From Leisingera sp. S132 (GTDB taxonomy: Bacteria; Pseudomonadota; Alphaproteobacteria; Rhodobacterales; Rhodobacteraceae), in the NCBI RefSeq assembly GCF_025144465.1, contig NZ_CP083553.1:764501-828500 (forward strand): a stretch of DNA of 64,000 nucleotides, in the 5' to 3' direction. A model generated the notes under the pieces. It searched no databases. It saw nothing but the letters and a program-made list of their open reading frames with translations, and had not been told where the DNA came from. The position numbers were made by a program, and so were the translations under genes. Numbering within the stretch: position 1 is the stretch's first letter; each line of letters starts with the position of its first letter. Below are positions 1 to 64,000 of this stretch, in pieces.

Positions 1-378
1 CAGCCCGGGCCGCCGCTTGCCCGGTTCGCTGGTGTCATTGAGGTTGGGGGCGAAAGCCAGCTCTGCCTCGGCATAGGAGCCGTATGCCAGTTTCTGGAAT
101 ATTGCCTTGCGGTGATAGCGTTTGGCAGGATCGGGGATGCTGGCAGCATTGGCCAGCGCACCGCGCCGGTCGGCTTCGGCAATCACCTGCCGCAGCGGCG
201 CTTCCTCAAAGATTTCCTGAAACCCGACGATGTCGGCATTCAGCGTCAGAAGCTGGTCGGCCATCCAATCCGCCTTCCACGCGTATTCTTCAGGCGTGTA
301 GCTTTGAAAGCGGTAGTATTCCCGCTCCGGGCCGATCAGATTTTTGACGTTAAAAGAGGCGATGGTGAAACGTGTCAT
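1..378 (-). CDS. Endonuclease/exonuclease/phosphatase family protein, partial
   Basis: The minus-strand frame opens at ATG 378 and runs off the left edge, so only the first 126 residues are visible. It begins MTRFTIASFNVKNL and continues with WMADQLLTLNADIVGFQE. The N-terminal S-F-N-(V/I)-xN strand and a later (I/V)-GFQE strand are the hallmark metal-binding segments of the EEP (DNase I-like) fold, with N10 and the E of GFQE as the likely metal ligands. The substrate cannot be told: the family includes nucleases, sphingomyelinases and phosphatases. It lies 45 bp downstream of the dehydratase gene on the same strand and probably closes that operon. Confidence 0.75.
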   Translation of the reverse strand, partial: MTRFTIASFNVKNLIGPEREYYRFQSYTPEEYAWKADWMADQLLTLNADIVGFQEIFEEAPLRQVIAEADRRGALANAASIPDPAKRYHRKAIFQKLAYGSYAEAELAFAPNLNDTSEPGKRRPGL

Positions 379-423
379 GACGTGTCCCCCTGGCTGCCGC
401 GCGGACCATCGCGCGGCCAGGTC

Positions 424-1401
424 TCAAGCATAACGCGACAGCGCCTCCCGGAACAGCTCTGCATCCACATTGCCGCCGGTTGCCACTGCGATCACAGCCT
501 CGCCTTCGATCTCATCCGGGTGGAACAGGGCTGCCGCCAGAGAGGCCGCACCTCCGGGCTCCAGCACGATCTTCAGCCGCAAGAACGCCAGTGCCATTGC
601 CCGCAGCGCCTCTTCCTCGGTGATGACGAGCCCCGAACCGCACAGGCGGCTGAGGATCGGAAATGTGACATCCCCCGGCTGCGGTGTCAGGATGGCGTCG
701 CAGATGCTGCCCGACTGGCTGGGATTGTGCCGGATTTCGCCTGCTGCCAGCGACCGGGTCACGTCGTCGAAACCTTCCGGCTCCACCGGCCGGACGTGCA
801 AGTCTGGCGTGCGGGCTTCCAGCGCCAGCGCAATGCCAGAAGACAGCCCGCCGCCGCCGCAGTTGACCAGCACCTCTGCTGTGCTGACACCTTCCGCTGC
901 GGCCTGTTCGGCAATCTCCAGCCCGCAGGTGCCCTGGCCGGCAATCACCAGCGGCTCATCATAGGGCTTGATCAGCGTCAGCCCGCGGTCTTCAGCGTAT
1001 TGCGCGCCCACTGCCTCGCGGCTTTCACCGCCGGCACGGTCATACAGCACCACATCGGCACCCAGATCTCGGGTGTTCTGGATCTTAAGCTGCGGCGCAT
1101 CCGCCGGCATCACGATTACCGCAGGCACGCCGTGTGCCTTGGCTGCAGCCGCCACCCCCTGCGCATGGTTGCCGCTGGAATAGGCGATCACCCCGCGCTT
1201 TCGGTCCTGTTCCGGCAGCGCCGAGACCGCCGACCAGCCGCCGCGGAACTTGAACGACCCGGTATGCTGCAGGCATTCCGCCTTCACCAGCAGGCGCCGC
1301 CCGGCGATCTCGTCGAGAAACGGCGAGGACAGCAGCGGGGTTACGCGGGCATGGCCCTTCAGCCGCTCCGCCGCGGCTTCGATCATGGCAATTGAGGTCA
1401 T
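424..1401 (-). CDS. Threonine/serine dehydratase, PLP-dependent
   Basis: A 325-residue fold-type II PLP enzyme expected to deaminate L-threonine or L-serine (or hydroxyaspartate) to the 2-oxo acid and ammonia in the cytoplasm. The Schiff-base lysine is K51 in GSFKFRG, the Asn that stacks on the cofactor is in SSGNHAQG, and the phosphate-binding loop is NCGGGGLSSG. There is no C-terminal ACT regulatory domain, so it resembles the short catabolic enzymes rather than biosynthetic IlvA. I place the start at ATG 1401, not at an upstream in-frame codon, because it overlaps the hydrolase stop in an ATGA junction. Substrate choice among Thr, Ser and 3-hydroxyaspartate is not decided. Confidence 0.85.
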   Translation of the reverse strand: MTSIAMIEAAAERLKGHARVTPLLSSPFLDEIAGRRLLVKAECLQHTGSFKFRGGWSAVSALPEQDRKRGVIAYSSGNHAQGVAAAAKAHGVPAVIVMPADAPQLKIQNTRDLGADVVLYDRAGGESREAVGAQYAEDRGLTLIKPYDEPLVIAGQGTCGLEIAEQAAAEGVSTAEVLVNCGGGGLSSGIALALEARTPDLHVRPVEPEGFDDVTRSLAAGEIRHNPSQSGSICDAILTPQPGDVTFPILSRLCGSGLVITEEEALRAMALAFLRLKIVLEPGGAASLAAALFHPDEIEGEAVIAVATGGNVDAELFREALSRYA

Positions 1402-2228
1402 TTGATCTGATCCAGAACTGAATGGATGAGGGCGAGCGCTTCCGGCTCGTCCAAAAAGGGAACATGGCCGCGGTTGGCGATTTCCGCTGCCTGCAAGGCG
1501 GGCAGGCGGCATTGCATCTCCGCAAAGGTTTCTGCACTCAGGATGTCTGAATTCGCGCCGCGGATCACGCCGCAGGGCAGGCCGTCCAGCGCTAGGAACA
1601 GCGGCCAAAGATCCGGCGGCGGGCCTGCTTCAGCTTGCGCCAGCAGCGCGTCCCGCAAGCGCGGGTCATAGCGAAGGGAAAGCCCGTCCGGGGTTTGATC
1701 GTAGAAAGTTTCGACCTCCTCGTGCCATCGGCCCGCCGGCACGTCCGGAAAGGCAGGAGCCATAAGAAGCTCCAACGTTTCCGCGGCCTGCGCATAAGAT
1801 TTGGCTGCCGGGCGGCGGCCCACATACTCCATGATCCGGGCGATGCCGCCAGGCGGGATCTCAGGGCCGACGTCATTCAGGATCACCGCCGACAGCCTGT
1901 CCTTGGAAATCGCCGCCAGTGTCATCGCCACCAGCCCGCCGCGCGAGGTGCCGAGGATGGCGCCCCGGCTGACACCCAAATGATCCAGCAGCTCCAGCAC
2001 ATCCTGCGCCTCACGCAGGACATTGTAGTTCGTGAAGTCGGGGTCATGATCCGATTGCCCGCGTCCACGGGCATCCAGGGAGATCATCCGGTAGCGCGCG
2101 GCATGCGGTGCAAAATAGCGGAAGTCCCGGCCGTCCCGCGTCAGGCCTGCCAGGCACAAAAGCGGCAGGCCTTCGCCGGTGTCTGTGTAATGCAGGCGCA
2201 GCCCGCCCGAAGTGTCAAAGAAAGGCAT
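1398..2228 (-). CDS. Alpha/beta hydrolase
   Basis: A 276-residue alpha/beta-hydrolase fold protein. The nucleophile elbow is GTSRGG (S95), the earlier LDARGRGQSD strand-turn is typical of the 3-oxoadipate enol-lactonase and haloperoxidase-like branch, and the likely catalytic histidine is in NRGHVPFLDEPE near the C-terminus. It sits 7 bp after the dehalogenase gene and overlaps the dehydratase by 4 bp, so the three are surely co-transcribed. I use ATG 2228; a TTG at 2249 is possible but would lie inside the dehalogenase gene. The substrate is unknown; an ester or lactone hydrolase fits the catabolic context. Confidence 0.82.
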   Translation of the reverse strand: MPFFDTSGGLRLHYTDTGEGLPLLCLAGLTRDGRDFRYFAPHAARYRMISLDARGRGQSDHDPDFTNYNVLREAQDVLELLDHLGVSRGAILGTSRGGLVAMTLAAISKDRLSAVILNDVGPEIPPGGIARIMEYVGRRPAAKSYAQAAETLELLMAPAFPDVPAGRWHEEVETFYDQTPDGLSLRYDPRLRDALLAQAEAGPPPDLWPLFLALDGLPCGVIRGANSDILSAETFAEMQCRLPALQAAEIANRGHVPFLDEPEALALIHSVLDQIK

Positions 2229-2235
2229 CTGCGGT

Positions 2236-2922
2236 TCAGCCCTTTGCAAGGTCCGGGATGGTGGTCAAATCTGTCAGGATGTGCGCCGGTTTCCAGGGCA
2301 GGCGGTCCACGGGCTCGCCCGCGCGGTTCACCCAGGCGGTCACAAAGCCATAGCCGGCGGCCCCAGCCGCGTCCCAGCCGTTCGAGGAGACGAACAGCAC
2401 GTCCTCCCTGGCGCAGCCGAACCGTTTGCCAACCAGATCATAGACGCGGGCATCTGGTTTGAAGATGCCGACGCTTTCCACCGACAGAACATCATCCAGA
2501 ACATCGCTCAGCCCTGCCGACTGCACGGCGCCATCCAGCATGGCAGGGGAGCCGTTTGACAGGATCGCGGTATTCACGCCTGCGTCTTTCAATTCCCGCA
2601 GCATCGCGGGCACTTCCGGATAGGCCTGCAGCTCCCAGTAGAGATCCAGCAGCCGCTGGCGCAGCGCGACGTCGCCGGACAGTCCGGCCGCCTCCATCGC
2701 CCAGTCGAGCCCGTCCTGCGTCACGTCCCAGAAATCAGCGTGTGCATTGGTGATGGCGCGCAGCCAGGTGTATTGCAGCTGTTTCAGCCGCCAGTGGCTG
2801 GCAAGCTCTGCCCAATTGTCCTGCAGGTGCGGAAATGCGGGTTCACTTGCGGCCTGCCGGGCGGCGGCGGCGACATCGAAAAGCGTTCCATAGGCGTCGA
2901 AGATACAGGTGGTGATCGGCAT
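2236..2922 (-). CDS. L-2-haloacid dehalogenase type II (HAD superfamily)
   Basis: A 228-residue HAD hydrolase expected to convert (S)-2-haloalkanoic acids to (R)-2-hydroxy acids. The nucleophile D9 lies in FDAYGTLFD. The RLKQLQYTWLRA segment carries the Arg that binds halide in L-DEX enzymes. SNGSPAML gives motif II, FKPDARVYDL the conserved Lys, and SSNGWDAAGA the family's diagnostic SSN motif. These together separate it from phosphoglycolate phosphatases. Start ATG 2922 is chosen because the upstream in-frame extension is not conserved-looking. It is first in a four-gene minus-strand operon, plausible for marine halogenated acids. Function is confident at family level. Confidence 0.88.
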   Translation of the reverse strand: MPITTCIFDAYGTLFDVAAAARQAASEPAFPHLQDNWAELASHWRLKQLQYTWLRAITNAHADFWDVTQDGLDWAMEAAGLSGDVALRQRLLDLYWELQAYPEVPAMLRELKDAGVNTAILSNGSPAMLDGAVQSAGLSDVLDDVLSVESVGIFKPDARVYDLVGKRFGCAREDVLFVSSNGWDAAGAAGYGFVTAWVNRAGEPVDRLPWKPAHILTDLTTIPDLAKG

Positions 2923-3059
2923 TCTGTCCTCCCCTGCGGCGAGAGTGGCACGAAGGCAGAGAGCGGGCAAAGCAGGAAATTGTACCCATACGGGTTTACA
3001 TCGCGTCTACTGGCGCTAGGCTGCGCCCCTTTATCAACCCGTAACCGATAGGAGATCTC

Positions 3060-3500
3060 ATGACAGGGGTAAAGAACGGCGACACCGTGCGCATCCACTA
3101 CACTGGTAAGCTGACGGACGGCACCGTTTTCGACAGTTCCGAAGGGCGCGACCCGTTGGAGTTCACCGTGGGCGCGGGCCATGTGATCGCCGGCATGGAT
3201 GCCGGTCTCGAAGGCATGGGCGTAGGGGACAAGAAGACCCTCGAGATTCCTTGCACCGAAGCCTATGGGCCGATCAACCCTGCTGCGCGCCAGGATATCC
3301 CGCGTGAGGGTATCCCGGCAGATATTCCGCTGGATCTCGGCACCCAGTTGCAGATGCAAAGCCCCGATGGCCAGGTGCTGCCTGTAACCGTGGTCGAAGT
3401 CAGCGACGACACGGTAACGCTGGATGCCAACCACTTCCTGGCGGGCAAGGACCTGGTCTTTGATGTCGAGCTGGTTTCGATCAACACCACCGCTGCCTAG
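3060..3500 (+). CDS. FKBP-type peptidyl-prolyl cis-trans isomerase, SlyD-like
   Basis: A 146-residue FKBP-fold prolyl isomerase and chaperone. It starts VKNGDTVRIHYTGKL, has the DGTVFDSS and VGAGHVIAGMDAGLEGM segments of the active-site half, then an inserted-in-flap domain (about residues 70-120) before the last strand DLVFDVELVSI. This matches SlyD-type proteins, but there is no histidine-rich C-terminal tail, so nickel delivery is unlikely. No signal peptide is seen, so it should be cytosolic. It stands alone, divergent from the dehalogenase operon, with a GGAG ribosome site just before ATG 3060. Confidence 0.9.
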   Translation: MTGVKNGDTVRIHYTGKLTDGTVFDSSEGRDPLEFTVGAGHVIAGMDAGLEGMGVGDKKTLEIPCTEAYGPINPAARQDIPREGIPADIPLDLGTQLQMQSPDGQVLPVTVVEVSDDTVTLDANHFLAGKDLVFDVELVSINTTAA

Positions 3501-3623
3501 AGCGAATAGGGCGGCTGCTCCTGCCGCTTGCAAACCTGATAAATAGTGGCCACTTGGGCTTGAGCGATGGCGGGGAGCCCTCCTAATGTGTCCCCAGGAA
3601 TGGGACGCAGGGAGTTGGCAAGG

Positions 3624-4430
3624 ATGAACGCGGAAATCTATCAGCCGGGCGACCCGGTCGCCGACATCCTGTTTAACTGGTCGCCGCTTGTCGCTGCTGC
3701 GCTGGCCTGCGCGTTTGGTGCGGTTCTGCTCCACCTCGGGTTCTGGACCTACGTCAAGGCGGCATGGCTTAAAAGGTCGGGCGTCGAATGTAATGCTCGG
3801 GTCACCGGGAAATGGCTGAAGAAGGGCTATGCCGATAGGCGCGAGCGGGACCGCGCAAAACCTGCCAAGTACCATTACCTGCAGTTCGAACGCACCGAGG
3901 GCGGCCGGATCTATTCGGCCAAGGATGTGGCTCCCATCGCATTGTGGGAGGAGGTTGAGCCAGGAGACCAAGTCGCGGTGGTTCACCTGCCTGGACGCGC
4001 CTTGATGCGGCTTTCCGGTTGGCCGGATCACATCGGGCGTAACGCAGGGGTGTTCCAGATGGCAGCGGGCGGGCTGATCACTGCGTTCTCTGCAAGCATA
4101 ATGATTTCTGGCGCGCTTGCTGCACTAGGGGGGCCGGAGTATCAGGAGATCGGTTCGGACTGGATCAGAGATCAAGCGGTAGTGCAGCGGGTCGGCACAC
4201 CTGCGGATCCGTATATCCGCCTTTTTGCACCGGACAAGATCTACGTTCATGTGAATATTGGCGACACCCAGGGCGGGCGGCTGATGGCGAACCAGCGGCT
4301 GGTTCTGTTGTCGCCTGAGCAGTTTGCCGGCGCCCGCATCTCTGAGAATGACGTACTTAAGGCCTGGGTGGATCCGGCTCAAGCAAACAACGCGGTTCTG
4401 GACATGGAGCTTGACCGCTCATTGCGCTGA
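3624..4430 (+). CDS. DUF3592 membrane protein
   Basis: A 268-residue protein of unknown function. One membrane segment follows the N-terminus (SPLVAAALACAFGAVLLHLG) and a second lies near residues 140-165 (about 4045-4130). Between them is a soluble beta-rich segment with CNARVTGKW and YHYLQFE, the arrangement of DUF3592 proteins. I choose ATG 3624 because GGAG at 3611-3614 lies 9 bases before it; in-frame starts at 3567 and 3600 lack this. It faces fabI, and a strong hairpin separates the two genes. A 9-bp tandem repeat begins at its stop codon. Confidence 0.65.
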   Translation: MNAEIYQPGDPVADILFNWSPLVAAALACAFGAVLLHLGFWTYVKAAWLKRSGVECNARVTGKWLKKGYADRRERDRAKPAKYHYLQFERTEGGRIYSAKDVAPIALWEEVEPGDQVAVVHLPGRALMRLSGWPDHIGRNAGVFQMAAGGLITAFSASIMISGALAALGGPEYQEIGSDWIRDQAVVQRVGTPADPYIRLFAPDKIYVHVNIGDTQGGRLMANQRLVLLSPEQFAGARISENDVLKAWVDPAQANNAVLDMELDRSLR

Positions 4431-4461
4431 AACAGGTGAAACAGGTGAAACAGGTGAAACA
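4430..4461. repeat. 9-bp tandem repeat AAACAGGTG, 3.5 copies
   Basis: Three perfect copies of AAACAGGTG at 4430-4456 plus AAACA, beginning at the last base of the upstream stop codon. It lies just before the bidirectional terminator. Probably a replication-slippage tract; no function is visible. Confidence 0.9.
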
Positions 4462-4477
4462 TTACTGACTGAATCGT

Positions 4478-4505
4478 AAAAGGGCACCTGGAAGGGTGCC
4501 CTTTT
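4478..4505. terminator. Bidirectional intrinsic terminator
   Basis: A perfect 11-bp stem with arms AAAAGGGCACC and GGTGCCCTTTT and a 6-base loop lies between the convergent DUF3592 gene and fabI. The A and T runs at the ends give a U tract on either strand. Confidence 0.9.
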
Positions 4506-4526
4506 CCATTTCACTTTGTGCCGGTT

Positions 4527-5318
4527 TTACAGCTGATCCGGCTGTGGCATACCCAGGATGTGAAAGCCGCCATCGACCCGGATGATCTCGCCGGTGGTGC
4601 AGGCGCCGGCATCTGAGGCCAGGTAAACCGCAGTTCCGCCAACGGCCTCAAGTGTCGCATTGTCGCGCAGCGGCGCGTTCTGGGCGGTGTGCTTGAAGGT
4701 CTTGCGCGCGCCGCCGATTGCGGCTCCGGCGAGGGTCTTCATCGGGCCGGGAGAGATCGCGTTCACGCGGATGCCTTCCGGACCCAGATCATTGGCCAGA
4801 TAACGGGTCGCCGATTCCAGTGCGGCTTTGGCCACGCCCATCACATTGTAATTCGGAACCACCTGGTTCGAACCTTGATAGGTCAGGGTCAGCAGAGTGC
4901 CGCCGTTCTCCTTCATCAGCGGGTGGGCGCGCCGCGCTACCTCGATGAAGGAATAGGCCGAGATATCCAGTGAATTCTTGAAGTTCGCCCGCGTGGTATC
5001 CAGGAAACGCCCGGTCAGCTCGTTCTTGTCCGAATAGGCAATCGCATGTACAACGAAATCAAGTGAGGGCCAACGGCCCGCCAGTTGCTCAAACGCCGCG
5101 TCCAGCGAGGCATCATCGGTCACATCCACATCGACCATGAAGTCAGAGCCGACGGTCTGCGCCAGCGGCTCCAGCCGCTTGCCAAAGGCTTCACCCTGGT
5201 AGGTAAAGGCCAGTTCGGCACCGGCATCCGCCATGGCCTTGGCGATGCCCCAAGCGATGGAACGGTCATTGGCAACGCCCATAATCAGGCCGCGCTTGCC
5301 TGTCAGCAGTCCCGCCAT
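4527..5318 (-). CDS. fabI: Enoyl-[acyl-carrier-protein] reductase (NADH), FabI
   Basis: A 263-residue SDR-fold enzyme for the last reduction in fatty acid elongation. The N-terminus MAGLLTGKRGLIMGVANDRS carries the FabI-type cofactor loop, and the catalytic Tyr-x6-Lys pair is YNVMGVAK. The downstream NAISPGPMKTLAG stretch borders the substrate pocket. It is 6 bp downstream of fabB on the same strand, and follows fabA, giving a fabA-fabB-fabI unit for unsaturated and saturated fatty acid synthesis. Length matches the family (about 260). Confidence 0.96.
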   Translation of the reverse strand: MAGLLTGKRGLIMGVANDRSIAWGIAKAMADAGAELAFTYQGEAFGKRLEPLAQTVGSDFMVDVDVTDDASLDAAFEQLAGRWPSLDFVVHAIAYSDKNELTGRFLDTTRANFKNSLDISAYSFIEVARRAHPLMKENGGTLLTLTYQGSNQVVPNYNVMGVAKAALESATRYLANDLGPEGIRVNAISPGPMKTLAGAAIGGARKTFKHTAQNAPLRDNATLEAVGGTAVYLASDAGACTTGEIIRVDGGFHILGMPQPDQL

Positions 5319-5324
5319 CGTCTT

Positions 5325-6554
5325 TTATCCTTTGTACTTGCTCAGAACCATCGAGCCGTTGGTGCCGCCAAAGCCGAAGCTGTTGGTCATCACCGAGTCG
5401 AGGCCTGCGTTTTCCACCAGGCTGGTGGCAATCTCACCCGGCAGGATGCCTTCGGCGAGGGTGTCGACATTGATCGACGGAGTAATGAAATCATTGTCCA
5501 GCATCAGGAGGCAGAAGATAGCCTCCAGCGCACCGGCAGCGCCCTGGGCGTGGCCGGTCATCGACTTGGTCGAGGAGATCGGCGGCACTTTGCCCTCGCC
5601 GAACACCCGGCGGGCGGCCTCAACTTCGCCGACATCACCCACAGGGGTCGAAGTGCCATGCGCGTTGATGTAATCCACCTTGCGGCCTTCGGGCAGGGTC
5701 GACAGCGCCAGACGCATTGCCCGCTCGCCGCCTTCACCGGACGGCGCGACCATGTCGTGTCCGTCTGAAGTTGCGGCAAAGCCGGTCACCTCTGCATAGA
5801 TCTTCGCGCCGCGGGCCAGCGCGTGCTCCAGATCTTCCAGCACCACGATGCCACCGCCGCCGGAGATCACGAACCCGTCACGGTCCTGGTCAAAGGCACG
5901 CGAGGCTTTTTCCGGCTCGTCGTTCTTCTTGGAGGACATCGCGCCCATAGCGTCGAACAGGCAAGAAAGGGTCCAGTCCAGCTCCTCGCCGCCGCCGGCG
6001 AACATCACGTCCTGCTTGCCCATCATGATCTGTTCAGCGGCATTGCCAATGCAGTGCAAGGAGGTCGAGCAGGCCGAGGTGATCGAGTAGTTGATGCCCT
6101 TGATCTTGAACGCGGTCGCCAGGTTGGCGGAGATCGTCGAGGACATGCACTTCGGCACCGCAAACGGACCGATCCGTTTGGTCGCGCCGGATTTCAGCAC
6201 AGTCTGATGCGCGGTCAGCATAGCAGAGGTCGACGGGCCACCGGAACCGGCCACCAGGCCAGTGCGCTCGTTGACCACCTGATCCTGGGACAGGCCCGCA
6301 TCGGCAATCGCCTGGCTCATCGCGATATGGGCATAGGCCGCACCGGGGCCCATGAAACGCAGGGTGCGCTTGTCCACATGCTCGGCCACGTCGATTTTCA
6401 GCGTGCCGGCCACCTGGCTGCGGAAGCCGTGCTCAGCCATTTCCGGGCTGGCAACGATGCCGGATTTCCCGGCCTTCAAAGAAGCGGTGACCTCTTCGGC
6501 ATTGTTCCCGATGGAGGAGACAATCCCCAAACCGGTGACGACGACGCGGCGCAT
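5325..6554 (-). CDS. fabB: 3-oxoacyl-[acyl-carrier-protein] synthase I, FabB
   Basis: A 409-residue thiolase-fold condensing enzyme that extends acyl-ACP with malonyl-ACP, and with FabA sets unsaturated fatty acid output. The nucleophile is C162 in SACSTSLHC. The two active-site histidines are in NAHGTSTPVGD and KSMTGHAQGAAG, and the glycine-rich C-terminus is SFGFGGTNGS. The FabB rather than FabF identity is supported by position directly after fabA (45 bp) and by the length. Confidence 0.95.
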   Translation of the reverse strand: MRRVVVTGLGIVSSIGNNAEEVTASLKAGKSGIVASPEMAEHGFRSQVAGTLKIDVAEHVDKRTLRFMGPGAAYAHIAMSQAIADAGLSQDQVVNERTGLVAGSGGPSTSAMLTAHQTVLKSGATKRIGPFAVPKCMSSTISANLATAFKIKGINYSITSACSTSLHCIGNAAEQIMMGKQDVMFAGGGEELDWTLSCLFDAMGAMSSKKNDEPEKASRAFDQDRDGFVISGGGGIVVLEDLEHALARGAKIYAEVTGFAATSDGHDMVAPSGEGGERAMRLALSTLPEGRKVDYINAHGTSTPVGDVGEVEAARRVFGEGKVPPISSTKSMTGHAQGAAGALEAIFCLLMLDNDFITPSINVDTLAEGILPGEIATSLVENAGLDSVMTNSFGFGGTNGSMVLSKYKG

Positions 6555-6599
6555 GTGCGTACTCCTGTTTCTGTGACTTATGTCCTGCCGGAAAGCGTA

Positions 6600-7109
6600 T
6601 CAGTTTTCGGACAGGGCCACTTTCATATCTTTGACTTGGTAGATCACTTCGCCGTCCGCTTCGACGATGCCGTCTGCGACGCCCATGGTCAGGCGGCGGG
6701 TTTGCACGGCCTTGGTGAAGTTCACGCGGTAGGTCAGCATCTTGCGGTCCGGACGCACCATGCCGGTGAGCTTCACTTCGCCCACACCCAGCGCATAGCC
6801 GCGGCCCTGCCAGCCACGCCAGCCCAGGTTGAAGCCAGTGAGCTGCCACAGCCCGTCCAAGCCCAGGCAGCCGGGCATGATCGGGTTGCCGGGGAAATGG
6901 CAGTCAAAGAACCACAGGTCCGGGGTGATGTCGAATTCGGCAATCACATGGCCCTTGCCGTGCTCGCCGCCATCGCCGGAAATCTCGGTGATGCGATCCA
7001 TCATCAGCATCGGCGGCGCCGGCAGCTGGGCGTTGCCGGGCCCGAACAACTCGCCCCGTGCGCATTTCAGCAAATCGTCCTTGTCAAAGCTGCTGGGGTA
7101 ATCGGCCAT
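6600..7109 (-). CDS. fabA: 3-hydroxydecanoyl-[ACP] dehydratase/isomerase, FabA
   Basis: A 169-residue hot-dog-fold enzyme that dehydrates 3-hydroxyacyl-ACP and isomerises trans-2- to cis-3-decenoyl-ACP, the branch point to anaerobic-type unsaturated fatty acids. The active site is H71 in [10 protein letters not shown] and D85 in GLDGLW. ATG 7109 gives the usual family length; the upstream extension to 7184 runs into the promoter region and looks non-coding. It is first in fabA-fabB-fabI and divergent from irr, a gene order common in Rhodobacterales. Confidence 0.95.
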
Positions 7110-7142
7110 TCGGGCGCATCTCCTGCCTGAGGTTCGTGTATA

Positions 7143-7172
7143 TATATCTGGATCCCTGTAACACCCGGCCAA
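7143..7172 (-). promoter_or_regulatory. Possible sigma-70 promoter for fabA-fabB-fabI
   Basis: On the minus strand TTGGCC (7172-7167) and GATATA (7148-7143) are spaced by 18 bases, about 35 bp before the fabA start. The -35 match is only fair, so this is a candidate. Confidence 0.35.
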
Positions 7173-7251
7173 AGGGTCCTGCAAGGGTACCCCGCGTCAC
7201 TTCCTGCACTGATTGTGCCGCAGGCGCATCGGAGTCGGCCCGCCAGCTGCG

Positions 7252-7264
7252 AATGAATTTCATT
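7252..7264. promoter_or_regulatory. 13-bp palindrome overlapping the irr -35 region, candidate operator
   Basis: AATGAA-T-TTCATT is a perfect 6-1-6 palindrome. Its last base is the first base of the candidate irr -35 box. Position suggests a repressor site serving irr and possibly fabA. Which protein binds is unknown; Irr itself is an obvious candidate. Confidence 0.5.
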
Positions 7265-7293
7265 TGAAAACCTCCGGGTGTTGCACCTATATA
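7264..7293 (+). promoter_or_regulatory. Candidate sigma-70 promoter of irr
   Basis: TTGAAA at 7264-7269 and TATATA at 7288-7293 are spaced by 18 bases. Transcription would start near 7300, about 25 bases before irr. Confidence 0.55.
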
Positions 7294-7324
7294 TACGGTC
7301 AGCAACGCGAAGCAGGACCTGCTC

Positions 7325-7741
7325 ATGACGCCGAATAGCGAAGAAGTGGCCACACGCTGGCTGACAGATGCCGGGCTGAGACCCACCCGGCAGCGGGTTG
7401 CGCTTGCCGAATTGCTGGTCGGCGACGGCAAGCACCGCCACATCACCGCCGAAAGCCTGTTCGAGTCGGCCCAAAAGAACGGTGCTGCAGTGTCTTTGGC
7501 CACCGTCTACAATACTCTGCGCGCCTTCTGCGATGCGGGCGTGTTGCAGGAAATACCGCTGGACGGCTCCAAAAGCTATTTCGACACCAATACCCATGAT
7601 CACCCCCATTTTTTCTGGGAGGATGAGGGCCGCGTCAGCGATGCCCCTGCGCAGGAACTGGTGATCCACAAGCTGCCGGAAGCGCCTGAGGGGATGGAGA
7701 TCGCATCAGTTGACGTCGTGATCCGCCTGCGCAAGGTCTGA
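7325..7741 (+). CDS. irr: Iron response regulator Irr (Fur family)
   Basis: A 138-residue Fur-superfamily repressor. The winged helix lies in about residues 15-75 (LRPTRQRVALAELL, then LATVYNTLRAFCDAGVL). The dimer domain carries H91-D-H93-P-H95-FFW, the His-rich motif by which alphaproteobacterial Irr senses haem; the extra metal-site residues of canonical Fur are not all present. Irr is known in alphaproteobacteria to repress haem and iron-using genes under iron limitation, which fits the nearby hem genes. It is divergent from fabA, and its 3' end overlaps a convergent LysR gene by 36 bp. Confidence 0.9.
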   Translation: MTPNSEEVATRWLTDAGLRPTRQRVALAELLVGDGKHRHITAESLFESAQKNGAAVSLATVYNTLRAFCDAGVLQEIPLDGSKSYFDTNTHDHPHFFWEDEGRVSDAPAQELVIHKLPEAPEGMEIASVDVVIRLRKV

Positions 7742-8638
7742 CCCGGCGGCGCCCAGTTCTCTTTGCAAAATGCGGTAGGCCTGATGGGCCGCAGAGGCCT
7801 CTGGCAGCTCTGCATGTGCTGCCAGAATCACCGGTTCCTCTGCCCCCGGATCGATGACCCGGACCGTGCGCAAAGGTTTGCCGTCATAGCTCATGCCGCC
7901 GGGCGGCAGGCTGTAGCTGATACCGACACCTTCGCCATTGGCTGCGAGGCTGCGCAGAAGCTCCAGCGAATCCGCCCGGTGCGCAATCCGCGGCACAAGC
8001 CCGTGCGCCTTGAACAGCCCCAGCATATGCTGCACTGAAAGCCCCTCCTGCGACAGAACCAGCGGGTGCTCCGCCAGCTCAGTCAGAGAAATAGCGCCGC
8101 GTCCGGCCAGCGGATGATCCGGCGGTAGCAGCGCATGCGGTGACAGCCGCTGCAATTCCGCCCGGCTGAAACCCGCGTCCAGTCCTAGGTCATAGGTTAT
8201 CGCCAGATCTGCCTCGCCCTCTGACAAGGCTGTGATCAGAGGCTCAAAACCGCAGGCCTGGTGGCTGATCTCAACCTCTGGCATGGCAAGACGCAGCGCC
8301 TTCAAGGCAGGGGCCAGCAGGAAAGGGGCTAGGTCGGAGAAGCAGACCAGCAGCAGACGCTGCTGCCCGGCGCTTGCTGCCTTGGGGTCTTCCAGCAGGG
8401 CTGCCTGCTCCAGCAGCAACTGGGCTTTTTCGGCAAATAGCCTGCCCTGCGACGTCATCGCCAGCGCCGCCCCGCGGCGGCGCAGAAATAGCGGATGGCC
8501 CAGATGGTCTTCGATCCGGCTCAGCGCCGCGGAAAGTGCTGGCTGGCTGACATGCATGGCTTCCGCCGCGGCGGACAGGCTGCCATGCCGGGCTACGGCG
8601 CAGATGTATTCGTAGTGGCGCAAAGTCAAATATAACAT
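7706..8638 (-). CDS. LysR-family transcriptional regulator
   Basis: A 310-residue LysR protein. The N-terminal helix-turn-helix is RHGSLSAAAEAMHVSQPAL at about residues 16-34, followed by the linker helix and a periplasmic-binding-protein-like effector domain. It is divergent from the dioxygenase gene at 8738, the usual arrangement for a LysR activator and its target. A short palindrome lies between the two. The inducer is unknown. Its C-terminal 12 codons are antisense to the end of irr, an unusual convergent overlap. Confidence 0.9.
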   Translation of the reverse strand: MLYLTLRHYEYICAVARHGSLSAAAEAMHVSQPALSAALSRIEDHLGHPLFLRRRGAALAMTSQGRLFAEKAQLLLEQAALLEDPKAASAGQQRLLLVCFSDLAPFLLAPALKALRLAMPEVEISHQACGFEPLITALSEGEADLAITYDLGLDAGFSRAELQRLSPHALLPPDHPLAGRGAISLTELAEHPLVLSQEGLSVQHMLGLFKAHGLVPRIAHRADSLELLRSLAANGEGVGISYSLPPGGMSYDGKPLRTVRVIDPGAEEPVILAAHAELPEASAAHQAYRILQRELGAAGSDLAQADHDVN

Positions 8639-8649
8639 GAGATGAAGGG

Positions 8650-8664
8650 TATCTTAGAAAGATA
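8650..8664. promoter_or_regulatory. Candidate LysR operator
   Basis: TATCTT-AGA-AAGATA is a perfect 6-3-6 palindrome in the 99-bp region between the LysR gene and the dioxygenase gene. The placement fits a shared control site. Confidence 0.5.
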
Positions 8665-8737
8665 TGATTTGAAACTATGCCTGTGCCGCGGCAGGAATAG
8701 CGCATCAGAATTGCATCATTCAGAAGCGGAGGCAGCA

Positions 8738-9535
8738 ATGGTCCACCCCCTCATCACCCCGGAGCATGTCGAACAATACCAGCGCGACGGCGTGGTTCTG
8801 ATCCGCGGTCTGTTCGCGGACCAGGTTGAACTGCTGCGCGCAGGGGTTGCTGCAAATATGGAAATCCCCGGGCCTTATGCGTCGAACAATGAAAAAGCGG
8901 GCCAGACCGGGCGGTTCTTCGACGACTACTGCAACTGGAGCCGCATTCCTGAGTTCCAGCAGGCGATTGAAGACTCCCCGGTCGCTGAAGTCGCTGCTGA
9001 CCTGATGAAATCCACTTCGGTACAGCTGTTCCACGACCATGTGCTGGTGAAGGAGCCGGGCACCTCGATGCCGACCCCTTGGCACCAAGACGGCCCTTAC
9101 TACTTCGTTGAGGGCAGTCATACCATCAGCTTCTGGTCTCCGCTGGACGAGGTGCAGGACGCGACCCTGCGCTGCGTGGCCGGCTCGCACAAATGGGAGA
9201 AGGAAGTGCTGCCGACCCGCTGGGTATCAGAAGAGGATTTCTTTCCGGATGAAGGCCAATACATGCCAGTCCCGGACCCGGATGCCGAAGGCATGACCGT
9301 GCTGGAGTACCCGATGCAGCCGGGTGACGCGGTGGCCTTCAACTACAAGATCCTGCACGGCGCCCGCGGCAATACCTCCAAGTCGCGCCGCCGCGCTTTC
9401 TCGTTGCGGCTGGTGGGGGACGATGCCCGATATGTGGAACGCCCGGGCCGCACTTCGCCGCCGTTTCCAGGCCACGATATGCAGCCGGGGCAGCGCCTGC
9501 GCGAGGATTGGTTCCCGATCCTGCTGCAACGCTAA
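8738..9535 (+). CDS. Phytanoyl-CoA dioxygenase (PhyH) family protein
   Basis: A 265-residue non-haem Fe(II)/2-oxoglutarate oxygenase. The facial triad is visible as HQD in TPWHQDGPYYF and the distal His in YKILHGARGN. The R in SRRRAFSLRL is placed to bind the 2-oxoglutarate carboxylate. The PhyH family hydroxylates substrates from phytanoyl-CoA to ectoine and small natural products, so the substrate is open. ATG 8738 is preferred over the upstream in-frame start because the extra residues cover the promoter and operator. Probably controlled by the divergent LysR protein. Confidence 0.85.
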   Translation: MVHPLITPEHVEQYQRDGVVLIRGLFADQVELLRAGVAANMEIPGPYASNNEKAGQTGRFFDDYCNWSRIPEFQQAIEDSPVAEVAADLMKSTSVQLFHDHVLVKEPGTSMPTPWHQDGPYYFVEGSHTISFWSPLDEVQDATLRCVAGSHKWEKEVLPTRWVSEEDFFPDEGQYMPVPDPDAEGMTVLEYPMQPGDAVAFNYKILHGARGNTSKSRRRAFSLRLVGDDARYVERPGRTSPPFPGHDMQPGQRLREDWFPILLQR

Positions 9536-9540
9536 AGGGG

Positions 9541-9601
9541 AGGGGGCGTTGCCCCCTCAGGCCTTTGGCCTTCACCCCCTGAGTATTTGAAGAAAGATGA
9601 A
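9541..9601 (+). repeat. Rhodobacteraceae-type intergenic repeat, copy A
   Basis: Contains a small hairpin (AGGGGGC-GTT-GCCCCCT), a second palindrome (AGGCC-TTT-GGCCT), then CACCCCC, a TATTT core and AGATGAA at the end. Two related copies lie at 32579 and 62622. It sits between the convergent dioxygenase and radical SAM genes and may act as a terminator. Confidence 0.75.
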
Positions 9602-9614
9602 TGACTTTCCGGGG

Positions 9615-10655
9615 TTACTTTTTGAGGTCGCGGCGGATGCCCATGTTTTCGGCGTTGGAGAAAGAGCAGGTCTTGCAGATGCCGAACTGTTTGAGGAAGC
9701 CGCGCTTGCGGGCGCGGGCGGCTTCGTCCGAGCGGTAGGCGGCGAGGAAGCCGTCCTGTTCGACATTCGGCAGCTGAATCACCTGATCGTAGTCGATGCA
9801 GCAGAGGCCCAGATCACCGTTCCAGAACACTACTGACTGGAACAGCGGCACCGTGCACATGGCATGGCTGGTATGGCGCGGATGGCGGCGCAATTCCTTC
9901 TGGCGCGGCAGGAAATGCGCAAACTCGCGTTTCTGGTCGGCAGAAGTGTAAGACCCGATCGAGAAAGTCTTGAACCTGACCCGGTCAAAACCGGCCTCCT
10001 TGGCCCAGGCCTCCATCTCGTCCATCTGGGGTTCGGAGTAACTGGTCAGCAACGTCTGCAGCACAGTCACCGGAGATTTGGAGCCGATCTGTTTTTTGAT
10101 GTTCAGGAATTCTTCAATGCTGGCCTTGACGTCATCAAAATCGGAATTGACCCGGTAGGTCTCCTGCGCTTCCTTGGAAAACCCGTCCATGCAAAGGTTC
10201 ACCCGGGCGAGGCCTGAGCGGATCAGCCGCTCGCTCATCTGGGGCGTCAAGCGGGTGGCGTTGGTCGACAGATAGGTGTCATGGCCGTTTTCATGGGCGT
10301 AAGCGATGAAATCCGGTAAATCCTTGTGCAGCGTCGGCTCGCCTGAGAAGCTGAAGTAGATCGCGGGCTTTTCCCGCTGGTCCTTGAAATCGTCAATGAT
10401 CTTGCGGAACACATGCGGCTTCATCATGCCGCGCTTGCGCTTCATTGCAAACGTCACAGGGCAGACCGGGCAACGCAGGTTGCAACTGTTAGTTGCGTCG
10501 ATAATGATGATCTTGGGCGGGCGCCGGAAGTAGGCCAGCGGCAGGAACCGGGCCAGGAAATGCAGTGCCCGCTCATGCAGCCCCGGAGGGTTGTCCGGCA
10601 GGTCTGGCTGCGCAGAGACGGGCTTCAGGTCCGGGGCGGGAGTGAGATCTTGCAT
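9615..10655 (-). CDS. Radical SAM protein with SPASM-like C-terminal domain
   Basis: A 346-residue radical SAM enzyme. The cluster motif C-x3-C-x2-C is in NSCNLRCPVCPVT, and the GEP motif that binds SAM is in FSFSGEPTLH. The C-terminus has cysteines in CTVPLF, GLCCIDYD and CKTCSF, matching an auxiliary Fe-S (SPASM/Twitch) domain as in peptide- or carbohydrate-modifying enzymes. No candidate precursor peptide is seen nearby. I use ATG 10655; a longer in-frame start at 10862 adds a low-complexity leader without a ribosome site. Substrate unknown. Confidence 0.85.
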   Translation of the reverse strand: MQDLTPAPDLKPVSAQPDLPDNPPGLHERALHFLARFLPLAYFRRPPKIIIIDATNSCNLRCPVCPVTFAMKRKRGMMKPHVFRKIIDDFKDQREKPAIYFSFSGEPTLHKDLPDFIAYAHENGHDTYLSTNATRLTPQMSERLIRSGLARVNLCMDGFSKEAQETYRVNSDFDDVKASIEEFLNIKKQIGSKSPVTVLQTLLTSYSEPQMDEMEAWAKEAGFDRVRFKTFSIGSYTSADQKREFAHFLPRQKELRRHPRHTSHAMCTVPLFQSVVFWNGDLGLCCIDYDQVIQLPNVEQDGFLAAYRSDEAARARKRGFLKQFGICKTCSFSNAENMGIRRDLKK

Positions 10656-10912
10656 TTGGCCGTCTCCGAATTGTGCGTGCGGGAACAACCTTAATGGCCT
10701 TGGCCCGGGTGGCAAGTGCCTGACCGGTAACGCCGCGTGAGTAAAGCGTGAGTCTGAGCAGGAAACGGGGGGCGGTCTGCGCAGGCCGACGAAAATAGCG
10801 GCGTCACGGTGCAGGCCAAAGGGACGGATGACGGCTCCCCCCGGATAACCGTCATCCGGCACCGCGAGTTCCGGAGATTGAAAGATCCCCGGACCGCAGT
10901 GTGAGAGAGATC

Positions 10913-11086
10913 TTACACGGGAGGCTTGCCCTTCACTGCGCGCGCAACCATCGCGGCAACAAAGAGGATCAGGAAAATGACGAATAGGATCTTAGCGATA
11001 CCGGCCGACGCGCCTGCAATGCCGCCGAACCCGAGCAGCGCTGCGACCAAAGCGATCACCAAAAATGTAATTGCCCAACCAAGCAT
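10913..11086 (-). CDS. DUF1328 small membrane protein (first copy)
   Basis: A 57-residue hydrophobic peptide beginning [20 protein letters not shown] and ending [11 protein letters not shown]. Two membrane segments flank a [12 protein letters not shown] turn, the signature of DUF1328. The family is often stress-induced but has no defined biochemical role. AGGAG lies 6 bases before ATG 11086. An EcfG-type promoter match lies about 50 bp upstream, inside the end of the next gene. A paralogue is at 12533. Confidence 0.88.
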
Positions 11087-11101
11087 ATCGTTTCTCCTTT
11101 T

Positions 11102-11545
11102 CTAGGCGCTGCCGGAAGCAGAATTCAGAGTACCAACCCCGGAGACACCGGTTTTGTTCCCTGGCCGCGTGTCCGGGGGTATCAGGTGCCCCATGATCAT
11201 CCGCGTCGACACGGGCCTGACGAGCACCGGCCATCTCAGCATCCTGGATTGCCTTTCCAAGTCCCGCTCGGCTGCACTGCCCATCAGAATGAGCCTTCCA
11301 CCGCAGCTGCGAACGGTTTGGTCGATCTTCAAACGCGTTACCACGTCGGACCCGCACTCCATGAAAGCCACTGCGATCCTGCGGTAGCGTGACAGAACTG
11401 GAAGCGCCGATTCCTGGCCTCTCTGCACGCTGATCTCCGCAGCCGGGTCAAAGTCCAGTATGGCGTCGCAGATATCGCAAGTGACGAGGTAATTCCTGGA
11501 CGCGATCAGGTAGACCTGTGCGCCTTCGCGGTTCTGCCGCTCCAT
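11102..11545 (-). CDS. Degenerate receiver-like protein
   Basis: A 147-residue protein that looks like a response-regulator receiver fold without its phosphorylation site. VYLIASRNYLVTCDICDAI resembles strand and helix 1, IAVAFMEC stands where the phospho-Asp strand would be but has no Asp, GGRLILMGS resembles strand 4, and PVLVRPVST resembles the strand-5 LVKP motif with Arg for Lys. The last 35 residues are probably disordered. It is divergent from the Crp/Fnr gene and directly upstream of a DUF1328 gene inside the stress island. Assignment rests on pattern only; a possible role is phosphorylation-independent protein binding. Confidence 0.5.
   Translation of the reverse strand: MERQNREGAQVYLIASRNYLVTCDICDAILDFDPAAEISVQRGQESALPVLSRYRRIAVAFMECGSDVVTRLKIDQTVRSCGGRLILMGSAAERDLERQSRMLRWPVLVRPVSTRMIMGHLIPPDTRPGNKTGVSGVGTLNSASGSA
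11135..11160 (-). promoter_or_regulatory. EcfG-type promoter before DUF1328 copy 1
   Basis: On the minus strand GGAAC (11160-11156), 17 bases, then GGTT (11138-11135). It lies 49 bp before the DUF1328 start and within the 3' end of the receiver-like gene. Confidence 0.6.
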
Positions 11546-11575
11546 TGCTTCGCTCCCCCTATGGTCTGCGATTTT

Positions 11576-11600
11576 GGAACTTTCTGGCATCACACGCATT
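11576..11600 (+). promoter_or_regulatory. Weak EcfG-type promoter before the Crp/Fnr gene
   Basis: GGAAC, 16 bases, then CATT, 33 bp before the start codon at 11633. The -10 element departs from CGTT by one base, so this is the least certain of the set. Confidence 0.4.
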
Positions 11601-11632
11601 AAACTGTGACATAGAGCTGAAGGGGAAAGACG

Positions 11633-12364
11633 ATGTCTGCGACCGCCTGCCAGAACTGCCCGCTACGCAAACGCGCCATTTTCACGCCGATGTCGCGCGA
11701 GGAGGTCGCCTTCACTCAATCCTTTAAAACCGGAGAAATGGTGGTGGATGCAGGCACAACCATCCTGCTGGAAGGATCAAACAGCCCGCAGCTTTTTACA
11801 GTCCTCAAGGGCATGGGCACGCGCTACAAGACATTGGAAAACGGCCGGCGGCAGGTGATCAATTTTCTGTTCCCGGGCGATTTTGCCGGTTTGCAGGCGG
11901 GGCTGATGGGTGAGATGAAGCACTCTGTCGAAGCCACTACCAGCATGACACTCTGTGTGTTCCGCCGGTCGGCGCTGTTTGAACTGTTTCAGCATCATCC
12001 GGAGCGTGCGTACGACCTGACGTGGATTGCAGCGGTAGAGGAGCACTTCCTTGGCGAGACCATTGCCTCGCTCGGCCAGCGAGATGCCCGGCAGCGCATC
12101 GCCTGGGCGCTTGTCCGGATCTATGAACGGCTTAAGGCCGTTGGGATGGAGGTCAAGAACGCAGTGCCGCTGCCCTACCGCCAGCAGGACCTGGCAGACG
12201 CGCTGGGGCTGTCCCTGGTGCACACAAACAAGATGCTGAAGGCTCTGCGTGATACCAAGCTGGCGGAATGGCAGAACGGGATTCTGAAGATCAGAAATAT
12301 CCCGGCGCTCGCCGAAATGGCGATGATCGAGGAATCCGCCCCTGATATCAGGCCGCTGATCTGA
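11633..12364 (+). CDS. Crp/Fnr-family transcriptional regulator
   Basis: A 243-residue regulator with an N-terminal cyclic-nucleotide-binding-like beta barrel (about residues 20-130), a long dimer helix and a C-terminal helix-turn-helix (YRQQDLADALGLSLVHTNKML, about residues 182-202). The start MSATACQNCPLRKR gives only C6 and C9 near the N-terminus and one more Cys near residue 108, fewer than a standard [4Fe-4S] FNR set, so oxygen sensing is doubtful. It lies in the stress island behind a possible EcfG promoter. Ribosome site AAGGGGAAAG. Confidence 0.88.
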   Translation: MSATACQNCPLRKRAIFTPMSREEVAFTQSFKTGEMVVDAGTTILLEGSNSPQLFTVLKGMGTRYKTLENGRRQVINFLFPGDFAGLQAGLMGEMKHSVEATTSMTLCVFRRSALFELFQHHPERAYDLTWIAAVEEHFLGETIASLGQRDARQRIAWALVRIYERLKAVGMEVKNAVPLPYRQQDLADALGLSLVHTNKMLKALRDTKLAEWQNGILKIRNIPALAEMAMIEESAPDIRPLI

Positions 12365-12473
12365 CGCGGCCGCAAGCGGTCTGCCTTCTCGGCTTTGCGA
12401 TTGAGCAGGTGCACCGCTCCGCGCCCTGCAGGGAGGCCGCAACGATTTTCGGAAAAAGTGCTCCGCGTGGATT

Positions 12474-12498
12474 GGAACAAATCCAGCGGCCGCGGGTT
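12474..12498 (+). promoter_or_regulatory. EcfG-type promoter before DUF1328 copy 2
   Basis: GGAAC at 12474-12478, 16 bases, then GGTT at 12495-12498; 35 bp before the start codon. Confidence 0.65.
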
Positions 12499-12532
12499 GG
12501 GTAGGTGAAACCAGCAACAGAAAGGAGATGGC

Positions 12533-12703
12533 ATGCTTTACTGGGCACTTGTCTTCCTGGCCGTTGCAATCATCGCCGGCATCTTCGGATTTAGCGGCAT
12601 TGCTACGGCCTCCGCAGGGATCGCACAGATCCTGTTCTTCATCTTCCTGCTTCTCTTCGCGGCAGCGCTGATCGTCCGGCTGCTTCGCGGCGCTTCCCGC
12701 TGA
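12533..12703 (+). CDS. DUF1328 small membrane protein (second copy)
   Basis: A 56-residue paralogue of the 10913 gene: [20 protein letters not shown], then a [12 protein letters not shown] turn, a second membrane span and a basic tail [16 protein letters not shown] stands 6 bases before ATG 12533. It is transcribed towards dps from its own EcfG-type promoter. The function of the family is not known; a membrane role under stress is inference from the control sites. Confidence 0.88.
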
Positions 12704-12754
12704 CGGCGGCGCGCGGCCAAATGCAGAATGCCTGCATTCTCTTGCCGGCGGGGC

Positions 12755-12779
12755 GGAACAATCCCGCCTCGCCTGCGTT
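12755..12779 (+). promoter_or_regulatory. EcfG-type promoter before dps
   Basis: GGAAC at 12755-12759, 16 bases, then CGTT at 12776-12779: a full match to the EcfG consensus, 41 bp before the dps start. Confidence 0.8.
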
Positions 12780-12819
12780 TATCCATTGTAAGCGACCTGC
12801 AACAGAAAAGGAGTATCCC

Positions 12820-13317
12820 ATGACTGGCGCACTGACCGCCGTACCAAGCCCCGACAAAGTTGAAACCGGTGTCAGGGACACTGGCCCAATCGCTGACGGC
12901 TTGGCGGACGTGCTCGCAGATACGTACCGTCTGGTTTTCAAGACCCACGCTTGCCACTGGAATGTGGAAGGCCCGGCCTTCTTCTCAATGCACAAGCTGA
13001 CCGAAGAGCAATACGAAAACATGTTCTCCGCGGCCGACGACTTGGCAGAACGCATCCGTGCCCTGGGGCATCTGGCGCCATCGCGCATGGACGAAGTGCT
13101 GAACCGCTCCAAGATCGAGGATCCCAGCGGAGAGCTGAGCGCCGGTGAAATGGCGCAGGATCTGGCCGCAAGCCATGAGCGGATTGCTCAGCGCATGCAT
13201 GCGCTGGCAGAACTGGCAGGCCGCCGCCGTGACATCGTGACAGAGGACCTGGCAACGGCTCGCTCTGCCTTTCATGAACAGGCGGCCTGGATGCTGCGCG
13301 CAATCGCCAAGTCGTAA
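12820..13317 (+). CDS. dps: Dps-family DNA-binding ferroxidase
   Basis: A 165-residue four-helix ferritin-like protein that oxidises and stores iron with peroxide and protects DNA. The Dps ferroxidase residues are visible as H in KTHACHWNVEGP, H in FSMHKLTEEQY and D/E in AADDLAERI. ATG 12820 with AAAGGAG upstream is chosen; the longer frame to 12721 covers the promoter. Immediately preceded by a perfect EcfG-type promoter and followed by a strong terminator, so it is a one-gene unit in the stress island. Confidence 0.92.
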   Translation: MTGALTAVPSPDKVETGVRDTGPIADGLADVLADTYRLVFKTHACHWNVEGPAFFSMHKLTEEQYENMFSAADDLAERIRALGHLAPSRMDEVLNRSKIEDPSGELSAGEMAQDLAASHERIAQRMHALAELAGRRRDIVTEDLATARSAFHEQAAWMLRAIAKS

Positions 13318-13355
13318 TCCTGAATTTCATCGCCTCCGTGCGTGGACGGCGTAGC

Positions 13356-13390
13356 AAAGCCCCCGGCCGCTATCGCGGCCGGGGGCTTTT
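13356..13390 (+). terminator. Intrinsic terminator after dps
   Basis: A perfect 15-bp stem (AAAGCCCCCGGCCGC and its complement) closes a TATC loop and ends in TTTT. It may also stop readthrough from phyR on the other strand. Confidence 0.92.
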
Positions 13391-13459
13391 GCCAAGGAGC
13401 AAATGAAAACCGGACCGCGGGGCGGTCCGGCCAGGACGTCGGCAACTGGTGAGCGGTCT

Positions 13460-14275
13460 TCAGACTTTCAGCGTTTCCGTGGAAGAAAAGAACATCGCCT
13501 GGCTGACGGCAGAGCGGACTTGCTCTTCCGTGTAGGGTTTGGAAATGAGGAAGGCTGGTTCGGGGCCTTCCCCGGTCAGCAGACGTTCGGGATAGGCAGT
13601 GATAAAAATGACCGGGCGGTCGCCGTGTTTTTCCAGTATGCCGTTCACGGCATCTATGCCGCTGGAATTGTCGGCCAGCTGGATATCCGACAGCACAAGC
13701 TCGGCGGGGGCGCTGGAGGCAAGCTCCATCGCTTGGGCTTCGGTACGGGCGATGCCGGTGACACTGTGGCCCATAGCTGTGACAATCGCTTCCAGGTCCA
13801 TGGCAATAACGGCCTCGTCCTCGATGATCATCACCCGGCCTGCAGTGGCGCGTGACATTTCCTCGTAAGCAATTGAAATCAGTTCGGAAGCCTCGTCTTC
13901 ACTGACCCCCATGATAACACCTGTGCTGGCAGAACTGAATTCCTCTATCGTGTGCAGCAGCAGCGCTTCACGGGTGTTCGGTGTCAGCTGGCGCAGATGC
14001 CTTTGCGCCTTGGCGGCGAGTCCGGTATCGGCTTCATCTTCGCCTGCCGGTGCCCCGGTGGAAGACCAGATTGCGTGGAAGACCCGGAACAGGGCGGCCT
14101 TGGGCGACAGGCTGCTGTCATATTCGGCTTCCCCTGCCAGGATCGCCTCCAGCGCCGCCAGGGCATATTTGTCGCCGCTGCTCTGGCTGCCTGTCAGCGC
14201 ACGCGCATAGCGGCGCAAATAGGGCAGGTTGGCACCAATCTGGCTGGCGATCAGTTCTCCCGATTGAGCGGTCAT
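13460..14275 (-). CDS. phyR: General stress response regulator PhyR
   Basis: A 271-residue protein with an N-terminal sigma-factor-like domain (about residues 1-135, no DNA-binding residues needed) and a C-terminal receiver (from GRVMIIEDEAVIAMDLEAIV). The phospho-acceptor is D in LVLSDIQLADNSSG, and K in FLISKPYTEEQV completes the receiver site. When phosphorylated, PhyR proteins titrate NepR and free EcfG. It is divergent from nepR-ecfG, the standard order in alphaproteobacteria. AAGGAAC before ATG 14275 serves as ribosome site. Confidence 0.95.
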   Translation of the reverse strand: MTAQSGELIASQIGANLPYLRRYARALTGSQSSGDKYALAALEAILAGEAEYDSSLSPKAALFRVFHAIWSSTGAPAGEDEADTGLAAKAQRHLRQLTPNTREALLLHTIEEFSSASTGVIMGVSEDEASELISIAYEEMSRATAGRVMIIEDEAVIAMDLEAIVTAMGHSVTGIARTEAQAMELASSAPAELVLSDIQLADNSSGIDAVNGILEKHGDRPVIFITAYPERLLTGEGPEPAFLISKPYTEEQVRSAVSQAMFFSSTETLKV

Positions 14276-14307
14276 TGTGCGACGTTCCTTTTTTTTACAA
14301 TATATAT

Positions 14308-14332
14308 GGAACTATACGCACCGCCGCGCGTT
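14308..14332 (+). promoter_or_regulatory. EcfG-type promoter before nepR-ecfG
   Basis: GGAAC at 14308-14312, 16 bases, CGTT at 14329-14332. A perfect match 28 bp before nepR, implying positive autoregulation of the sigma factor. Confidence 0.85.
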
Positions 14333-14359
14333 TGGTTCCAGAAACCGCGCAAAAAATTG

Positions 14360-14563
14360 ATGGATCGCATGACACAGCCACAACGTGCCCGGCCCCGGAA
14401 TGAGCAGGCCGACCGCGAAATCGACGAAAACCTCAAGCGGGCGTTCGAACAGGTCGCCAGCGAACCTGTGCCGGACCGCTTCACTGACCTGCTGAAACAG
14501 CTGAAGGAAAAAGAGACTCTGGGAAAGATGAAGCAGTCAGAGGAGAGTACCTCGAATGACTGA
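14360..14563 (+). CDS. nepR: Anti-sigma factor NepR
   Basis: A 67-residue protein rich in charge, with the NepR core DENLKRAFEQVASEPVPDRF followed by TDLLKQLKE. NepR holds EcfG inactive until phospho-PhyR takes it away. ATG 14360 is used; ATG 14369 is a close alternative and would give 64 residues. The stop overlaps the ecfG start by 8 bp, so the two are translationally coupled. Too short for many gene finders but well supported by motif and position. Confidence 0.9.
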   Translation: MDRMTQPQRARPRNEQADREIDENLKRAFEQVASEPVPDRFTDLLKQLKEKETLGKMKQSEESTSND

Positions 14564-15113
14564 GACACAACCGGATCCCAGGGACGACCTGGTCAACCAT
14601 CTGGGTGCTCTGCGCGCCTTTGCCATCAGCCTGACCCGCAACAGCGCCACCGCCGACGACCTGGTGCAGGATACGCTCGTCAAGGCCTGGACCAACATCG
14701 AGAAATTCGAAGCGGGTTCGAATATGCGCGCCTGGCTTTTCACTATCCTGCGCAACACCTTTTACTCGCTGCGCCGCAAGCGCAAGCGCGAGGTCGAGGA
14801 TGCCGACGGGGCACTGTCCGGCAGCCTGGCGCAAAAACCGGATCACGACGGACGGCTTCACATGCGCGACTTTCATGTGGCTTTTGCTCAGCTCAACGAT
14901 GAGCAGCGCGAAGCGCTGGTGCTGGTCGGCGCAGGCGGGTTTTCCTACGATGAGGCCGCCGGAATGTGCGGCGTCAAAACCGGCACCATCAAAAGCCGTG
15001 TCAATCGCGCCCGTGCCCGTCTGGCTGAGCTGATGGATCTGGACGAAGACGGTCAGATTGAGCTGACCGACACCGTGACAGCCGGAATTGTCGCGCAGCA
15101 GAGCGCCGCATGA
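14556..15113 (+). CDS. ecfG: ECF sigma factor EcfG
   Basis: A 185-residue ECF sigma factor (ECF15 type). Region 2 is ATADDLVQDTLVKAWTNIEKF with MRAWLFTILRN, and region 4 is LVGAGGFSYDEAAGMCGVK with KSRVNRARARL. It directs the general stress regulon from GGAAC-N16/17-CGTT promoters, of which several are present within 6 kb. It overlaps nepR upstream by 8 bp and the histidine kinase downstream by 4 bp (ATGA). Confidence 0.95.
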   Translation: MTETQPDPRDDLVNHLGALRAFAISLTRNSATADDLVQDTLVKAWTNIEKFEAGSNMRAWLFTILRNTFYSLRRKRKREVEDADGALSGSLAQKPDHDGRLHMRDFHVAFAQLNDEQREALVLVGAGGFSYDEAAGMCGVKTGTIKSRVNRARARLAELMDLDEDGQIELTDTVTAGIVAQQSAA

Positions 15114-16882
15114 TTTCAATGCCGCGGTTGCAGGCAGGGGGGCTTCTGGTCCGGCTCGCAGCGCTGATGACGTTTGCGCTGCTGCCGCTGGGCATGATCG
15201 CGCTCTATCAGACTTATGCTGTTGTCGATGAGGCCACCCGGCTGTCGCATGCATCGCTGCTTGACCGGACCGAACGGGCGGCATCCAAGGAACGCGAACT
15301 ATTGCAGCGCGCTGGCGGCGCTACAGAAGGGGTCGCGGCGGCCATACTTCCCGTTCTGGACGACCGCCGCGCCTGCAGCAGTCTTCTGCAGGCTTTCACG
15401 GACGGCCCGAACCCGTTCACCTTCGCGGCTTTCATCACACCGGATGGCCGGATGATTTGCGCATCTGATGGTAAGGCTCGGGACGTGTCTGACCGGTGGA
15501 TGTACTTGAAGGCCCGCCAGACGTCGCAGTTGTCCTTTGCTTTGGGCCGCGATCTTTTGGGGGAAGGCGGCTCGTTCCTGCTGGCCACCAGCCCGGTGCA
15601 GCGCGACGGTATATTGCTGGGATATGTGTCCATAGCCATCCCGCACAAGGTCGCCGCAGCAGATTTCGGAAACAACTGGTCCGACCGGGGCATCCAGTAC
15701 GTGACAATCGACGCGCAGGGCGAAATCCTTTCCTCCAGCGTGCCGGAAGAGGACGCGGCGCAAGTGCTGCCCGTTTCGGTGCCGCGGCGGGATCTGCTGG
15801 CGCACACCGGGGAGACCTTTTTTGAGGATGACCGTTCGGGCAGCGAACGGTTCTTTGCTGTGAGTGAAATTCTTCCCGGGCAGGTTTCGGTGGTCGGCAG
15901 CTGGCCGGTGGAAAACGCCATGACCGCGGCCAGAAACCCGGCCTCCCTGATGACGATCGCGTTTCCGGTGTTGATGTGGCTTGCAGGGATTTCCGTGGCG
16001 GTTCTTGGCCTGCAGCAGATGGTTATCCGCCACCTCAGCGCGCTGCGCCGGGCCATGCGCCGTTATGCGCTGGGGGAACGTGAGGACCCCAGGCTCGAAC
16101 TTCACAACCCGCCGCGCGAGTTCGAGGAAGCGGAGCAGTCCTTCAACAGGATGGTTGCCATCCTGAGCGAGGCAGAACGGCGGCGCGAGCTGGACCTGGA
16201 AGAAAAGACAATCCTGCTGCGCGAGGTGCACCACCGGGTCAAGAACAACCTCCAGCTAGTTGCCTCGATCATGAACATGCAGGGCCGAACGGCACAGACG
16301 CCCGAGGCCCGCCGCATGCTGTCGCAATTGCAGCGCCGGGTGCGGGGGCTGGCCACCATTCACCGCAGCCTGAACACCAACCCGGATATCACAACTGTTG
16401 ACAGCCGCGACCTGATCCAGGAGCTGATCTCGGAAATCGGATCGATGAACGCCGGAACCGGGCAGGAGATCGTGATCGAAACCGACCTCGCGCCTGTTCC
16501 GCTGACCCAGGATCAGGGTGTCACGCTCTCGATGCTGGTGTCGGAGGCGATGACCAACGCAGTCAAATACCTGGGTGTGCCTGACGGCGGACGCCCTCGG
16601 ATTGATGTCCGTCTGCTAGAAACAGCGCCGGACTGGCTGGAGCTTGAAATCACCAACACCAAGGGGCAGCCGCTGGCGGCAGAGGATGAAGTCCTTCAGG
16701 GAACCGGCATTGGCGCACGGCTGATGATGGCTTTTGCGGCACAGCTTGACGGCACCGTGAGTACCGGCGAGACAGAGACGGCTTACACCTACCGGCTGGG
16801 CTTTCCCGTTGCCGCCGGTGCAGTTCCGCCAGCCGCAAGGGACACAGAACAGGATCATGACGCAGAAGAACCCGCAGCATGA
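15110..16882 (+). CDS. Sensor histidine kinase, HisKA_2/HWE-type, candidate PhyK
   Basis: A 590-residue membrane kinase. A membrane segment near residues 10-35 leads into a periplasmic Cache-like region (about 40-275) containing FAAFITPDGRMICASDG and YVTIDAQGEIL. A second span lies near 282-305, then a HAMP linker and the dimerisation helix LREVHHRVKNNLQLV (phospho-His near residue 374). The ATPase domain has SEAMTNAVKY as N box. HisKA_2 kinases are the usual activators of PhyR, and the ATGA overlap with ecfG makes this the likely stress kinase. The signal sensed is unknown. Confidence 0.88.
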   Translation: MISMPRLQAGGLLVRLAALMTFALLPLGMIALYQTYAVVDEATRLSHASLLDRTERAASKERELLQRAGGATEGVAAAILPVLDDRRACSSLLQAFTDGPNPFTFAAFITPDGRMICASDGKARDVSDRWMYLKARQTSQLSFALGRDLLGEGGSFLLATSPVQRDGILLGYVSIAIPHKVAAADFGNNWSDRGIQYVTIDAQGEILSSSVPEEDAAQVLPVSVPRRDLLAHTGETFFEDDRSGSERFFAVSEILPGQVSVVGSWPVENAMTAARNPASLMTIAFPVLMWLAGISVAVLGLQQMVIRHLSALRRAMRRYALGEREDPRLELHNPPREFEEAEQSFNRMVAILSEAERRRELDLEEKTILLREVHHRVKNNLQLVASIMNMQGRTAQTPEARRMLSQLQRRVRGLATIHRSLNTNPDITTVDSRDLIQELISEIGSMNAGTGQEIVIETDLAPVPLTQDQGVTLSMLVSEAMTNAVKYLGVPDGGRPRIDVRLLETAPDWLELEITNTKGQPLAAEDEVLQGTGIGARLMMAFAAQLDGTVSTGETETAYTYRLGFPVAAGAVPPAARDTEQDHDAEEPAA

Positions 16883-18344
16883 TGACGTCCGCTGCCCGGA
16901 CTTTTCAGTTCTGGTCACCGCTGAACAGGCCTGGCCGGCTTTTGAGCGTGCGGTGCTGGAGGCCAAGAATGAAATCAGCGCGAGCTTCCGGCTGTTCGAT
17001 TTCGCCACCAAGCTGTTGAGCCCGGACGCGAAGAAGACAGGGGAAACCTGGGCAGAACTGATCGCGGATGCCCTGCGCCGCGGCGTGCGCGTCCGCCTGG
17101 TGGTGAGCGATTTTGACCCGGTGATGGCGGCCCCGTTGCACGCGGCTGCGCAAAACACGCTTGCCCAGGCCAGGGAGATTGCCAGCGGGCTTGCGCCGGA
17201 AACGGCTGCGCGTCTGTCGGTGACCGCGGCGCTGCATCCGGCACGGGCCGGCTTGCTGCCGCGGCTGGCATTTTCACCTTTTGTGATCCGTAAGCTTCGC
17301 AAGCTGCCGCGGCGGCTCAGGCCCTCCGCCGCGAACCGCGGTCTGCCGCAGCTCTATCCTGTTTCTCATCACCAAAAGATTGCGGTGATCGACCGTCAGG
17401 TTCTCTACATCGGCGGGCTGGATCAGAACCACCGCCGGTACGACACCACCGCCCACGACCAGCCCGCGTTCAAGACATGGGCGGATGTGCAATTGCTGCT
17501 GCGCGGTCCCGAAGCAGAGGAAGCCGCGGATCATCTCGACAGCTTTCTGGAGGACATAGCCGGGCGCAGGCCGCCGCCTGCCCGCAAGCACATCCGTCGC
17601 ACCTTGTCGGTTCCGCGCCAAGCGGGCTTTTGGGCGCTGTCGCCAAAGACGGTTCTTCGCGAAATCGAAGAAGACCACCTGGCCGCATTTGCCGCTGCCC
17701 GCAGCCTTATTTATCTGGAGACCCAGTTTCTGCGCTCCAGCGTCATTGCACGCGGGCTGGCAGATGCGGCCCGCCGCAACCCAGATCTATCGCTGATCCT
17801 TATTCTTCCCGGCTTGCCGGAAGATGTTGCCTTTGACGGGAACCAGGAACTTGATGCCCGCTATGGCATGGCTCTGCAGGCTGAGGCGCTTGAGACCGTG
17901 AGTTCCGCTTTTGGATCCCGCGCCTGTATCGCCAGCCCGGTGCAGCGCCGGATGGCTGCGCGGGACGCGCCCTCGACCCTGGCAGGCTCGCCGCTGGTCT
18001 ATGTGCACAGCAAGGCGCTCATAGCCGACCGGGATTTTGCTCTGGTGGGGTCGGCCAATCTCAACGGGCGCTCTATGCGCTGGGATACCGAGGCCGCATT
18101 GCGGATCACCCGGCAAGACCGGATCGGTCAGCTCTGGCACACGCTGGCCCGGCACTGGTGGCAGGAAGACCTGCCGGAGCAGGCATTGGATCCGGCCAGC
18201 GCTGCCGCCTGGTGGCAGCAGGAAATCCGCCGCAACCAGGTGCGCCGCCCCGAGGCCCGGCGCGGGCTGCTGGTGCCGCATGACCCGGACAGGATGGCGG
18301 AACTGCAGCAGCCCTTGCCAGGTGCTACCGAAGACATTGTCTGA
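16857..18344 (+). CDS. Phospholipase D-like protein with two HKD motifs
   Basis: A 495-residue PLD-superfamily enzyme. The first HKD is HHQKIAVIDRQVLYIGGLD (about residues 172-190), the second HSKALIADRDFALVGSANLN (about 387-406). It has no signal peptide and no N-terminal membrane segments, so it is not a typical cardiolipin synthase; a cytosolic or peripheral phospholipase or phosphatidyltransferase is possible. It overlaps the histidine kinase gene by 26 bp and ends at a strong terminator, so it belongs to the nepR-ecfG-kinase transcript. Confidence 0.88.
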   Translation: MTQKNPQHDDVRCPDFSVLVTAEQAWPAFERAVLEAKNEISASFRLFDFATKLLSPDAKKTGETWAELIADALRRGVRVRLVVSDFDPVMAAPLHAAAQNTLAQAREIASGLAPETAARLSVTAALHPARAGLLPRLAFSPFVIRKLRKLPRRLRPSAANRGLPQLYPVSHHQKIAVIDRQVLYIGGLDQNHRRYDTTAHDQPAFKTWADVQLLLRGPEAEEAADHLDSFLEDIAGRRPPPARKHIRRTLSVPRQAGFWALSPKTVLREIEEDHLAAFAAARSLIYLETQFLRSSVIARGLADAARRNPDLSLILILPGLPEDVAFDGNQELDARYGMALQAEALETVSSAFGSRACIASPVQRRMAARDAPSTLAGSPLVYVHSKALIADRDFALVGSANLNGRSMRWDTEAALRITRQDRIGQLWHTLARHWWQEDLPEQALDPASAAAWWQQEIRRNQVRRPEARRGLLVPHDPDRMAELQQPLPGATEDIV

Positions 18345-18406
18345 CCCGGATTGCTTGCATCCGCGGCCACCCGGAGAATTTGCCCCGCCCTCGACAAGCG
18401 AATGAA

Positions 18407-18438
18407 AAAGGCCCGGTGCAGCACTGCACCGGGCCTTT
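18407..18438. terminator. Bidirectional intrinsic terminator
   Basis: A perfect 14-bp stem with arms AAAGGCCCGGTGCA and TGCACCGGGCCTTT and a GCAC loop, between the PLD gene and the convergent lipoprotein gene. Confidence 0.92.
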
Positions 18439-18462
18439 GGGACGGGGGGGAGGCCGCAAGAC

Positions 18463-18588
18463 TTATTGAGCTTCCTGCGATTCCTCGGTGATTTCATTGC
18501 CAAGGTTCGATACATCCCTGCCGAAGCCTTCTGCGGTCTCGCAGGCCGCCAGGCCTGCCAGTGCCAGCAAAGCTATCATGATACGCAT
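18463..18588 (-). CDS. Entericidin-like small lipoprotein
   Basis: A 41-residue precursor: MRIMIALLALAGLAACETAEG is a lipoprotein signal with the lipobox LAAC, and the mature part is about 26 residues, ending in an acidic tail (EITEESQEAQ). This matches the entericidin A/B family, in which small lipoproteins are made under stress or in stationary phase. It starts 10 bp after the stop of the exported-protein gene upstream, and probably shares that gene's EcfG-type promoter. Confidence 0.8.
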   Translation of the reverse strand: MRIMIALLALAGLAACETAEGFGRDVSNLGNEITEESQEAQ

Positions 18589-18598
18589 GCCGGCCTCC

Positions 18599-19087
18599 TT
18601 ATTGCAGTTTCGAGGCCACATTGCCTGCGAAGGCATCAATGACGGCATTGTAGAACAGGTCGCTGTCAACGGTCACGGCTGCGGGATCGATGCCTTCGGG
18701 GTAGTAGGCGTTCAGCTGGTCCGCGGACACGGTCAGGTCATAGCGCATATCTTTGGAGGCATCGGCCATATCGATATCCACATCGCCCTTCAGGACCCAT
18801 TCGCCGACACCCAGCGCCTGCTCGAAATTGCTGGCCAGTGCCACCGAGTCGATCTCCACATGGATCTCTGCCGCGTCCTCGGCACCGGCTTCGGCGATCT
18901 GGCCTACCAGCTTCTCTGCGAGGGCGGTTTCCAGATCGGTTTCGAGGCTGGTCCAGACTTTTGCTGCCGGATGGTTCTCAATCGCACTCAGATCGGCGGT
19001 CACGTCGATTTCGGACACCATGGACCCAGCGGTAGCTGCGGTGGCCATAGCTGCAACAAGAGCGGTGGTGCGGAGCAGATGTTTCAT
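18599..19087 (-). CDS. Exported protein of unknown function
   Basis: A 162-residue protein with a clear signal peptide (MKHLLRTTALVAAMATAATAG) and an acidic mature domain of about 140 residues containing VHVEIDS-like alternating strands (IHVEIDSVALASNF, LKGDVDIDM). I do not recognise the family. ATG 19087 is chosen because the longer frame to 19198 covers the promoter and AAGGAA lies just upstream. It leads a two-gene unit with the entericidin-like lipoprotein, under an EcfG-type promoter, so an envelope stress role is inferred. Confidence 0.8.
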   Translation of the reverse strand: MKHLLRTTALVAAMATAATAGSMVSEIDVTADLSAIENHPAAKVWTSLETDLETALAEKLVGQIAEAGAEDAAEIHVEIDSVALASNFEQALGVGEWVLKGDVDIDMADASKDMRYDLTVSADQLNAYYPEGIDPAAVTVDSDLFYNAVIDAFAGNVASKLQ

Positions 19088-19135
19088 CGTCGGTATTCCT
19101 TTCCAATTGTGTCCCTCTTGGGGATGCACCGACAG

Positions 19136-19161
19136 AACGCACCGGCCAGAAGAAAGGTTCC
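19136..19161 (-). promoter_or_regulatory. EcfG-type promoter before the exported-protein/lipoprotein unit
   Basis: On the minus strand GGAAC (19161-19157), 17 bases, CGTT (19139-19136), 49 bp before the start at 19087. Confidence 0.7.
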
Positions 19162-19227
19162 TGCAAAAATCCTGAAGGCCCGCTGAATGTACATGCATCG
19201 GCGGATTCTTGCGGAAATCAGGCGCTT

Positions 19228-19252
19228 GGAACTACAGACCGGCAGTCGCGTT
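19228..19252 (+). promoter_or_regulatory. EcfG-type promoter before the ExoD-like gene
   Basis: GGAAC at 19228-19232, 16 bases, CGTT at 19249-19252. Perfect consensus, 39 bp before the start. Confidence 0.8.
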
Positions 19253-19290
19253 GCCTTTCTAAACCGGAACCGCCAGAGGAAGGGGGCAAA

Positions 19291-19878
19291 ATGACTTCAG
19301 CGAACCAGCCTGTTGAACATGTGCTGAAGGAAACCAGCAGTCTTGCGCGCAGAAACCGCGGCGGCATCACCGTCCGCCGGTTTGCAGAGGAACTGGGGCA
19401 GAGTTCGCTTCCGGCGGTTCTGGCAGTCCCGGCCATGGCTGTGGTCACACCACTCAGCGGGGTGCCGCTGTTTTCCTCTGCCTGCGGTGCGCTGATCTGC
19501 CTGATCTCGGCTCAAATGCTGATGGGGCGGCAGCACCTGTGGATCCCCGGCTGGCTGGGCCGCCGCAGGATTAAGGCTGATACCGTGCGCAAGGGGGCGG
19601 CGGCGTTACGCGGGAGCGTGCGATGGATGGACCGTCATTCGGGCAAGCGGCTGGCATTGTTGACCCGCCAGCCCTTTCTTACGGTCATCCAGGCCGTGTG
19701 CCTGATCTGCGGCGCTCTGATGCCCCTGCTGGAAATTGTCCCGTTTTCCTCGTCGGTGCTGGGCGGCATTGTCAGCCTCCTGGCCGTGGCCATGCTGACC
19801 CGCGACGGGCTGATCGTCTTGCTCACACTGTCCGCGCTCTTTACCGCTGCTGCTTCGTTCGCGGCGGGGCTTGTTTGA
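19291..19878 (+). CDS. ExoD-like membrane protein
   Basis: A 195-residue membrane protein. After a soluble start (RRNRGGITVRRFAEELGQSS) come about four membrane segments, including LPAVLAVPAMAVVTPLSG, VPLFSSACGALICLISAQ, LEIVPFSSSVLGGIVSLLAV and a final LIVLLTLSALFTAAASF span. This is the layout of the ExoD family, first tied to exopolysaccharide output and alkali tolerance in rhizobia; the biochemical role is not known. AAGGGGG precedes ATG 19291. It has its own perfect EcfG-type promoter and a strong terminator. Confidence 0.78.
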   Translation: MTSANQPVEHVLKETSSLARRNRGGITVRRFAEELGQSSLPAVLAVPAMAVVTPLSGVPLFSSACGALICLISAQMLMGRQHLWIPGWLGRRRIKADTVRKGAAALRGSVRWMDRHSGKRLALLTRQPFLTVIQAVCLICGALMPLLEIVPFSSSVLGGIVSLLAVAMLTRDGLIVLLTLSALFTAAASFAAGLV

Positions 19879-19905
19879 TTGCCATGCGCTGCAGCCGAGC
19901 ACCAA

Positions 19906-19935
19906 AAGACCGGGTTCCTTTCGGAACCCGGTCTT
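19906..19935. terminator. Intrinsic terminator after the ExoD-like gene
   Basis: A perfect 13-bp stem (AAGACCGGGTTCC and complement) around a TTTC loop. The T tract is short, so efficiency is uncertain. Confidence 0.8.
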
Positions 19936-20054
19936 GCAGGCCGCTTGGAAGTGACATTCCCCGGGACACTGGTACGAGGCAGGAAACCGGAACCAGGGAA
20001 GACAAACAAACGGCGGTGATCATGGCGGCCAGAAGGCCGCCATGAATTCGGATC

Positions 20055-20501
20055 TTATCCGGGCTGGTAGTCCGGCAGGGCTTCCAGTTGCTCGCGTGTC
20101 AGATGGGTTAAGATACGCACGTCGGTTTCGGCCTGCACGATCTCGATATCCCCCATCGACAGCTCGACCGGCTTTTCACCGAAGCCCAGAAAGCCGCCCA
20201 CATCGATGATGACGGCTTCGACGCCGCCACTGGTGTTCACCACGACCTGCGAGAGCTCGCCAATATGCTCGTCCTCGGCGTCATAGGCTGGAGCTCCGGT
20301 CAATTCTGATGCAGTAACCTCATTCATGCCCAGTGGCTCCATCGCAGGCCCGTCTGCGTCGGGGATCAGGGCCGATAGGCCGCCCTCTGAAGCCGTGCCG
20401 CCGCTGAGTGGGCCGCTTGCGGAAATGCTGCCGTCCGTGCCGCCAGCCACAGGGGCCGCCGCGGCGATGATCAGCGAAGCCGAAAGCGTAAGATGTTTCA
20501 T
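20055..20501 (-). CDS. Exported PRC-barrel domain protein
   Basis: A 148-residue protein with a signal peptide (MKHLTLSASLIIAAAAPVAGG), a Gly/Ser-rich linker to about residue 60, then a PRC-barrel-like domain (ELTGAPAYDAEDEHIGELSQVV, VEAVIIDVGGFLGFGEKPVEL) and a C-terminal LTREQLEALPDYQP. PRC-barrel exported proteins are frequent in stress regulons; the ligand is unknown. It sits at the edge of the stress island behind an EcfG-type promoter match. Confidence 0.82.
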   Translation of the reverse strand: MKHLTLSASLIIAAAAPVAGGTDGSISASGPLSGGTASEGGLSALIPDADGPAMEPLGMNEVTASELTGAPAYDAEDEHIGELSQVVVNTSGGVEAVIIDVGGFLGFGEKPVELSMGDIEIVQAETDVRILTHLTREQLEALPDYQPG

Positions 20502-20552
20502 TGGTTGATCTCCTGAGTGTTTCGCACTTCAGACCGTGCAATACAGCCCCCC

Positions 20553-20578
20553 AACCCGCACCAGCGGGAAAAGGTTCC
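20553..20578 (-). promoter_or_regulatory. EcfG-type promoter before the PRC-barrel gene
   Basis: On the minus strand GGAAC (20578-20574), 17 bases, GGTT (20556-20553), 52 bp before the start. Confidence 0.6.
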
Positions 20579-20760
20579 AAAGAACCCGGAAATATCCCGC
20601 TGAACTGCATCCAAGAGGCGCACGGGAAAACGCTCCAACGCTGTGTTTCCGGCTTCTGCGGCAACTTGCCTCTGGCAGCATGGCAGGCACAGGCATAGGT
20701 GGCGGAATACCGCTCCGGGGGCAAAACCGGGCCGGAAAACATGATTGTGTGATGCGCTTT

Positions 20761-20774
20761 TTGATCCACGTCAA
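20761..20774. promoter_or_regulatory. FnrL-type binding site
   Basis: TTGATCCACGTCAA matches the FNR/FnrL consensus (TTGAT-N4-ATCAA) in nine of ten defined bases. It lies 62 bp before the ccoG start, suitable for activation under low oxygen. Confidence 0.75.
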
Positions 20775-20835
20775 AGTTCTGGCACTTTGCTTCTGTGACA
20801 AGGGCGGCAGCACTGCCACAAAACGGAGAGAGTCC

Positions 20836-22266
20836 GTGAGCGATTCCAACCCGGCCCCCAGCCTCTATGCCGCCAGAGAGCCAATTTTCCCGCGGCGCGT
20901 GTCCGGCAAGTTCCGCAACCTGAAATGGTACATCATGGCGGTGACGCTGGGGATTTACTACCTGACCCCCTGGATCCGCTGGGACCGCGGGCCGTCGCTG
21001 CCGGATCAGGCGGTGCTGCTGGATCTGGCAAACCGCCGGTTCTACTTCTTCTGGATCGAGATCTGGCCGCATGAGTTCTACTTCGTGGCGGGTCTTTTGA
21101 TCATGGCCGGGCTTGGACTTTTCCTGTTCACCTCGGCGCTGGGCCGGGTCTGGTGCGGCTATGCCTGCCCGCAGACCGTCTGGACCGACCTGTTCATCCT
21201 GGTGGAACGATGGATTGAGGGCGACCGCAACGCCCGCCTGCGCCTGCACCGGCAGAAGAAAATGGATTTCCGCAAGGCACGCCTGCGGGTGACCAAATGG
21301 GTGGCCTGGTTCCTGATCGGTCTCGCCACCGGTGGTGCCTGGGTCTTCTACTTTGCTGATGCGCCGACGCTGGCCTATGATCTGGTGACGCTGAACGCGC
21401 ACCCCATTGCCTATTCCACCATGCTGATCCTGACCGCGACCACCTTCCTGTTCGGAGGCTTCGCGCGCGAGCAGATCTGCATTTATGCCTGCCCCTGGCC
21501 GCGCATCCAGGCGGCGATGATGGATGAAGACACGCTGACCGTCGGCTACCGCGAATGGCGGGGCGAGCCGCGCGGCAAGCTGAAGAAGGGCCAGGTGGCC
21601 GAAGGGCAGGGCGACTGCATCGACTGCATGGCTTGCGTCAACGTTTGCCCGGTGGGGATCGACATCCGCGACGGCCAGCAGATGGAGTGCATCACCTGCG
21701 CGCTGTGCATCGACGCCTGCGATGATGTGATGGCCAAGATCGGCAAGCCGCGCGGCCTGATCGACTACATGGCTCTGTCGGACGAGACGCTGGAGCGCGA
21801 GGGCCAGCCGCCCAAGAATATCTGGAAGCATATCCTGCGCCCGCGCACCATCATGTATACCAGCCTGTGGTCGCTGGTGGGGGTGGGGCTGCTGTTTGCG
21901 CTGTTCATCCGCTCCGATATCGAACTGACCGTTGCACCGGAACGCAACCCGACCTTTGTAACCCTGTCGGACGGCTCGATCCGCAACACCTATGACGTGC
22001 GCCTGCGCAACAAGCACGGCGAGGACCGCGTGTTCAAATTGTCGATCAAGGGCGACCCGGCCATGCGTCTTCAGCTGGAGGGCACGGTCTATCATTCGGT
22101 GAACGTCCCGGCGGATACAGCGCTGCTGCAGCGGGTCTACATCGTTTCCGCCAAGGGTTCTGCACCGTCGCAGGCCTCCAGCACTCCGGTTCGCATCTGG
22201 GTCGAGGATCTGATAAACGGGGAACGGGCCCACAAGGACACCAGCTTTAACGGCAAGGGGAACTGA
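20836..22266 (+). CDS. ccoG: Cytochrome c oxidase accessory protein CcoG (RdxB)
   Basis: A 476-residue membrane ferredoxin-like protein involved in copper handling for cbb3 oxidase. It has several membrane spans, the CGYACPQTVW motif, two [4Fe-4S] sets (GDCIDCMACVNVCPVG and MECITCALCIDACDD), and a C-terminal periplasmic Ig-like domain. The start is GTG 20836, supported by the GGAGAG site before it; a longer frame from 20536 runs through the promoter. First gene of ccoGHIS, behind an Fnr-type site. The structural ccoNOQP genes are not in the window. Confidence 0.94.
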   Translation: MSDSNPAPSLYAAREPIFPRRVSGKFRNLKWYIMAVTLGIYYLTPWIRWDRGPSLPDQAVLLDLANRRFYFFWIEIWPHEFYFVAGLLIMAGLGLFLFTSALGRVWCGYACPQTVWTDLFILVERWIEGDRNARLRLHRQKKMDFRKARLRVTKWVAWFLIGLATGGAWVFYFADAPTLAYDLVTLNAHPIAYSTMLILTATTFLFGGFAREQICIYACPWPRIQAAMMDEDTLTVGYREWRGEPRGKLKKGQVAEGQGDCIDCMACVNVCPVGIDIRDGQQMECITCALCIDACDDVMAKIGKPRGLIDYMALSDETLEREGQPPKNIWKHILRPRTIMYTSLWSLVGVGLLFALFIRSDIELTVAPERNPTFVTLSDGSIRNTYDVRLRNKHGEDRVFKLSIKGDPAMRLQLEGTVYHSVNVPADTALLQRVYIVSAKGSAPSQASSTPVRIWVEDLINGERAHKDTSFNGKGN

Positions 22267-22269
22267 GCC

Positions 22270-22734
22270 ATGGCCAAGCGCGAACGCGAATTCACCGGCA
22301 AACACGCCATCCTGCTGTTCGGCGGTGCCTTTGCGGTGATCATCGGGGTGAACATCATTCTGGCGGTCAATGCGGTGAAAACCTTCCCGGGGCTGGAGGT
22401 GAAGAACTCCTACGTGGCCAGCCAGGAGTTTGACCAGCGCCGCTCCGCGCAGGAGGCGCTGGGCTGGTCGGTCTATGCATCTTCGCAGGGGGATCAGGTC
22501 AAGCTTGAGATCACGGACGCCGACGGTACCCCGGTGGAGGTCGCCAAGCTGAGCGCAACACTGGGCCGGGCGACCCATGTGCAGGACGACCAGAAGCCGG
22601 AGTTCACATTTGACGGCCAGGCCTATGTGGCTCCGGCTGATCTGGGTCCAGGCAACTGGAACATCCGGATGGTGGCACGGGCCAAGGATGGCACCGAATT
22701 CACCCAGCGGGTGATCCTTCATGTGAAAGGCTGA
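22270..22734 (+). CDS. ccoH: cbb3 oxidase assembly protein CcoH (FixH)
   Basis: A 154-residue protein with one membrane segment near the N-terminus (HAILLFGGAFAVIIGVNIIL) followed by a FixH periplasmic domain (SYVASQEFDQRRSAQEALGW). It is needed for cbb3 oxidase assembly, probably with the copper pump CcoI. It begins 3 bp after ccoG stops and ends 5 bp before ccoI. Confidence 0.93.
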   Translation: MAKREREFTGKHAILLFGGAFAVIIGVNIILAVNAVKTFPGLEVKNSYVASQEFDQRRSAQEALGWSVYASSQGDQVKLEITDADGTPVEVAKLSATLGRATHVQDDQKPEFTFDGQAYVAPADLGPGNWNIRMVARAKDGTEFTQRVILHVKG

Positions 22735-22739
22735 ACGCG

Positions 22740-24917
22740 ATGACCGCGCAGCTCCGCCCCTCGCTCGTCGCCTGTCCCGCCTGTATTGCCGCCCCGCATG
22801 ACGCGGCAGAGCAGGCGCCAACCGAGGCGCGGCTGGCGCTGTCTCTGCCGGGCATCCACTGCCAGGCCTGTATTTCGACGGTGGAGCGGGAGCTGAACGC
22901 CCATCCGGGCATCCATTCGGCTCGGGTGAACCTGACCCTGAAACGGGCGCTGATCGAGGCAGACCCGGAGGTGCGCGCCGCCGACCTGATCCCGGTGCTG
23001 GAGCGGGCCGGTTTCGAGGCGCATGAACTGGATCTCGCAGCGCTGGCGGCCACCCAGAATGACAAGGCCGGGCGGGATCTTCTGATGCGCTTGGCGGTGG
23101 CCTTTTTCGCCTCGATGAACGTGATGCTCCTGTCGATCTCGGTCTGGTCAGGCGCGTCTGATGCCACGCGGGACATGTTCCACTGGATTTCGGCTGCCAT
23201 CACATTCCCTGCGATCATCTTCTCGGCGCAGCCCTTCTTTGCCAACGCCTGGACCGCGCTGCGGGTCGGGCGGCTGAACATGGATGTGCCGATTGTCCTG
23301 GCGCTGGTGCTGGCGCTCATCACATCGCTGTGGGAAACCTTCCTTTCGGGCGAACATGCTTATTTCGACGCAGCTCTGACGCTCACGTTTTTCCTGCTGG
23401 CGGGCCGATATCTGGACTACCGTACCCGCGCTGTGGCGCGCTCGGCAGCAGAGGAACTGGCGGCGCTGGAAGTACCCCGTGCGATCCGGCTGCTGGAGGG
23501 TGACGAATACGAGGTTCCGGTTGCGGATCTGGCCATTGGCGACCTGATCCTGGTGCGCCCCGGCGGGCGGATGCCGGTCGATGGCGAGATCGTTGACGGC
23601 CAGTCCGAACTCGACCGGTCGCTGCTGACCGGGGAAACCCTGCCGGTTTTTGCTGAACCGGGTCTGGCTGTCTCCGCCGGTGAGGTGAACCTCACAGGCC
23701 CGCTGACCATCCGCGCAACCGCGGTGGGCGAGGACACATCGCTGCACCGGATGGCGGATCTGGTTGCCATCGCGGAATCCGGCCGGTCCCGTTATACGTC
23801 ACTGGCCGATAGTGCTGCGAAACTTTACGCGCCCGGCGTGCACATTCTGTCGGCGCTCGCCTTTGCCGGCTGGTATCTCTACACTTTCGACATCCGCACG
23901 GCGCTGAACATCGCCGCCGCGGTGCTGATCATCACCTGCCCTTGTGCGCTGGGCCTTGCGGTGCCTGCAGTGACAACCGCTGCCTCGGGCCGGCTGTTCA
24001 AGCGGGGCATGCTGATAAAACACGCCACCGCGCTGGAACGGCTGGCAGAAGTGGATACCGTCGTCTTTGACAAGACAGGCACGCTGACCTCCGGCACGCC
24101 GGAAGTCACCAACCTGGGCGATCACGCCCGCGCGGATCTCGAGATCGCCCTGACGCTGGCCGAAGCCTCCTCGCACCCGCTGTCGGTGGCGCTCTCCCGC
24201 GCCGCGCGGGCTGCAGGAATCAAGCCTGCTGCGGTGCAGAACATCACCGAGGTGCCGGGATATGGCGCCGAAGGCCTGTTCGGCGGCACCTGTGTCCGGC
24301 TGGGCCGTGCAGCCTGGGTCGGGGCCGCGCAGGGCAGACAGACAGCAGCCTGGCTCGATACCGGGGCAGGCGAGCCCAGGCCTTTCCTCTGCACGGATGC
24401 CTTGCGCCCCGGCGCGGCAGAAGCCGTGCAGGCGCTGAAGGCGGCCGGCAAGGATGTGCTGCTGATTTCCGGTGACACCACTGGTGCGGTCGAGGACCTG
24501 GCCGGGCGGCTGGGCATTTCCAAATGGGTGGCTGAGGCGCTGCCTGCGGATAAATCCGCCCGGGTTCAGTTGCTCTCGGATCAGGGCCAAAAGGTGCTGA
24601 TGGTCGGCGATGGCCTCAACGACACCGCGGCGCTGGCAGCGGCGCATGTCTCCATCTCTCCGGCTTCAGCCCTGGACGCGGCGCGTGTAGCCTCCGACAT
24701 CGTGCTGCTAGGGCAGGATCTTGAGCCCATAGCCGAGGCCTGCGGCGTGGCGCAAAAGGCCACACGCCGCATCCGTGAAAACTTCCGCATTGCCACGCTC
24801 TACAATGTGATTGCAGTGCCGCTGGCGATTGCGGGGCTGGCAACGCCCTTGATTGCAGCGCTGGCGATGTCTACCTCCTCCATAACCGTTTCCCTCAACG
24901 CGCTGCGGCTGCGCTGA
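22740..24917 (+). CDS. ccoI: Copper-exporting P1B-type ATPase CcoI (FixI/CopA2-type)
   Basis: A 725-residue P-type ATPase that moves Cu(I) out of the cytoplasm for cbb3 oxidase assembly. An N-terminal CPAC motif and a heavy-metal domain (GIHCQACIST) precede the membrane part. TGE is in LLTGETLPV, the metal-binding span has CPCALGLAVP, the phosphorylated Asp is in DKTGTLTSG, HP in SSHPLSVAL, and GDGLNDTAAL closes the P domain. Third in ccoGHIS; placement rather than sequence separates it from detoxifying CopA. Confidence 0.94.
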   Translation: MTAQLRPSLVACPACIAAPHDAAEQAPTEARLALSLPGIHCQACISTVERELNAHPGIHSARVNLTLKRALIEADPEVRAADLIPVLERAGFEAHELDLAALAATQNDKAGRDLLMRLAVAFFASMNVMLLSISVWSGASDATRDMFHWISAAITFPAIIFSAQPFFANAWTALRVGRLNMDVPIVLALVLALITSLWETFLSGEHAYFDAALTLTFFLLAGRYLDYRTRAVARSAAEELAALEVPRAIRLLEGDEYEVPVADLAIGDLILVRPGGRMPVDGEIVDGQSELDRSLLTGETLPVFAEPGLAVSAGEVNLTGPLTIRATAVGEDTSLHRMADLVAIAESGRSRYTSLADSAAKLYAPGVHILSALAFAGWYLYTFDIRTALNIAAAVLIITCPCALGLAVPAVTTAASGRLFKRGMLIKHATALERLAEVDTVVFDKTGTLTSGTPEVTNLGDHARADLEIALTLAEASSHPLSVALSRAARAAGIKPAAVQNITEVPGYGAEGLFGGTCVRLGRAAWVGAAQGRQTAAWLDTGAGEPRPFLCTDALRPGAAEAVQALKAAGKDVLLISGDTTGAVEDLAGRLGISKWVAEALPADKSARVQLLSDQGQKVLMVGDGLNDTAALAAAHVSISPASALDAARVASDIVLLGQDLEPIAEACGVAQKATRRIRENFRIATLYNVIAVPLAIAGLATPLIAALAMSTSSITVSLNALRLR

Positions 24918-24947
24918 ACCCGCACCCGCAAAACTGGTACTGAGCTT

Positions 24948-25106
24948 ATGAGTGTCCTTGCCTATCTGATCCCGATTTCGCTGATCCTCGGCTCAGTGGG
25001 GCTTGCGGCGTTTTTCTACACAGTGCGCAGCAACCAGTACGATGATCCAGAGGGTGACGCCCGCCGTATCCTTAATGACGAGTGGGACGATAAGCCTAAG
25101 CCCTGA
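24948..25106 (+). CDS. ccoS: cbb3 oxidase maturation protein CcoS
   Basis: A 52-residue single-span protein, MSVLAYLIPISLILGSVGLA then AFFYTVRSNQYDDPEGDARR. The QYDD-x-EGDA-RIL stretch is the CcoS signature. It is needed for haem or copper insertion into cbb3 oxidase. It lies 30 bp after ccoI and ends the operon. Confidence 0.93.
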   Translation: MSVLAYLIPISLILGSVGLAAFFYTVRSNQYDDPEGDARRILNDEWDDKPKP

Positions 25107-25127
25107 CGGGCGGCCGTTAACCAAAAA

Positions 25128-25260
25128 CTCCCGCCCCCGCAGGTGCCCTGGCTGGCGCCAGAACACCTTGGCGGCATTGGGCGTGGCACCGCGCTTTGCG
25201 CGGTGCCACGCCCAACGGGAGGAGGGGTTTTCAAAAGAAAAGCCTGACGACGGGCGGGAG
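25128..25260. other. Structured intergenic region with nested inverted repeats
   Basis: A perfect 18-bp stem (25177-25194 with 25198-25215, loop TTT) is enclosed by a second inverted pair, CTCCCGCCC near 25128 and GGGCGGGAG near 25252. No T tract follows the stem, so it is not a plain intrinsic terminator. No open reading frame of note. It could be a 3' RNA structure of ccoS, a small RNA or a repeat element. Confidence 0.6.
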
Positions 25261-25283
25261 AGGCCGCTGGAATGGGACCACAA

Positions 25284-25309
25284 AAAAGGCGCCTTCGCGG
25301 GCGCCTTTT
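25284..25309 (-). terminator. Intrinsic terminator after the DD-carboxypeptidase gene
   Basis: Arms AAAAGGCGCC and GGCGCCTTTT around a TTCGCG loop, followed by a T run on the minus strand, 23 bp past the stop codon. Confidence 0.9.
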
Positions 25310-25331
25310 CTGATTTGTGGTGTCACCGCAC

Positions 25332-27008
25332 TCAGGACGGTCCAATCGGCGCGCAGGTCACGTTGCGGGCGTTCAGGCGGCGGCAGGCCAATTCTGCCTG
25401 CTCCTGGCTCATGCCCAGGAAGTTGGCCTCGAACCCGCGGCGGGTCTTGGCGACTTTGCGCAGGGTGCCGTCCAGTGTTTCCAGTTCCGACAGCGCGGTG
25501 CGCAGCAGCACCTTCTCGGCCTGGTAGCGGCTGGTATACAGCCCCACATTGACCCCCCAGTAGCGGCCGCCGGACGTGGACAGGCGGGTCACAACAACGG
25601 GCTCCGGCTCAGGTGCGGCTCCGGTCAGGCTGGCCGGGCGGGCCACGGGGCGCAGGCCGGTGAAGGGCACCTTCTGCACGGCCGCGAGTATGACCGGCTC
25701 CGCTGTCTCCTCGGCTGGCTGCGGTTCGGCTTCCGCTTCGGCGAGGGCCACGGCAATGCTCTCGCGCAGGGCATCCCCCTGAACAAGGCTGTCCGCACTG
25801 ACTGTCTGAACGTTCTCAATCTGCTCCTGCTGGCTGTCTGCCGCCGGGTTGCCTGCCGTTTCAGGCGCAGTTCCTCCGGCAGCCCCGGCAGAGGCAACGG
25901 CTGCAGCTGGGGCGGCATCTTCTTCAGGCTCGCTAACCGGTGTCTGGAGCGCTTCTTCGAGGGCGGCAACCAGAACGGGCGATTCGCTGGCGCCGGGGCG
26001 CGACTTGGGACGCAGGCTGGTGTTCACCTGGCCACTCACCCTGAGGGTCTTGCCTGCCACGCCAGATGTGGACTCGTCACCGGCATCGGCAACCACCACA
26101 TTGCCCGCTCCCTGATAAGCCGGCCGCCGCGGTTTGCGCAGCGCGGCGCGCGACGGCGCCCGGCGGAAGCCAAGGTCCAGCAGCTCCGCCACCTTGGCAT
26201 TGCGCGAGGCGGTGGATTTGCCGCCGAACACAGTGGCGATGATCCGTTCATTGCCGCGCTTGGCCGATGCAACGAGGTTGAAGCCGGCGGCGCGGGTATA
26301 GCCGGTCTTGATCCCGTCGGCACCGCGGTAGGCCGCCAGCAGGCGGCGGTTGGTATTGGGTACCTCGCGGATGCCTGCATGGGTCGAGCGGCGCGAGAAC
26401 AGGTTGTAATACTCTGGATAGTCATACAGCAGATGCCGCCCCAGCGTGGTCATGTCGCTGGCGGTCGACAGATGCCCGCTGGCGGTCAGCCCGTGGGCGT
26501 TCTTGAAGGTTGTGCGGCTCATCCCCAGCGCCTTGGCGGTGCGGTTCATCCGGCGGGCAAAGGCGGCTTCGGATCCGGACAGGGTCTCGCCGATTGCAGT
26601 GGCGGCGTCATTGGCGGACTTCACCGCCGCGGCGCGGATCAGGTACCGGAAGGCAATTTTCTGGCCTGCTTTCAGCCCCAGCTTGGATGGCGGCTCGGCG
26701 GCGGCATTGCGGCTGATCCGGACCTTGGTGTCCAGGGTGATCTCGCCGTTCCGAACGGCCTCAAACGCGATGTAGAGTGTCATCATTTTGGTCAGCGATG
26801 CCGGGTGCAGCCGGGTGTCGGCATTGCGCGAATGCAGGACCTCTCCGGTGCGGGCGTCGATGACCATCGCTGCATAGGGCGCGGCTGCGCCCCGATGCGG
26901 CTGAATCGCTGCCGTAAGAACTGCCAAAAGAAAGACCGCGGTTGCCCATAGGAACCGGGTACGGGAATACCGGCTGGACGCCGGACTTACCTGCGTGATC
27001 ACTGCCAT
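25332..27008 (-). CDS. D-alanyl-D-alanine carboxypeptidase (peptidase S11) with C-terminal SPOR domain
   Basis: A 558-residue low-molecular-weight penicillin-binding protein that trims peptidoglycan stem peptides in the periplasm. A membrane signal (FLWATAVFLLAVLTAAI) is followed by the SLTK tetrad (SLTKMMTLY), the SAND motif (KSANDAATA) and KTG (IKTGYTRAAG). A long Ala/Pro/Glu-rich linker (about 290-460) leads to a SPOR domain (RYWGVNVGLYTSRYQAEKVL), which would target it to denuded septal peptidoglycan. The linked S11-SPOR form is well known in alphaproteobacteria. Confidence 0.93.
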   Translation of the reverse strand: MAVITQVSPASSRYSRTRFLWATAVFLLAVLTAAIQPHRGAAAPYAAMVIDARTGEVLHSRNADTRLHPASLTKMMTLYIAFEAVRNGEITLDTKVRISRNAAAEPPSKLGLKAGQKIAFRYLIRAAAVKSANDAATAIGETLSGSEAAFARRMNRTAKALGMSRTTFKNAHGLTASGHLSTASDMTTLGRHLLYDYPEYYNLFSRRSTHAGIREVPNTNRRLLAAYRGADGIKTGYTRAAGFNLVASAKRGNERIIATVFGGKSTASRNAKVAELLDLGFRRAPSRAALRKPRRPAYQGAGNVVVADAGDESTSGVAGKTLRVSGQVNTSLRPKSRPGASESPVLVAALEEALQTPVSEPEEDAAPAAAVASAGAAGGTAPETAGNPAADSQQEQIENVQTVSADSLVQGDALRESIAVALAEAEAEPQPAEETAEPVILAAVQKVPFTGLRPVARPASLTGAAPEPEPVVVTRLSTSGGRYWGVNVGLYTSRYQAEKVLLRTALSELETLDGTLRKVAKTRRGFEANFLGMSQEQAELACRRLNARNVTCAPIGPS

Positions 27009-27194
27009 GTTTGCCTCGTGCCGCCGGTTTTCCGGCTGACGTTTTTGCCTGTGCTGGAAAGCGTAACACAGGGTTTACGAGGAATAAACAGGCGCGAATG
27101 CGTGCTGTTTGGCGCATCGGCCAAACCGTGCCGGCATCTTGTGTGCCGAGCGGTTCCGGCCGCTAGATGCGGCAAGTCCTAACGAAATGTTATC

Positions 27195-27235
27195 AAAAAA
27201 AGTTGCCTCTGCGGCCGCGATCAGCGGCCGGAGGC
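27195..27235 (-). terminator. Intrinsic terminator after the CHMI gene
   Basis: On the minus strand a GC-rich stem (27235-27224 with 27218-27205, one small bulge) is followed by seven T residues. Confidence 0.85.
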
Positions 27236-27268
27236 GCCTGCCGGGAGAGTTTTGGCTGGTTTATCCGT

Positions 27269-27595
27269 TCATCCGCCGTGGAAATTGGTCACATAGAACG
27301 GGGTGGAATAGCTGAGGCCAAGGGAGAATTCACAGGGCTTGTGCAGCCGCGCCTTGATGCGGGATTCGAGGTCTGCCAGCAATGCCCTGGAAAAGGCTTC
27401 ATCCCGGTGAGGCTTGGTCAGCAGTGCGACGCTGATGGTGATATGCGAGTGGTGGTACTGGCCCGCAGGGTAGGCGCGGCCCTTGCAGGCGCCCGCGCCG
27501 CTGTCGTGTTCCAGTATGACCGTTTCGATTTCGGCAAGAATGGCCTCTGCATCGACATCCAGGTCGCTGGAGTACGTCAATTCTGCATGGGGCAT
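27269..27595 (-). CDS. 5-carboxymethyl-2-hydroxymuconate delta-isomerase-like tautomerase
   Basis: A 108-residue tautomerase-superfamily protein. The mature N-terminus would be Pro2 (MPHAELTYS), the catalytic base of the family; the YHHSHITISVALL strand and the KPCEFSLGLSY end match CHMI (HpcD) of homoprotocatechuate breakdown. No other hpc gene is near, so the physiological substrate is uncertain. It is 43 bp downstream of the HAD gene on the same strand and ends at a clear terminator. Confidence 0.8.
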   Translation of the reverse strand: MPHAELTYSSDLDVDAEAILAEIETVILEHDSGAGACKGRAYPAGQYHHSHITISVALLTKPHRDEAFSRALLADLESRIKARLHKPCEFSLGLSYSTPFYVTNFHGG

Positions 27596-27638
27596 GTATC
27601 CGGGGCTCCTTTGGCGTTTGCCGAAGGAATAACGCCGC

Positions 27639-28352
27639 TCAGCCCAGGCTGTCCACCAGATCCGCCAGCCCGCCCAGATCGGCGATCTCCGTGTACCGCG
27701 GGCTGTATTCCGGCGCCTCGGCGTGCTCGACCTCCCAGATCAGCCCGTGCGGCACATAGGTGCCCCAGCCGCCGGCCTCGATCACTGGCACCACGTCGGA
27801 CCGCATCGAGTTGCCGACCATCATCGCGCGGTCCGGACCATCGCCATGGCGGTTGAAGATGTCCACATAGACGTCTGGCGTCTTTTCCGAGACCACCTCG
27901 ACGCCGTCAAACAGCTCCCCCAGGCCGGACTGCGCCAGCTTGCGCTCCTGATCCAGCAGGTCGCCCTTGGTGATCAGCACCACCTTGTAGCGGCCCGCAA
28001 CGGACTCCACCGCCTCCCGCGCATGGGGCAGCAGCTCGATCGGATAGGACAGCATCATCTGGCCCGCGGTGATCAGCTCCTTGACGACGGCTGCAGGCAC
28101 CCGCTCGCCGGTCACTTCGATCGCGGTTTCGATCATCGACAGGGTGAACCCCTTCACCCCGTAACCATAGCGCCCCAGATTGCGCTTCTCGGCGTCCAGC
28201 AGCAGGCGCTCCAGCTGTTCTGGGCCGACATCCGCAGGCGTGTGATCCTGCAGCAATTCGGCAAACCGCTCCTGCGTTACGCGGAAGAACCGTTCATTGT
28301 GCCAAAGCGTATCATCGGCATCAAAACCGATTGTTGTCAAATTAGGTGTCAA
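27639..28352 (-). CDS. HAD-family hydrolase
   Basis: A 237-residue phosphatase-like HAD protein. Motif I is [12 protein letters not shown], motif [12 protein letters not shown], the conserved Lys is in [10 protein letters not shown], and motif IV is [11 protein letters not shown]. The alpha-helical cap between motifs I and II marks subfamily I. Substrate unknown. Its start faces clpS, 88 bp away; the two share a divergent promoter region. Confidence 0.85.
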
Positions 28353-28440
28353 TCTGCCGGTCTCAGTCTCTTTTCCTCTACGCCATAGACGCTATATAAG
28401 CGTCACAGTTAATTCCACGTATCATTGGATCAAATTGCCT

Positions 28441-28782
28441 ATGCCGCTGCTGCCGACAATGATGACTGATCATTCTGACGACGACACGGAATCCGGCGTT
28501 CTGACCAAGACGCGGCCCAAGACCAAGCGCCCGCCGCGCTATAAGGTGCTGCTGCTGAATGACGACTACACCCCGATGGAATTCGTGGTGATGGTGCTGG
28601 AACGCTTCTTCGGCATGACCCACGCGCAGGCGTTTGAGATCATGCTGACTGTGCACAAGAAGGGCGTTGCCGTGGTCGGCGTGTTCAGCCATGAGGTGGC
28701 GGAAACCAAGGTGGGCCAGGTGATGGATTTCGCCCGCCGCCACCAGCACCCGCTGCAGTGCACCATGGAAAAAGAAGAATAA
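28441..28782 (+). CDS. clpS: ATP-dependent Clp protease adaptor ClpS
   Basis: A 113-residue N-recognin. The core [20 protein letters not shown] and the [21 protein letters not shown] stretch carry the residues that bind N-degrons and the ClpA N-domain. The start is uncertain: ATG 28441 is used, but ATG 28459 and 28462 are also in frame and none has a strong ribosome site. clpA is not next to it in this window. Confidence 0.93.
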
Positions 28783-28794
28783 AGAGGCCCTTAG

Positions 28795-29784
28795 ATGTCC
28801 GTACGCTTGTCCTTGGCCGCCCAATCGGGCGGCTTTGCTGTGCCTGCTGAGGGCCGCATTGCCGTGTTCCATCCGCGCAGCGAACACGATCTGTCGGTGC
28901 TGCCCAAGGAGCAGGTTCTGGTCATCCAGCCGCTCCGCCCGGATCATGATCATTTCGCAGGGCAGGGCTACGCTTGCGCACCTGCACTGGAGGCCGGGGC
29001 TGAGTACGCTGCCGCCGTCGTCTTTTTGCCGCGGGCCAAGGCACTGGCCCGGATGCTGGTGGCGCAGGCCGCCGCGGTCACCGCGGGGCAGGTGCTGATC
29101 GACGGCGCCAAAACGGAAGGCATCGATTCGGTGCTGAAGGACCTGCGCAAGCGCTGCGCGCCCTCCGCGCCGGTCTCCAAGGCGCATGGCAAGGTGTTCT
29201 GGATCGAGGGCGGCACCGGTCTGTCCGATTGGCTGCCTGACGGCCCGCAGCAGGTCGAGGGCTTCATCACTGCCCCGGGCGTGTTCTCGGCGGATGGCAT
29301 CGACCCGGCCTCCCGGATGCTGGCGGCAGCCCTGCCGCAAAAGCTGGGCCGCTGCGTGGCGGATCTTGGTGCCGGCTGGGGCTATCTCTCGGCGCAGGTG
29401 CTGCAGCGCGAGGGGGTTGAAGACCTGCACTTGGTTGAGGCCGACCATGCCGCACTGGCCTGCGCCCGCCTGAATGCAGCGGATCCACGGTCGCATTTCC
29501 ACTGGGCTGATGCCCGGACATGGAAGGCGCCGGGCGTGGTGAGCACTGTGGTCATGAATCCGCCGTTCCACAGCGGCCGCGCAGCCGAACCCGCGATCGG
29601 GCAGGCCTTCATCGCTTCGGCGGCCTCCATGCTTGCCGCCAGCGGCAATCTGTGGATGGTCGCCAACCGGCACCTGCCGTATGAGACCGCGCTGGCGGAA
29701 AAATTCGCCCAGGTGCGCGAGGAGGGCGGAGACAACCGCTTCAAGATCCTGCATGCGGCCAAGCCGAAGCGCGGGCGCAAGTAA
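28795..29784 (+). CDS. Class I SAM-dependent methyltransferase, RsmC-like
   Basis: A 329-residue protein with two tandem Rossmann-type halves, as in RsmC/RsmD-like 16S rRNA guanine-N2 methyltransferases. The SAM-binding loop is VADLGAGWGYLS and the catalytic motif is NPPFHSGR, which suits methylation of an exocyclic amino group. The N-terminal half keeps the fold but has no NPPF motif. It follows clpS by 12 bp, with AAAGAGG before the start. RsmC is the best guess; other rRNA targets remain possible. Confidence 0.82.
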   Translation: MSVRLSLAAQSGGFAVPAEGRIAVFHPRSEHDLSVLPKEQVLVIQPLRPDHDHFAGQGYACAPALEAGAEYAAAVVFLPRAKALARMLVAQAAAVTAGQVLIDGAKTEGIDSVLKDLRKRCAPSAPVSKAHGKVFWIEGGTGLSDWLPDGPQQVEGFITAPGVFSADGIDPASRMLAAALPQKLGRCVADLGAGWGYLSAQVLQREGVEDLHLVEADHAALACARLNAADPRSHFHWADARTWKAPGVVSTVVMNPPFHSGRAAEPAIGQAFIASAASMLAASGNLWMVANRHLPYETALAEKFAQVREEGGDNRFKILHAAKPKRGRK

Positions 29785-29868
29785 CCGCGCGCGCGGCGCA
29801 ATGGCGGTTTCCAAACCGGCAGGCGCGGTCTAACGTGCGGGCCAAATGCCATAGGGGAGCACCCTTTC

Positions 29869-30675
29869 ATGTCCTTTTCCATTTCCGGAAAGACTGCCAT
29901 CGTGACCGGCGCCGCCAGCGGCATCGGACTGGCAATCGGCAAGCAGTTTGCCGATGCCGGCGCCAATGTGATGTTTGCCGACATGCATGAAGCGCAATTG
30001 GTTGATGAGCTGGGAGAGCAGGCCGACGAAAGCAATATCCGCTATTTTGCCGGCGACCTGCGCGAGCGGCTGACCATAGCCAACCTGCTGTCCGCCACCA
30101 TCGACGCCTTTGACGATATCGACATTCTGGTCAACGGCGCGCGGCAGGTGGTGGCGACCGACGCGCTGGATCCTCAGGACCAGACTCTGGACCAGCTCCT
30201 GAACCAAAGCCTGCTGCCGTCAGTGCGCCTGTCCCAGCAGGTTGCCAAGCGGATGATCAAGCAGGGAGAGGAGCATGAGGACGGCGACGGCCCGCTCGGC
30301 ACCATTATCAATCTGTCATCGATAGCGGCCCGCCGCACCCACCCGGACCTGATGGCCTATTCGGTGGCCTCTGCCGCGCTGGACCAGGTCACGCGGTCCT
30401 TGGCAGTGGCGCTGGCGCCGCACCGGATCAGGGTCAATTCGATTGCCTTCGGTTCAGTAATGAGCGCTTCGATGCAGGAAACCCTCAAGGAAAACCGCGG
30501 TTTCCGCCAGGATATCGAGGCGCATACGCCGCTGGGCCGGGTGGCCTCTCCGACGGAACTGACCGAGACAGCCCAGTATCTGGCTTCAGACGCCTCCGGG
30601 TTCATGACCGGCCAGGTGCTCACGCTGGATGGCGGCCGCACCTTGCTGGATCCGGTCTCCGCACCGATGCACTGA
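29869..30675 (+). CDS. Short-chain dehydrogenase/reductase lacking the active-site lysine
   Basis: A 268-residue SDR with a normal cofactor loop (TGAASGIGLAIG) and catalytic Ser in NLSSIAARR. The usual Y-x3-K reads YSVAS, so the lysine is a serine. Lys lowers the Tyr pKa in active SDRs, so the enzyme may be altered or inactive. C-terminal FMTGQVLTLDGG is standard. It ends 12 bp before hemF on the same strand, so the two are probably co-transcribed. Either a pseudoenzyme or an SDR subfamily with a different catalytic set. Confidence 0.85.
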   Translation: MSFSISGKTAIVTGAASGIGLAIGKQFADAGANVMFADMHEAQLVDELGEQADESNIRYFAGDLRERLTIANLLSATIDAFDDIDILVNGARQVVATDALDPQDQTLDQLLNQSLLPSVRLSQQVAKRMIKQGEEHEDGDGPLGTIINLSSIAARRTHPDLMAYSVASAALDQVTRSLAVALAPHRIRVNSIAFGSVMSASMQETLKENRGFRQDIEAHTPLGRVASPTELTETAQYLASDASGFMTGQVLTLDGGRTLLDPVSAPMH

Positions 30676-30687
30676 TTGGACTGACAA

Positions 30688-31581
30688 TTGACTGCTGAAA
30701 TGAAAGAAGAAAAGGCCCGGGCTGCGGCCTGGTTCCGGGAATTGCGCGACCAGATCGTCGCGGCCTTCGAGGCACTGGAGGACAGCCATGCTGAGGGTCC
30801 GTTTGCGGAAATGGACCCGGGCCGGTTTGATGTGACCGAAACCAAACGCACCTCGGACGACGGTTCCGACGCGGGCGGCGGGCTGATGAGCGTGATGCGC
30901 GGCGGCCGGGTTTTTGAGAAGGTCGGCGTCAACATCTCCGAGGTCTACGGCACGCTGGGCGAACGCGCGCAGGCCGCGATGGCGGCGCGCAAGGGTATTC
31001 CCGGCATGAAGGATGACCCGCGTTTTTGGGCCTCCGGGATTTCGCTGGTTGCCCATATGCGCAACCCGCATGTTCCCGCCGTGCACATGAATACCCGCAT
31101 GTTCTGGACCCCGCACGCCTGGTGGTTCGGCGGCGGCTCGGATCTGAACCCGTGCATCGAATACGCAGAAGACACCGCGCATTTCCACGGGCAGCAGAAA
31201 CAGCACTTGGACCCGCACGGGGCAGAGCATTACCCGCGGCTCAAGGAGTGGGCGGATGAGTATTTTTACATCCCCCACCGCAAGCGCGCCCGCGGAGTAG
31301 GGGGCATCTTCATGGATGACCAGAACTCCGGTGATTGGTCCGCAGATTTTGCCCTGACCCGGGACATCGGCCGCGCCTTCCTGCCGGCCTTCGTGCCGCT
31401 GGTCGAAAAGCGCCGGGTGCAGGCATTTGATGAGGCAGACAAGGACGCCCAGCTGATCCACCGCGGCCTCTATGCGGAATACAATCTGGTCTACGATCGC
31501 GGCACCAAGTTCGGGCTGGAAACCGGCCATGATGCCAATGCGGTGCTGATGAGCCTGCCGCCCCTGGCCAAATGGGTCTGA
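30688..31581 (+). CDS. hemF: Oxygen-dependent coproporphyrinogen III oxidase HemF
   Basis: A 297-residue enzyme that decarboxylates coproporphyrinogen III to protoporphyrinogen IX with O2. Recognised by GGLMSVMRGGRVFEKVGVN, PAVHMNTRMF, WFGGGSDLNP and the C-terminal YDRGTKFGLETG. The start is either TTG 30688, used here because it gives the usual N-terminal length, or ATG 30700; neither has a strong ribosome site. It follows the SDR gene closely and ends at a clear terminator. Confidence 0.95.
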   Translation: MTAEMKEEKARAAAWFRELRDQIVAAFEALEDSHAEGPFAEMDPGRFDVTETKRTSDDGSDAGGGLMSVMRGGRVFEKVGVNISEVYGTLGERAQAAMAARKGIPGMKDDPRFWASGISLVAHMRNPHVPAVHMNTRMFWTPHAWWFGGGSDLNPCIEYAEDTAHFHGQQKQHLDPHGAEHYPRLKEWADEYFYIPHRKRARGVGGIFMDDQNSGDWSADFALTRDIGRAFLPAFVPLVEKRRVQAFDEADKDAQLIHRGLYAEYNLVYDRGTKFGLETGHDANAVLMSLPPLAKWV

Positions 31582-31603
31582 CCCGCCCTTTCTGAAACAG
31601 CAG

Positions 31604-31630
31604 CGCGCCGCCCCAGAACGGCGCGTTTTT
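31604..31630 (+). terminator. Intrinsic terminator after hemF
   Basis: Stem CGCGCCG/CGGCGCG with an 8-base loop followed by TTTTT, 22 bp after the stop. Confidence 0.9.
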
Positions 31631-31755
31631 CTTGCGGCGGATTTACGCTGATCTGTGCCCTTTGGGGCGCGACTTTGCGCTGCCCTGCGCTAAGATGAAA
31701 CTCAACAGGCAAAGAAAAGAGCGGTAGTAGCGAAGCGAGGCAGGGAGCACATCAC

Positions 31756-32571
31756 ATGCGCAGACTGGTTCTTGGGGTATTGGCACTGTCATTGGCGGCG
31801 GGCTGCGGCGGGCCGCCGGAAAGGGATGCCGGAGCACCGGCGGTCACCCGTACCGAACCCGCCAATGCGCGGCTTGCGGGGCTTTCGACCTATCCCCGCT
31901 TCGGCGACCGCGACCCGCATGACTGGGACGGGCGCAAACCCTGGTCCTACCCGGTGCACGGCATTGACGTCTCGCGCTACCAGGGCGACATCGACTGGCG
32001 CACGGTGCGCCGCTTTGGCGTGTCCTTCGCCTATATCAAGGCGACCGAAGGCGGCGACCACATTGATGCCAAGTTCCGCGACAACTGGCGTGGTGCCCGC
32101 GCGGCTGGCATGAAACGCGGCGCCTATCATTATTACTATTTCTGCCGCCCCGCTGCAGAGCAGGCGCGCTGGTTTATCCGCAACGTGCCAAGGGACACAA
32201 ACGCGCTGCCGCCGGTGCTGGACATGGAATGGAACCACCGCTCCCGCACCTGCCGCACGCGGCCTGACGGTGCCACGGTCCGGGCCGAGGCGCGCAAGTT
32301 CCTGAACATTCTGGAACGCCACTACGGCAAGCGCCCGGTGGTCTACACAACAGTGGATTTCTACCGCGACACCGGCATCGGGCGGCTCAGCGGCACCGAG
32401 TTCTGGCTGCGCTCCGTCGCGGGCCACCCGCAAAAGGTCTACCCGGGCAAGGCGTGGAGTTTCTGGCAGTATTCCGGCACCGGCGAGGTGCCCGGAATTG
32501 CGGGCGACGTGGACCTCAACACCTTCCGCGGCAGCCCGGAGAGCTGGCTGAAATGGTCCGGTCAGATCTAG
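31756..32571 (+). CDS. GH25 lysozyme-like lipoprotein
   Basis: A 271-residue protein with a lipoprotein signal (LGVLALSLAAGCGG) and a glycoside hydrolase family 25 domain from about residue 70. GIDVSRYQGDIDW carries the first active-site Asp, VLDMEWN the DxE pair, and the fold closes with FWQYSGTGEVPGIAGDVDLN. It should cut the peptidoglycan sugar backbone from the periplasm or outer membrane. It stands alone between hemF and the convergent hemC. Family-level call is firm; whether it is for wall remodelling or attack is open. Confidence 0.9.
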   Translation: MRRLVLGVLALSLAAGCGGPPERDAGAPAVTRTEPANARLAGLSTYPRFGDRDPHDWDGRKPWSYPVHGIDVSRYQGDIDWRTVRRFGVSFAYIKATEGGDHIDAKFRDNWRGARAAGMKRGAYHYYYFCRPAAEQARWFIRNVPRDTNALPPVLDMEWNHRSRTCRTRPDGATVRAEARKFLNILERHYGKRPVVYTTVDFYRDTGIGRLSGTEFWLRSVAGHPQKVYPGKAWSFWQYSGTGEVPGIAGDVDLNTFRGSPESWLKWSGQI

Positions 32572-32578
32572 CGCCAAG

Positions 32579-32639
32579 CAGGGGCTTTACCCCCTCGCGC
32601 CCTTGGCGCTCACCCCCAGGATATTTTCAGCCAGATGAA
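32579..32639 (+). repeat. Rhodobacteraceae-type intergenic repeat, copy B
   Basis: AGGGGC-TTTA-CCCCT hairpin, a CGCGCCCTTGGCGC palindrome, CACCCCC, a TATTTTC core and AGATGAA, in the same order as copy A at 9541. It lies between the convergent lysozyme and hemC genes. Confidence 0.75.
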
Positions 32640-32688
32640 GAGCGGGTCCTCCAATCCTCTGGCCCCAAATATCCCGGAGCGCGTCGCT

Positions 32689-33648
32689 TCAGGCCTTCCA
32701 GTCAAAAAAGCCCTTGCCGGCCTTCTCCAGCAGCTTGGCCGCCATCTCCCGGCCCAGCTCCGCGCCGTCCTCAACAGCGCAGATCTGGTCGTCATTGATC
32801 GCCTCCGACCCGTCCGGCCGCAGCACCTCGCCGCGCAGACGCAGGGTGGAGCCGTCCAGCTCCGCGAGCCCTGCAATCGGCGTCTCGCAGGAGCCGTCGA
32901 GTGCCGCCAGGAAGGCGCGCTCCGCCGCCAGCCGCTGGCCCGTCTCATGGTTATGGATCGCCGCCAGCATATCGCCCGCGCGGCTGTCACCGGCGCGCCG
33001 CTCGATGCCGATCGCGCCTTGCGCCACCGCGGGCAGCATGTCGGAGGTCTCAATAGCAGTGGCAGGCACGTCGTCCATTGCCAGCCGGTTCAGGCCGGCC
33101 ATCGCCAGGAACGTGCATTCCGCCACGCCCTCACTGAGCTTGCGCAGCCGAGTCTGCACGTTGCCGCGGAATTCCACCACGTTCAGGTCCGGGCGGCGAT
33201 TGAGCAGCTGTGCCCGGCGGCGCAGCGAGGAGGTGCCGACCACCGCGCCCTCGGCCAGATCATGCAGTGACGTCAGCGACGGCGAGACAAACGCATCCCG
33301 CACATCCTCGCGCGGCAGATAGGTATCCAGCGCCAGCCCCTCCGGCTGCGCAACCGGCATGTCCTTCATCGAATGCACCGCGATGTCGATGGCACCCGAA
33401 AGAAGGTCCTCTTCGATCTCCTTGGTAAACAGCCCCTTGCCGCCCAGTTCCTTCAGCGGCTTGTCCGCCGCGATCAGTGCCTGATTGTCGCCGGTCGTCT
33501 TGATCACCACGATCTCGAACGCCTCAAGCGGCAAATCAAAGGCGGCGGCCAGGCGCGCACGTGTCTCATACGCCTGGGCCAGCGCCAGCGGCGATCCGCG
33601 GGTGCCGATTTTCAGGGGCGAAGCGGGGGAGGGCAGGGTCAGTGTCAT
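32689..33648 (-). CDS. hemC: Hydroxymethylbilane synthase (porphobilinogen deaminase) HemC
   Basis: A 319-residue enzyme joining four porphobilinogens into hydroxymethylbilane. It begins with LKIGTRGSPLALAQ, has the KTTGD segment, AVHSMKDMP with the catalytic Asp region, GTSSLRRRAQL, and the cofactor cysteine in GSCETPIAG. I choose ATG 33648; ATG 33660 four codons earlier is possible. It is divergent from hemE across 185 bp, a pairing that would allow joint control of haem synthesis. Confidence 0.95.
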   Translation of the reverse strand: MTLTLPSPASPLKIGTRGSPLALAQAYETRARLAAAFDLPLEAFEIVVIKTTGDNQALIAADKPLKELGGKGLFTKEIEEDLLSGAIDIAVHSMKDMPVAQPEGLALDTYLPREDVRDAFVSPSLTSLHDLAEGAVVGTSSLRRRAQLLNRRPDLNVVEFRGNVQTRLRKLSEGVAECTFLAMAGLNRLAMDDVPATAIETSDMLPAVAQGAIGIERRAGDSRAGDMLAAIHNHETGQRLAAERAFLAALDGSCETPIAGLAELDGSTLRLRGEVLRPDGSEAINDDQICAVEDGAELGREMAAKLLEKAGKGFFDWKA

Positions 33649-33833
33649 GCAGAAAGCCATAAATCAGTTTGCATCCCGGAGGAAACCGGTTTTTGCGCAT
33701 CTCCCACGGGCCGGGCGCGCGGGCTTTGACATAGGACAAGGCGCAACCGCACGGGGCGCGGCACATCGCCCCTGCTCTTGACATTCCGCCTCTCAGGCAT
33801 GACCTCAGGAGCCAGCTGACAAAGAGGATGACC

Positions 33834-34868
33834 ATGGCCGGACAAAAGACGCTGCTGCGCGCATTGGCGGGTGAAAAACAGGATGTGCCGCCGATTTGGA
33901 TGATGCGCCAGGCGGGCCGCTACCTGCCGGAATACCGCGCCACGCGGGCTGAGGCCGGGGATTTCCTGTCGCTCTGCTATAATTCCGATCTGGCTGCCGA
34001 AGTAACGCTGCAGCCGATCCGCCGCTACGGCTTTGATGCCGCGATCCTGTTTGCCGACATCCTGCTGGTGCCGCAGGCACTGGGTGCCGACCTGTGGTTC
34101 GTGACCGGCGAAGGCCCGCGGCTCTCGACCATCACCACCGAGGCCGACTTTGCCAAGCTGGGCCCGGCATCCGACATCCACGAGACGCTGAACCCGATCT
34201 ATGAAACGGTTCGTATCCTGTCGCGCGAACTGCCGTCCGAGACCACGCTGATCGGCTTTGCCGGTGCGCCCTGGACCGTGGCGACCTATATGATCGCGGG
34301 CCGCGGCACGCCGGATCAGGGGCCTGCCCATGCCCTGCGCGAGGAAAACACTGCCCTGTTCGAGGCGCTTCTGGCGCGGATAACCGAGGCGACCATAGAC
34401 TACCTCTCAAAGCAGATCGAAGCCGGCGCCGAAGTGGTGAAGATCTTTGACAGCTGGGCCGGCTCGCTGAAGGGCGAGGCGTTCCAGAAATACGCATTGG
34501 AACCCTGCCGCCAGATCACCGCAGCGCTAAATGAACGCCACCCGGGCATCCCCGTGATCGGCTTCCCGCGCGAGGCGGGTGAGAAATACGTGGGTTTCGC
34601 AAAGGCAACCGGTGTGGATTGCGTGGCGCTGGACAACTCGGTGGATCCGGAATGGGCCGCTGCCAATGTGCAGGTGGACGGCTGCGTGCAGGGCAACCTG
34701 GCCTCCCGCCACATGGTGACAGGCGGGCAGGATCTGGTGGATGACACCCGCCGCATTGTCGAGGCGTTCAAGAACGGCCCGCATATCTTCAACCTGGGCC
34801 ATGGTATCACCCCCGACGCCGACCCGGACAACGTGCAGCTGATGATCGACACGGTCAGGGGCGGCTGA
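33834..34868 (+). CDS. hemE: Uroporphyrinogen decarboxylase HemE
   Basis: A 344-residue enzyme that turns uroporphyrinogen III into coproporphyrinogen III. It carries the N-terminal [14 protein letters not shown] signature with the invariant Arg pair, [14 protein letters not shown], and [12 protein letters not shown] 33834 lies 6 bases after AAAGAGG (33821-33827) and is preferred to ATG 33828, which abuts it. Confidence 0.96.
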
Positions 34869-34952
34869 CCTGTTACACGCGGCCCGGACTTGTGCCGGGT
34901 TGCGGTTTCAGGCATCAGCGTGGCAACAAGCGCCGCGAGTGAGGATATAACG

Positions 34953-35120
34953 GTGGATTACGGTAAATCTGGAGCACCCAAGATGGGCAAGAACAAACCA
35001 CGTCACGCCGAACACAATGCCAAGGGCACCAAAAAGAACCCCTTTGGCAAACAAGCAGACAAGACCGAACTGCTCAAGCGGATGAAGGCCGCGGCGGAAA
35101 AGGCCAAGAAAGAAGACTGA
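34953..35120 (+). CDS. Small basic protein of unknown function
   Basis: A 55-residue, Lys-rich, probably disordered peptide. GTG 34953 follows GAGGAT by 6 bases and gives VDYGKSGAPKMGKNKPRH; ATG 34983 follows GGAG by 8 bases and gives a 45-residue form, so the start is undecided. The KAELL-like end reads TELLKRMKAAAEKAKKE, a short helix. It begins 84 bp after hemE and abuts the convergent racemase gene. Similar short Roseobacter proteins are annotated as hypothetical; no function is proposed. Confidence 0.6.
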   Translation: MDYGKSGAPKMGKNKPRHAEHNAKGTKKNPFGKQADKTELLKRMKAAAEKAKKED

Positions 35121-35122
35121 CT

Positions 35123-36208
35123 CTACTTCTGGGCCAGCTCCGCCAGAATCTCCTCCGTGTGCTGGCCGCGCCGGGGGATCTCCGGCGGTGTCCACTCCGG
35201 CTGGCCTGAGAACCGTGGGGCGGGGGCGGCTTGCAGCACGCCGTCCGCCTCCACCCAGGCGCCGCGCGCATTCATCGGATGCGCCAGCGCTTCCTCCGGG
35301 TTCAGCACCGGCGCCACACAGGCATCTGACCCTTCGAACAGCGCCGCCCAATGGCTGCGCGGCTGGCTGGCAAAGATCCCTGCCAGGCGGCCGGTCAGGG
35401 CAGGCCAATGCGTCATGGCGAACTGCTGCTGAAACTTAGTATCCTCCGACAGCCCCAGCTTCTCCAGAAACAGCGCATAGAACTTCGGCTCCAGGCATTG
35501 GACCGAGACATAGCCGCCGTCTGCACACGCATAGGTGCGGCACCAATGCGGCCCGTCGAGCAGGTTTGCTCCACGTGTAACGCCAAAGTTCCCGGCCTGG
35601 CGGATGCTCATCAGGAGGTTCATCATATGGGCCGACCCGTCATAGATCGCGGCATCGACCACGCAGCCCTCGCCAGTGGTTCTGGCCTTAAGGATGCCTG
35701 CCAGCATTCCTGCGACCAGGTACATCGCACCGCCGCCGATATCGCCGACCAAAGTTGCAGGTGTCAGCGGCGCGTCGCCGGGGGCGGAGGCGTACCACAG
35801 CGCTCCCGACAGCGAGATGTAATTGAGGTCATGCCCCGCCGCATGGGCCAGCGGGCTGTCCTGTCCCCAGCCGGTCATCCTGCCATAGACCAAGCCTGGG
35901 TTCACAGCATGGCATTGCTCTGGCCCCAGCCCCAGCCGCTCCATCACTCCGGGGCGGAATCCCTCGATCAGCCCATGTGCGGTTTCGGCAAGTTTCAGGA
36001 AGGTGTCAACACCGGCGGGGTCCTTGAGGTCCAGGGTGATCGACCGTTTGCCGCGGTCCAGAAGCGAGTTTTCCGGCATCCCCGGTGTACGCCCGGTGTA
36101 CGGCCGGTGCACGCAGATCACCTCCGCCCCGAGGTCGGCCAGGGTCATCCCGGCAAAGGGGCCAGGGCCCAGGCCTTCGACTTCCAGAATGCGGATCCCC
36201 TGCAGCAT
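35123..36208 (-). CDS. CaiB/BaiF CoA-transferase family, alpha-methylacyl-CoA racemase-like
   Basis: A 361-residue class III CoA-transferase fold protein. It has the residues that mark alpha-methylacyl-CoA racemase rather than transferases: His in AAGHDLNYISLSG, Asp in LVGDIGGGAM and Glu in QCLEPKFYALFL. LEVEGLGPGPFAGMTLADLG at the N-terminus is typical of the group. It would interconvert (2R)- and (2S)-methylacyl-CoA for beta-oxidation of branched acids. ATG 36208 is chosen over longer in-frame starts because GAGGAGCG lies upstream. It is transcribed in the same direction as pobR, 46 bp downstream. Confidence 0.85.
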   Translation of the reverse strand: MLQGIRILEVEGLGPGPFAGMTLADLGAEVICVHRPYTGRTPGMPENSLLDRGKRSITLDLKDPAGVDTFLKLAETAHGLIEGFRPGVMERLGLGPEQCHAVNPGLVYGRMTGWGQDSPLAHAAGHDLNYISLSGALWYASAPGDAPLTPATLVGDIGGGAMYLVAGMLAGILKARTTGEGCVVDAAIYDGSAHMMNLLMSIRQAGNFGVTRGANLLDGPHWCRTYACADGGYVSVQCLEPKFYALFLEKLGLSEDTKFQQQFAMTHWPALTGRLAGIFASQPRSHWAALFEGSDACVAPVLNPEEALAHPMNARGAWVEADGVLQAAPAPRFSGQPEWTPPEIPRRGQHTEEILAELAQK

Positions 36209-36254
36209 TTGGCGCTCCTCTATGCGGTGTCCGGTTCGGGCAGTCTGCGGCGGC

Positions 36255-38401
<2,147 letters not shown>

Positions 38402-38498
38402 GGAGTTGTTCTGCGGCTGACCGGGTTCTCCGGCAAGCCAGCGGCTCCCGCGCCTTTGCCAGGCATCGCAGATGCCCAACACCGCCCAAGGACCGGCG

Positions 38499-39173
38499 TC
38501 AGCCGGCCGCCAGGGCGGGGGCGGGAGCGCCCCAGGCAACCGTCAGTTTCCGGTGGCTGCCGCGGGTTGCCTCAGCCAGGTCTAGCAGGGCTGCGCCAAA
38601 ATCTGCGAAGGAAATCTGAGAGTTGCCTTCAGCATCAGTGACCAGCGTGCCGGTCCCAAAGCGGTAGCTGCCGGTTTGCGGCCCCGTCGTCAGCATGGCG
38701 GGCGGACGCAGGCAGGTCCATTGCGCTTCGGTCTCCGCGTTCAGCAGCGCGTCCTGTGCAGCGCAGGCCTCGGCAATCGGGCGGACACCGTCAGGCAGGA
38801 AGCCCGGTGCGCTCAGCACTGTGTGGCCGCTGCCGTCTGCCAGTTTCAGCGTTGCGGCGCCGCCGGTCACCAGCACGGGAATGCCCGCCTGCCGCGCGGC
38901 CGTCAGAGCAATTCGCGTCAGAGGCACCAGTTCCGCCTCCCGGCCTGCAGGCGGCCTCAGGGCGCTGATGACCAGATTGTGACCCTTGGCGGCTTCTGCC
39001 GCGGCCTGCGGCTGGTCCAGAAGATCCAGTGCCAGGGGGGTGACATTCGGGCCAATGACACCAAGGGCCTGCGGCTTGCGCGCCACGGCAGTAACCTGAT
39101 GGCCGCGGGAAATTGCAGCTTGCAGTGCCGCGCTGCCGACATCGCCTGTAGCACCGAAAAGTATGATCTTCAT
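38499..39173 (-). CDS. NAD(P)-binding SDR-like oxidoreductase (NmrA/YwnB type)
   Basis: A 224-residue atypical SDR. The nucleotide loop is FGATGDVGSAALQAA and the next strand VTAVARKPQAL favours NADP(H). There is no Y-x3-K catalytic pair, so it is of the NmrA/flavin-reductase-like group whose members are redox sensors or small-molecule reductases. A double inverted repeat resembling a MarR-family operator starts 15 bp before its ATG, so expression is probably induced by a small molecule. No MarR gene is adjacent. Confidence 0.8.
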   Translation of the reverse strand: MKIILFGATGDVGSAALQAAISRGHQVTAVARKPQALGVIGPNVTPLALDLLDQPQAAAEAAKGHNLVISALRPPAGREAELVPLTRIALTAARQAGIPVLVTGGAATLKLADGSGHTVLSAPGFLPDGVRPIAEACAAQDALLNAETEAQWTCLRPPAMLTTGPQTGSYRFGTGTLVTDAEGNSQISFADFGAALLDLAEATRGSHRKLTVAWGAPAPALAAG

Positions 39174-39187
39174 GATGTCCTCCTTTT

Positions 39188-39231
39188 ATCTTGATGTCGA
39201 GATACTACAGTTAAAATCTCGACGTCAAGAT
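39188..39231. promoter_or_regulatory. Paired MarR-type operators
   Basis: Two 16-bp near-palindromes, ATCTTGATGTCGAGAT (39188-39203) and ATCTCGACGTCAAGAT (39216-39231), are themselves inverted copies with one mismatch, centred 28 bp apart. The half-site resembles ATCTTGA-NN-TCAAGAT sites of MarR proteins. Confidence 0.75.
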
Positions 39232-39350
39232 AAATTTGCTCAGGGAATGCGTAGCGCGGCCGGCCTTGAGGCCGCAGCGGGCTTGGCAGCGCCGGGCAGG
39301 GCGGCTAGGTCTGAAAGCAACCGCAACGGAGCGCCAGGGAGGGCCAGCCT

Positions 39351-39872
39351 ATGCAGATGAGTGACCAGAAGGATATCGCCGCCGATCCGGCAACCGTCTA
39401 TGCAGCGCTGCTGTCTCCGGAGGTGCTGAAGGCCTGCGTGCCTGGCGCGCAGGAGGTGACTGGCACGCCGAAGGACGGTTTCGAGGCCACGGTCACCCAG
39501 AAGGTCGGCCCGGTCAAAGCCACCTTCAAAGGGCAGGTCAATCTGTCGGATCTGATTAAAAACGAAAAGCTGACCATTTCCGGTGAGGGCAAGGGCGGTG
39601 CTGCTGGTTTTGCCAAAGGCGGGGCTGTCGTGACTTTGGCGCCGTCTGAAACCGGCACGCTGCTGTCTTATGACGTTGAAGCCAAGGTCGGCGGCAAGCT
39701 TGCACAGCTGGGCAGCCGGATCATTGACGGCTTTGCCAAAAAGATGGCGGATCAGTTTTTTGCCAATCTGCAGTCCCATCTGGCGCCGGAGGAAGAGGGC
39801 GACGATGGTGCTGCACCGGATGAGGGGGAAGAAAAGAAAGGCTGGTTCAGCAAGGTGACAGGCCGCGGCTGA
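39351..39872 (+). CDS. CoxG-like SRPBCC-family protein
   Basis: A 173-residue helix-grip (START/Bet v1-like) protein. MSDQKDIAADPATVYAALLS and PEVLKACVPGAQEV match CoxG (carbon monoxide dehydrogenase subunit G), and the last 30 residues are an acidic linker plus a basic KKGWFSKV end. CoxG proteins anchor or mature molybdenum hydroxylases at the membrane, but no cox structural genes are in the window, so its partner is unknown. An in-frame ATG at 39357 (MSDQK) is an alternative start. Confidence 0.82.
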   Translation: MQMSDQKDIAADPATVYAALLSPEVLKACVPGAQEVTGTPKDGFEATVTQKVGPVKATFKGQVNLSDLIKNEKLTISGEGKGGAAGFAKGGAVVTLAPSETGTLLSYDVEAKVGGKLAQLGSRIIDGFAKKMADQFFANLQSHLAPEEEGDDGAAPDEGEEKKGWFSKVTGRG

Positions 39873-39983
39873 TCCCTGCGCTGGCGCACAGGCCATTCTG
39901 CGGCTTGATCCTGTGCGCAGGGCTGGCAGGCGCGGCAAACCGCCGCTAGGGTGGCCGGGATTTGAGACCACCCCGGAGGCACC

Positions 39984-40943
39984 ATGGCGGCAATCCTGTC
40001 CATCCGCGATCTGCGCAAAACATACGATGGCGGTTTTCAGGCGCTGAAAGGCGTCTCGCTGGAAATAGCAGAAGGGGAAATCCTGGCGCTGCTCGGGCCC
40101 AACGGCGCGGGCAAGACCACGCTGATTTCAACCATCTGCGGCATTACCACGGCAACGTACGGCAGCGTCAGCGTCGGCGGATTCGACAACGTCGGCCAGT
40201 TCCGGCAGGCGCGTGCCCTGATCGGGCTGGTGCCGCAGGAAATCACGCTGGAGCCTTTCACCAAGGTTCTGGATACGGTGACCTTTTCCCGGGGCCTGTT
40301 CGGCAAACCCGCCAATCCGTCACTGGTGGAGGAGGTCTTGCGCAAGCTGACGCTGTGGGAAAAGCGGGAAAGCCGGATCATGGATCTGTCCGGAGGCATG
40401 AAGCGCCGGGTGCTGATTGCCAAGGCGCTGGCGCACGAGCCGCGCATCCTGTTTCTGGATGAGCCGACGGCCGGCGTGGACGTCGAACTGCGCAAGGACA
40501 TGTGGGAGATCGTCCGGGAACTGAAGGCGGACGGCGTCACCATCATCCTGACCACCCACTACATCGAAGAGGCTGAGGCAATTGCCGACCGGGTCGGTGT
40601 CATCACCGGCGGTGAGCTGCTGCTGGTCGAGGAGAAGGATCAGCTGATGGCCCGAATGGGGCAGAAGCAGCTGGAGGTGCAGCTGACCGCGCCGGTCGAG
40701 GCAATCCCTGAGATGCTGTCGCAGCATAATCTGCAAATCGTCAATGGCGGCGGGGCGCTTCTTTATACCTATGACGCTAGGGCGGAGCGAACAGGCATCA
40801 CCACGTTGCTGAACGATGTAGCCCAGGCCGGGCTGGTTCTGGCGGATGTGCAGACCCGGGAATCCAGCCTGGAAGATATCTTTGTCGGCCTCGTCTCCGG
40901 CGGGCCGGCAGCCAATGACGCAGCCGCAGGAGATGCAGCATGA
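39984..40943 (+). CDS. ABC transporter ATP-binding protein (ABC-2 exporter type)
   Basis: A 319-residue ATPase. Walker A is [10 protein letters not shown], the signature is [10 protein letters not shown], Walker [13 protein letters not shown] and the switch His is in [10 protein letters not shown]. The C-terminal 90 residues match the extension found in DrrA/NodI/YadG-like exporters. It overlaps the permease gene by 4 bp. Substrate unknown; lipid-linked or drug-like compounds are usual for this class. Confidence 0.92.
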
Positions 40944-41701
40944 ACTGGACCGCAGTTGCCACGATCTACAAGGCGGAAATGGCGCGGTTCTGGCGTACCT
41001 TCCTGCAAAGCTTCATCTCTCCGGTCCTTTCGACTTCGCTCTATTTCGTGGTGTTCGGCAGCGCCATCGGCAGCCGCATCCAAGAGGTGGACGGGGTCGA
41101 ATACGGTGCCTTTATCGTGCCGGGGCTGGTAATGCTGTCGGTGATCACCCAGAGCATCTCCAATGCGTCCTTCGGGATCTACTTCCCCAAGTTCATCGGA
41201 AACATCTATGAGATCCTGTCGGCGCCGATCAATTTCCTGGAGGTGGTCGCGGGTTTTGTCGGCGCGGCGGCGACGAAATCCCTGTTCATTGGCACGGTGA
41301 TCCTGTGTACAGCTTCGCTGTTTGTGGACCTTTCTGTACAGCACCCGCTGGCGATGGTGGCGTTTCTGGTGCTGACCTGCCTCAGCTTCTCCTTGATGGG
41401 CTTCATCATCGGCATCTGGGCCGGGAATTTCGAGCAGCTGCAGCTGGTGCCGCTCTTAGTGGTGACGCCGCTGGTGTTCCTGGGCGGATCCTTCTATTCG
41501 ATCTCCATGCTGCCCCCGGTCTGGCAGACGATTACCCTGTTCAACCCGGTGGTTTATCTGGTTTCGGGTTTCCGCTGGGCCTTTTTTGGTCAGGCCGATG
41601 TGCCGGTGCTGCTTAGCCTGTGCGCCATTGGCGGATTCACACTCGCTTGCGTGGGTGTCATCTGGTGGATCTTCAAAACAGGCTGGCGCATCCGGGCCTG
41701 A
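40940..41701 (+). CDS. ABC-2 type permease
   Basis: A 253-residue membrane protein with about six spans, pairing with the ATPase encoded directly upstream (ATGA overlap). The opening [22 protein letters not shown] and the [23 protein letters not shown] signature before the last spans are typical of YadH/NodJ-like permeases. The pair would form a complete two-gene exporter with two copies of each subunit. Confidence 0.92.
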
Positions 41702-41891
41702 CCGGGGCGGTGCGCCTCTGCAAGGCGGCAGCCGGAGGCTGCTGCCGTACCGGCGGGCGGGCCGTTGAGCCAGATGGCTGCTGCAAACCAGCGTTGCATT
41801 TATGCCCGCGGCTGTGCGGTTTTTGCATTTCGCAAAAATTCCGAAGTCCGCGCACCTTGTTTCACCCCGGGCGGCCCTCTACATCGGCGCC

Positions 41892-42689
41892 ATGAGATTT
41901 CGCCTGCCTTTCCTGAAAAGACAGCCGCTGGTGGCAGTGGTGCGCCTGAATGGCGCCATTGGCATGCCCGGCCGCGGCTCCCTGAGCGACGCTGCGCTGT
42001 CTCCGGTGCTGGAGCGTGCGTTCCGAAAAGGCAAACCTGCCGCCGTCGCACTGGAGATCAACTCTCCTGGCGGTTCGCCGGTGCAAAGCTCGCTTATCGG
42101 TGCCCGCATCCGGCGGCTGTCAGAGGAGCTGGATGTGCCGGTTTTTGCATTTGTCGAGGATGTGGCAGCTTCGGGCGGTTACTGGCTGGCCGCGGCAGCG
42201 GATGAAATTTGGGCCGATGCCAGTTCGGTTCTCGGCTCGGTCGGGGTGATCTCAGCAGGTTTTGGCGCCCATGTGCTGCTGGCGCGCCAAGGCGTGGAAA
42301 GGCGCGTCTATACCGCGGGTGACAGCAAATCGATGCTGGATCCGTTCCGCCCGGAAAATCCAGAGGATGTGAAGCGCCTCAAAGTCATCCTGAACGACAT
42401 CCATGCCAACTTTATCGATCACGTCACCGAGCGCCGCGGCTCCAGGCTGCACAGTGAAGACAACCTGTTCACCGGCGAAATCTGGCTGGCGCGCAGGGCA
42501 GAAGAACTGGGCCTGATTGACGGTATCGGCCACCTGAAGCCCAAGATGCAGGAGCGTTACGGCGAGAAGGTCCGCTTCCGCCGCTATGGTCTCAAGAAGC
42601 CGCTGCTAAGCCGTTTTGGCATGCAGGTCGCGCAGGATGCGCTGGCCGGGATCGAGGAGCGCGCCGAATACGCGCGTTTCGGTCTCTGA
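41892..42689 (+). CDS. S49-family signal peptide peptidase-like protease (SppA/SohB type)
   Basis: A 265-residue serine protease of the short SppA type. The nucleophile is S in EDVAASGGYWLA, the general base Lys in YTAGDSKSMLDPF, and the EINSPGGSP stretch forms the oxyanion region. There is no clear membrane anchor at the N-terminus, only a basic MRFRLPFLKR start, so its location is unclear. ATG 41892 is chosen over the frame from 41802, which adds a poor leader. It begins a three-gene run with the zinc-ribbon protein and the antiporter. Confidence 0.9.
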   Translation: MRFRLPFLKRQPLVAVVRLNGAIGMPGRGSLSDAALSPVLERAFRKGKPAAVALEINSPGGSPVQSSLIGARIRRLSEELDVPVFAFVEDVAASGGYWLAAAADEIWADASSVLGSVGVISAGFGAHVLLARQGVERRVYTAGDSKSMLDPFRPENPEDVKRLKVILNDIHANFIDHVTERRGSRLHSEDNLFTGEIWLARRAEELGLIDGIGHLKPKMQERYGEKVRFRRYGLKKPLLSRFGMQVAQDALAGIEERAEYARFGL

Positions 42690-42690
42690 C

Positions 42691-42864
42691 GTGCTGTTCA
42701 AGATCGTTGCAATCTTTCTGGTGGTGATGGCTGTGCTTGCGATGTTCGGCAAGCTGCGGTTTCCCGGCCAGAAGCAAATCAATTCCAGGCGCTGCCCGTC
42801 CTGCGGCCGCTACAAGATCGGCAAGGGGCCTTGCGCCTGCAGAAAAGGAGATCGTGGCAAATGA
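42691..42864 (+). CDS. Small membrane zinc-ribbon protein
   Basis: A 57-residue protein starting at GTG 42691, one base after the protease stop. One membrane span (FKIVAIFLVVMAVLAMFGKL) is followed by a cytoplasmic CPSCGRYKIGKGPCAC motif, a four-Cys zinc ribbon. Its stop overlaps the antiporter start (ATGA). Function unknown; tight coupling on both sides suggests it works with the protease or the antiporter. Confidence 0.82.
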   Translation: MLFKIVAIFLVVMAVLAMFGKLRFPGQKQINSRRCPSCGRYKIGKGPCACRKGDRGK

Positions 42865-43829
42865 TGCCATGGCTGTATTCGGCGCTTGGTCTGGTTATCC
42901 TGCTGCTGGCGGGGGACGCGCTGGTGCGTGGTGCGGTAAACCTCAGTCTGCGGCTGGGGGTGCCAGCGCTGATCGTCAGCCTGACCATCGTTGCCTTTGG
43001 CACCTCGGCGCCGGAACTGCTGATCGCGATCAGCGCCGTGCATGAGGGTGCCGATGGCATCGCAATGGGCAATGTCGTCGGCTCAAACACGGCCAATATC
43101 CTGCTGGTACTGGGTATACCGGCCCTCATGCGGGCCTTGCACACAAGTGAATGCAGCACCCGCAGGAACTATGTCTTTATGCTTGGGGCCTCAGTGCTGT
43201 TCATCGGCCTTGCCTTCAGCGGCACCTTCACGTTTTGGTCGGGCCTGATCCTGCTGGCGGCGCTGGCTGGGGTTCTGGGAGTTGCCTTCCGGGACGCCCG
43301 CAACCATCGCCGCAATGGCAATGGCAATGGCAATGGCTGCGCCGCGGACACAGATCTGGAAGAGATTGAAGAGGCAGATCCGGACTTGCCGTACTGGCGG
43401 GTCGGCGTCTACCTGTTACTGGGCCTGATCGGCCTGCCGCTGGGGGCCGATCTGCTGGTGGACAACGCCACCGTCATTGCTCGTCTCTACGGCGTCAGTG
43501 AGCCGGTTATTGGCCTGACACTTGTTGCGATTGGAACCTCACTGCCTGAACTGGCCACCACTGTAATGGCAGCACTGCGCCGTCAGGCCGATGTGGCGCT
43601 GGGCAATGTGATCGGCTCCAACATGTTCAACCTGCTGGCCATCATCGGTATCGCGACGTTCATCGGCCCGATCAGCGTGGATCCGGAGTTCCTGCAGTTC
43701 GACCTGTGGGTGATGCTGGCCGCCTCTTTGCTGCTGATCCCCTTTGTCTTCTTCAAACAGGACATCACCCGCATTTGGGGTGTCATTCTGACGGCGCTTT
43801 ATCTGGCCTATCTCTTCGTCCTGTTCTAA
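42861..43829 (+). CDS. Calcium/sodium antiporter, CaCA family (YrbG-like)
   Basis: A 322-residue exchanger with two homologous halves of about five spans. The alpha repeats are FGTSAPELLIAISAV with GNVVGSNTANIL, and IGTSLPELATTVMAA with GNVIGSNMFNLL, each giving the paired Glu and Ser/Asn that bind the cation. The acidic loop between halves carries a DLEEIEEADPD stretch and a run of Asn-Gly repeats encoded by a 6-bp microsatellite. ATG 42861 overlaps the preceding gene. Confidence 0.93.
   Translation: MMPWLYSALGLVILLLAGDALVRGAVNLSLRLGVPALIVSLTIVAFGTSAPELLIAISAVHEGADGIAMGNVVGSNTANILLVLGIPALMRALHTSECSTRRNYVFMLGASVLFIGLAFSGTFTFWSGLILLAALAGVLGVAFRDARNHRRNGNGNGNGCAADTDLEEIEEADPDLPYWRVGVYLLLGLIGLPLGADLLVDNATVIARLYGVSEPVIGLTLVAIGTSLPELATTVMAALRRQADVALGNVIGSNMFNLLAIIGIATFIGPISVDPEFLQFDLWVMLAASLLLIPFVFFKQDITRIWGVILTALYLAYLFVLF
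43314..43337 (+). repeat. AATGGC hexanucleotide repeat, 4 copies, in frame
   Basis: Four copies of AATGGC encode NGNGNGNG in the central loop of the antiporter. Being a multiple of three, changes in copy number would not shift the frame. Confidence 0.9.
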
Positions 43830-43862
43830 CTCTGTTTCCAAGGCAGCAGCGGGGAGGCGCAG

Positions 43863-44639
43863 ATGCGGGCATTGGTGACCGGAGCGGGCAGGCGGCTGGG
43901 GCGCGCCATGGCCTTGGAGCTTGCGGCACAAGGGTATGACGTGGCTGTCCACTATGCGTCTTCCGCAACCGAGGCAGAGGCGACGGCGGCGCAGATCCGC
44001 GGCATGGGCCGGCAGGCCGCGGCAGTACAAGCAGACCTGCTGCAGGAAGATCAGGCCAAGGCTCTGCTTCCGCGCGCTGCTGAGAGCCTGGGCGGCGCCA
44101 TTGATTGCCTGGTCAACAATGCGTCCGTGTTTGAGCATGATACGCTTGCGACAGCCACCCGGAGCAGCTGGGACCGGCATCTGGACAGCAATCTGCGGGC
44201 GCCGTTCGTGCTGCTGCAGGCCATGGCTGCGCAAGAGGTTCCGGTAGTGATCGATGCAGGCGGTGAGCCTCGGGCATGGGGGCTGGCGGTCAACATGATC
44301 GACCAGCGGGTGCGAAAGCTGACGCCCGATTTCATGAGCTACACACTGGCCAAATCAGCGCTATGGACATTGACACAGACGGCGGCGCAGGCGCTGGCGC
44401 CGAGGATCCGCGTCAACGCCATCGGTCCGGGCCCAACTCTGCAAGGGCCGCGGCAGAGCGCGGAGCAATTCGACCGCCAGCGCAAGGCTACTATTTTGCA
44501 GCGCGGCGCGGATGCGGGGGATGTCACCGCTGCCCTTAGCTATTTGCTGCATGCAAAGGCTGTGACGGGCCAAATGATCTGCGTCGACGGCGGCCAGCAC
44601 CTGGGCTGGCAGACCCCCGACAGCGACGGCCTGGAGTGA
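43863..44639 (+). CDS. SDR oxidoreductase, pteridine reductase/FolM-like
   Basis: A 258-residue SDR. The cofactor motif TGAGRRLGRAMALEL fits the TGxxxRxG form of pteridine reductases and FolM, and the active pair is YTLAK. NNASVFEHD is the usual NNAS strand. FolM makes tetrahydromonapterin and can help reduce dihydrofolate. It lies 33 bp after the antiporter gene. The pterin assignment is from motif only. Confidence 0.82.
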   Translation: MRALVTGAGRRLGRAMALELAAQGYDVAVHYASSATEAEATAAQIRGMGRQAAAVQADLLQEDQAKALLPRAAESLGGAIDCLVNNASVFEHDTLATATRSSWDRHLDSNLRAPFVLLQAMAAQEVPVVIDAGGEPRAWGLAVNMIDQRVRKLTPDFMSYTLAKSALWTLTQTAAQALAPRIRVNAIGPGPTLQGPRQSAEQFDRQRKATILQRGADAGDVTAALSYLLHAKAVTGQMICVDGGQHLGWQTPDSDGLE

Positions 44640-44938
44640 CGCAAACAGGGGTAAAACCGTCCCTTTCGCTGCAAGTTTTGCACCGTCTCGCGTACCGTCA
44701 CGGAAGCGTTACAAAAGTGTCTTTCTTTTCAAAACCTTGACAGCCGACGCGAAAAGTTTTGCTTGAAATCAGCACTTTAACAGAGTGCCTAAAATTTAAG
44801 CATCCGTCCAAAACCTCTCTGAAATAAGAGAAAAGCCGGGATAGCCCAAAGATATCTTCGTAGTTATCCACAGCTTCCGTGGATTTCCCCGCTCTTGATC
44901 CTGACGGGTAAACATTGCAGCCAGGGGCAGGGAATCAT
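44640..44938. other. 299-bp AT-rich intergenic region before uvrC
   Basis: No gene seen. It is visibly richer in A and T runs than its surroundings, contains a TTGACA at about 44737 without a convincing -10, and a perfect DnaA box near its right end. Confidence 0.5.
44864..44872 (+). promoter_or_regulatory. Perfect DnaA box
   Basis: TTATCCACA matches the consensus DnaA box exactly. A partial second copy in inverse orientation (CGTGGAT) follows within 15 bp. Only one good box is present, so it is more likely a regulatory DnaA site than an origin. Confidence 0.5.
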
Positions 44939-46831
44939 ATGTCTGGGCGCATGACTGACCAGCCTTCCGAAACAGCCCCGGATTCGCATGTCCGAACCGG
45001 CTATGCAGTGATCCAGGATTATGTGAAAACTCTGGACGCATCGCCTGGGGTTTATCGCATGCTGGATGCGGACAGCCGGGTTCTCTACGTGGGCAAGGCG
45101 CGCAATCTCAGGGCGCGGGTGTCGAATTATACCCGGCCCGGTAACAGCCCGCGGATTGAGCGGATGATCGCGCTCACCGCCTCGATGATGTTCCTGACCA
45201 CCCGGACGGAAACCGAGGCGCTGCTGCTGGAACAAAACCTGATCAAGCAGCTGAAGCCCAAATACAATGTGCTGCTGCGTGATGACAAAAGCTTTCCGAA
45301 CATTATTGTCGCCAAGGATCACGCTTTTCCGCAGATCAAGAAGCATCGCGGCGCCCGCAAGCAGAAGGGCAGCTACTTCGGCCCGTTCGCCAGCGCCGGT
45401 GCGGTGAACCGGACCCTGAACCAGCTGCAAAAGGCGTTCCTGCTGCGCGATTGCTCGGATTCCATGTTTGTGACCCGCACGCGCCCTTGCCTGCAGCACC
45501 AGATCAAACGCTGCTCTGCGCCCTGCACCGGGCTGATCAGTGAGGAGGACTATGCGGCCAGCGTGCGCGACGCCGAACGTTTCCTGTCCGGCCGCTCCAC
45601 CAAGATCCAAGAGGAACTGGCAGAGCAAATGATGGCCGCCTCGGAGGCGATGGAGTTCGAGCGCGCTGCCGCGCTGCGCGACCGGATCAAGGCGCTGACC
45701 CAGGTGCAAACCTCGCAAGGCATCAACCCGCGCGGGGTGGCGGAGGCGGATGTGATCGGTCTGCACATGGATGGCGGCCAAGCCTGCGTGCAGGTTTTCT
45801 TCATCCGTGCCAACCAAAACTGGGGAAACCAGGATTTCTACCCCCGGGTCGATGCGGACAACAGCCCGGCAGAGGTCATGGAAGCCTTCCTGGGTCAGTT
45901 TTACAGCAACAAGGAGCCGCCACGGCAGCTGATCCTTTCTGATGCCATTGAAAACGCAGACCTTATGGAGGCTGCACTAACCGAGAAAGCCGAGCGTAAG
46001 GTCGAACTGATCGTTCCTCAGCGCGGTGAGAAAACTGAGCTGGTGGCCTTTGCCGTGCGCAACGCCCGTGAAAGCCTGGCCCGCCGCATGGCCGAAAGCG
46101 CTACTCAGGCGAAGCTCCTGCGCGGGTTGGCCGACGCCTTCGGCCTGGGCGGTCCGCCGCAGCGGATCGAGGTCTATGACAACTCCCACATCCAGGGCAC
46201 CAATGCCGTTGGCGGCATGATCGTGATGGGGCCGGAGGGCTTCATGAAAAACGCATACCGCAAGTTCAACATCAGGGGCGATGATCTGGTGCCGGGCGAC
46301 GACTTCGGCATGATGAAGGAGGTGCTGAACCGCCGCTTCTCGCGCCTGCTGAAGGAAGACCCGGACCGCAGCAAGGGCCTGTGGCCTGATCTTTTGCTGA
46401 TCGACGGCGGTGCCGGGCAGGTCTCTGCTGTGGCAGAGATCATGGACGCGCACGGCGTGCAGGACATCCCCATGGTTGGCGTCGCCAAGGGCGTGGACCG
46501 GGATCACGGCAAGGAAGAGTTCTATCGCCCCGGCGAGAGCGTCTTTGCGCTGCAGCGCAATGATCCGGTGCTTTATTTCATCCAGCGGATGCGGGACGAG
46601 GCGCACCGGTTTGCGATCGGCACCCACCGGGCCAAACGCGCCAAAGCCGTCAGTGCGACGCCATTGGATGAGGTCCCGGGTGTCGGCGCCTCGCGCAAGC
46701 GGGCGCTGCTGACGCATTTCGGCAGTGCCAAGGCCGTCAGCCGCGCCAATCTGGCCGACCTCAAGGCCGTGGATGGCATATCCGAAGCATTGGCCGAACG
46801 GATTTACGACCACTTCCACGCGCAAGGTTAA
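44939..46831 (+). CDS. uvrC: Excinuclease ABC subunit C, UvrC
   Basis: A 630-residue nucleotide-excision-repair nuclease that makes both cuts around a lesion. The GIY-YIG domain is at the N-terminus ([20 protein letters not shown]), the Cys-containing core ([15 protein letters not shown]) and UVR motif ([15 protein letters not shown]) follow, then the RNase H-like domain ([24 protein letters not shown]) and two C-terminal helix-hairpin-helix motifs ([13 protein letters not shown]). ATG 44939 has CAGGGA before it; ATG 44951 is the alternative. Confidence 0.96.
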
Positions 46832-46901
46832 GCCGCTGACTTTGGGTTGAGGGGTGATCATGTTATGTCTGAAGGGCAGCCCTTAACTGCCCGGAGGAAT
46901 T

Positions 46902-47513
46902 ATGCCTGTCTCACTAACCGTGAAAACTGTTGTCTATGACACCTATTCGGTGTCCGGAAAAACGCTGCCGGACATAGCCAAAAGCATCAAGAAAAGCGGG
47001 CCAAAAGACCCGAACGACAACAAGAAGGTGGCTTTTCTGACCACCACGGAACTGGAATGCCTGACCGCCAAGGGAAAATACGTGGCTGATGGCAAACCCA
47101 AGATCGACAAGAAAACCGGCTGGTTTGAGGTCACGGCCAAGGTTTCGGCGTTGAAACTGATTCTGCACACGACGGTCAAATGCCCGAAGCGCTCTGTCAG
47201 CGGACTTTCGCCGCGGTCGCTGATCGAATGGTACCGCTTCTATGCCTGCTGCCTGGCGCATGAAGCGCAGCATTTGGACAAGGCCAAAAAGGAATGCGAC
47301 AAGATCGCCAAGGAACTGAACAAGCTGAAAGGCAAGGGGCTGGCGGACACGGAAGCAGATGCTCTGAAGATGGCCAAGGAAGATCTGATGCGGGAAATCA
47401 ACAACCACATCTTTGTCGACCGTGACCGGCTGAACGAGGTGCACCGGAAGTTTGACCACTCAAGCCACCACGGTGAAAAGAAGGGGGCGTTGCTGGATAC
47501 GTCCGTTGGATGA
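46902..47513 (+). CDS. Lysine-rich HExxH protein, DUF922-like putative Zn protease
   Basis: A 203-residue protein without signal peptide. YDTYSVSGKTLPDIAKSIKKSG at the N-terminus and AHEAQHLDKAKKECDK in the middle match the pattern of DUF922, a family of putative zinc-dependent proteases; HEAQH would supply two metal ligands and the active Glu. About one residue in six is Lys, mostly AAG, unlike its neighbours. GGAGGA stands 4 bases before ATG 46902. It is a single gene between uvrC and pgsA and could be an acquired gene. Activity is not established. Confidence 0.7.
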   Translation: MPVSLTVKTVVYDTYSVSGKTLPDIAKSIKKSGPKDPNDNKKVAFLTTTELECLTAKGKYVADGKPKIDKKTGWFEVTAKVSALKLILHTTVKCPKRSVSGLSPRSLIEWYRFYACCLAHEAQHLDKAKKECDKIAKELNKLKGKGLADTEADALKMAKEDLMREINNHIFVDRDRLNEVHRKFDHSSHHGEKKGALLDTSVG

Positions 47514-47631
47514 GGTTAACACGTCCTGCGTGCACTCGGACCTGATTGCCGCTGTATCGCAGTGCAAGCCCTAACCGAATTTTGATCAACGCCGCTTTCC
47601 ACTTTCGAAACAGCCGGATAATGTGCGCCGC

Positions 47632-48303
47632 ATGAAGTGGACACTGCCCAATATTCTCACTCTGCTGCGGCTGGTCGCGGCACCCGGCCTAGCCGTAATG
47701 TTTCTGTATTTCAGCCGGCCTTATGCGGACTGGTTTGCCCTGCTGCTGTTTGTGACAGCGGCGGTAACCGACTGGTTCGACGGCTACCTGGCGCGGGCCT
47801 GGAAGCAGGAAACCAAAATGGGCGCGATGCTGGACCCGATTGCCGACAAGGCGATGGTGGTGATCGCGCTGATGATCCTGGTGGGATACTCCGCTGAGCA
47901 CTGGACGCCTTGGCTAGTGCTGCCTGCAACGGTGATCCTGTTCCGCGAGGTGTTTGTTTCCGGCTTGCGCGAGTATCTGGGGGACACTGCTGGAACGCTG
48001 AAGGTCACCAAGCTCGCCAAGTGGAAAACCACAGCGCAGATGATTGCAATCGCCACGCTGTTCTCGCAGGGGATCTTTGAGCACTATCTGGTAATGTCCT
48101 CTTTCGGCATGGACCAGGCGCTGATCGAACAGATCATGACAGGACAGATTTCTGACGAAATGGGCCTGCGCTGGAAACTCGACGGCATGGTCTGGACCGG
48201 CCGCATCGGTCTGTGGCTGCTGTGGATCGCCGCGGCGCTGACTGCCATCACCGGGATCGACTACCTGCGCAAGGCGATGCCGCATCTGAAGGAGGCGCAC
48301 TGA
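47632..48303 (+). CDS. pgsA: CDP-diacylglycerol-glycerol-3-phosphate 3-phosphatidyltransferase PgsA
   Basis: A 223-residue membrane enzyme that makes phosphatidylglycerol phosphate. The CDP-alcohol phosphotransferase motif D-x2-D-G-x2-A-R-x8-G-x3-D-x3-D runs from DWFDGYLARAW to GAMLDPIADK. The N-terminus KWTLPNILTLLRL is typical of PgsA. ATG 47632 is used. The stop overlaps the moaD start as TGATG. Confidence 0.93.
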   Translation: MKWTLPNILTLLRLVAAPGLAVMFLYFSRPYADWFALLLFVTAAVTDWFDGYLARAWKQETKMGAMLDPIADKAMVVIALMILVGYSAEHWTPWLVLPATVILFREVFVSGLREYLGDTAGTLKVTKLAKWKTTAQMIAIATLFSQGIFEHYLVMSSFGMDQALIEQIMTGQISDEMGLRWKLDGMVWTGRIGLWLLWIAAALTAITGIDYLRKAMPHLKEAH

Positions 48304-48548
48304 TGGATGTCCTGTATTTCGCCTGGGTGCGGGAGCGTATTGGCCTGCCGCGTGAGCGGGTGGAAACGGCCGCTGCCACGGTGGCGGATCTGGTTGAAGA
48401 ACTGCGCGGGCGTGAAGACCGCTACGCCGCGGCCTTTGCCGATCTGTCAGCGCTGCGGGTGGCGCTGGATCAGGAGCTGTCTGAATTTGACGCTCCCCTG
48501 GACGGCGTGCGTGAGGTTGCCTTCTTCCCGCCGATGACCGGAGGCTGA
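48303..48548 (+). CDS. moaD: Molybdopterin synthase sulfur carrier subunit MoaD
   Basis: An 81-residue ubiquitin-like protein ending in PPMTGG; the terminal Gly is thiocarboxylated to supply sulfur for molybdopterin. VLYFAWVRERIGL at the start and EVAFFPPMTGG at the end are characteristic. It is coupled to pgsA by a TGATG overlap and lies 4 bp before moaE, its enzyme partner. Confidence 0.94.
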   Translation: MDVLYFAWVRERIGLPRERVETAAATVADLVEELRGREDRYAAAFADLSALRVALDQELSEFDAPLDGVREVAFFPPMTGG

Positions 48549-48552
48549 GGCG

Positions 48553-48999
48553 ATGCGCATCGCGGTTCAGGAAGATCCGTTTGATCTGGGGGCAGAAAGC
48601 GATGCTTTTGCGGCCGGTGTTGAAAACGCTGGCGCGGTGGTGACTTTTACCGGTGTGGTGCGCGATGCCGACCAGGGCGGTCTCCTGGCGATGGAGATCG
48701 AGCACTACCCGGGTATGACAGAAAAGGCGCTGACCGCCATTGCCGAAGAGGCCATGAGCCGCTGGTCTCTGGCCGATGCGCTGGTGATCCACCGCCATGG
48801 CCGACTGGCCCCGGGTGAGCGCATCATGATGGTCGCGACTGCCGCGCGCCACCGCAAGGATGCCTTTGAGGCAGCTGAGTACCTGATGGATTACCTGAAA
48901 TCCCGCGCGCCGTTCTGGAAGAAAGAAATCCTCGCGGGCGGAAGCGCGGATTGGGTGGCGGCCAAGGAGGCCGACGAGAACGCTCTAAACCGCTGGTAG
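48553..48999 (+). CDS. moaE: Molybdopterin synthase catalytic subunit MoaE
   Basis: A 148-residue subunit that converts cyclic pyranopterin monophosphate to molybdopterin using MoaD thiocarboxylate. GAVVTFTGVVRDADQGG and LEIEHYPGMTEK-like text (MEIEHYPGMTEKAL) are family marks, HRHGRLAPGE holds conserved His/Arg residues, and KSRAPFWKKEI carries the catalytic Lys pair. No other moa gene is in the window. Confidence 0.95.
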   Translation: MRIAVQEDPFDLGAESDAFAAGVENAGAVVTFTGVVRDADQGGLLAMEIEHYPGMTEKALTAIAEEAMSRWSLADALVIHRHGRLAPGERIMMVATAARHRKDAFEAAEYLMDYLKSRAPFWKKEILAGGSADWVAAKEADENALNRW

Positions 49000-49058
49000 C
49001 TACTGTTCTTCCGTGGGGCTTGATTGCTTGTTCGTCTGACTTAGCAAATGGAAGTGTT

Positions 49059-49601
49059 TTGAAAATAGTAAATTTGACTGCAGCACTGCTGTGTCTTGCG
49101 GTCTCCGCCTGCACCAATGGCGTCAAGTCTGATCCGGGGCTTCTCGATCGGATCGACGCCGATTTGTCCCGCTACAATGAGAGCGTCTTTACGGCTGCTG
49201 GGCTGACGAGGCGGTATGCCGGTGCAACGACGCTGGACTATTCTGTGCAGCATGGAACACAGGTCGAACATATGGCTTCAGATGGAAGGGCGTACCTATG
49301 GTATCCCGGCAATCAGCGCGTGGTCACCGGGGAGTGGCGCACGGAGACCGACGCGCGCGGATCGGGGAGGATCTGCTTCCGTTATGGGCGCAGTACCTTT
49401 AATCCCGTCACCGGTCAGCGCGGCGGCTCCTGGAACTGCGTGCGTGCCGCCGATTTCATCTGGGCGGAAGAAGAATACACAACCGGTGACCCGTTTGGTC
49501 TGAGCTCAGGTGCGATCCCCTTTGTCATGCCTCGTGAAAAGAAGCTCACATTCAAGGCTTTGACCAAACCTCTGGGTATTACTGTCACGCCTTATCTTTA
49601 G
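49059..49601 (+). CDS. Lipoprotein of unknown function
   Basis: A 180-residue protein most likely starting at TTG 49059: GGAAG lies 4 bases before it and the resulting N-terminus is a clean lipoprotein signal (MKIVNLTAALLCLAVSACTN, lipobox VSAC). The mature part has YSVQHGTQVEHMASDGRAYL and a later GRICFRYGRSTFNPVTG with paired Cys. I do not recognise the family with certainty, but the layout resembles small Rhodobacterales DUF995-like outer-membrane lipoproteins. It sits alone after moaE. Confidence 0.7.
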   Translation: MKIVNLTAALLCLAVSACTNGVKSDPGLLDRIDADLSRYNESVFTAAGLTRRYAGATTLDYSVQHGTQVEHMASDGRAYLWYPGNQRVVTGEWRTETDARGSGRICFRYGRSTFNPVTGQRGGSWNCVRAADFIWAEEEYTTGDPFGLSSGAIPFVMPREKKLTFKALTKPLGITVTPYL

Positions 49602-49610
49602 ATATGGCGC

Positions 49611-49928
49611 CTATCCCTGCGGGATCTGGCTGCGCAGTTCCTCGGCTTCCCGGCGGGCTTCGCGGAGGCCTTCCATTGCTGCCCGCAGCTCCGCTTCGGT
49701 CTGGGTCAGCTGATTGGTCAGTTCGGCCTCGCGCTGCTGCAGATACGTTATCGCCTGATCGCGGGTTTCCTCGGCTTCATGCAGCTCCTGGCTCATCCGG
49801 TCCAGGTCGGCAACATCGCTCTGGCGCACCCGGGTGAAGCGGTGCACCAGCCAGTTGGCGAACCATCCCATGGCAAAGGCCGCAAACAGGATGATCGCGG
49901 TGGTGATGATGAACTCTGTCCTGTTCAT
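49611..49928 (-). CDS. Membrane-anchored coiled-coil protein
   Basis: A 105-residue protein with one N-terminal span (FIITTAIILFAAFAMGWFANWL) and then a long heptad-like helix to the C-terminus (residues about 40-100, rich in Glu, Gln and Arg). Its start overlaps the stop of the OmpA-family gene by 4 bp (ATGA), so the two products are made together. No enzymatic motif. It could be a structural partner of the OmpA-like protein. Confidence 0.8.
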   Translation of the reverse strand: MNRTEFIITTAIILFAAFAMGWFANWLVHRFTRVRQSDVADLDRMSQELHEAEETRDQAITYLQQREAELTNQLTQTEAELRAAMEGLREARREAEELRSQIPQG

Positions 49929-51814
49929 TCCTCTGGTGTCTCCTGTGCGCCATCTGCGCTATCGGCGGCTTCGCCGCTTTCGTCGTCATTTGCGTCCGCC
50001 TGCTCTGCCGGGCGGACCAGCTTGAACTCGATGCGGCGGTTGGCCTCCCGGCCTTCTTCAGTGCCGTTGTCGGCAATCGGATCGCTCTCGCCATACCCCT
50101 TGGCGGCGAAGGTCGAGGTCACAACCCGGCGGGCCCGCAGCTCGTTCAGCACCGATTGCGCCCTTGCCTGGCTCAGGTTCTGGTTCATCACCTCGCGGCC
50201 CTGGCTGTCGGTATGGCCCTGGATTTCCAGCCGCACCGGTCCGCATCGGCTCAGCACTTCTGCGATCCGGTCCATCGTGCCTGCACTTTCGGCTGCAATG
50301 GTGGCAGATCCGGGCTCAAAGGCGATTTTGGCTTCGGTCTGAGCACCGGCCAGCTGCGCCTCGCAAAGTTCAGGCGGAATCGGCTGATCCTCGGGTGCCG
50401 GCGGGTCCTCGTAAGTGATGTCGAGTCCATAGGTCTCTGCTTCGCCAAGCTTGGCGGACAGGAAACGGGCGATCTCGGACAGGGCATCCTTGCGGTAGCT
50501 CATCCCTCGCAGTTCCAGGTTTTCCGGCGTTACTGTTACTGATCCGCGCTGCAGATAAGAGAGCGCTTCCAGCCCGGCCAGCACCCGCACCGGCCAGTCG
50601 GCGGGTAGATCGGCAACAATGCGGGTGGCAGTGTGCACATTGGCCGAGCCAAAGCGCGCCTTGGCATAGCTGTCGGCAACCGTGCGCAGCGCCGCGTCGC
50701 TGATACGGCCGCGCAGTTGCACCTGTCCTTCGGGGCTGAGGGTCGCGGTAAACTCGGGCGGACCGGCGGTGGCGCTGGCTTCGGGCACCGGCAGTACGGC
50801 GTGCAGGGCAAAAACCCGGGGCAGGGCGCTTTCCAGCTCCCCCACCACGTGGTCGAAGATGCCGCTGGAGGTGCCTTCTGCCGCAACCAGGGTGATATCG
50901 GCATTGGCAATGGTGACAGACCCGCCACCCAATTCAACCAGGCTGGCGATGCTCAGCTCCGACGCGCGGGCCCAGTTGGGGGAGGGCACGCCCATGCCGA
51001 TCACGCAATCGGCGCCGTCCTTCAGGCCCGCCCGGCGGGCGGCTTCCAGGATGCGATTGCGGCTTTCCTCGCTTTCGGCAGAGCAGGCGTCGAACTGAGC
51101 GCCGTCTTTGTTCAGAAGAAACCGCAGGGTAAAGGGGGTGATCACCGGGCGTGGCGCCGCAATGTCCATTGCCAGCCGCAACCCCGGAGGCGCCAGGCGG
51201 CCAAGCTGCTCTTCCAACTGAAGCTTGGCCTCTTCGCTGCCGGAAATTGCGGTGATGGACACTTCGCCGGCTTCAACCGAAATCTTGGCACGCGGCAGCA
51301 GTTTCAGCGCTGCGACCGCAAAATCCAAGGCCTGCTGCCAGCCATCCGGCTTGGCATATTTTGCGGTTTCCAAAAGATCCGCCACATTGCCTTCGCCAGC
51401 CAGCGCGTTCAATTGCTTGACCATTGCCGCGCGGCCGGAGCCTGCAGGGATCAGCCCGATGATAGAGATGCCGCTGTCGTTGCGCAGGATTTCCGCAGAA
51501 AACCGCGGCGGCGCCAAGCCCTTGGCCGGAGGAACTTCCATCCCGTCGATGATCCGGGCGGCGTCAACCACGCCACCGATCAGCGAAATCGCCGAAAACC
51601 GGGTTGCCTCGTCAGGCGCGGTTCCTTCCAGCAGCACTTGAAGCCCGTCCGCGGTTACCTCGGCCCAAGTGAAACCTGCGCGGTCCAGTGCCTGCCGCAC
51701 CCCGGTTTCGGTGCTGCGTTCGACCGCGGTGACGGAAAAACCGGCGGCCACAAGGCTCAGCCCTGCAGCGGCGGTAAAGGCCAGGCCTGGGATCAGCAGA
51801 GAGGACAAGCGCAT
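49925..51814 (-). CDS. OmpA-family protein with BON-like repeats
   Basis: A 629-residue envelope protein. An N-terminal membrane segment (PGLAFTAAAGLSLVAAGFSV) is followed by several related alpha/beta modules resembling BON domains (VTADGLQVLLEGTAPDEATR, FTATLSPEGQVQLRGRISD), and a C-terminal OmpA domain with GHTDSQGREVMNQNLSQARA, which binds peptidoglycan. The size and repeated modules make it larger than a usual OmpA/Pal protein. Coupled to the coiled-coil gene downstream. Confidence 0.88.
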   Translation of the reverse strand: MRLSSLLIPGLAFTAAAGLSLVAAGFSVTAVERSTETGVRQALDRAGFTWAEVTADGLQVLLEGTAPDEATRFSAISLIGGVVDAARIIDGMEVPPAKGLAPPRFSAEILRNDSGISIIGLIPAGSGRAAMVKQLNALAGEGNVADLLETAKYAKPDGWQQALDFAVAALKLLPRAKISVEAGEVSITAISGSEEAKLQLEEQLGRLAPPGLRLAMDIAAPRPVITPFTLRFLLNKDGAQFDACSAESEESRNRILEAARRAGLKDGADCVIGMGVPSPNWARASELSIASLVELGGGSVTIANADITLVAAEGTSSGIFDHVVGELESALPRVFALHAVLPVPEASATAGPPEFTATLSPEGQVQLRGRISDAALRTVADSYAKARFGSANVHTATRIVADLPADWPVRVLAGLEALSYLQRGSVTVTPENLELRGMSYRKDALSEIARFLSAKLGEAETYGLDITYEDPPAPEDQPIPPELCEAQLAGAQTEAKIAFEPGSATIAAESAGTMDRIAEVLSRCGPVRLEIQGHTDSQGREVMNQNLSQARAQSVLNELRARRVVTSTFAAKGYGESDPIADNGTEEGREANRRIEFKLVRPAEQADANDDESGEAADSADGAQETPEE

Positions 51815-51874
51815 ATGGCGGCAGTTTCCCTTGGTCAGTTAGTGGCTCTTACCTTGCACAGGCCCGCGGTTCAA

Positions 51875-52837
51875 TCACGCGAACATCGCCAGGGCAAAGA
51901 AGATCAGCGGGATCAAGCCGGTATCACGGTTGAGCCGGAACAACTGCAGCAGGCGGGTGCTGTTTTCCGCGTCAAAGGCGCGCAGCTGCCAGGTCATATG
52001 CCAGCCCATTGCCCAAGGGGCGGCCAAAGCCAGCACCAGCGCCAGAACCGAAGCGCCTTCCAGCATCGCGCCAATGACCGCCATCGCCATAAGGCAGACA
52101 AAGGCCACGATAAACCGGCGCAGCCACATCGGGGTTTCCGTGCCGAACAGCCGGGCAGTGGACTTCACCCCGATCAGCGCGTCGTCCTCGGTGTCCTGAT
52201 GGGCATAGATGGTGTCATAGAATAGCGTCCAGGCAATGCCGGCCAGATACAGCAGAACCGGCGGCCAGCCCATGGAACCAGAGTGCGCAACCCAGGCCAG
52301 CATGGCACCCCAGTTGAAGGCGAGGCCCAGAAACACCTGCGGCCACCAGGTGAACCGCTTGGCAAACGGGTAGACTGCAACTGGCAGCAGCGACAGGATG
52401 CCCATGGCAATGGCCGCCTGGTTGAAGGTGAGCAGGATCGCAAGGCCAGCCAAACACTGCAGCCCCATCCAGGCCAAAGCACCTTTGACTGTGACCTGCC
52501 CAGAGGGGATCGGGCGGGAGCGGGTGCGCTCCACCTGGCCGTCGAAGTTGCGGTCGGTGATGTCGTTCCAGGTGCAGCCGGCGCCGCGCATCAGCCAGGC
52601 GCCACCCGCGCAGCCTATTGCGATCCACAGGTCGCTCCAGCGCGGGCTTTGATCTGCAAGGATTGCCAGGGCCAGCCCCCACCAGCACGGGATCAGCAGC
52701 AGCCAGGTGCCGATCGGCCGGTCAGCGCGGCTGAGGCGCAGGTAGGGACGTGTCCACTCCGGGGCATATGTGTCGACCCAGTTTCCCTTGACCGCATCCG
52801 CAACCTGACCCTCTGGTGCTGGTGTCTCGCCTTGCAT
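51875..52837 (-). CDS. ubiA: 4-hydroxybenzoate octaprenyltransferase UbiA
   Basis: A 320-residue polytopic membrane enzyme that prenylates 4-hydroxybenzoate in ubiquinone synthesis. The first Asp-rich motif is NDITDRNFDGQVERTR and the second DTIYAHQDTEDD; about eight spans follow the N-terminal RADRPIGTWLLLIPCWW. ATG 52837 is chosen because a longer frame to 52900 would run past the divergent rsmE start. Divergent from rsmE with only 12 bp between the start codons. Confidence 0.94.
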   Translation of the reverse strand: MQGETPAPEGQVADAVKGNWVDTYAPEWTRPYLRLSRADRPIGTWLLLIPCWWGLALAILADQSPRWSDLWIAIGCAGGAWLMRGAGCTWNDITDRNFDGQVERTRSRPIPSGQVTVKGALAWMGLQCLAGLAILLTFNQAAIAMGILSLLPVAVYPFAKRFTWWPQVFLGLAFNWGAMLAWVAHSGSMGWPPVLLYLAGIAWTLFYDTIYAHQDTEDDALIGVKSTARLFGTETPMWLRRFIVAFVCLMAMAVIGAMLEGASVLALVLALAAPWAMGWHMTWQLRAFDAENSTRLLQLFRLNRDTGLIPLIFFALAMFA

Positions 52838-52849
52838 ATGTAGGACCCC

Positions 52850-53575
52850 ATGAGTGCAAAAATCAGACTGTATGTAGAGCACCCTTTGGGCGCAGGGCAA
52901 TCACTTCCCTTGGATCGTGATCAGGCGCATTACTTGTTCGGAGTGATGCGTCTGACGGCGGGCGCCCATGTGGCGCTGTTCAACGGCCGGGACGGCGAGT
53001 GGCTTGCCGAGGTTGCGGAGGCAGGCAAGCGCGGCGGCACGTTGGTTTGCCAGGAGCAGACCAAGCCCCTGCAGCTGCCGCCCGACCTGTGGCTGATGTT
53101 TGCACCGATCAAGAAGGCGCGCACAGATTTCATCGTTGAAAAGGCCGCTGAAATGGGGGCTGCCCGCATCCTGCCGGTGCAGACGGAGTTCACCAATTCC
53201 GAACGTATCCGCCAGGACCGGCTGCAGGCCCATGCAGTCGAGGCGGCGGAGCAATGCGGCGGCACCTGTGTGCCGGAAGTGGCGGACCTGCAGAAGCTCT
53301 CCCGCCTGCTGGACCAATGGCCCGCCGAGCGGCAGCTGATGTTCTGCGACGAGGCTGAAGTAGGCAATGCGCTGCAACTGGCCGCAGAGACGCAGAAGGG
53401 CGCCCCTTGGGCCATTCTGATCGGACCTGAAGGCGGGTTTTCCGAGGCAGAGCGCAAGCGGCTGCACGCGCTGCCGCAATCCCATGTGGTCAGCCTCGGC
53501 CCCCGCATCCTGCGCGCAGATACCGCAGCTGTTGCGGCGATGACCCTGTGGCAGCAGGCGCTCGGGGACTGGTAG
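52850..53575 (+). CDS. rsmE: 16S rRNA (uracil-1498-N3)-methyltransferase RsmE
   Basis: A 241-residue SPOUT-class methyltransferase. The N-terminal PUA-like part has DQAHYLFGVMRL, and the knotted SAM-binding part has IGPEGGFSEAE and SLGPRILRADTAAVAAM, both diagnostic. It starts 12 bp from the ubiA start on the other strand. Confidence 0.94.
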   Translation: MSAKIRLYVEHPLGAGQSLPLDRDQAHYLFGVMRLTAGAHVALFNGRDGEWLAEVAEAGKRGGTLVCQEQTKPLQLPPDLWLMFAPIKKARTDFIVEKAAEMGAARILPVQTEFTNSERIRQDRLQAHAVEAAEQCGGTCVPEVADLQKLSRLLDQWPAERQLMFCDEAEVGNALQLAAETQKGAPWAILIGPEGGFSEAERKRLHALPQSHVVSLGPRILRADTAAVAAMTLWQQALGDW

Positions 53576-53739
53576 AAGAGGCTGCGTGTGTCTCTGGTCA
53601 CAGACTGGAAACCATTTCTTGTTAACCTTACCGCCTAAGGCAGCGTCCTCCTGCCATTGCATCCGCAGCCCGGACACCACACGTAAGGAGGGCAAGGCAG
53701 GCCGACCCGCCTGCCGGACGTATTAATGAGGCGAAACAC

Positions 53740-54267
53740 ATGAGTTTCATCCGCCCCGAAGCCCGCGAAACCCTGTGGCAATGGCGCGAAGTCCTGGCCG
53801 CCGCGCTGATGTTCCTGCTGGGGCTGAAATGGGCGTATTCCGCGGCCGGCTTTACCGCGATCACTGGCTGGGCGCTGGTTGCCACCGGGCTGGTGGCCGC
53901 CGTCATCGGCATCCAGCGGATGCGGTTCCGGCGCGGCAGCGGCGGCCCTGGCGTGGTGCAGGTCGACGAGGGGCAGATCGCCTATTTCGGGCCGCTCAAC
54001 GGCGGTGCGGTTGCGGCTTCGGAACTGGAACGGCTGGCGCTGGATCACACTTCCAAGCCGCCGCACTGGCTGCTGGAGCAGCCCGGCCAGCCGCCGCTGG
54101 CAATCCCCGTCAACGCAGAGGGCTACGAGGCACTGTTTGATGTCTTTGCGGCCCTCCCGGGCCTCAAGACGGAGCGGATGCTGGCAGAGCTGCGCCGCCG
54201 CGGCCCTCACCAGGTCGTGATCTGGGAGCGCGCCGCAAGCCGCCCGGAACATCAGCGCCTGCATTGA
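53740..54267 (+). CDS. Two-span membrane protein of unknown function
   Basis: A 175-residue protein with two adjacent N-terminal membrane segments (VLAAALMFLLGLKWAYSA and ITGWALVATGLVAAVIGI), a basic turn, and a soluble domain (about residues 70-170) that contains VVQVDEGQIAYFGPLNGG. This is similar in plan to PH-like membrane proteins. It lies 65 bp upstream of gshA on the same strand and may be co-transcribed. I do not assign a function. Confidence 0.72.
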   Translation: MSFIRPEARETLWQWREVLAAALMFLLGLKWAYSAAGFTAITGWALVATGLVAAVIGIQRMRFRRGSGGPGVVQVDEGQIAYFGPLNGGAVAASELERLALDHTSKPPHWLLEQPGQPPLAIPVNAEGYEALFDVFAALPGLKTERMLAELRRRGPHQVVIWERAASRPEHQRLH

Positions 54268-54332
54268 CACTGGCGGCGATTCCGCCCACGACTGACCGTT
54301 CAAGACAGATCTAACAGGACGGAGTGCCAGGC

Positions 54333-55703
54333 ATGTCCATTCCCCAGTCCGGCGGCGGGCCAATCGAACGCCACGAGCAGCTTGCCCAGTACCTTGCCGA
54401 CGGCTGCAAGCCCAAGGAAGACTGGCGCATCGGCACCGAGCATGAGAAGTTCGGCTTCTGCAAAGACACGCTGAAACCGCTGCCCTATGCCGGTGAACGC
54501 TCCATCCTGGCAGTGCTGGAAGGGTTGCGCGACGGCCACGGTTGGGCGCCGCTGACCGAAGGGGATAACCTCATCGGCCTGACCAAGGATGGCGCCAACA
54601 TCAGCCTGGAGCCGGGCGGCCAGCTGGAGCTTTCCGGCGCGCCGCTGGAAACCATCCACGAGACCTGTGACGAGGTGAACGCCCACCTGCGTGACGTCAA
54701 GGACATCGCAGACAAGATCGGCGTCGGCTTTATCGGCCTGGGTGCTGCCCCGGTGTGGCGCCATGAAGACATGCCGCTGATGCCCAAAGGCCGCTACAAG
54801 CTGATGGACGGCTACATGCAGGAAGTCGGCACCATGGGCACCACCATGATGCGCCGCACCTGCACCGTGCAGGTGAACCTCGATTTCTCGTCTGAGGCCG
54901 ACATGGTGCAGAAACTGCGGGTGGCGCTGGCGCTGCAGCCGGTCGCAACCGCGCTGTTTGCGAATTCCCCGTTCCTGGACGGCCAGCCCAACGGCCACAA
55001 ATCCTGGCGCGCCCGCGTCTGGCGCTCGCTGGACGCAGACCGCACCGGCATGCTGCCGTTTGTGTTCGAGGAAGGCTTCGGTTTCGAGGCTTGGGTTCAG
55101 TACGCGCTCGATGTGCCGATGTATTTCGTCTACCGCAATGGCGAATACATCAATGCGCTGGGCATGTCCTTCCGCGACTTCCTGAAGGGTGAGCTGCCAG
55201 CGCTGCCGGGTGAAACCCCGACGCTCAGCGACTGGGCCGACCACCTGACCACCATCTTCCCCGAGGCCCGCATCAAGAAGTTCATCGAGATGCGCGGCGC
55301 CGACGGCGGCCCCTGGCGCCGCCTCTGCGCGCTGCCCGCCTTCTGGGTGGGTCTCACCTACGATCAAAGCGCGCTTGATGCCGCCTGGGATCTGGTCAAG
55401 GGCTGGGACGCGGAAACCCGCGACGCTCTGCGCGTTGCCGCTTCCGAGCAAGGGCTGCAGGCCAAGGTGAATGGCATCAGCATGCACGAACTGGCCCGCG
55501 AGGTCGTGGCAATCTCCGAAAGCGGCCTCAAGGCCCGTGCCCGCCCCGGTGCTGGCGGACTGGTGCCGGATGAAACGCACTTCCTGAACGCTCTGAAGGA
55601 CAGCCTGGAAACTGGCAAAGTGCCCGCGGATGAGCTGCTGGAGCGCTACAACGGCGCTTGGGAGGGTGATCTCAGCCGGATCTACGGCGAGTTCGCCTAC
55701 TGA
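54333..55703 (+). CDS. gshA: Glutamate-cysteine ligase, plant/alphaproteobacterial type
   Basis: A 456-residue enzyme for the first step of glutathione synthesis. RIGTEHEKFGF gives the ATP/glutamate site, MMRRTCTVQVNLDFSSEADM and RVWRSLDADRTGMLPFVFE are hallmarks of the GCS2 family shared with plants. GGAG at 54321-54324 lies 8 bases before ATG 54333, which is preferred to a GTG at 54324. Ends before a stem-loop shared with the convergent desaturase gene. Confidence 0.93.
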   Translation: MSIPQSGGGPIERHEQLAQYLADGCKPKEDWRIGTEHEKFGFCKDTLKPLPYAGERSILAVLEGLRDGHGWAPLTEGDNLIGLTKDGANISLEPGGQLELSGAPLETIHETCDEVNAHLRDVKDIADKIGVGFIGLGAAPVWRHEDMPLMPKGRYKLMDGYMQEVGTMGTTMMRRTCTVQVNLDFSSEADMVQKLRVALALQPVATALFANSPFLDGQPNGHKSWRARVWRSLDADRTGMLPFVFEEGFGFEAWVQYALDVPMYFVYRNGEYINALGMSFRDFLKGELPALPGETPTLSDWADHLTTIFPEARIKKFIEMRGADGGPWRRLCALPAFWVGLTYDQSALDAAWDLVKGWDAETRDALRVAASEQGLQAKVNGISMHELAREVVAISESGLKARARPGAGGLVPDETHFLNALKDSLETGKVPADELLERYNGAWEGDLSRIYGEFAY

Positions 55704-55714
55704 CACGGCATCAG

Positions 55715-55738
55715 GCCGCGCTTGAGTGCGGCCTGCCG
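55715..55738. terminator. Stem-loop between gshA and the desaturase gene
   Basis: An 8-bp perfect stem (CAGGCCGC/GCGGCCTG) with an 8-base loop lies 12 bp past the gshA stop. There is no T tract, so its action as a terminator is uncertain. Confidence 0.4.
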
Positions 55739-55751
55739 CGTTTGGGTTGGA

Positions 55752-56567
55752 TCAGTGCCTGTCCAGCCACGGCACAACAGGCATACGGCTGGCGGCATAG
55801 CCTGGCACCTGGGCATCCAGCCGCATTGCGAGCTCTGGCAGGCGGCTGACCGGCACTTTTGGAAACAGATGGTGCTCGCGGTGGTAGAACATCAGGTAAG
55901 CGGCCTTGGCCAGCACGCCGCGCTGGCTGCGTGCCGCCAAGCCGGAGCCGCCAGTGCCCTGATGGGTGATCCAAACCGCAAAAAACGCGGTCATGCATTG
56001 CGCCGCAGCCATCGCCGCCAAATGCAGCAGCAGGAAGCGCTGACCGCTCCAAAGGAACACTCCTGCGGCCAGTACCACGCAGAGACCGTCGCGCAGCATC
56101 CGCCGCCGCCACTTGGATCCGCCCTGTTTCCAGCAGGCGCGGATCAGATCCATTGGAAACCGGGGACCATAGCACAGCACCTGAATAGCGCTCATATGGC
56201 CGCAATGCCCTTCGATGTCGCCGGGTCCCATGGCGTGGCGGTGGTGCTGCATGTGGCTCCAGGCGACAGAGCAATTGCAGCCGCACATCAGCGCGCTGAG
56301 TATGTGAAGCACTGCAATATCTCCGCCCCGCTGGAGGCCGAGATTGCCGTGAATCGCCTCGTGGTTCAGCCGCAGCGCACAGAGGAAAAACATGAAGCTT
56401 CCTGCCGCTCCCAGCGGCCACAAGGGTGAGGCATAAAAAGCCCAGGACAACGCCAGCCAAGGGAGGGGCAGGGTTAGCTCTCTCCAGCGCTGACGATGGG
56501 TGACTGGCAATAAGTCCTGCCAGTTCACGTTGCGGGGCGGCGATTCACGGTTAAGAGATTTGTGCAT
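55752..56567 (-). CDS. Membrane fatty acid desaturase family protein
   Basis: A 271-residue membrane di-iron enzyme. Three histidine boxes are visible: LNHEAIHGN, SHMQHHRHAMG and YHREHHLFP, with spans between them. The family includes acyl desaturases and carotenoid or sphingolipid hydroxylases, so the substrate is open; at 271 residues it is shorter than acyl-CoA desaturases. ATG 56567 is chosen because GAGGAAAG precedes it. A near-copy of the operator found before the neighbouring regulator gene lies 154 bp upstream. Confidence 0.85.
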   Translation of the reverse strand: MHKSLNRESPPRNVNWQDLLPVTHRQRWRELTLPLPWLALSWAFYASPLWPLGAAGSFMFFLCALRLNHEAIHGNLGLQRGGDIAVLHILSALMCGCNCSVAWSHMQHHRHAMGPGDIEGHCGHMSAIQVLCYGPRFPMDLIRACWKQGGSKWRRRMLRDGLCVVLAAGVFLWSGQRFLLLHLAAMAAAQCMTAFFAVWITHQGTGGSGLAARSQRGVLAKAAYLMFYHREHHLFPKVPVSRLPELAMRLDAQVPGYAASRMPVVPWLDRH

Positions 56568-56720
56568 GTTTCTTTCCTCGGACCGGATCGGTGGAGTTGC
56601 CGGCATTTATGCCGTTGCAACCTGGTGAAGCAGGCAGAACACCGCGCCCCCGAGCGCTGGGAGTGCCCTGCGGCAGGAGGCCAAGGAGCAGACCAGATTT
56701 CCTGCCGATATTGTCAGTCT

Positions 56721-56738
56721 TTTCTGTTATGAGAGAAA
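56721..56738. promoter_or_regulatory. Operator-like inverted repeat upstream of the desaturase gene
   Basis: TTTCTGT-TATG-AGAGAAA, the same 7-4-7 layout as the perfect repeat before the regulator gene at 57336, with one arm mismatch. Confidence 0.65.
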
Positions 56739-56783
56739 TTACCTCGCAAATTTTTTTGAAGCAGGATTGCTGCCTGGCCGCTC

Positions 56784-57320
56784 TCACTCCACCTGTTTGC
56801 CGCCGGGCAGGAACCGGGCGACCTTGGCGCCTAGCTTCAGCACGGCCAGGTGCACCGAGCGGGGCAGGCGGGAGAAATCTGCATACCAGTCGTCGAACAT
56901 CCGCATCACCCGAAGGGTCTCGTCCATGCGGTACTTGACCGCCTTGGAAGTACCGTCACTCTCTGCTTCCTTCATCACGGCATCCAAGGCGCGCAGGGTC
57001 GGTGCGAACTCCCGTTCCCTTCGCGCGGCAATCACCGCATCAACCAGGTCGAACATATCGCGGATCGAGGTGAAGTGATCGCGCCGGTCACCCAGCTGCC
57101 GGCTCACCTTGACCAGCCCTTGCGCCTGCAGCTCCTTTAGCCCGTTGGAGACGTTCGAGCGCGCCAGCCCCAGCACCTCGCAAATCTCATCCGCGGTCAT
57201 CGGATCAGAGGCGATATGCAGCAGCGCGTGAATCTGCGCCACCGAACGGTTCACCCCCCAGCGGGTCCCCATCTCGCCCCAGTGAAGGATAAAGCTCTGC
57301 ATTGCGGGGGTCAGTTTCAT
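56784..57320 (-). CDS. GbsR/MarR-type transcriptional regulator
   Basis: A 178-residue winged-helix protein. MQSFILHWGEMGTRWGVNRSVAQIHALL is the GbsR-type opening, and MTADEICEVLGLARSNVSNGL with the wing LVKVSRQLGDRRDHFT is the DNA-binding part. GbsR proteins repress choline or other uptake genes in some bacteria. Here the only nearby candidate target is the desaturase gene downstream, whose promoter region has the same inverted repeat as this gene's own. ATG 57320 avoids including the operator in the coding region. Confidence 0.85.
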   Translation of the reverse strand: MKLTPAMQSFILHWGEMGTRWGVNRSVAQIHALLHIASDPMTADEICEVLGLARSNVSNGLKELQAQGLVKVSRQLGDRRDHFTSIRDMFDLVDAVIAARREREFAPTLRALDAVMKEAESDGTSKAVKYRMDETLRVMRMFDDWYADFSRLPRSVHLAVLKLGAKVARFLPGGKQVE

Positions 57321-57335
57321 CGAGGTATCCTGAAA

Positions 57336-57353
57336 TTTCTGTAATGACAGAAA
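57336..57353. promoter_or_regulatory. Operator-like inverted repeat upstream of the GbsR-type gene
   Basis: TTTCTGT-AATG-ACAGAAA is a perfect 7-4-7 inverted repeat, 16 bp before the start. Likely autoregulatory. Confidence 0.7.
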
Positions 57354-57385
57354 GTAAGAAAATATGTGCCATGTCAAGTAAAAGA

Positions 57386-57420
57386 AACCGGCGGCAGGTT
57401 GCCCAGCCGCCGGTTGTTTT
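57386..57420 (-). terminator. Intrinsic terminator after the YHS gene
   Basis: Perfect 10-bp stem AACCGGCGGC/GCCGCCGGTT with a 10-base loop; T-rich on both sides, so it may stop transcription in both directions. Confidence 0.85.
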
Positions 57421-57442
57421 CTGTGAGTAGCAGCTTCAGGCC

Positions 57443-57919
57443 TTATTGCGCCTGAAGTTCTTCCGGGGATTTCTCAGCAATATCGGTCCAGTTGACGCTG
57501 GCCTTCTCGATGAAACCCGGGATATCGCCTTCCCAGCGTGCCTGAATGTCCTGCGACAGGTTCAGGTACAGGGTGTTGTCGACGATCTTCCAGTGGTTCG
57601 GGTCACCGTCGAACTTGAAGCCCATCGCGGTGCCAAAGGCGCAGTAGCCGCCGTAGGCAGGAACATAGGCTTCGGGATTCTTTTCAAAGGCCGCTTTGTG
57701 TTCTTCCGAGGCAAAGCGGTAAGTTGCGTCATTGTAAATGGAAGTGATTTTGTAGCTGCCCTTGGTGGGGGCACCGTCCGTGAAATATGCGACCGGGTCA
57801 TAGCCCTGCATGGCCAGGCCGGTGGAGGATGCGTTGATCTCAACGCCCGCCGCCAGTGCCGAGGTTGCCATTGCAACCGACAGAGCCACACCGCTGATCA
57901 GTGCTTTTACTTTATTCAT
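57443..57919 (-). CDS. Exported YHS-domain protein
   Basis: A 158-residue protein with a signal peptide (MNKVKALISGVALSVAMATSAL and AAG at the cleavage region). The YHS-like domain includes AMQGYDPVAYFTDGAP, YRFASEEHKAAFEKNPEAYV and YGGYCAFGTAMG; its single Cys fits a metal-binding role suggested for these domains. The protein is probably periplasmic. Single-gene unit with a good terminator. Function otherwise unknown. Confidence 0.88.
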   Translation of the reverse strand: MNKVKALISGVALSVAMATSALAAGVEINASSTGLAMQGYDPVAYFTDGAPTKGSYKITSIYNDATYRFASEEHKAAFEKNPEAYVPAYGGYCAFGTAMGFKFDGDPNHWKIVDNTLYLNLSQDIQARWEGDIPGFIEKASVNWTDIAEKSPEELQAQ

Positions 57920-58159
57920 GGTCCCGTCCTTTCAAATCCCGGCCGCGGCGTTCCCAAATACTTGCCCGGCCGGCGTTTCACCATGTGTGCCGCGGTATGC
58001 TGCGGGTCACGGATCCGATGTGGAGAGCCGGGCGATCACATTCAAAACAACTCAATTTGACTGTGCGCAGGGTGGATGCTGCCTGTGCAGCTTTGCGCAG
58101 AACGGATGACAGGCAGCCCTTATGCAGGCAGACTGGGCAGAGGAAAACCGGAGGACAGG

Positions 58160-58510
58160 ATGACAGGCCCATTCCCCACGCGCCGCGCCTTGCTGGGCGG
58201 CCTTTTTGCCGCAGCAGCCTTTGCAGGGGCAGCCGCAGCCCAGAGCATCAGCGGCAGCTACCGCGCCGAGGGCCGCAACCCCGATGGCAGCATCTATACC
58301 GGCACAGTGCATATCCAGGAAAATGGCAGTGTGATAGAGATGAACTGGCAGGTCGGTGCCTAGGACTATGCCGGAACCGGCACCCGCAACGGCGATGTGG
58401 TCTGGGTCGAATGGGGTGATACCTACCCGGTGGTCTACGTGCGGATGCCCAGCGGTGAGCTGCACGGCACCTGGTCCAACGGCCGCGCGCTGGAACGGCT
58501 CATTCCATAA
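58160..58510 (+). pseudogene. Exported small protein gene interrupted by in-frame TAG
   Basis: The frame opens at ATG 58160 after GGAGGACAGG, encodes a Tat-like or Sec signal (TRRALLGGLFAAAAFAGAAAA), and then a beta-rich domain (SGSYRAEGRNPDGSIYTGTV). A TAG at 58361-58363 stops it after 67 residues, but the same frame goes on for 48 codons with matching character (DYAGTGTRNGDVVWVEWG, LHGTWSNGRALERLIP) to TAA at 58508. Proteins of this type in Rhodobacterales usually run through this point. One C to T change (CAG to TAG) would explain it. Either a recent pseudogene, or readthrough. Confidence 0.75.
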
Positions 58511-58772
58511 CCTGCAGTGCCAGCACGAAACGGATGACCTTCTCCTCAGGCATCTCGCAGGGTTTCAGCCAGGCACCGGACGTGAGCCGGTAAAGGTTGA
58601 GGCTGATGTAATCCGTGCCGCCCAGTTCCCGCGCCACCAGCTTCTGCGATTTGCCGTTTGCGAGGTTTTCGCGGCAAACAAGGTACCGGCGTCCAGCCGC
58701 GGTCCCGTTAAAGGCACCCAGCGGCAAGGCATCGAAAGCTGCAAGAAAGGCCTGCAGCTTTCCCGGCGTCAC
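58500..58772 (-). CDS. Small conserved-looking protein of unknown function
   Basis: A 90-residue protein with no signal or membrane span: KLQAFLAAFDALPLGAFNGT, a central KLVARELGGTDYISLNLYRL and a C-terminal PCEMPEEKVIRFVLAL. I do not know its family by name, though the gene is commonly seen beside plsY in related genomes. Its start overlaps the plsY stop (ATGA), so it closes the pyrB operon. Its last 11 bases are antisense to the end of the broken gene at 58160. Confidence 0.78.
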   Translation of the reverse strand: MTPGKLQAFLAAFDALPLGAFNGTAAGRRYLVCRENLANGKSQKLVARELGGTDYISLNLYRLTSGAWLKPCEMPEEKVIRFVLALQVME

Positions 58773-59374
58773 TTCTGGCCGATCCGCGGCTCAGTGCCTG
58801 CCCGCAGGCGGGCAATATTGGCTGAGTGGCGGATGAACACCACGGCCGCCAGTATCGCAGCCAGCAGGGCAACCGGCTGATAGCCTAGCAGCAACGCCCA
58901 GACTGCGCCGGACGCGGCGGAAACCAGTGCCCCCATCGAGGAAATCCGGCTGACCGCCGCTGCCGCCAGCCAGCTCAGGCAGCAGGCGATGCCCACCGGC
59001 CAGGCCAGCGCCAGCATCAGGCCCAGGAAGGTTGCAACGCCCTTGCCGCCCTTGAAGCCCAGCCAGACTGGAAAGCAATGGCCGAGGAAGGCCATGAGAC
59101 CGGCCGCTTGCGCTGCATCCTCGCCGGCCAGAAAGCGGGCCAGAAGCACCGCCGCCGCGCCCTTGCCGCCATCCAGAAGCAGTGTCAGCGCCGCGGCAGC
59201 TTTGCTGCCCGTGCGCAGCACGTTGGTGGTGCCAATATTGCCCGACCCGATTTCCCGCAGGTTGCCCAGGCCGAATACCTTGGTGACCACCAGCCCGAAC
59301 GGCACTGAGCCGAGGCTGTAGCCAATCGCTGCCCACAGCATCAGAACAGCGGCAGAGCTTTCGAATACAGGCAT
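58769..59374 (-). CDS. plsY: Acyl-phosphate:glycerol-3-phosphate acyltransferase PlsY
   Basis: A 201-residue membrane enzyme for the first acylation in phospholipid synthesis. The three family motifs are visible: IGYSLGSVPFG near the N-terminus, GSGNIGTTNVLR, and GGKGVATFLG in the later loop. ATG 59374 has GGAGG upstream and overlaps the stop of the dihydroorotase homologue. About five spans. Confidence 0.95.
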   Translation of the reverse strand: MPVFESSAAVLMLWAAIGYSLGSVPFGLVVTKVFGLGNLREIGSGNIGTTNVLRTGSKAAAALTLLLDGGKGAAAVLLARFLAGEDAAQAAGLMAFLGHCFPVWLGFKGGKGVATFLGLMLALAWPVGIACCLSWLAAAAVSRISSMGALVSAASGAVWALLLGYQPVALLAAILAAVVFIRHSANIARLRAGTEPRIGQK

Positions 59375-60684
59375 CAATCCCTCCGGTAGACGGGCTCGCC
59401 CGCCACATAGGTTGCTTCCACCCGGCCCTGCAGCCGCTGGCCGTCAAAAGGCGTGTTCTGAGACTTCGAGCGCAGCTTGAAGCGGTCCAGCACAAACGGC
59501 ACATCCGCATCGAACAGCACCAGATCCGCGGGCGCTCCCGCGGCCAGGCGGCCGCTCTCCAGCCCCAGCCGTCTGGCCGGGTTCAATGACATGGCGCGGA
59601 ACAGGGCGGGCAGGTCCAGAAGCTCGGCGTGGTACAGCCGCAGCGCAGCGGGCAGCAGGGTTTCCAGCGCCACTGCGCCGGCCGCGGCTTCCTCGAACGG
59701 CAAGCGCTTGCTTTCCTCATCCTGCGGCGTATGCATCGAGGAAATGATGTCAATGAGCCCGGTCCGCACCGCCTCAACCACCGCCAGCCGGTCGTCCTCG
59801 GAGCGCAGCGGCGGCTTTACCTTGAAGAAGCTGCGGTACCCTGCCACGTCCAGCTCGTTCAGTGTCAGATGATGGATCGAGGTTCCTGCCGTGATATCCA
59901 GCCCGTTGGCCTTGGCGCGCTCCAGCGCGGGCAAGGCGCGCGCTGTTGTAATCTGGTCTGCGTGATATTTCGCGCCGGTCATTTCCAGGAGCGCGATATC
60001 ACGGTCCAGCCCCATCCGCTCTGCCATCGGGGAGACCGCCGGCAGGCCGTAAAGGGCAGCAAACTTGCCGCTGGTGGCGGCGGCGCCCCTGCTCAGCACC
60101 GGCTCCTGAGGGTGCGCGATGACCAGCGCGCCGCAGGACCGCGCATAGGTCAGCGCCCGCTGGAACACCTTGGTGTTGCTGACCACATGGTCGCAATCGC
60201 AGAAAGCAACCGCGCCAGCATCCATCAGGAAGCCGATCTCGGTCATCTCCCGGCCCTCGCGGCCCTTGGTAAGTGCCGCCATCGGCAGCACGTTCACAGG
60301 TGTGTCGGCCTGAGCGCGGCGGGTGACGAATTCCAGCGTCTCCGGGCTGTCAATTGCGGGGGAGGTATCGGGCCGGGTGACAATGGTTGTCACGCCGCCT
60401 GCCGCTGCTGCCAGGCCTGCGGACTTATAGCTTTCCTTGTGCCGCTCGCCCGGCTCGCAGACCTTGACGCCAATGTCGACAATGCCCGGCGCCAGGCATT
60501 TGCCGCCGCAGTCCACCTTGGCCGTGTCTTCCGGAGCGATGCCATGCGCGTGCAGCATCTGCTCAGGCGCGGCTGTATCCTTTGCAACCGCAGCGATCCG
60601 TCCATTCCGCACCAGAACTGCCCCCGGCGTGTCGGTGCCAGCCTCTGGATCGATCAGGCGGGCGTTGATGAAGAGAGTGCTCAT
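59374..60684 (-). CDS. pyrX: Dihydroorotase-like protein, probably non-catalytic (PyrC'/PyrX type)
   Basis: A 436-residue amidohydrolase-fold homologue of class I dihydroorotase. The metal-binding HxH of the usual DxHxHLREPG motif is missing: the text reads DIGVKVCEPGERHKE. The late Asp-His (DHAPH) is also changed, to SMHTPQDEESK. In Pseudomonas and some other bacteria such an inactive PyrC' is a structural partner that keeps aspartate transcarbamoylase PyrB active; pyrB lies three genes upstream in the same operon. A true pyrC would be expected elsewhere in the genome. Many databases will still call this pyrC. Confidence 0.85.
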   Translation of the reverse strand: MSTLFINARLIDPEAGTDTPGAVLVRNGRIAAVAKDTAAPEQMLHAHGIAPEDTAKVDCGGKCLAPGIVDIGVKVCEPGERHKESYKSAGLAAAAGGVTTIVTRPDTSPAIDSPETLEFVTRRAQADTPVNVLPMAALTKGREGREMTEIGFLMDAGAVAFCDCDHVVSNTKVFQRALTYARSCGALVIAHPQEPVLSRGAAATSGKFAALYGLPAVSPMAERMGLDRDIALLEMTGAKYHADQITTARALPALERAKANGLDITAGTSIHHLTLNELDVAGYRSFFKVKPPLRSEDDRLAVVEAVRTGLIDIISSMHTPQDEESKRLPFEEAAAGAVALETLLPAALRLYHAELLDLPALFRAMSLNPARRLGLESGRLAAGAPADLVLFDADVPFVLDRFKLRSKSQNTPFDGQRLQGRVEATYVAGEPVYRRD

Positions 60685-61064
60685 GCCTTGGCTCTTTCAA
60701 TTGCGTTGAGGGTCGCGGCCGGGTCGGCCTGGTATTTGATCAGGTGTTTGTCGCCGCCCTTTGTGACGACTTGCACATAGCTGCCCATGGTCTTGACGGC
60801 TTTTATTTGAGAGACCGGCACCGAACGCCCGCCAGGCCCTGAAAGGCTGTCCCGGGTCAGGGTCCAGACCACCGCCAGCTCCTCGCTGGCCATGTACCAG
60901 CCGCGCAAGGTGATGGCGGCCAGTCCGCCTGCAGCTCCGGTCCAGATATGCGGGCTGTCGATGAACCATAGGACCGCCATCGCGCCCCCCATGCCAATCG
61001 CCGCCATCCAGGCGTGCGCGCGGACATAGGCGCCGCGGTCGGGTTTGAATTCTATTCCCGCCAT
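60681..61064 (-). CDS. PH-like membrane protein of unknown function
   Basis: A 127-residue protein with one or two N-terminal spans (AAIGMGGAMAVLWFI and TGAAGGLAAITLRGW) and a soluble end (WTLTRDSLSGPGGRSVPVSQI, GGDKHLIKYQADP) that has the strand order of bacterial PH domains. Overlaps the genes on both sides by 4 bp. No known link to pyrimidine synthesis, so its place inside the operon is notable. Confidence 0.78.
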   Translation of the reverse strand: MAGIEFKPDRGAYVRAHAWMAAIGMGGAMAVLWFIDSPHIWTGAAGGLAAITLRGWYMASEELAVVWTLTRDSLSGPGGRSVPVSQIKAVKTMGSYVQVVTKGGDKHLIKYQADPAATLNAIERAKA

Positions 61065-61597
61065 CAGAACACCAGGGCCCAGACAATCAGGGCGATCAGG
61101 GCCATGACAATGGCAAACAGCGTGGCTCCGATGCGGCGGGCCTGACTGCGCGCCTTGCGCGGAGACAGCTTGGGCGCGGAATAGGGCTTGGCACTCTCGG
61201 AGGTGGCCGGTGCTGCACTCCAATTGGTCCGCCGCTCGCCATAGGTGCCCTTGAGCTTGATTTGCGCCGCCGGGGTCAGCCGTGTCTCTTCACCGCCAAA
61301 GGCGCGGGAGCGGATCAGCAGCACATGGCCTTCCATTGACTGCAGCATCCTGCGGTCGTCTTCGACCTGCGCCCGCGGCACACCGCAACCCTCGGTCAGG
61401 TAGCCGGTCAGGCCGATGTCTTCCAGGTCTGAGACCGGAAAGATCTCCACCTGATCCATGTCCAGCGCGTCTATCCCCAGCACCTGCGCCAATGCACCGG
61501 GCTCCTTCAGAAAAGCCGCCTGCTCGGGCCGCATGTCGAGCGCAAAAAGACGGATCACGCCGCGTTCGCCTGCCGGGATATGGATCACACCCTTCAA
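61064..61597 (-). CDS. Tail-anchored protein of unknown function
   Basis: A 177-residue protein with a soluble N-terminal part (HIPAGERGVIRLFALDMRPEQ, VEIFPVSDLEDIGLTGYL) and a single C-terminal membrane span (IGATLFAIVMALIALIVWALV) after a basic stretch. Start is uncertain: TTG 61597 is used, GTG 61588 is an alternative and no ATG fits. It begins 5 bp after pyrB stops. Unrecognised family, seemingly conserved with pyrB in this group. Confidence 0.75.
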   Translation of the reverse strand: MKGVIHIPAGERGVIRLFALDMRPEQAAFLKEPGALAQVLGIDALDMDQVEIFPVSDLEDIGLTGYLTEGCGVPRAQVEDDRRMLQSMEGHVLLIRSRAFGGEETRLTPAAQIKLKGTYGERRTNWSAAPATSESAKPYSAPKLSPRKARSQARRIGATLFAIVMALIALIVWALVF

Positions 61598-61602
61598 GCG
61601 GC

Positions 61603-62553
61603 TCAGCCTGCTTTGGCCTGGCGTTCGGCACGCAGGTTTCGGGCCAGCAGATCCATCGCCGCCATCCGCACTGCGACGCCCATTTCGACCTGTTCCTGAA
61701 TGACCGAGCGGTTGATGTCGTCGGCAAGCGTTCCGTCAATCTCCACACCGCGGTTCATCGGCCCGGGGTGCATGACGATGGCGTCCGGCTTGGCCAGCGC
61801 CAGTTTCGCGGCGTCCAGCCCGTAGCGATGGTAATACTCCCGCTCCGACGGGATGAAGCCGCCGTCCATGCGCTCCTTCTGCAAGCGCAGCATCATGACG
61901 ACGTCGACGTCCTTCAGGCCTTCGCGCATGTCGTCATAGATCTCTGCGCCGAACTCGGCGAACTGGCCGGGGACCAAAGTGGGCGGGCCAATGAGGCGGA
62001 TGCGGTTTTCCATCTTGCCCAGCAGGATCAGGTTGGAGCGCGCCACGCGGCTATGGGCAATGTCGCCGCAGATTGCGATGTTCAGCCGGTGCAGCCGGCC
62101 CTTGGAGCGGCGGATGGTCAGCGCATCCAGCAGCGCCTGGGTCGGGTGCTCATGCTTGCCGTCGCCGGCGTTCAGAACTGCGCAGTTCACTTTCTGGGCC
62201 AGCAGATCCACCGCACCGGAATGCGGGTGGCGCACGACCAGCAGGTCCGGGTGCATCGCATTCAGCGTCATCGCCGTGTCGATCAGGGTTTCGCCTTTTT
62301 TGATCGAGGACGCCTGCATCGCCATGTTCATCACATCGGCGCCCAGCCGCTTGCCCGCCAGCTCGAAAGAGGCCTGAGTGCGGGTGGAGTTCTCAAAGAA
62401 CATGTTGATCTGTGTGAGCCCCGCCAGCACGTCGGAATGCTTTTCCGGGCGGCGGTTCAGCGCCACATAGTCGTCGGCCAGATCGAGGATCGCGGTGATC
62501 TCATGCGGCTTCAGCGGTTCGATGCCAAGCAAATGGCGGTGTTCGAAGGACAT
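61603..62553 (-). CDS. pyrB: Aspartate carbamoyltransferase catalytic subunit PyrB
   Basis: A 316-residue enzyme making carbamoyl-aspartate, the first committed pyrimidine step. [20 protein letters not shown] carries the carbamoyl-phosphate loop, [12 protein letters not shown] and [12 protein letters not shown] the aspartate side. No regulatory subunit pyrI is present; a dihydroorotase-like gene downstream fits the PyrB-PyrC' dodecamer form. First gene of a six-gene minus-strand operon. Confidence 0.95.
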
Positions 62554-62621
62554 ATGGGGCAGCTCCGCTTGATTTGCCGGTTCTTATAGGCGGGGCAGGC
62601 GGATGCGGCAAGGCAGAGCAG

Positions 62622-62670
62622 GCGAGGGGCCGGCCCCTCGCGCTCCCCGGAGTATTTTCTGAAAGATGAA
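62622..62670 (+). repeat. Rhodobacteraceae-type intergenic repeat, copy C (short)
   Basis: CGAGGGGC-CGG-CCCCTCG hairpin, CCCC, a GGAGTATTTTC core and AGATGAA, as in copies A and B but without the second palindrome. It lies in the divergent region between pyrB and the glycosylase gene. Confidence 0.7.
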
Positions 62671-62739
62671 AGGCTTGAATCTGCGGCATGGCCGCGGAGA
62701 GGTGTTCCGCTTGCCGGCTGGGCGGAGTAGCTTGGGCGC

Positions 62740-63504
62740 ATGGAATCGGCATTGGATTACTGGAGCGCGCGGGCGCTGTTGGAGTGGCAGGCGGAGCTTG
62801 GCGCCACTGAGGCGCTGTGCGACGAACCTGTCGACCGGTATGCGCTGGAGCAGGCCGCGCCGAAGCCGAAACCGGGTGCGGCTCCCGTGCCGCCGCCCAA
62901 GCCCAAGGAGGCGGATCCTGTCGAAGTGGCGCAGAAGGCGGCCAGGGCCGCGGGTTCGCTGCCCGCCCTGCGCGATGCGATGGACGGCTTCAGCCACTGC
63001 GAGCTGAAACGCGGCGCCCGCAATCTGGTGTTCTCCGACGGCCAGGCCGGGGCGCGGGTGATGATCATCGGCGAGGCACCGGGCCGCGACGAGGACCTGC
63101 AGGGCAAGCCGTTTGTCGGCCGCGCCGGGCAGCTTCTGGACAAGATGCTGGAGTCGATCGGCCTCAGCCGCGCCGATAACGTCTATATCACCAATGTGCT
63201 GCCCTGGCGGCCGCCGCAGAACCGCGATCCGCTGCCCGCCGAGATTGCCATGCTGACACCGTTCCTGGAGAGGCATGTGGCGCTGGCTGAGCCCGAGGTG
63301 CTGGTCCTGATGGGCAATATCAGCTGCCAGGCGGTGCTGGGCAAACGCGGCATCACCCGGCTGCGCGGGCAGTGGGACCAGGCCTGGGGCAAGCCGGTCA
63401 TTCCGATGTTTCACCCCGCCTACTTGCTGCGCCAGCCTCCGCAAAAGCGGCTGGCCTGGACCGACCTCCTCGAACTGAAGGCACGGCTTGGGAGCTTGAC
63501 TTAA
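62740..63504 (+). CDS. Uracil-DNA glycosylase family protein (family 4-like) without Fe-S cysteines
   Basis: A 254-residue glycosylase with a Pro/Lys-rich leader (residues about 40-65). Motif A is [20 protein letters not shown] and motif [12 protein letters not shown], as in family 4 enzymes. The cluster cysteines are mostly absent: one remains in [10 protein letters not shown], while the expected CRPP and downstream Cys read PWRPPQNR and MLTPFL. So it belongs to a form without an iron-sulfur cluster, known in some alphaproteobacteria. It would remove uracil from DNA to start base excision repair. Confidence 0.85.
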
Positions 63505-63513
63505 GGTAATCAC

Positions 63514-64000
63514 ATGAAAATCCTGGCGTTCTCCGATCTGCACCTGTCTGCTCCTCATGCAGCGGATATCGTGGCGGCCAGTGCGGGTGCGGATCTGGTG
63601 ATCGGCGCCGGCGATTTCTGCAACATGCGGATGGGAATGGACAGTGCCGTTGCTATGCTGTCGGGGCTTAAGGCGCCGATGGTCGCAGTGCCTGGCAATG
63701 GCGAAAGCGCTGATGAATTGCGCACTGCCGGATTCGCAAATACCGCTGTGCTGCACGGCGAAGGCATTGATGTCGAAGGCCTGCGCCTGTTCGGACTGGG
63801 ATATGGCGTGCCGGAGACTCCTTTTGGCGGCTGGTCCTGCGACCTGAGCGAGGTGCAGGCGGGCGCGATGCTGGCAGCCTGCGATCATGCCGATATCCTG
63901 GTCTCCCATTCGCCGCCCAAGGGCGTCGGGGATGTGACGTCCGGCGGGCTTTCCGTTGGCTCCACCTCGGTCCGCGCAGCAGCGAAACGGATCCAGCCGC
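63514..64000 (+). CDS. Metallophosphoesterase, partial
   Basis: Begins at ATG 63514, 9 bp after the glycosylase stop, and runs off the right edge after 162 residues. Calcineurin-like motifs are visible: FSDLHLS (D-x-H), GAGDFCN (GD), PGNGES in place of the usual GNHD, and LVSHSPP (GH-type motif). Substrate unknown; a nucleotide phosphodiesterase or DNA-repair role would fit the neighbour. The PGNGES form lacks the usual His. Confidence 0.82.
   Translation, partial: MKILAFSDLHLSAPHAADIVAASAGADLVIGAGDFCNMRMGMDSAVAMLSGLKAPMVAVPGNGESADELRTAGFANTAVLHGEGIDVEGLRLFGLGYGVPETPFGGWSCDLSEVQAGAMLAACDHADILVSHSPPKGVGDVTSGGLSVGSTSVRAAAKRIQP

Follow-up and report, generated by a model that had tools for sequence, protein, structure and literature searches.

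A phospholipase D-like gene linked to the EcfG general stress response locus in Leisingera sp. S132 and related Rhodobacteraceae

To our knowledge, few effectors of the general stress response of Alphaproteobacteria have been identified, and the regulons that have been described vary between species. In a 64,000-nucleotide stretch of the Leisingera sp. S132 genome (here called the window), a nepR-ecfG pair is followed by two further genes, one encoding a membrane sensor of the PhyK type (HK) and the other a phospholipase D-like protein (PLD), which raises the question of whether these genes belong to the response and what they would contribute to it. The gene order is nepR-ecfG-HK-PLD, with phyR divergent (Table 1), and the core of the locus has the composition of a PhyR-NepR-EcfG module: a PhyR that combines a sigma-like domain with a receiver, NepR, an EcfG-type sigma factor, a divergent phyR and the promoter motif GGAAC-N16-17-CGTT before nepR-ecfG. 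The genes overlap serially, by 8 bp between nepR and ecfG, by 4 bp (ATGA) between ecfG and HK and by 26 bp between HK and PLD, which starts with ATG. These overlaps are exactly those given in a preliminary description of this DNA, and they suggest that the four genes would be read as a single transcript. Our overall explanation, which we consider fairly probable, is that this is the Rhodobacteraceae general stress response locus with two added functions, namely, a PhyK-type sensor and a lipid-remodelling output carried by PLD.

Table 1. Features of the stress response locus (positions in the window)
Feature	Coordinates	Strand	Evidence
phyR, anti-anti-sigma response regulator (sigma-like + receiver)	13460..14275	-	Pfam PhyR_sigma2, PhyR_sigma-like, Response_reg; NCBIfam PhyR family, 344 bits (cut-off 240)
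EcfG-type promoter GGAAC-N16-CGTT, 5' of nepR	14308..14332	+	Promoter motif
EcfG-type promoter GGAAC-N16-CGTA facing phyR, overlapping the nepR-side promoter	14315..14339	-	Promoter motif
nepR, anti-sigma factor	14360..14563	+	Pfam NepR, 59.6 bits
ecfG, general stress sigma factor	14556..15113	+	Pfam sigma-70 r2, r4_2; NCBIfam PRK12546, 314 bits (cut-off 270)
HK, PhyK-type membrane sensor: TM, double-Cache periplasmic domain, TM, weak HAMP, HisKA_2, HATPase_c	15110..16882	+	Pfam, NCBIfam, structure match
PLD, predicted 495-aa cytosolic two-HKD phospholipase D, PLD1/PLD2 type	16857..18344	+	Pfam, two PLDc_2 stretches; predicted structure
14-bp hairpin 3' of PLD, between convergent genes	18407..18438	.	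-28.2 kcal/mol, z -4.5

The proposal that one terminator ends the operon is the weakest part of that description. A very stable hairpin does lie 3' of PLD, but only three T residues follow it on the plus strand, all of them within the stem, and the hairpin is absent from the list produced by the terminator scan. Since its T-run favors the convergent minus-strand genes, the hairpin is probably, at best, a bidirectional terminator with a weak T-run on the plus strand.

The association between PLD and the sigma factor extends well beyond Leisingera. Among 149 Rhodobacteraceae genomes, one per genus, a PLD ortholog is present in 41 genera, and EcfG is found in 37 of these (Fisher p = 1.1e-12, with related genera counting as non-independent draws); the other four PLD-bearing genera have no detectable EcfG. 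The two genes lie within 15 kb of each other in 30 genera, and in 23 PLD is downstream on the same strand at no more than 2.5 kb. At 67 of 80 named loci, phyR-nepR-ecfG falls inside the retrieved stretch. The arrangements vary: HK may stand between ecfG and PLD, ecfG and PLD may be found without HK, HK-PLD may lie several kilobases from ecfG, and PLD may be upstream of the cluster; in Rubellimicrobium arenae, HK-PLD is again behind ecfG. A class-wide search for PLD outside the Rhodobacteraceae returned two matches in other families.

Could this link be merely positional, with PLD, HK and ecfG being neighbors by descent and sharing no common function? All members belong to the Rhodobacteraceae or near them, so gene order must be partly inherited. 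However, the linkage survives rearrangements in which other neighbors vanish. Indeed, at the 70 non-Leisingera loci, ecfG is kept in 57 and HK in 47, whereas the dps-like gene is found in only 19, the PRC-barrel gene in 14 and exoD in 4; general synteny is thereby ruled out as the cause of the linkage. Moreover, PLD genes that have shifted a few kilobases from ecfG often have an EcfG-type promoter of their own. We thus regard a purely positional link as very unlikely and conclude that the association of PLD with EcfG is selected, not accidental.

The promoter motifs point in the same direction. A perfect EcfG-type site precedes nepR in 48 of 67 related loci, and sites overlapping on both strands occupy the phyR/nepR spacer in 42. 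Of 32 PLD genes lying apart from ecfG, a perfect GGAAC-N16-17-CGTT is found at most 350 bp away in 14, where shuffled sequences predict 0.095, and 18 lack a perfect site. Control upstream regions of the same loci also carry EcfG sites (126/1228), a consequence of the many stress genes at these loci, so that the enrichment relative to these regions is about fourfold, far below that over shuffles. At HK-PLD loci with a gap of at least 60 bp, the gap contains a perfect EcfG site in five of nine cases. Taken with the linkage counts, these sites place the PLD-EcfG association far beyond chance, in agreement with the initial proposal that PLD is coupled to the sigma factor, and control of PLD by EcfG is well supported by this comparative sequence evidence.

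What, then, would PLD do? The protein has no detectable hydrophobic segment, consistent with the lack of a signal peptide noted earlier. Its two HxKx4D motifs, HQKIAVID (H172/K174/D179) and HSKALIAD (H384/K386/D391), are invariant in 27 sequences and place it in the two-HKD phospholipase D superfamily. The predicted model (pLDDT 93.6) matches human PLD2 with a Z of 32.2 (405 residues, rmsd 3.2) over residues 14-495, and the GGLDxNxRxYD and TWxD motifs are as in PLD1/2, so that fold, additional motifs and full-length coverage all support a cytosolic PLD1/2-like two-HKD enzyme. The resemblance to the catalytic domain of human PLD1/PLD2 and to Pseudomonas PldA includes both HKD motifs, GGxD...RxD and TWxD (Z 27-32, near full length); in contrast to these enzymes, the Leisingera protein has no PX/PH or other regulatory domains and no secretion signal, shares about 20% identity with them and is encoded in a stress-sigma operon. 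A secreted or type VI effector role like that of PldA was rejected, given the absence of a hydrophobic N terminus and the linkage to stress genes. Assignment as the CDP-DAG-serine phosphatidyltransferase PssA (PRK09428) was likewise discarded, at 14.2 bits against a curated cut-off of 314.

Other two-HKD folds also match the model, among them the PLD3/4 nucleases (Z 26), phosphatidylserine synthase (Z 26.8) and polyphosphate kinase folds (Z 24), and the substrate is therefore not fixed by the fold alone. A phosphodiesterase acting on nucleic acid, involved, for example, in stress-related RNA turnover or in DNA damage, would fit a cytosolic protein with no membrane segment and a fold common to the PLD3/PLD4 5' exonucleases, and weak profile matches to DrmC occur in 27 of 27 members and to NucT in two. 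We find a nuclease unlikely, since PLD1/2 comes out ahead in structure (Z 32 versus 26, including the C terminus), in the profile search (PLD1 at 3e-27, PLD3 at just 5e-3) and in the motifs, while DISARM DrmC itself was rejected at 35.7 bits against a curated cut-off of 133, with a weak match in PADLOC.

That PLD is no hydrolase but a second, stress-induced phosphatidyltransferase, for instance a soluble cardiolipin synthase like ClsB, deserves more weight, although we still think it rather improbable. ClsB is the top NCBIfam match of the window protein and is matched by 25 of 27 members, and PLD-family enzymes often catalyze transfer as well as hydrolysis. Yet the scores for ClsB and for bacterial cardiolipin synthase (TIGR04265) are 43.3 and 35.4 bits, against curated cut-offs of 281 and 290, the nearest solved structures are PLD1/2, and a housekeeping, membrane-anchored cardiolipin synthase is encoded elsewhere in the genome. 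We infer that the PLD1/2-like enzyme acts on lipids.

The sensor protein HK has two hydrophobic segments (about residues 12-30 and 280-301). No Pfam Cache model scored on it, but structure comparison identifies the region as a double Cache (Z 18), which bears out the Cache-like periplasmic sensor first proposed. Its periplasmic Cys89 and Cys117 are invariant, and its HisKA_2 phospho-acceptor region contains His375 in HHRVKNN. These features, with the two transmembrane segments, are those of PhyK-type proteins in the wider sense. HK resembles Caulobacter PhyK and Sphingomonas PhyP in its HisKA_2 domain, periplasmic sensor, cysteine pair and near full-length alignment (187.5 bits over positions 1-527 of the PhyK equivalog model NCBIfam NF051872); it differs from them in falling below the 750-bit cut-off of that model, in an Asp-to-Asn change in the G1 box, in its position directly behind ecfG and in being the sole HisKA_2/HWE protein, with none found elsewhere in the Leisingera genome. 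Marivita and other relatives have several such proteins. Being the only protein of its class, with the domain plan and periplasmic cysteines of PhyK, HK very probably acts on PhyR.

The early proposal that HK activates PhyR as a kinase is thus supported in part, but as worded it lacks support, and an ordinary kinase role cannot be assumed. In the window protein, the N box and G2 are retained, but the G1 box, which binds the adenine of ATP, reads ITNTKG instead of DxGxG. The G1 Asp is absent from all 47 HK orthologs, 38 of which have Asn in its place, whereas 23 of 27 other PhyK-type proteins retain it. An ordinary ATP-dependent kinase phosphorylating PhyR is nonetheless quite possible, if somewhat short of probable: His375 and the N-box Glu are invariant in the 47 orthologs, the N-box Asn is kept in 39 and the G2 glycines in most, and the genome holds no other phosphate source of that class. 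Furthermore, the conserved Asn does not resemble random drift, and HPK10 kinases, AgrC among them, share Asn at the G1 position and yet are active. The loss of the N-box Asn in the remaining eight orthologs weighs against a kinase, as does the precedent of Caulobacter PhyK, which does not autophosphorylate and is a phosphotransferase taking phosphate from MrrA, its ATP-site residues being dispensable; a phosphatase role was proposed for the Sphingomonas ortholog PhyP (PMC5964349). The motif of a MrrA/SdrG-like FATGUY partner (a single receiver with PFxFATG[GY]) is present in none of the 10 short receiver proteins read. One short receiver protein (L173) has PVVYITGS.

In the mechanism that we propose, the double-Cache sensor would read stress and alter PhyR phosphorylation; phosphorylated PhyR would remove NepR and free EcfG, which would then transcribe its own operon, so that PLD would increase along with the response. 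HK would set the level of phosphorylated PhyR via His375, and because of the altered ATP-binding box we consider three modes for it, ATP-driven kinase, phosphotransfer and phosphatase action. From the cytoplasm, PLD would attack phospholipids of the inner leaflet through a phosphatidyl-enzyme formed with its two histidines, as PLD1/2 do. Head groups would be cleaved off or exchanged to give phosphatidic acid or a transphosphatidylation product, which would remodel the membrane during stress and allow head groups to be recycled. One may also imagine a closed loop, in which EcfG-induced PLD alters inner-membrane lipids or sets head groups free and the membrane-spanning double-Cache protein, as phosphotransferase or phosphatase instead of ATP kinase, reads this change and resets PhyR phosphorylation, making lipid state both output and feedback; we mention this as a speculation of low probability.

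The locus shares its regulators, the divergent phyR, the EcfG-type promoters and a nearby sensor gene with the PhyR-NepR-EcfG systems of Caulobacter, Sphingomonas and Methylobacterium (PMC8103513), to which it adds a PLD-like effector gene, in the operon or tied to it, that we did not find mentioned in papers on these systems. The general stress response loci of Rubellimicrobium thermophilum, also in the Rhodobacteraceae, are similar in having PhyR, EcfG, the same promoter consensus and, within the locus, a separate kinase of the HWE family, and the text describing them does not mention a PLD gene (PMC12148442). A literature search among open-licence papers found none joining PLD with EcfG, NepR, PhyR or ECF15, in keeping with the initial impression that the link was undescribed. 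Cytoplasmic phospholipase remodelling of membranes under stress has a parallel in PlcP, which serves lipid remodelling in marine bacteria limited for phosphorus (cited in PMC8319176), although PLD belongs to another enzyme class and would respond to another trigger.

As a sole PhyK-type protein with an altered ATP box, HK would allow the question of kinase versus phosphotransferase or phosphatase to be addressed in a cell without other HisKA_2/HWE proteins. Kept with EcfG or under an EcfG promoter across numerous genera of this major marine family, PLD offers a concrete, testable candidate effector of the general stress response and would directly link the stress switch to membrane lipids, which suggests that membrane lipid remodelling may be a built-in output of this response in marine Rhodobacteraceae.

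The genes nepR, ecfG, HK (a histidine-kinase-like gene for a PhyK-type membrane sensor) and PLD (encoding a phospholipase D-like protein with two HKD motifs) overlap in series by 8, 4 and 26 bp, exactly as the preliminary description had it. The terminator placed behind PLD is less clear: a strong hairpin lies 3′ of the gene (-28.2 kcal/mol, z -4.5), but its T-run on the plus strand is poor and the terminator scan did not call it. The genome (4.69 Mb) is that of a member of the Rhodobacteraceae, and the named loci closest in PLD sequence are from Leisingera, with up to 95% identity. One record, L040, is titled Nocardioides marinus, yet its locus is about 80% identical to that of Leisingera; the label is evidently wrong.

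Genes and EcfG-type promoter elements of the stress locus (window positions)
Feature	Position	Strand	Basis or remark
phyR	13460-14275	minus	Pfam + NCBIfam
EcfG-type promoter, GGAAC-N16-CGTT	14308-14332	+	upstream of nepR
Second element, GGAAC-N16-CGTA	within 14308-14339	minus	toward phyR; overlaps the nepR promoter, offset 7 bp
nepR	14360-14563	+	Pfam + NCBIfam
ecfG	14556-15113	+	Pfam + NCBIfam
HK	15110-16882	+	Pfam + NCBIfam
PLD	16857-18344	+	Pfam + NCBIfam

Among 149 Rhodobacteraceae genomes, one per genus, PLD occurs in 41, EcfG in 66 and both in 37 (P = 1.1e-12, Fisher), although phylogenetic relatedness of the genomes inflates such linkage counts. PLD lies within 15 kb of ecfG in 30 of these 37, and in 23 genomes it follows ecfG in the same orientation at a distance of no more than 2.5 kb, HK usually lying between the two. 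About 50 of 80 named loci have the HK-PLD arrangement, 11 (Marivita and relatives) have ecfG-PLD without the kinase gene, and in 19 PLD stands apart, in some (Roseovarius) upstream of the phyR-nepR-ecfG cluster. Several kilobases separate HK-PLD from that cluster in Mameliella; in two Cognatishimia genomes, HK-PLD lies about 10 kb from phyR on one contig, with phyR just beyond the fetched stretch. Other neighbor genes of the related loci are retained far less often than the link to PLD. Of the 32 upstream regions of PLD genes that stand apart, 14 contain a perfect EcfG site (0.095 expected from shuffles), and HK-PLD gaps of at least 60 bp contain one in 5 of 9 cases. The upstream regions of other long ORFs from the same stress loci, a fairer control than shuffles, have a site in 126 of 1,228, so that PLD is enriched roughly fourfold relative to its fellow genes at these loci. 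Co-occurrence, proximity, persistence through rearrangement and promoters, four lines that agree despite relatedness, support the view that PLD belongs to the EcfG system.

In the window, the EcfG-type sites facing phyR and nepR overlap on opposite strands within a 32-bp element, so that only one polymerase at a time would use these promoters. Such overlapping sites occur in 42 of 67 related phyR-nepR spacers, and 48 of the 67 loci have a perfect site upstream of nepR. Further sites precede a ferritin/Dps-like gene (12755) and, at 19.1-19.3 kb, a minus-strand gene and the ExoD gene. The window total of four is not significant (shuffle mean 1.4; at least four in 8 of 100 shuffles); all four surround ecfG, no more than 7 kb apart. 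DUF1328, ferritin/Dps-like, entericidin-like, ExoD and PRC-barrel genes flank the operon (12533-13317 and 18466-20501), three of their transcription units having a perfect site upstream, and these flanking genes look like a stress island.

The 495-residue PLD protein was described as lacking a signal peptide, and neither that nor a membrane segment was found in its sequence. Residues H172, K174, D179, G186, G187, D189, R193 and D196, as well as H384, K386, D391, N401, N403 and R405, are invariant in 27 members. The top hit of a profile search was human PLD1 (3e-27), followed by PLD2, Pseudomonas PldA and plant PLD-alpha, with much weaker matches to Streptomyces PLDs and PLD3. In the AlphaFold2 model (pLDDT 93.6), residues 14-495 superpose on chain residues 333-933 of PLD2 (Z 32.2, 405 residues, rmsd 3.2). 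The NCBIfam models for cardiolipin synthase, PssA and DrmC all scored far under cut-off. Since the protein is predicted to be cytosolic, resembles PLD1 and PLD2 in profile and model, and falls below cut-off for the other names, it is most likely a phospholipid hydrolase or transphosphatidylase that would act on the inner leaflet, phospholipid being the presumed substrate. The only other PLDc_2 protein of the genome is anchored in the membrane by its N-terminus and is built like a housekeeping cardiolipin synthase.

HK comprises two membrane segments, a periplasmic domain, a weak HAMP, HisKA_2 and HATPase_c. The Cache-like sensor proposed earlier is recovered as a predicted double Cache; its match to the rpHK1S-Z16 kinase sensor (Z 18) is equalled by those to amino-acid and other chemoreceptors. 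The alignment of HK with the PhyK model (537 positions) spans positions 1-527 but scores 187.5 bits, short of the 750-bit cut-off. All 47 orthologs have Cys89 and Cys117, which most other PhyK-type proteins also retain; Caulobacter PhyK is reported to require a periplasmic cysteine for function (PMC5964349).

As a PhyK-type protein and the sole HisKA_2/HWE protein of the genome, HK very likely targets PhyR, as had been proposed; the activating kinase role proposed with it is one of three possibilities, the others being phosphotransfer and phosphatase action. None of the 47 orthologs has the Asp of the G1 box, an ATP-binding motif (N in 38, S in 5, A in 3 and G in 1), but 23 of the 27 other PhyK-type proteins do; the N-box Asn is also gone in 8 of the 47 (Mameliella, Maliponia, Cognatishimia and others); both losses weaken a simple kinase reading. 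AgrC-type kinases bind ATP with Asn at the G1 position, and by analogy the conserved Asn of HK could still permit binding. In Mameliella, Maliponia and Cognatishimia, HK looks catalytically dead, since the N-box Asn is lost too while the HisKA_2 histidine, His375, is retained. Seven loci with HK-PLD apart from ecfG combine these two features (L064, L067, L072, L058, L051, L071 and L077). The Marivita-type loci have the layout phyR/nepR-ecfG-PLD (L055, L056, L057, L060, L062, L065, L068, L073, L076, L096 and L106), and all eight kinase-less genomes searched encode HisKA_2 proteins of comparable length elsewhere. A short single-receiver protein of the window's genome (L173, G000:C1:3935490-3935822), with PVVYITGS in place of the PFxFATG[GY] of MrrA/SdrG, is possibly a diverged partner of the stress switch.

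The partner switch, the EcfG promoter and a sensor close to ecfG are already known (PMC8103513, PMC12148442); the Rubellimicrobium study describes such a general stress locus, in which PLD goes unmentioned (PMC12148442). In the open-licence literature, we found no paper tying a phospholipase D to the PhyR-NepR-EcfG system, consistent with the earlier impression that the link was undescribed. What appears to be new is that the general stress response has a probable lipid-enzyme branch throughout the lineage, together with an altered PhyK-type sensor.
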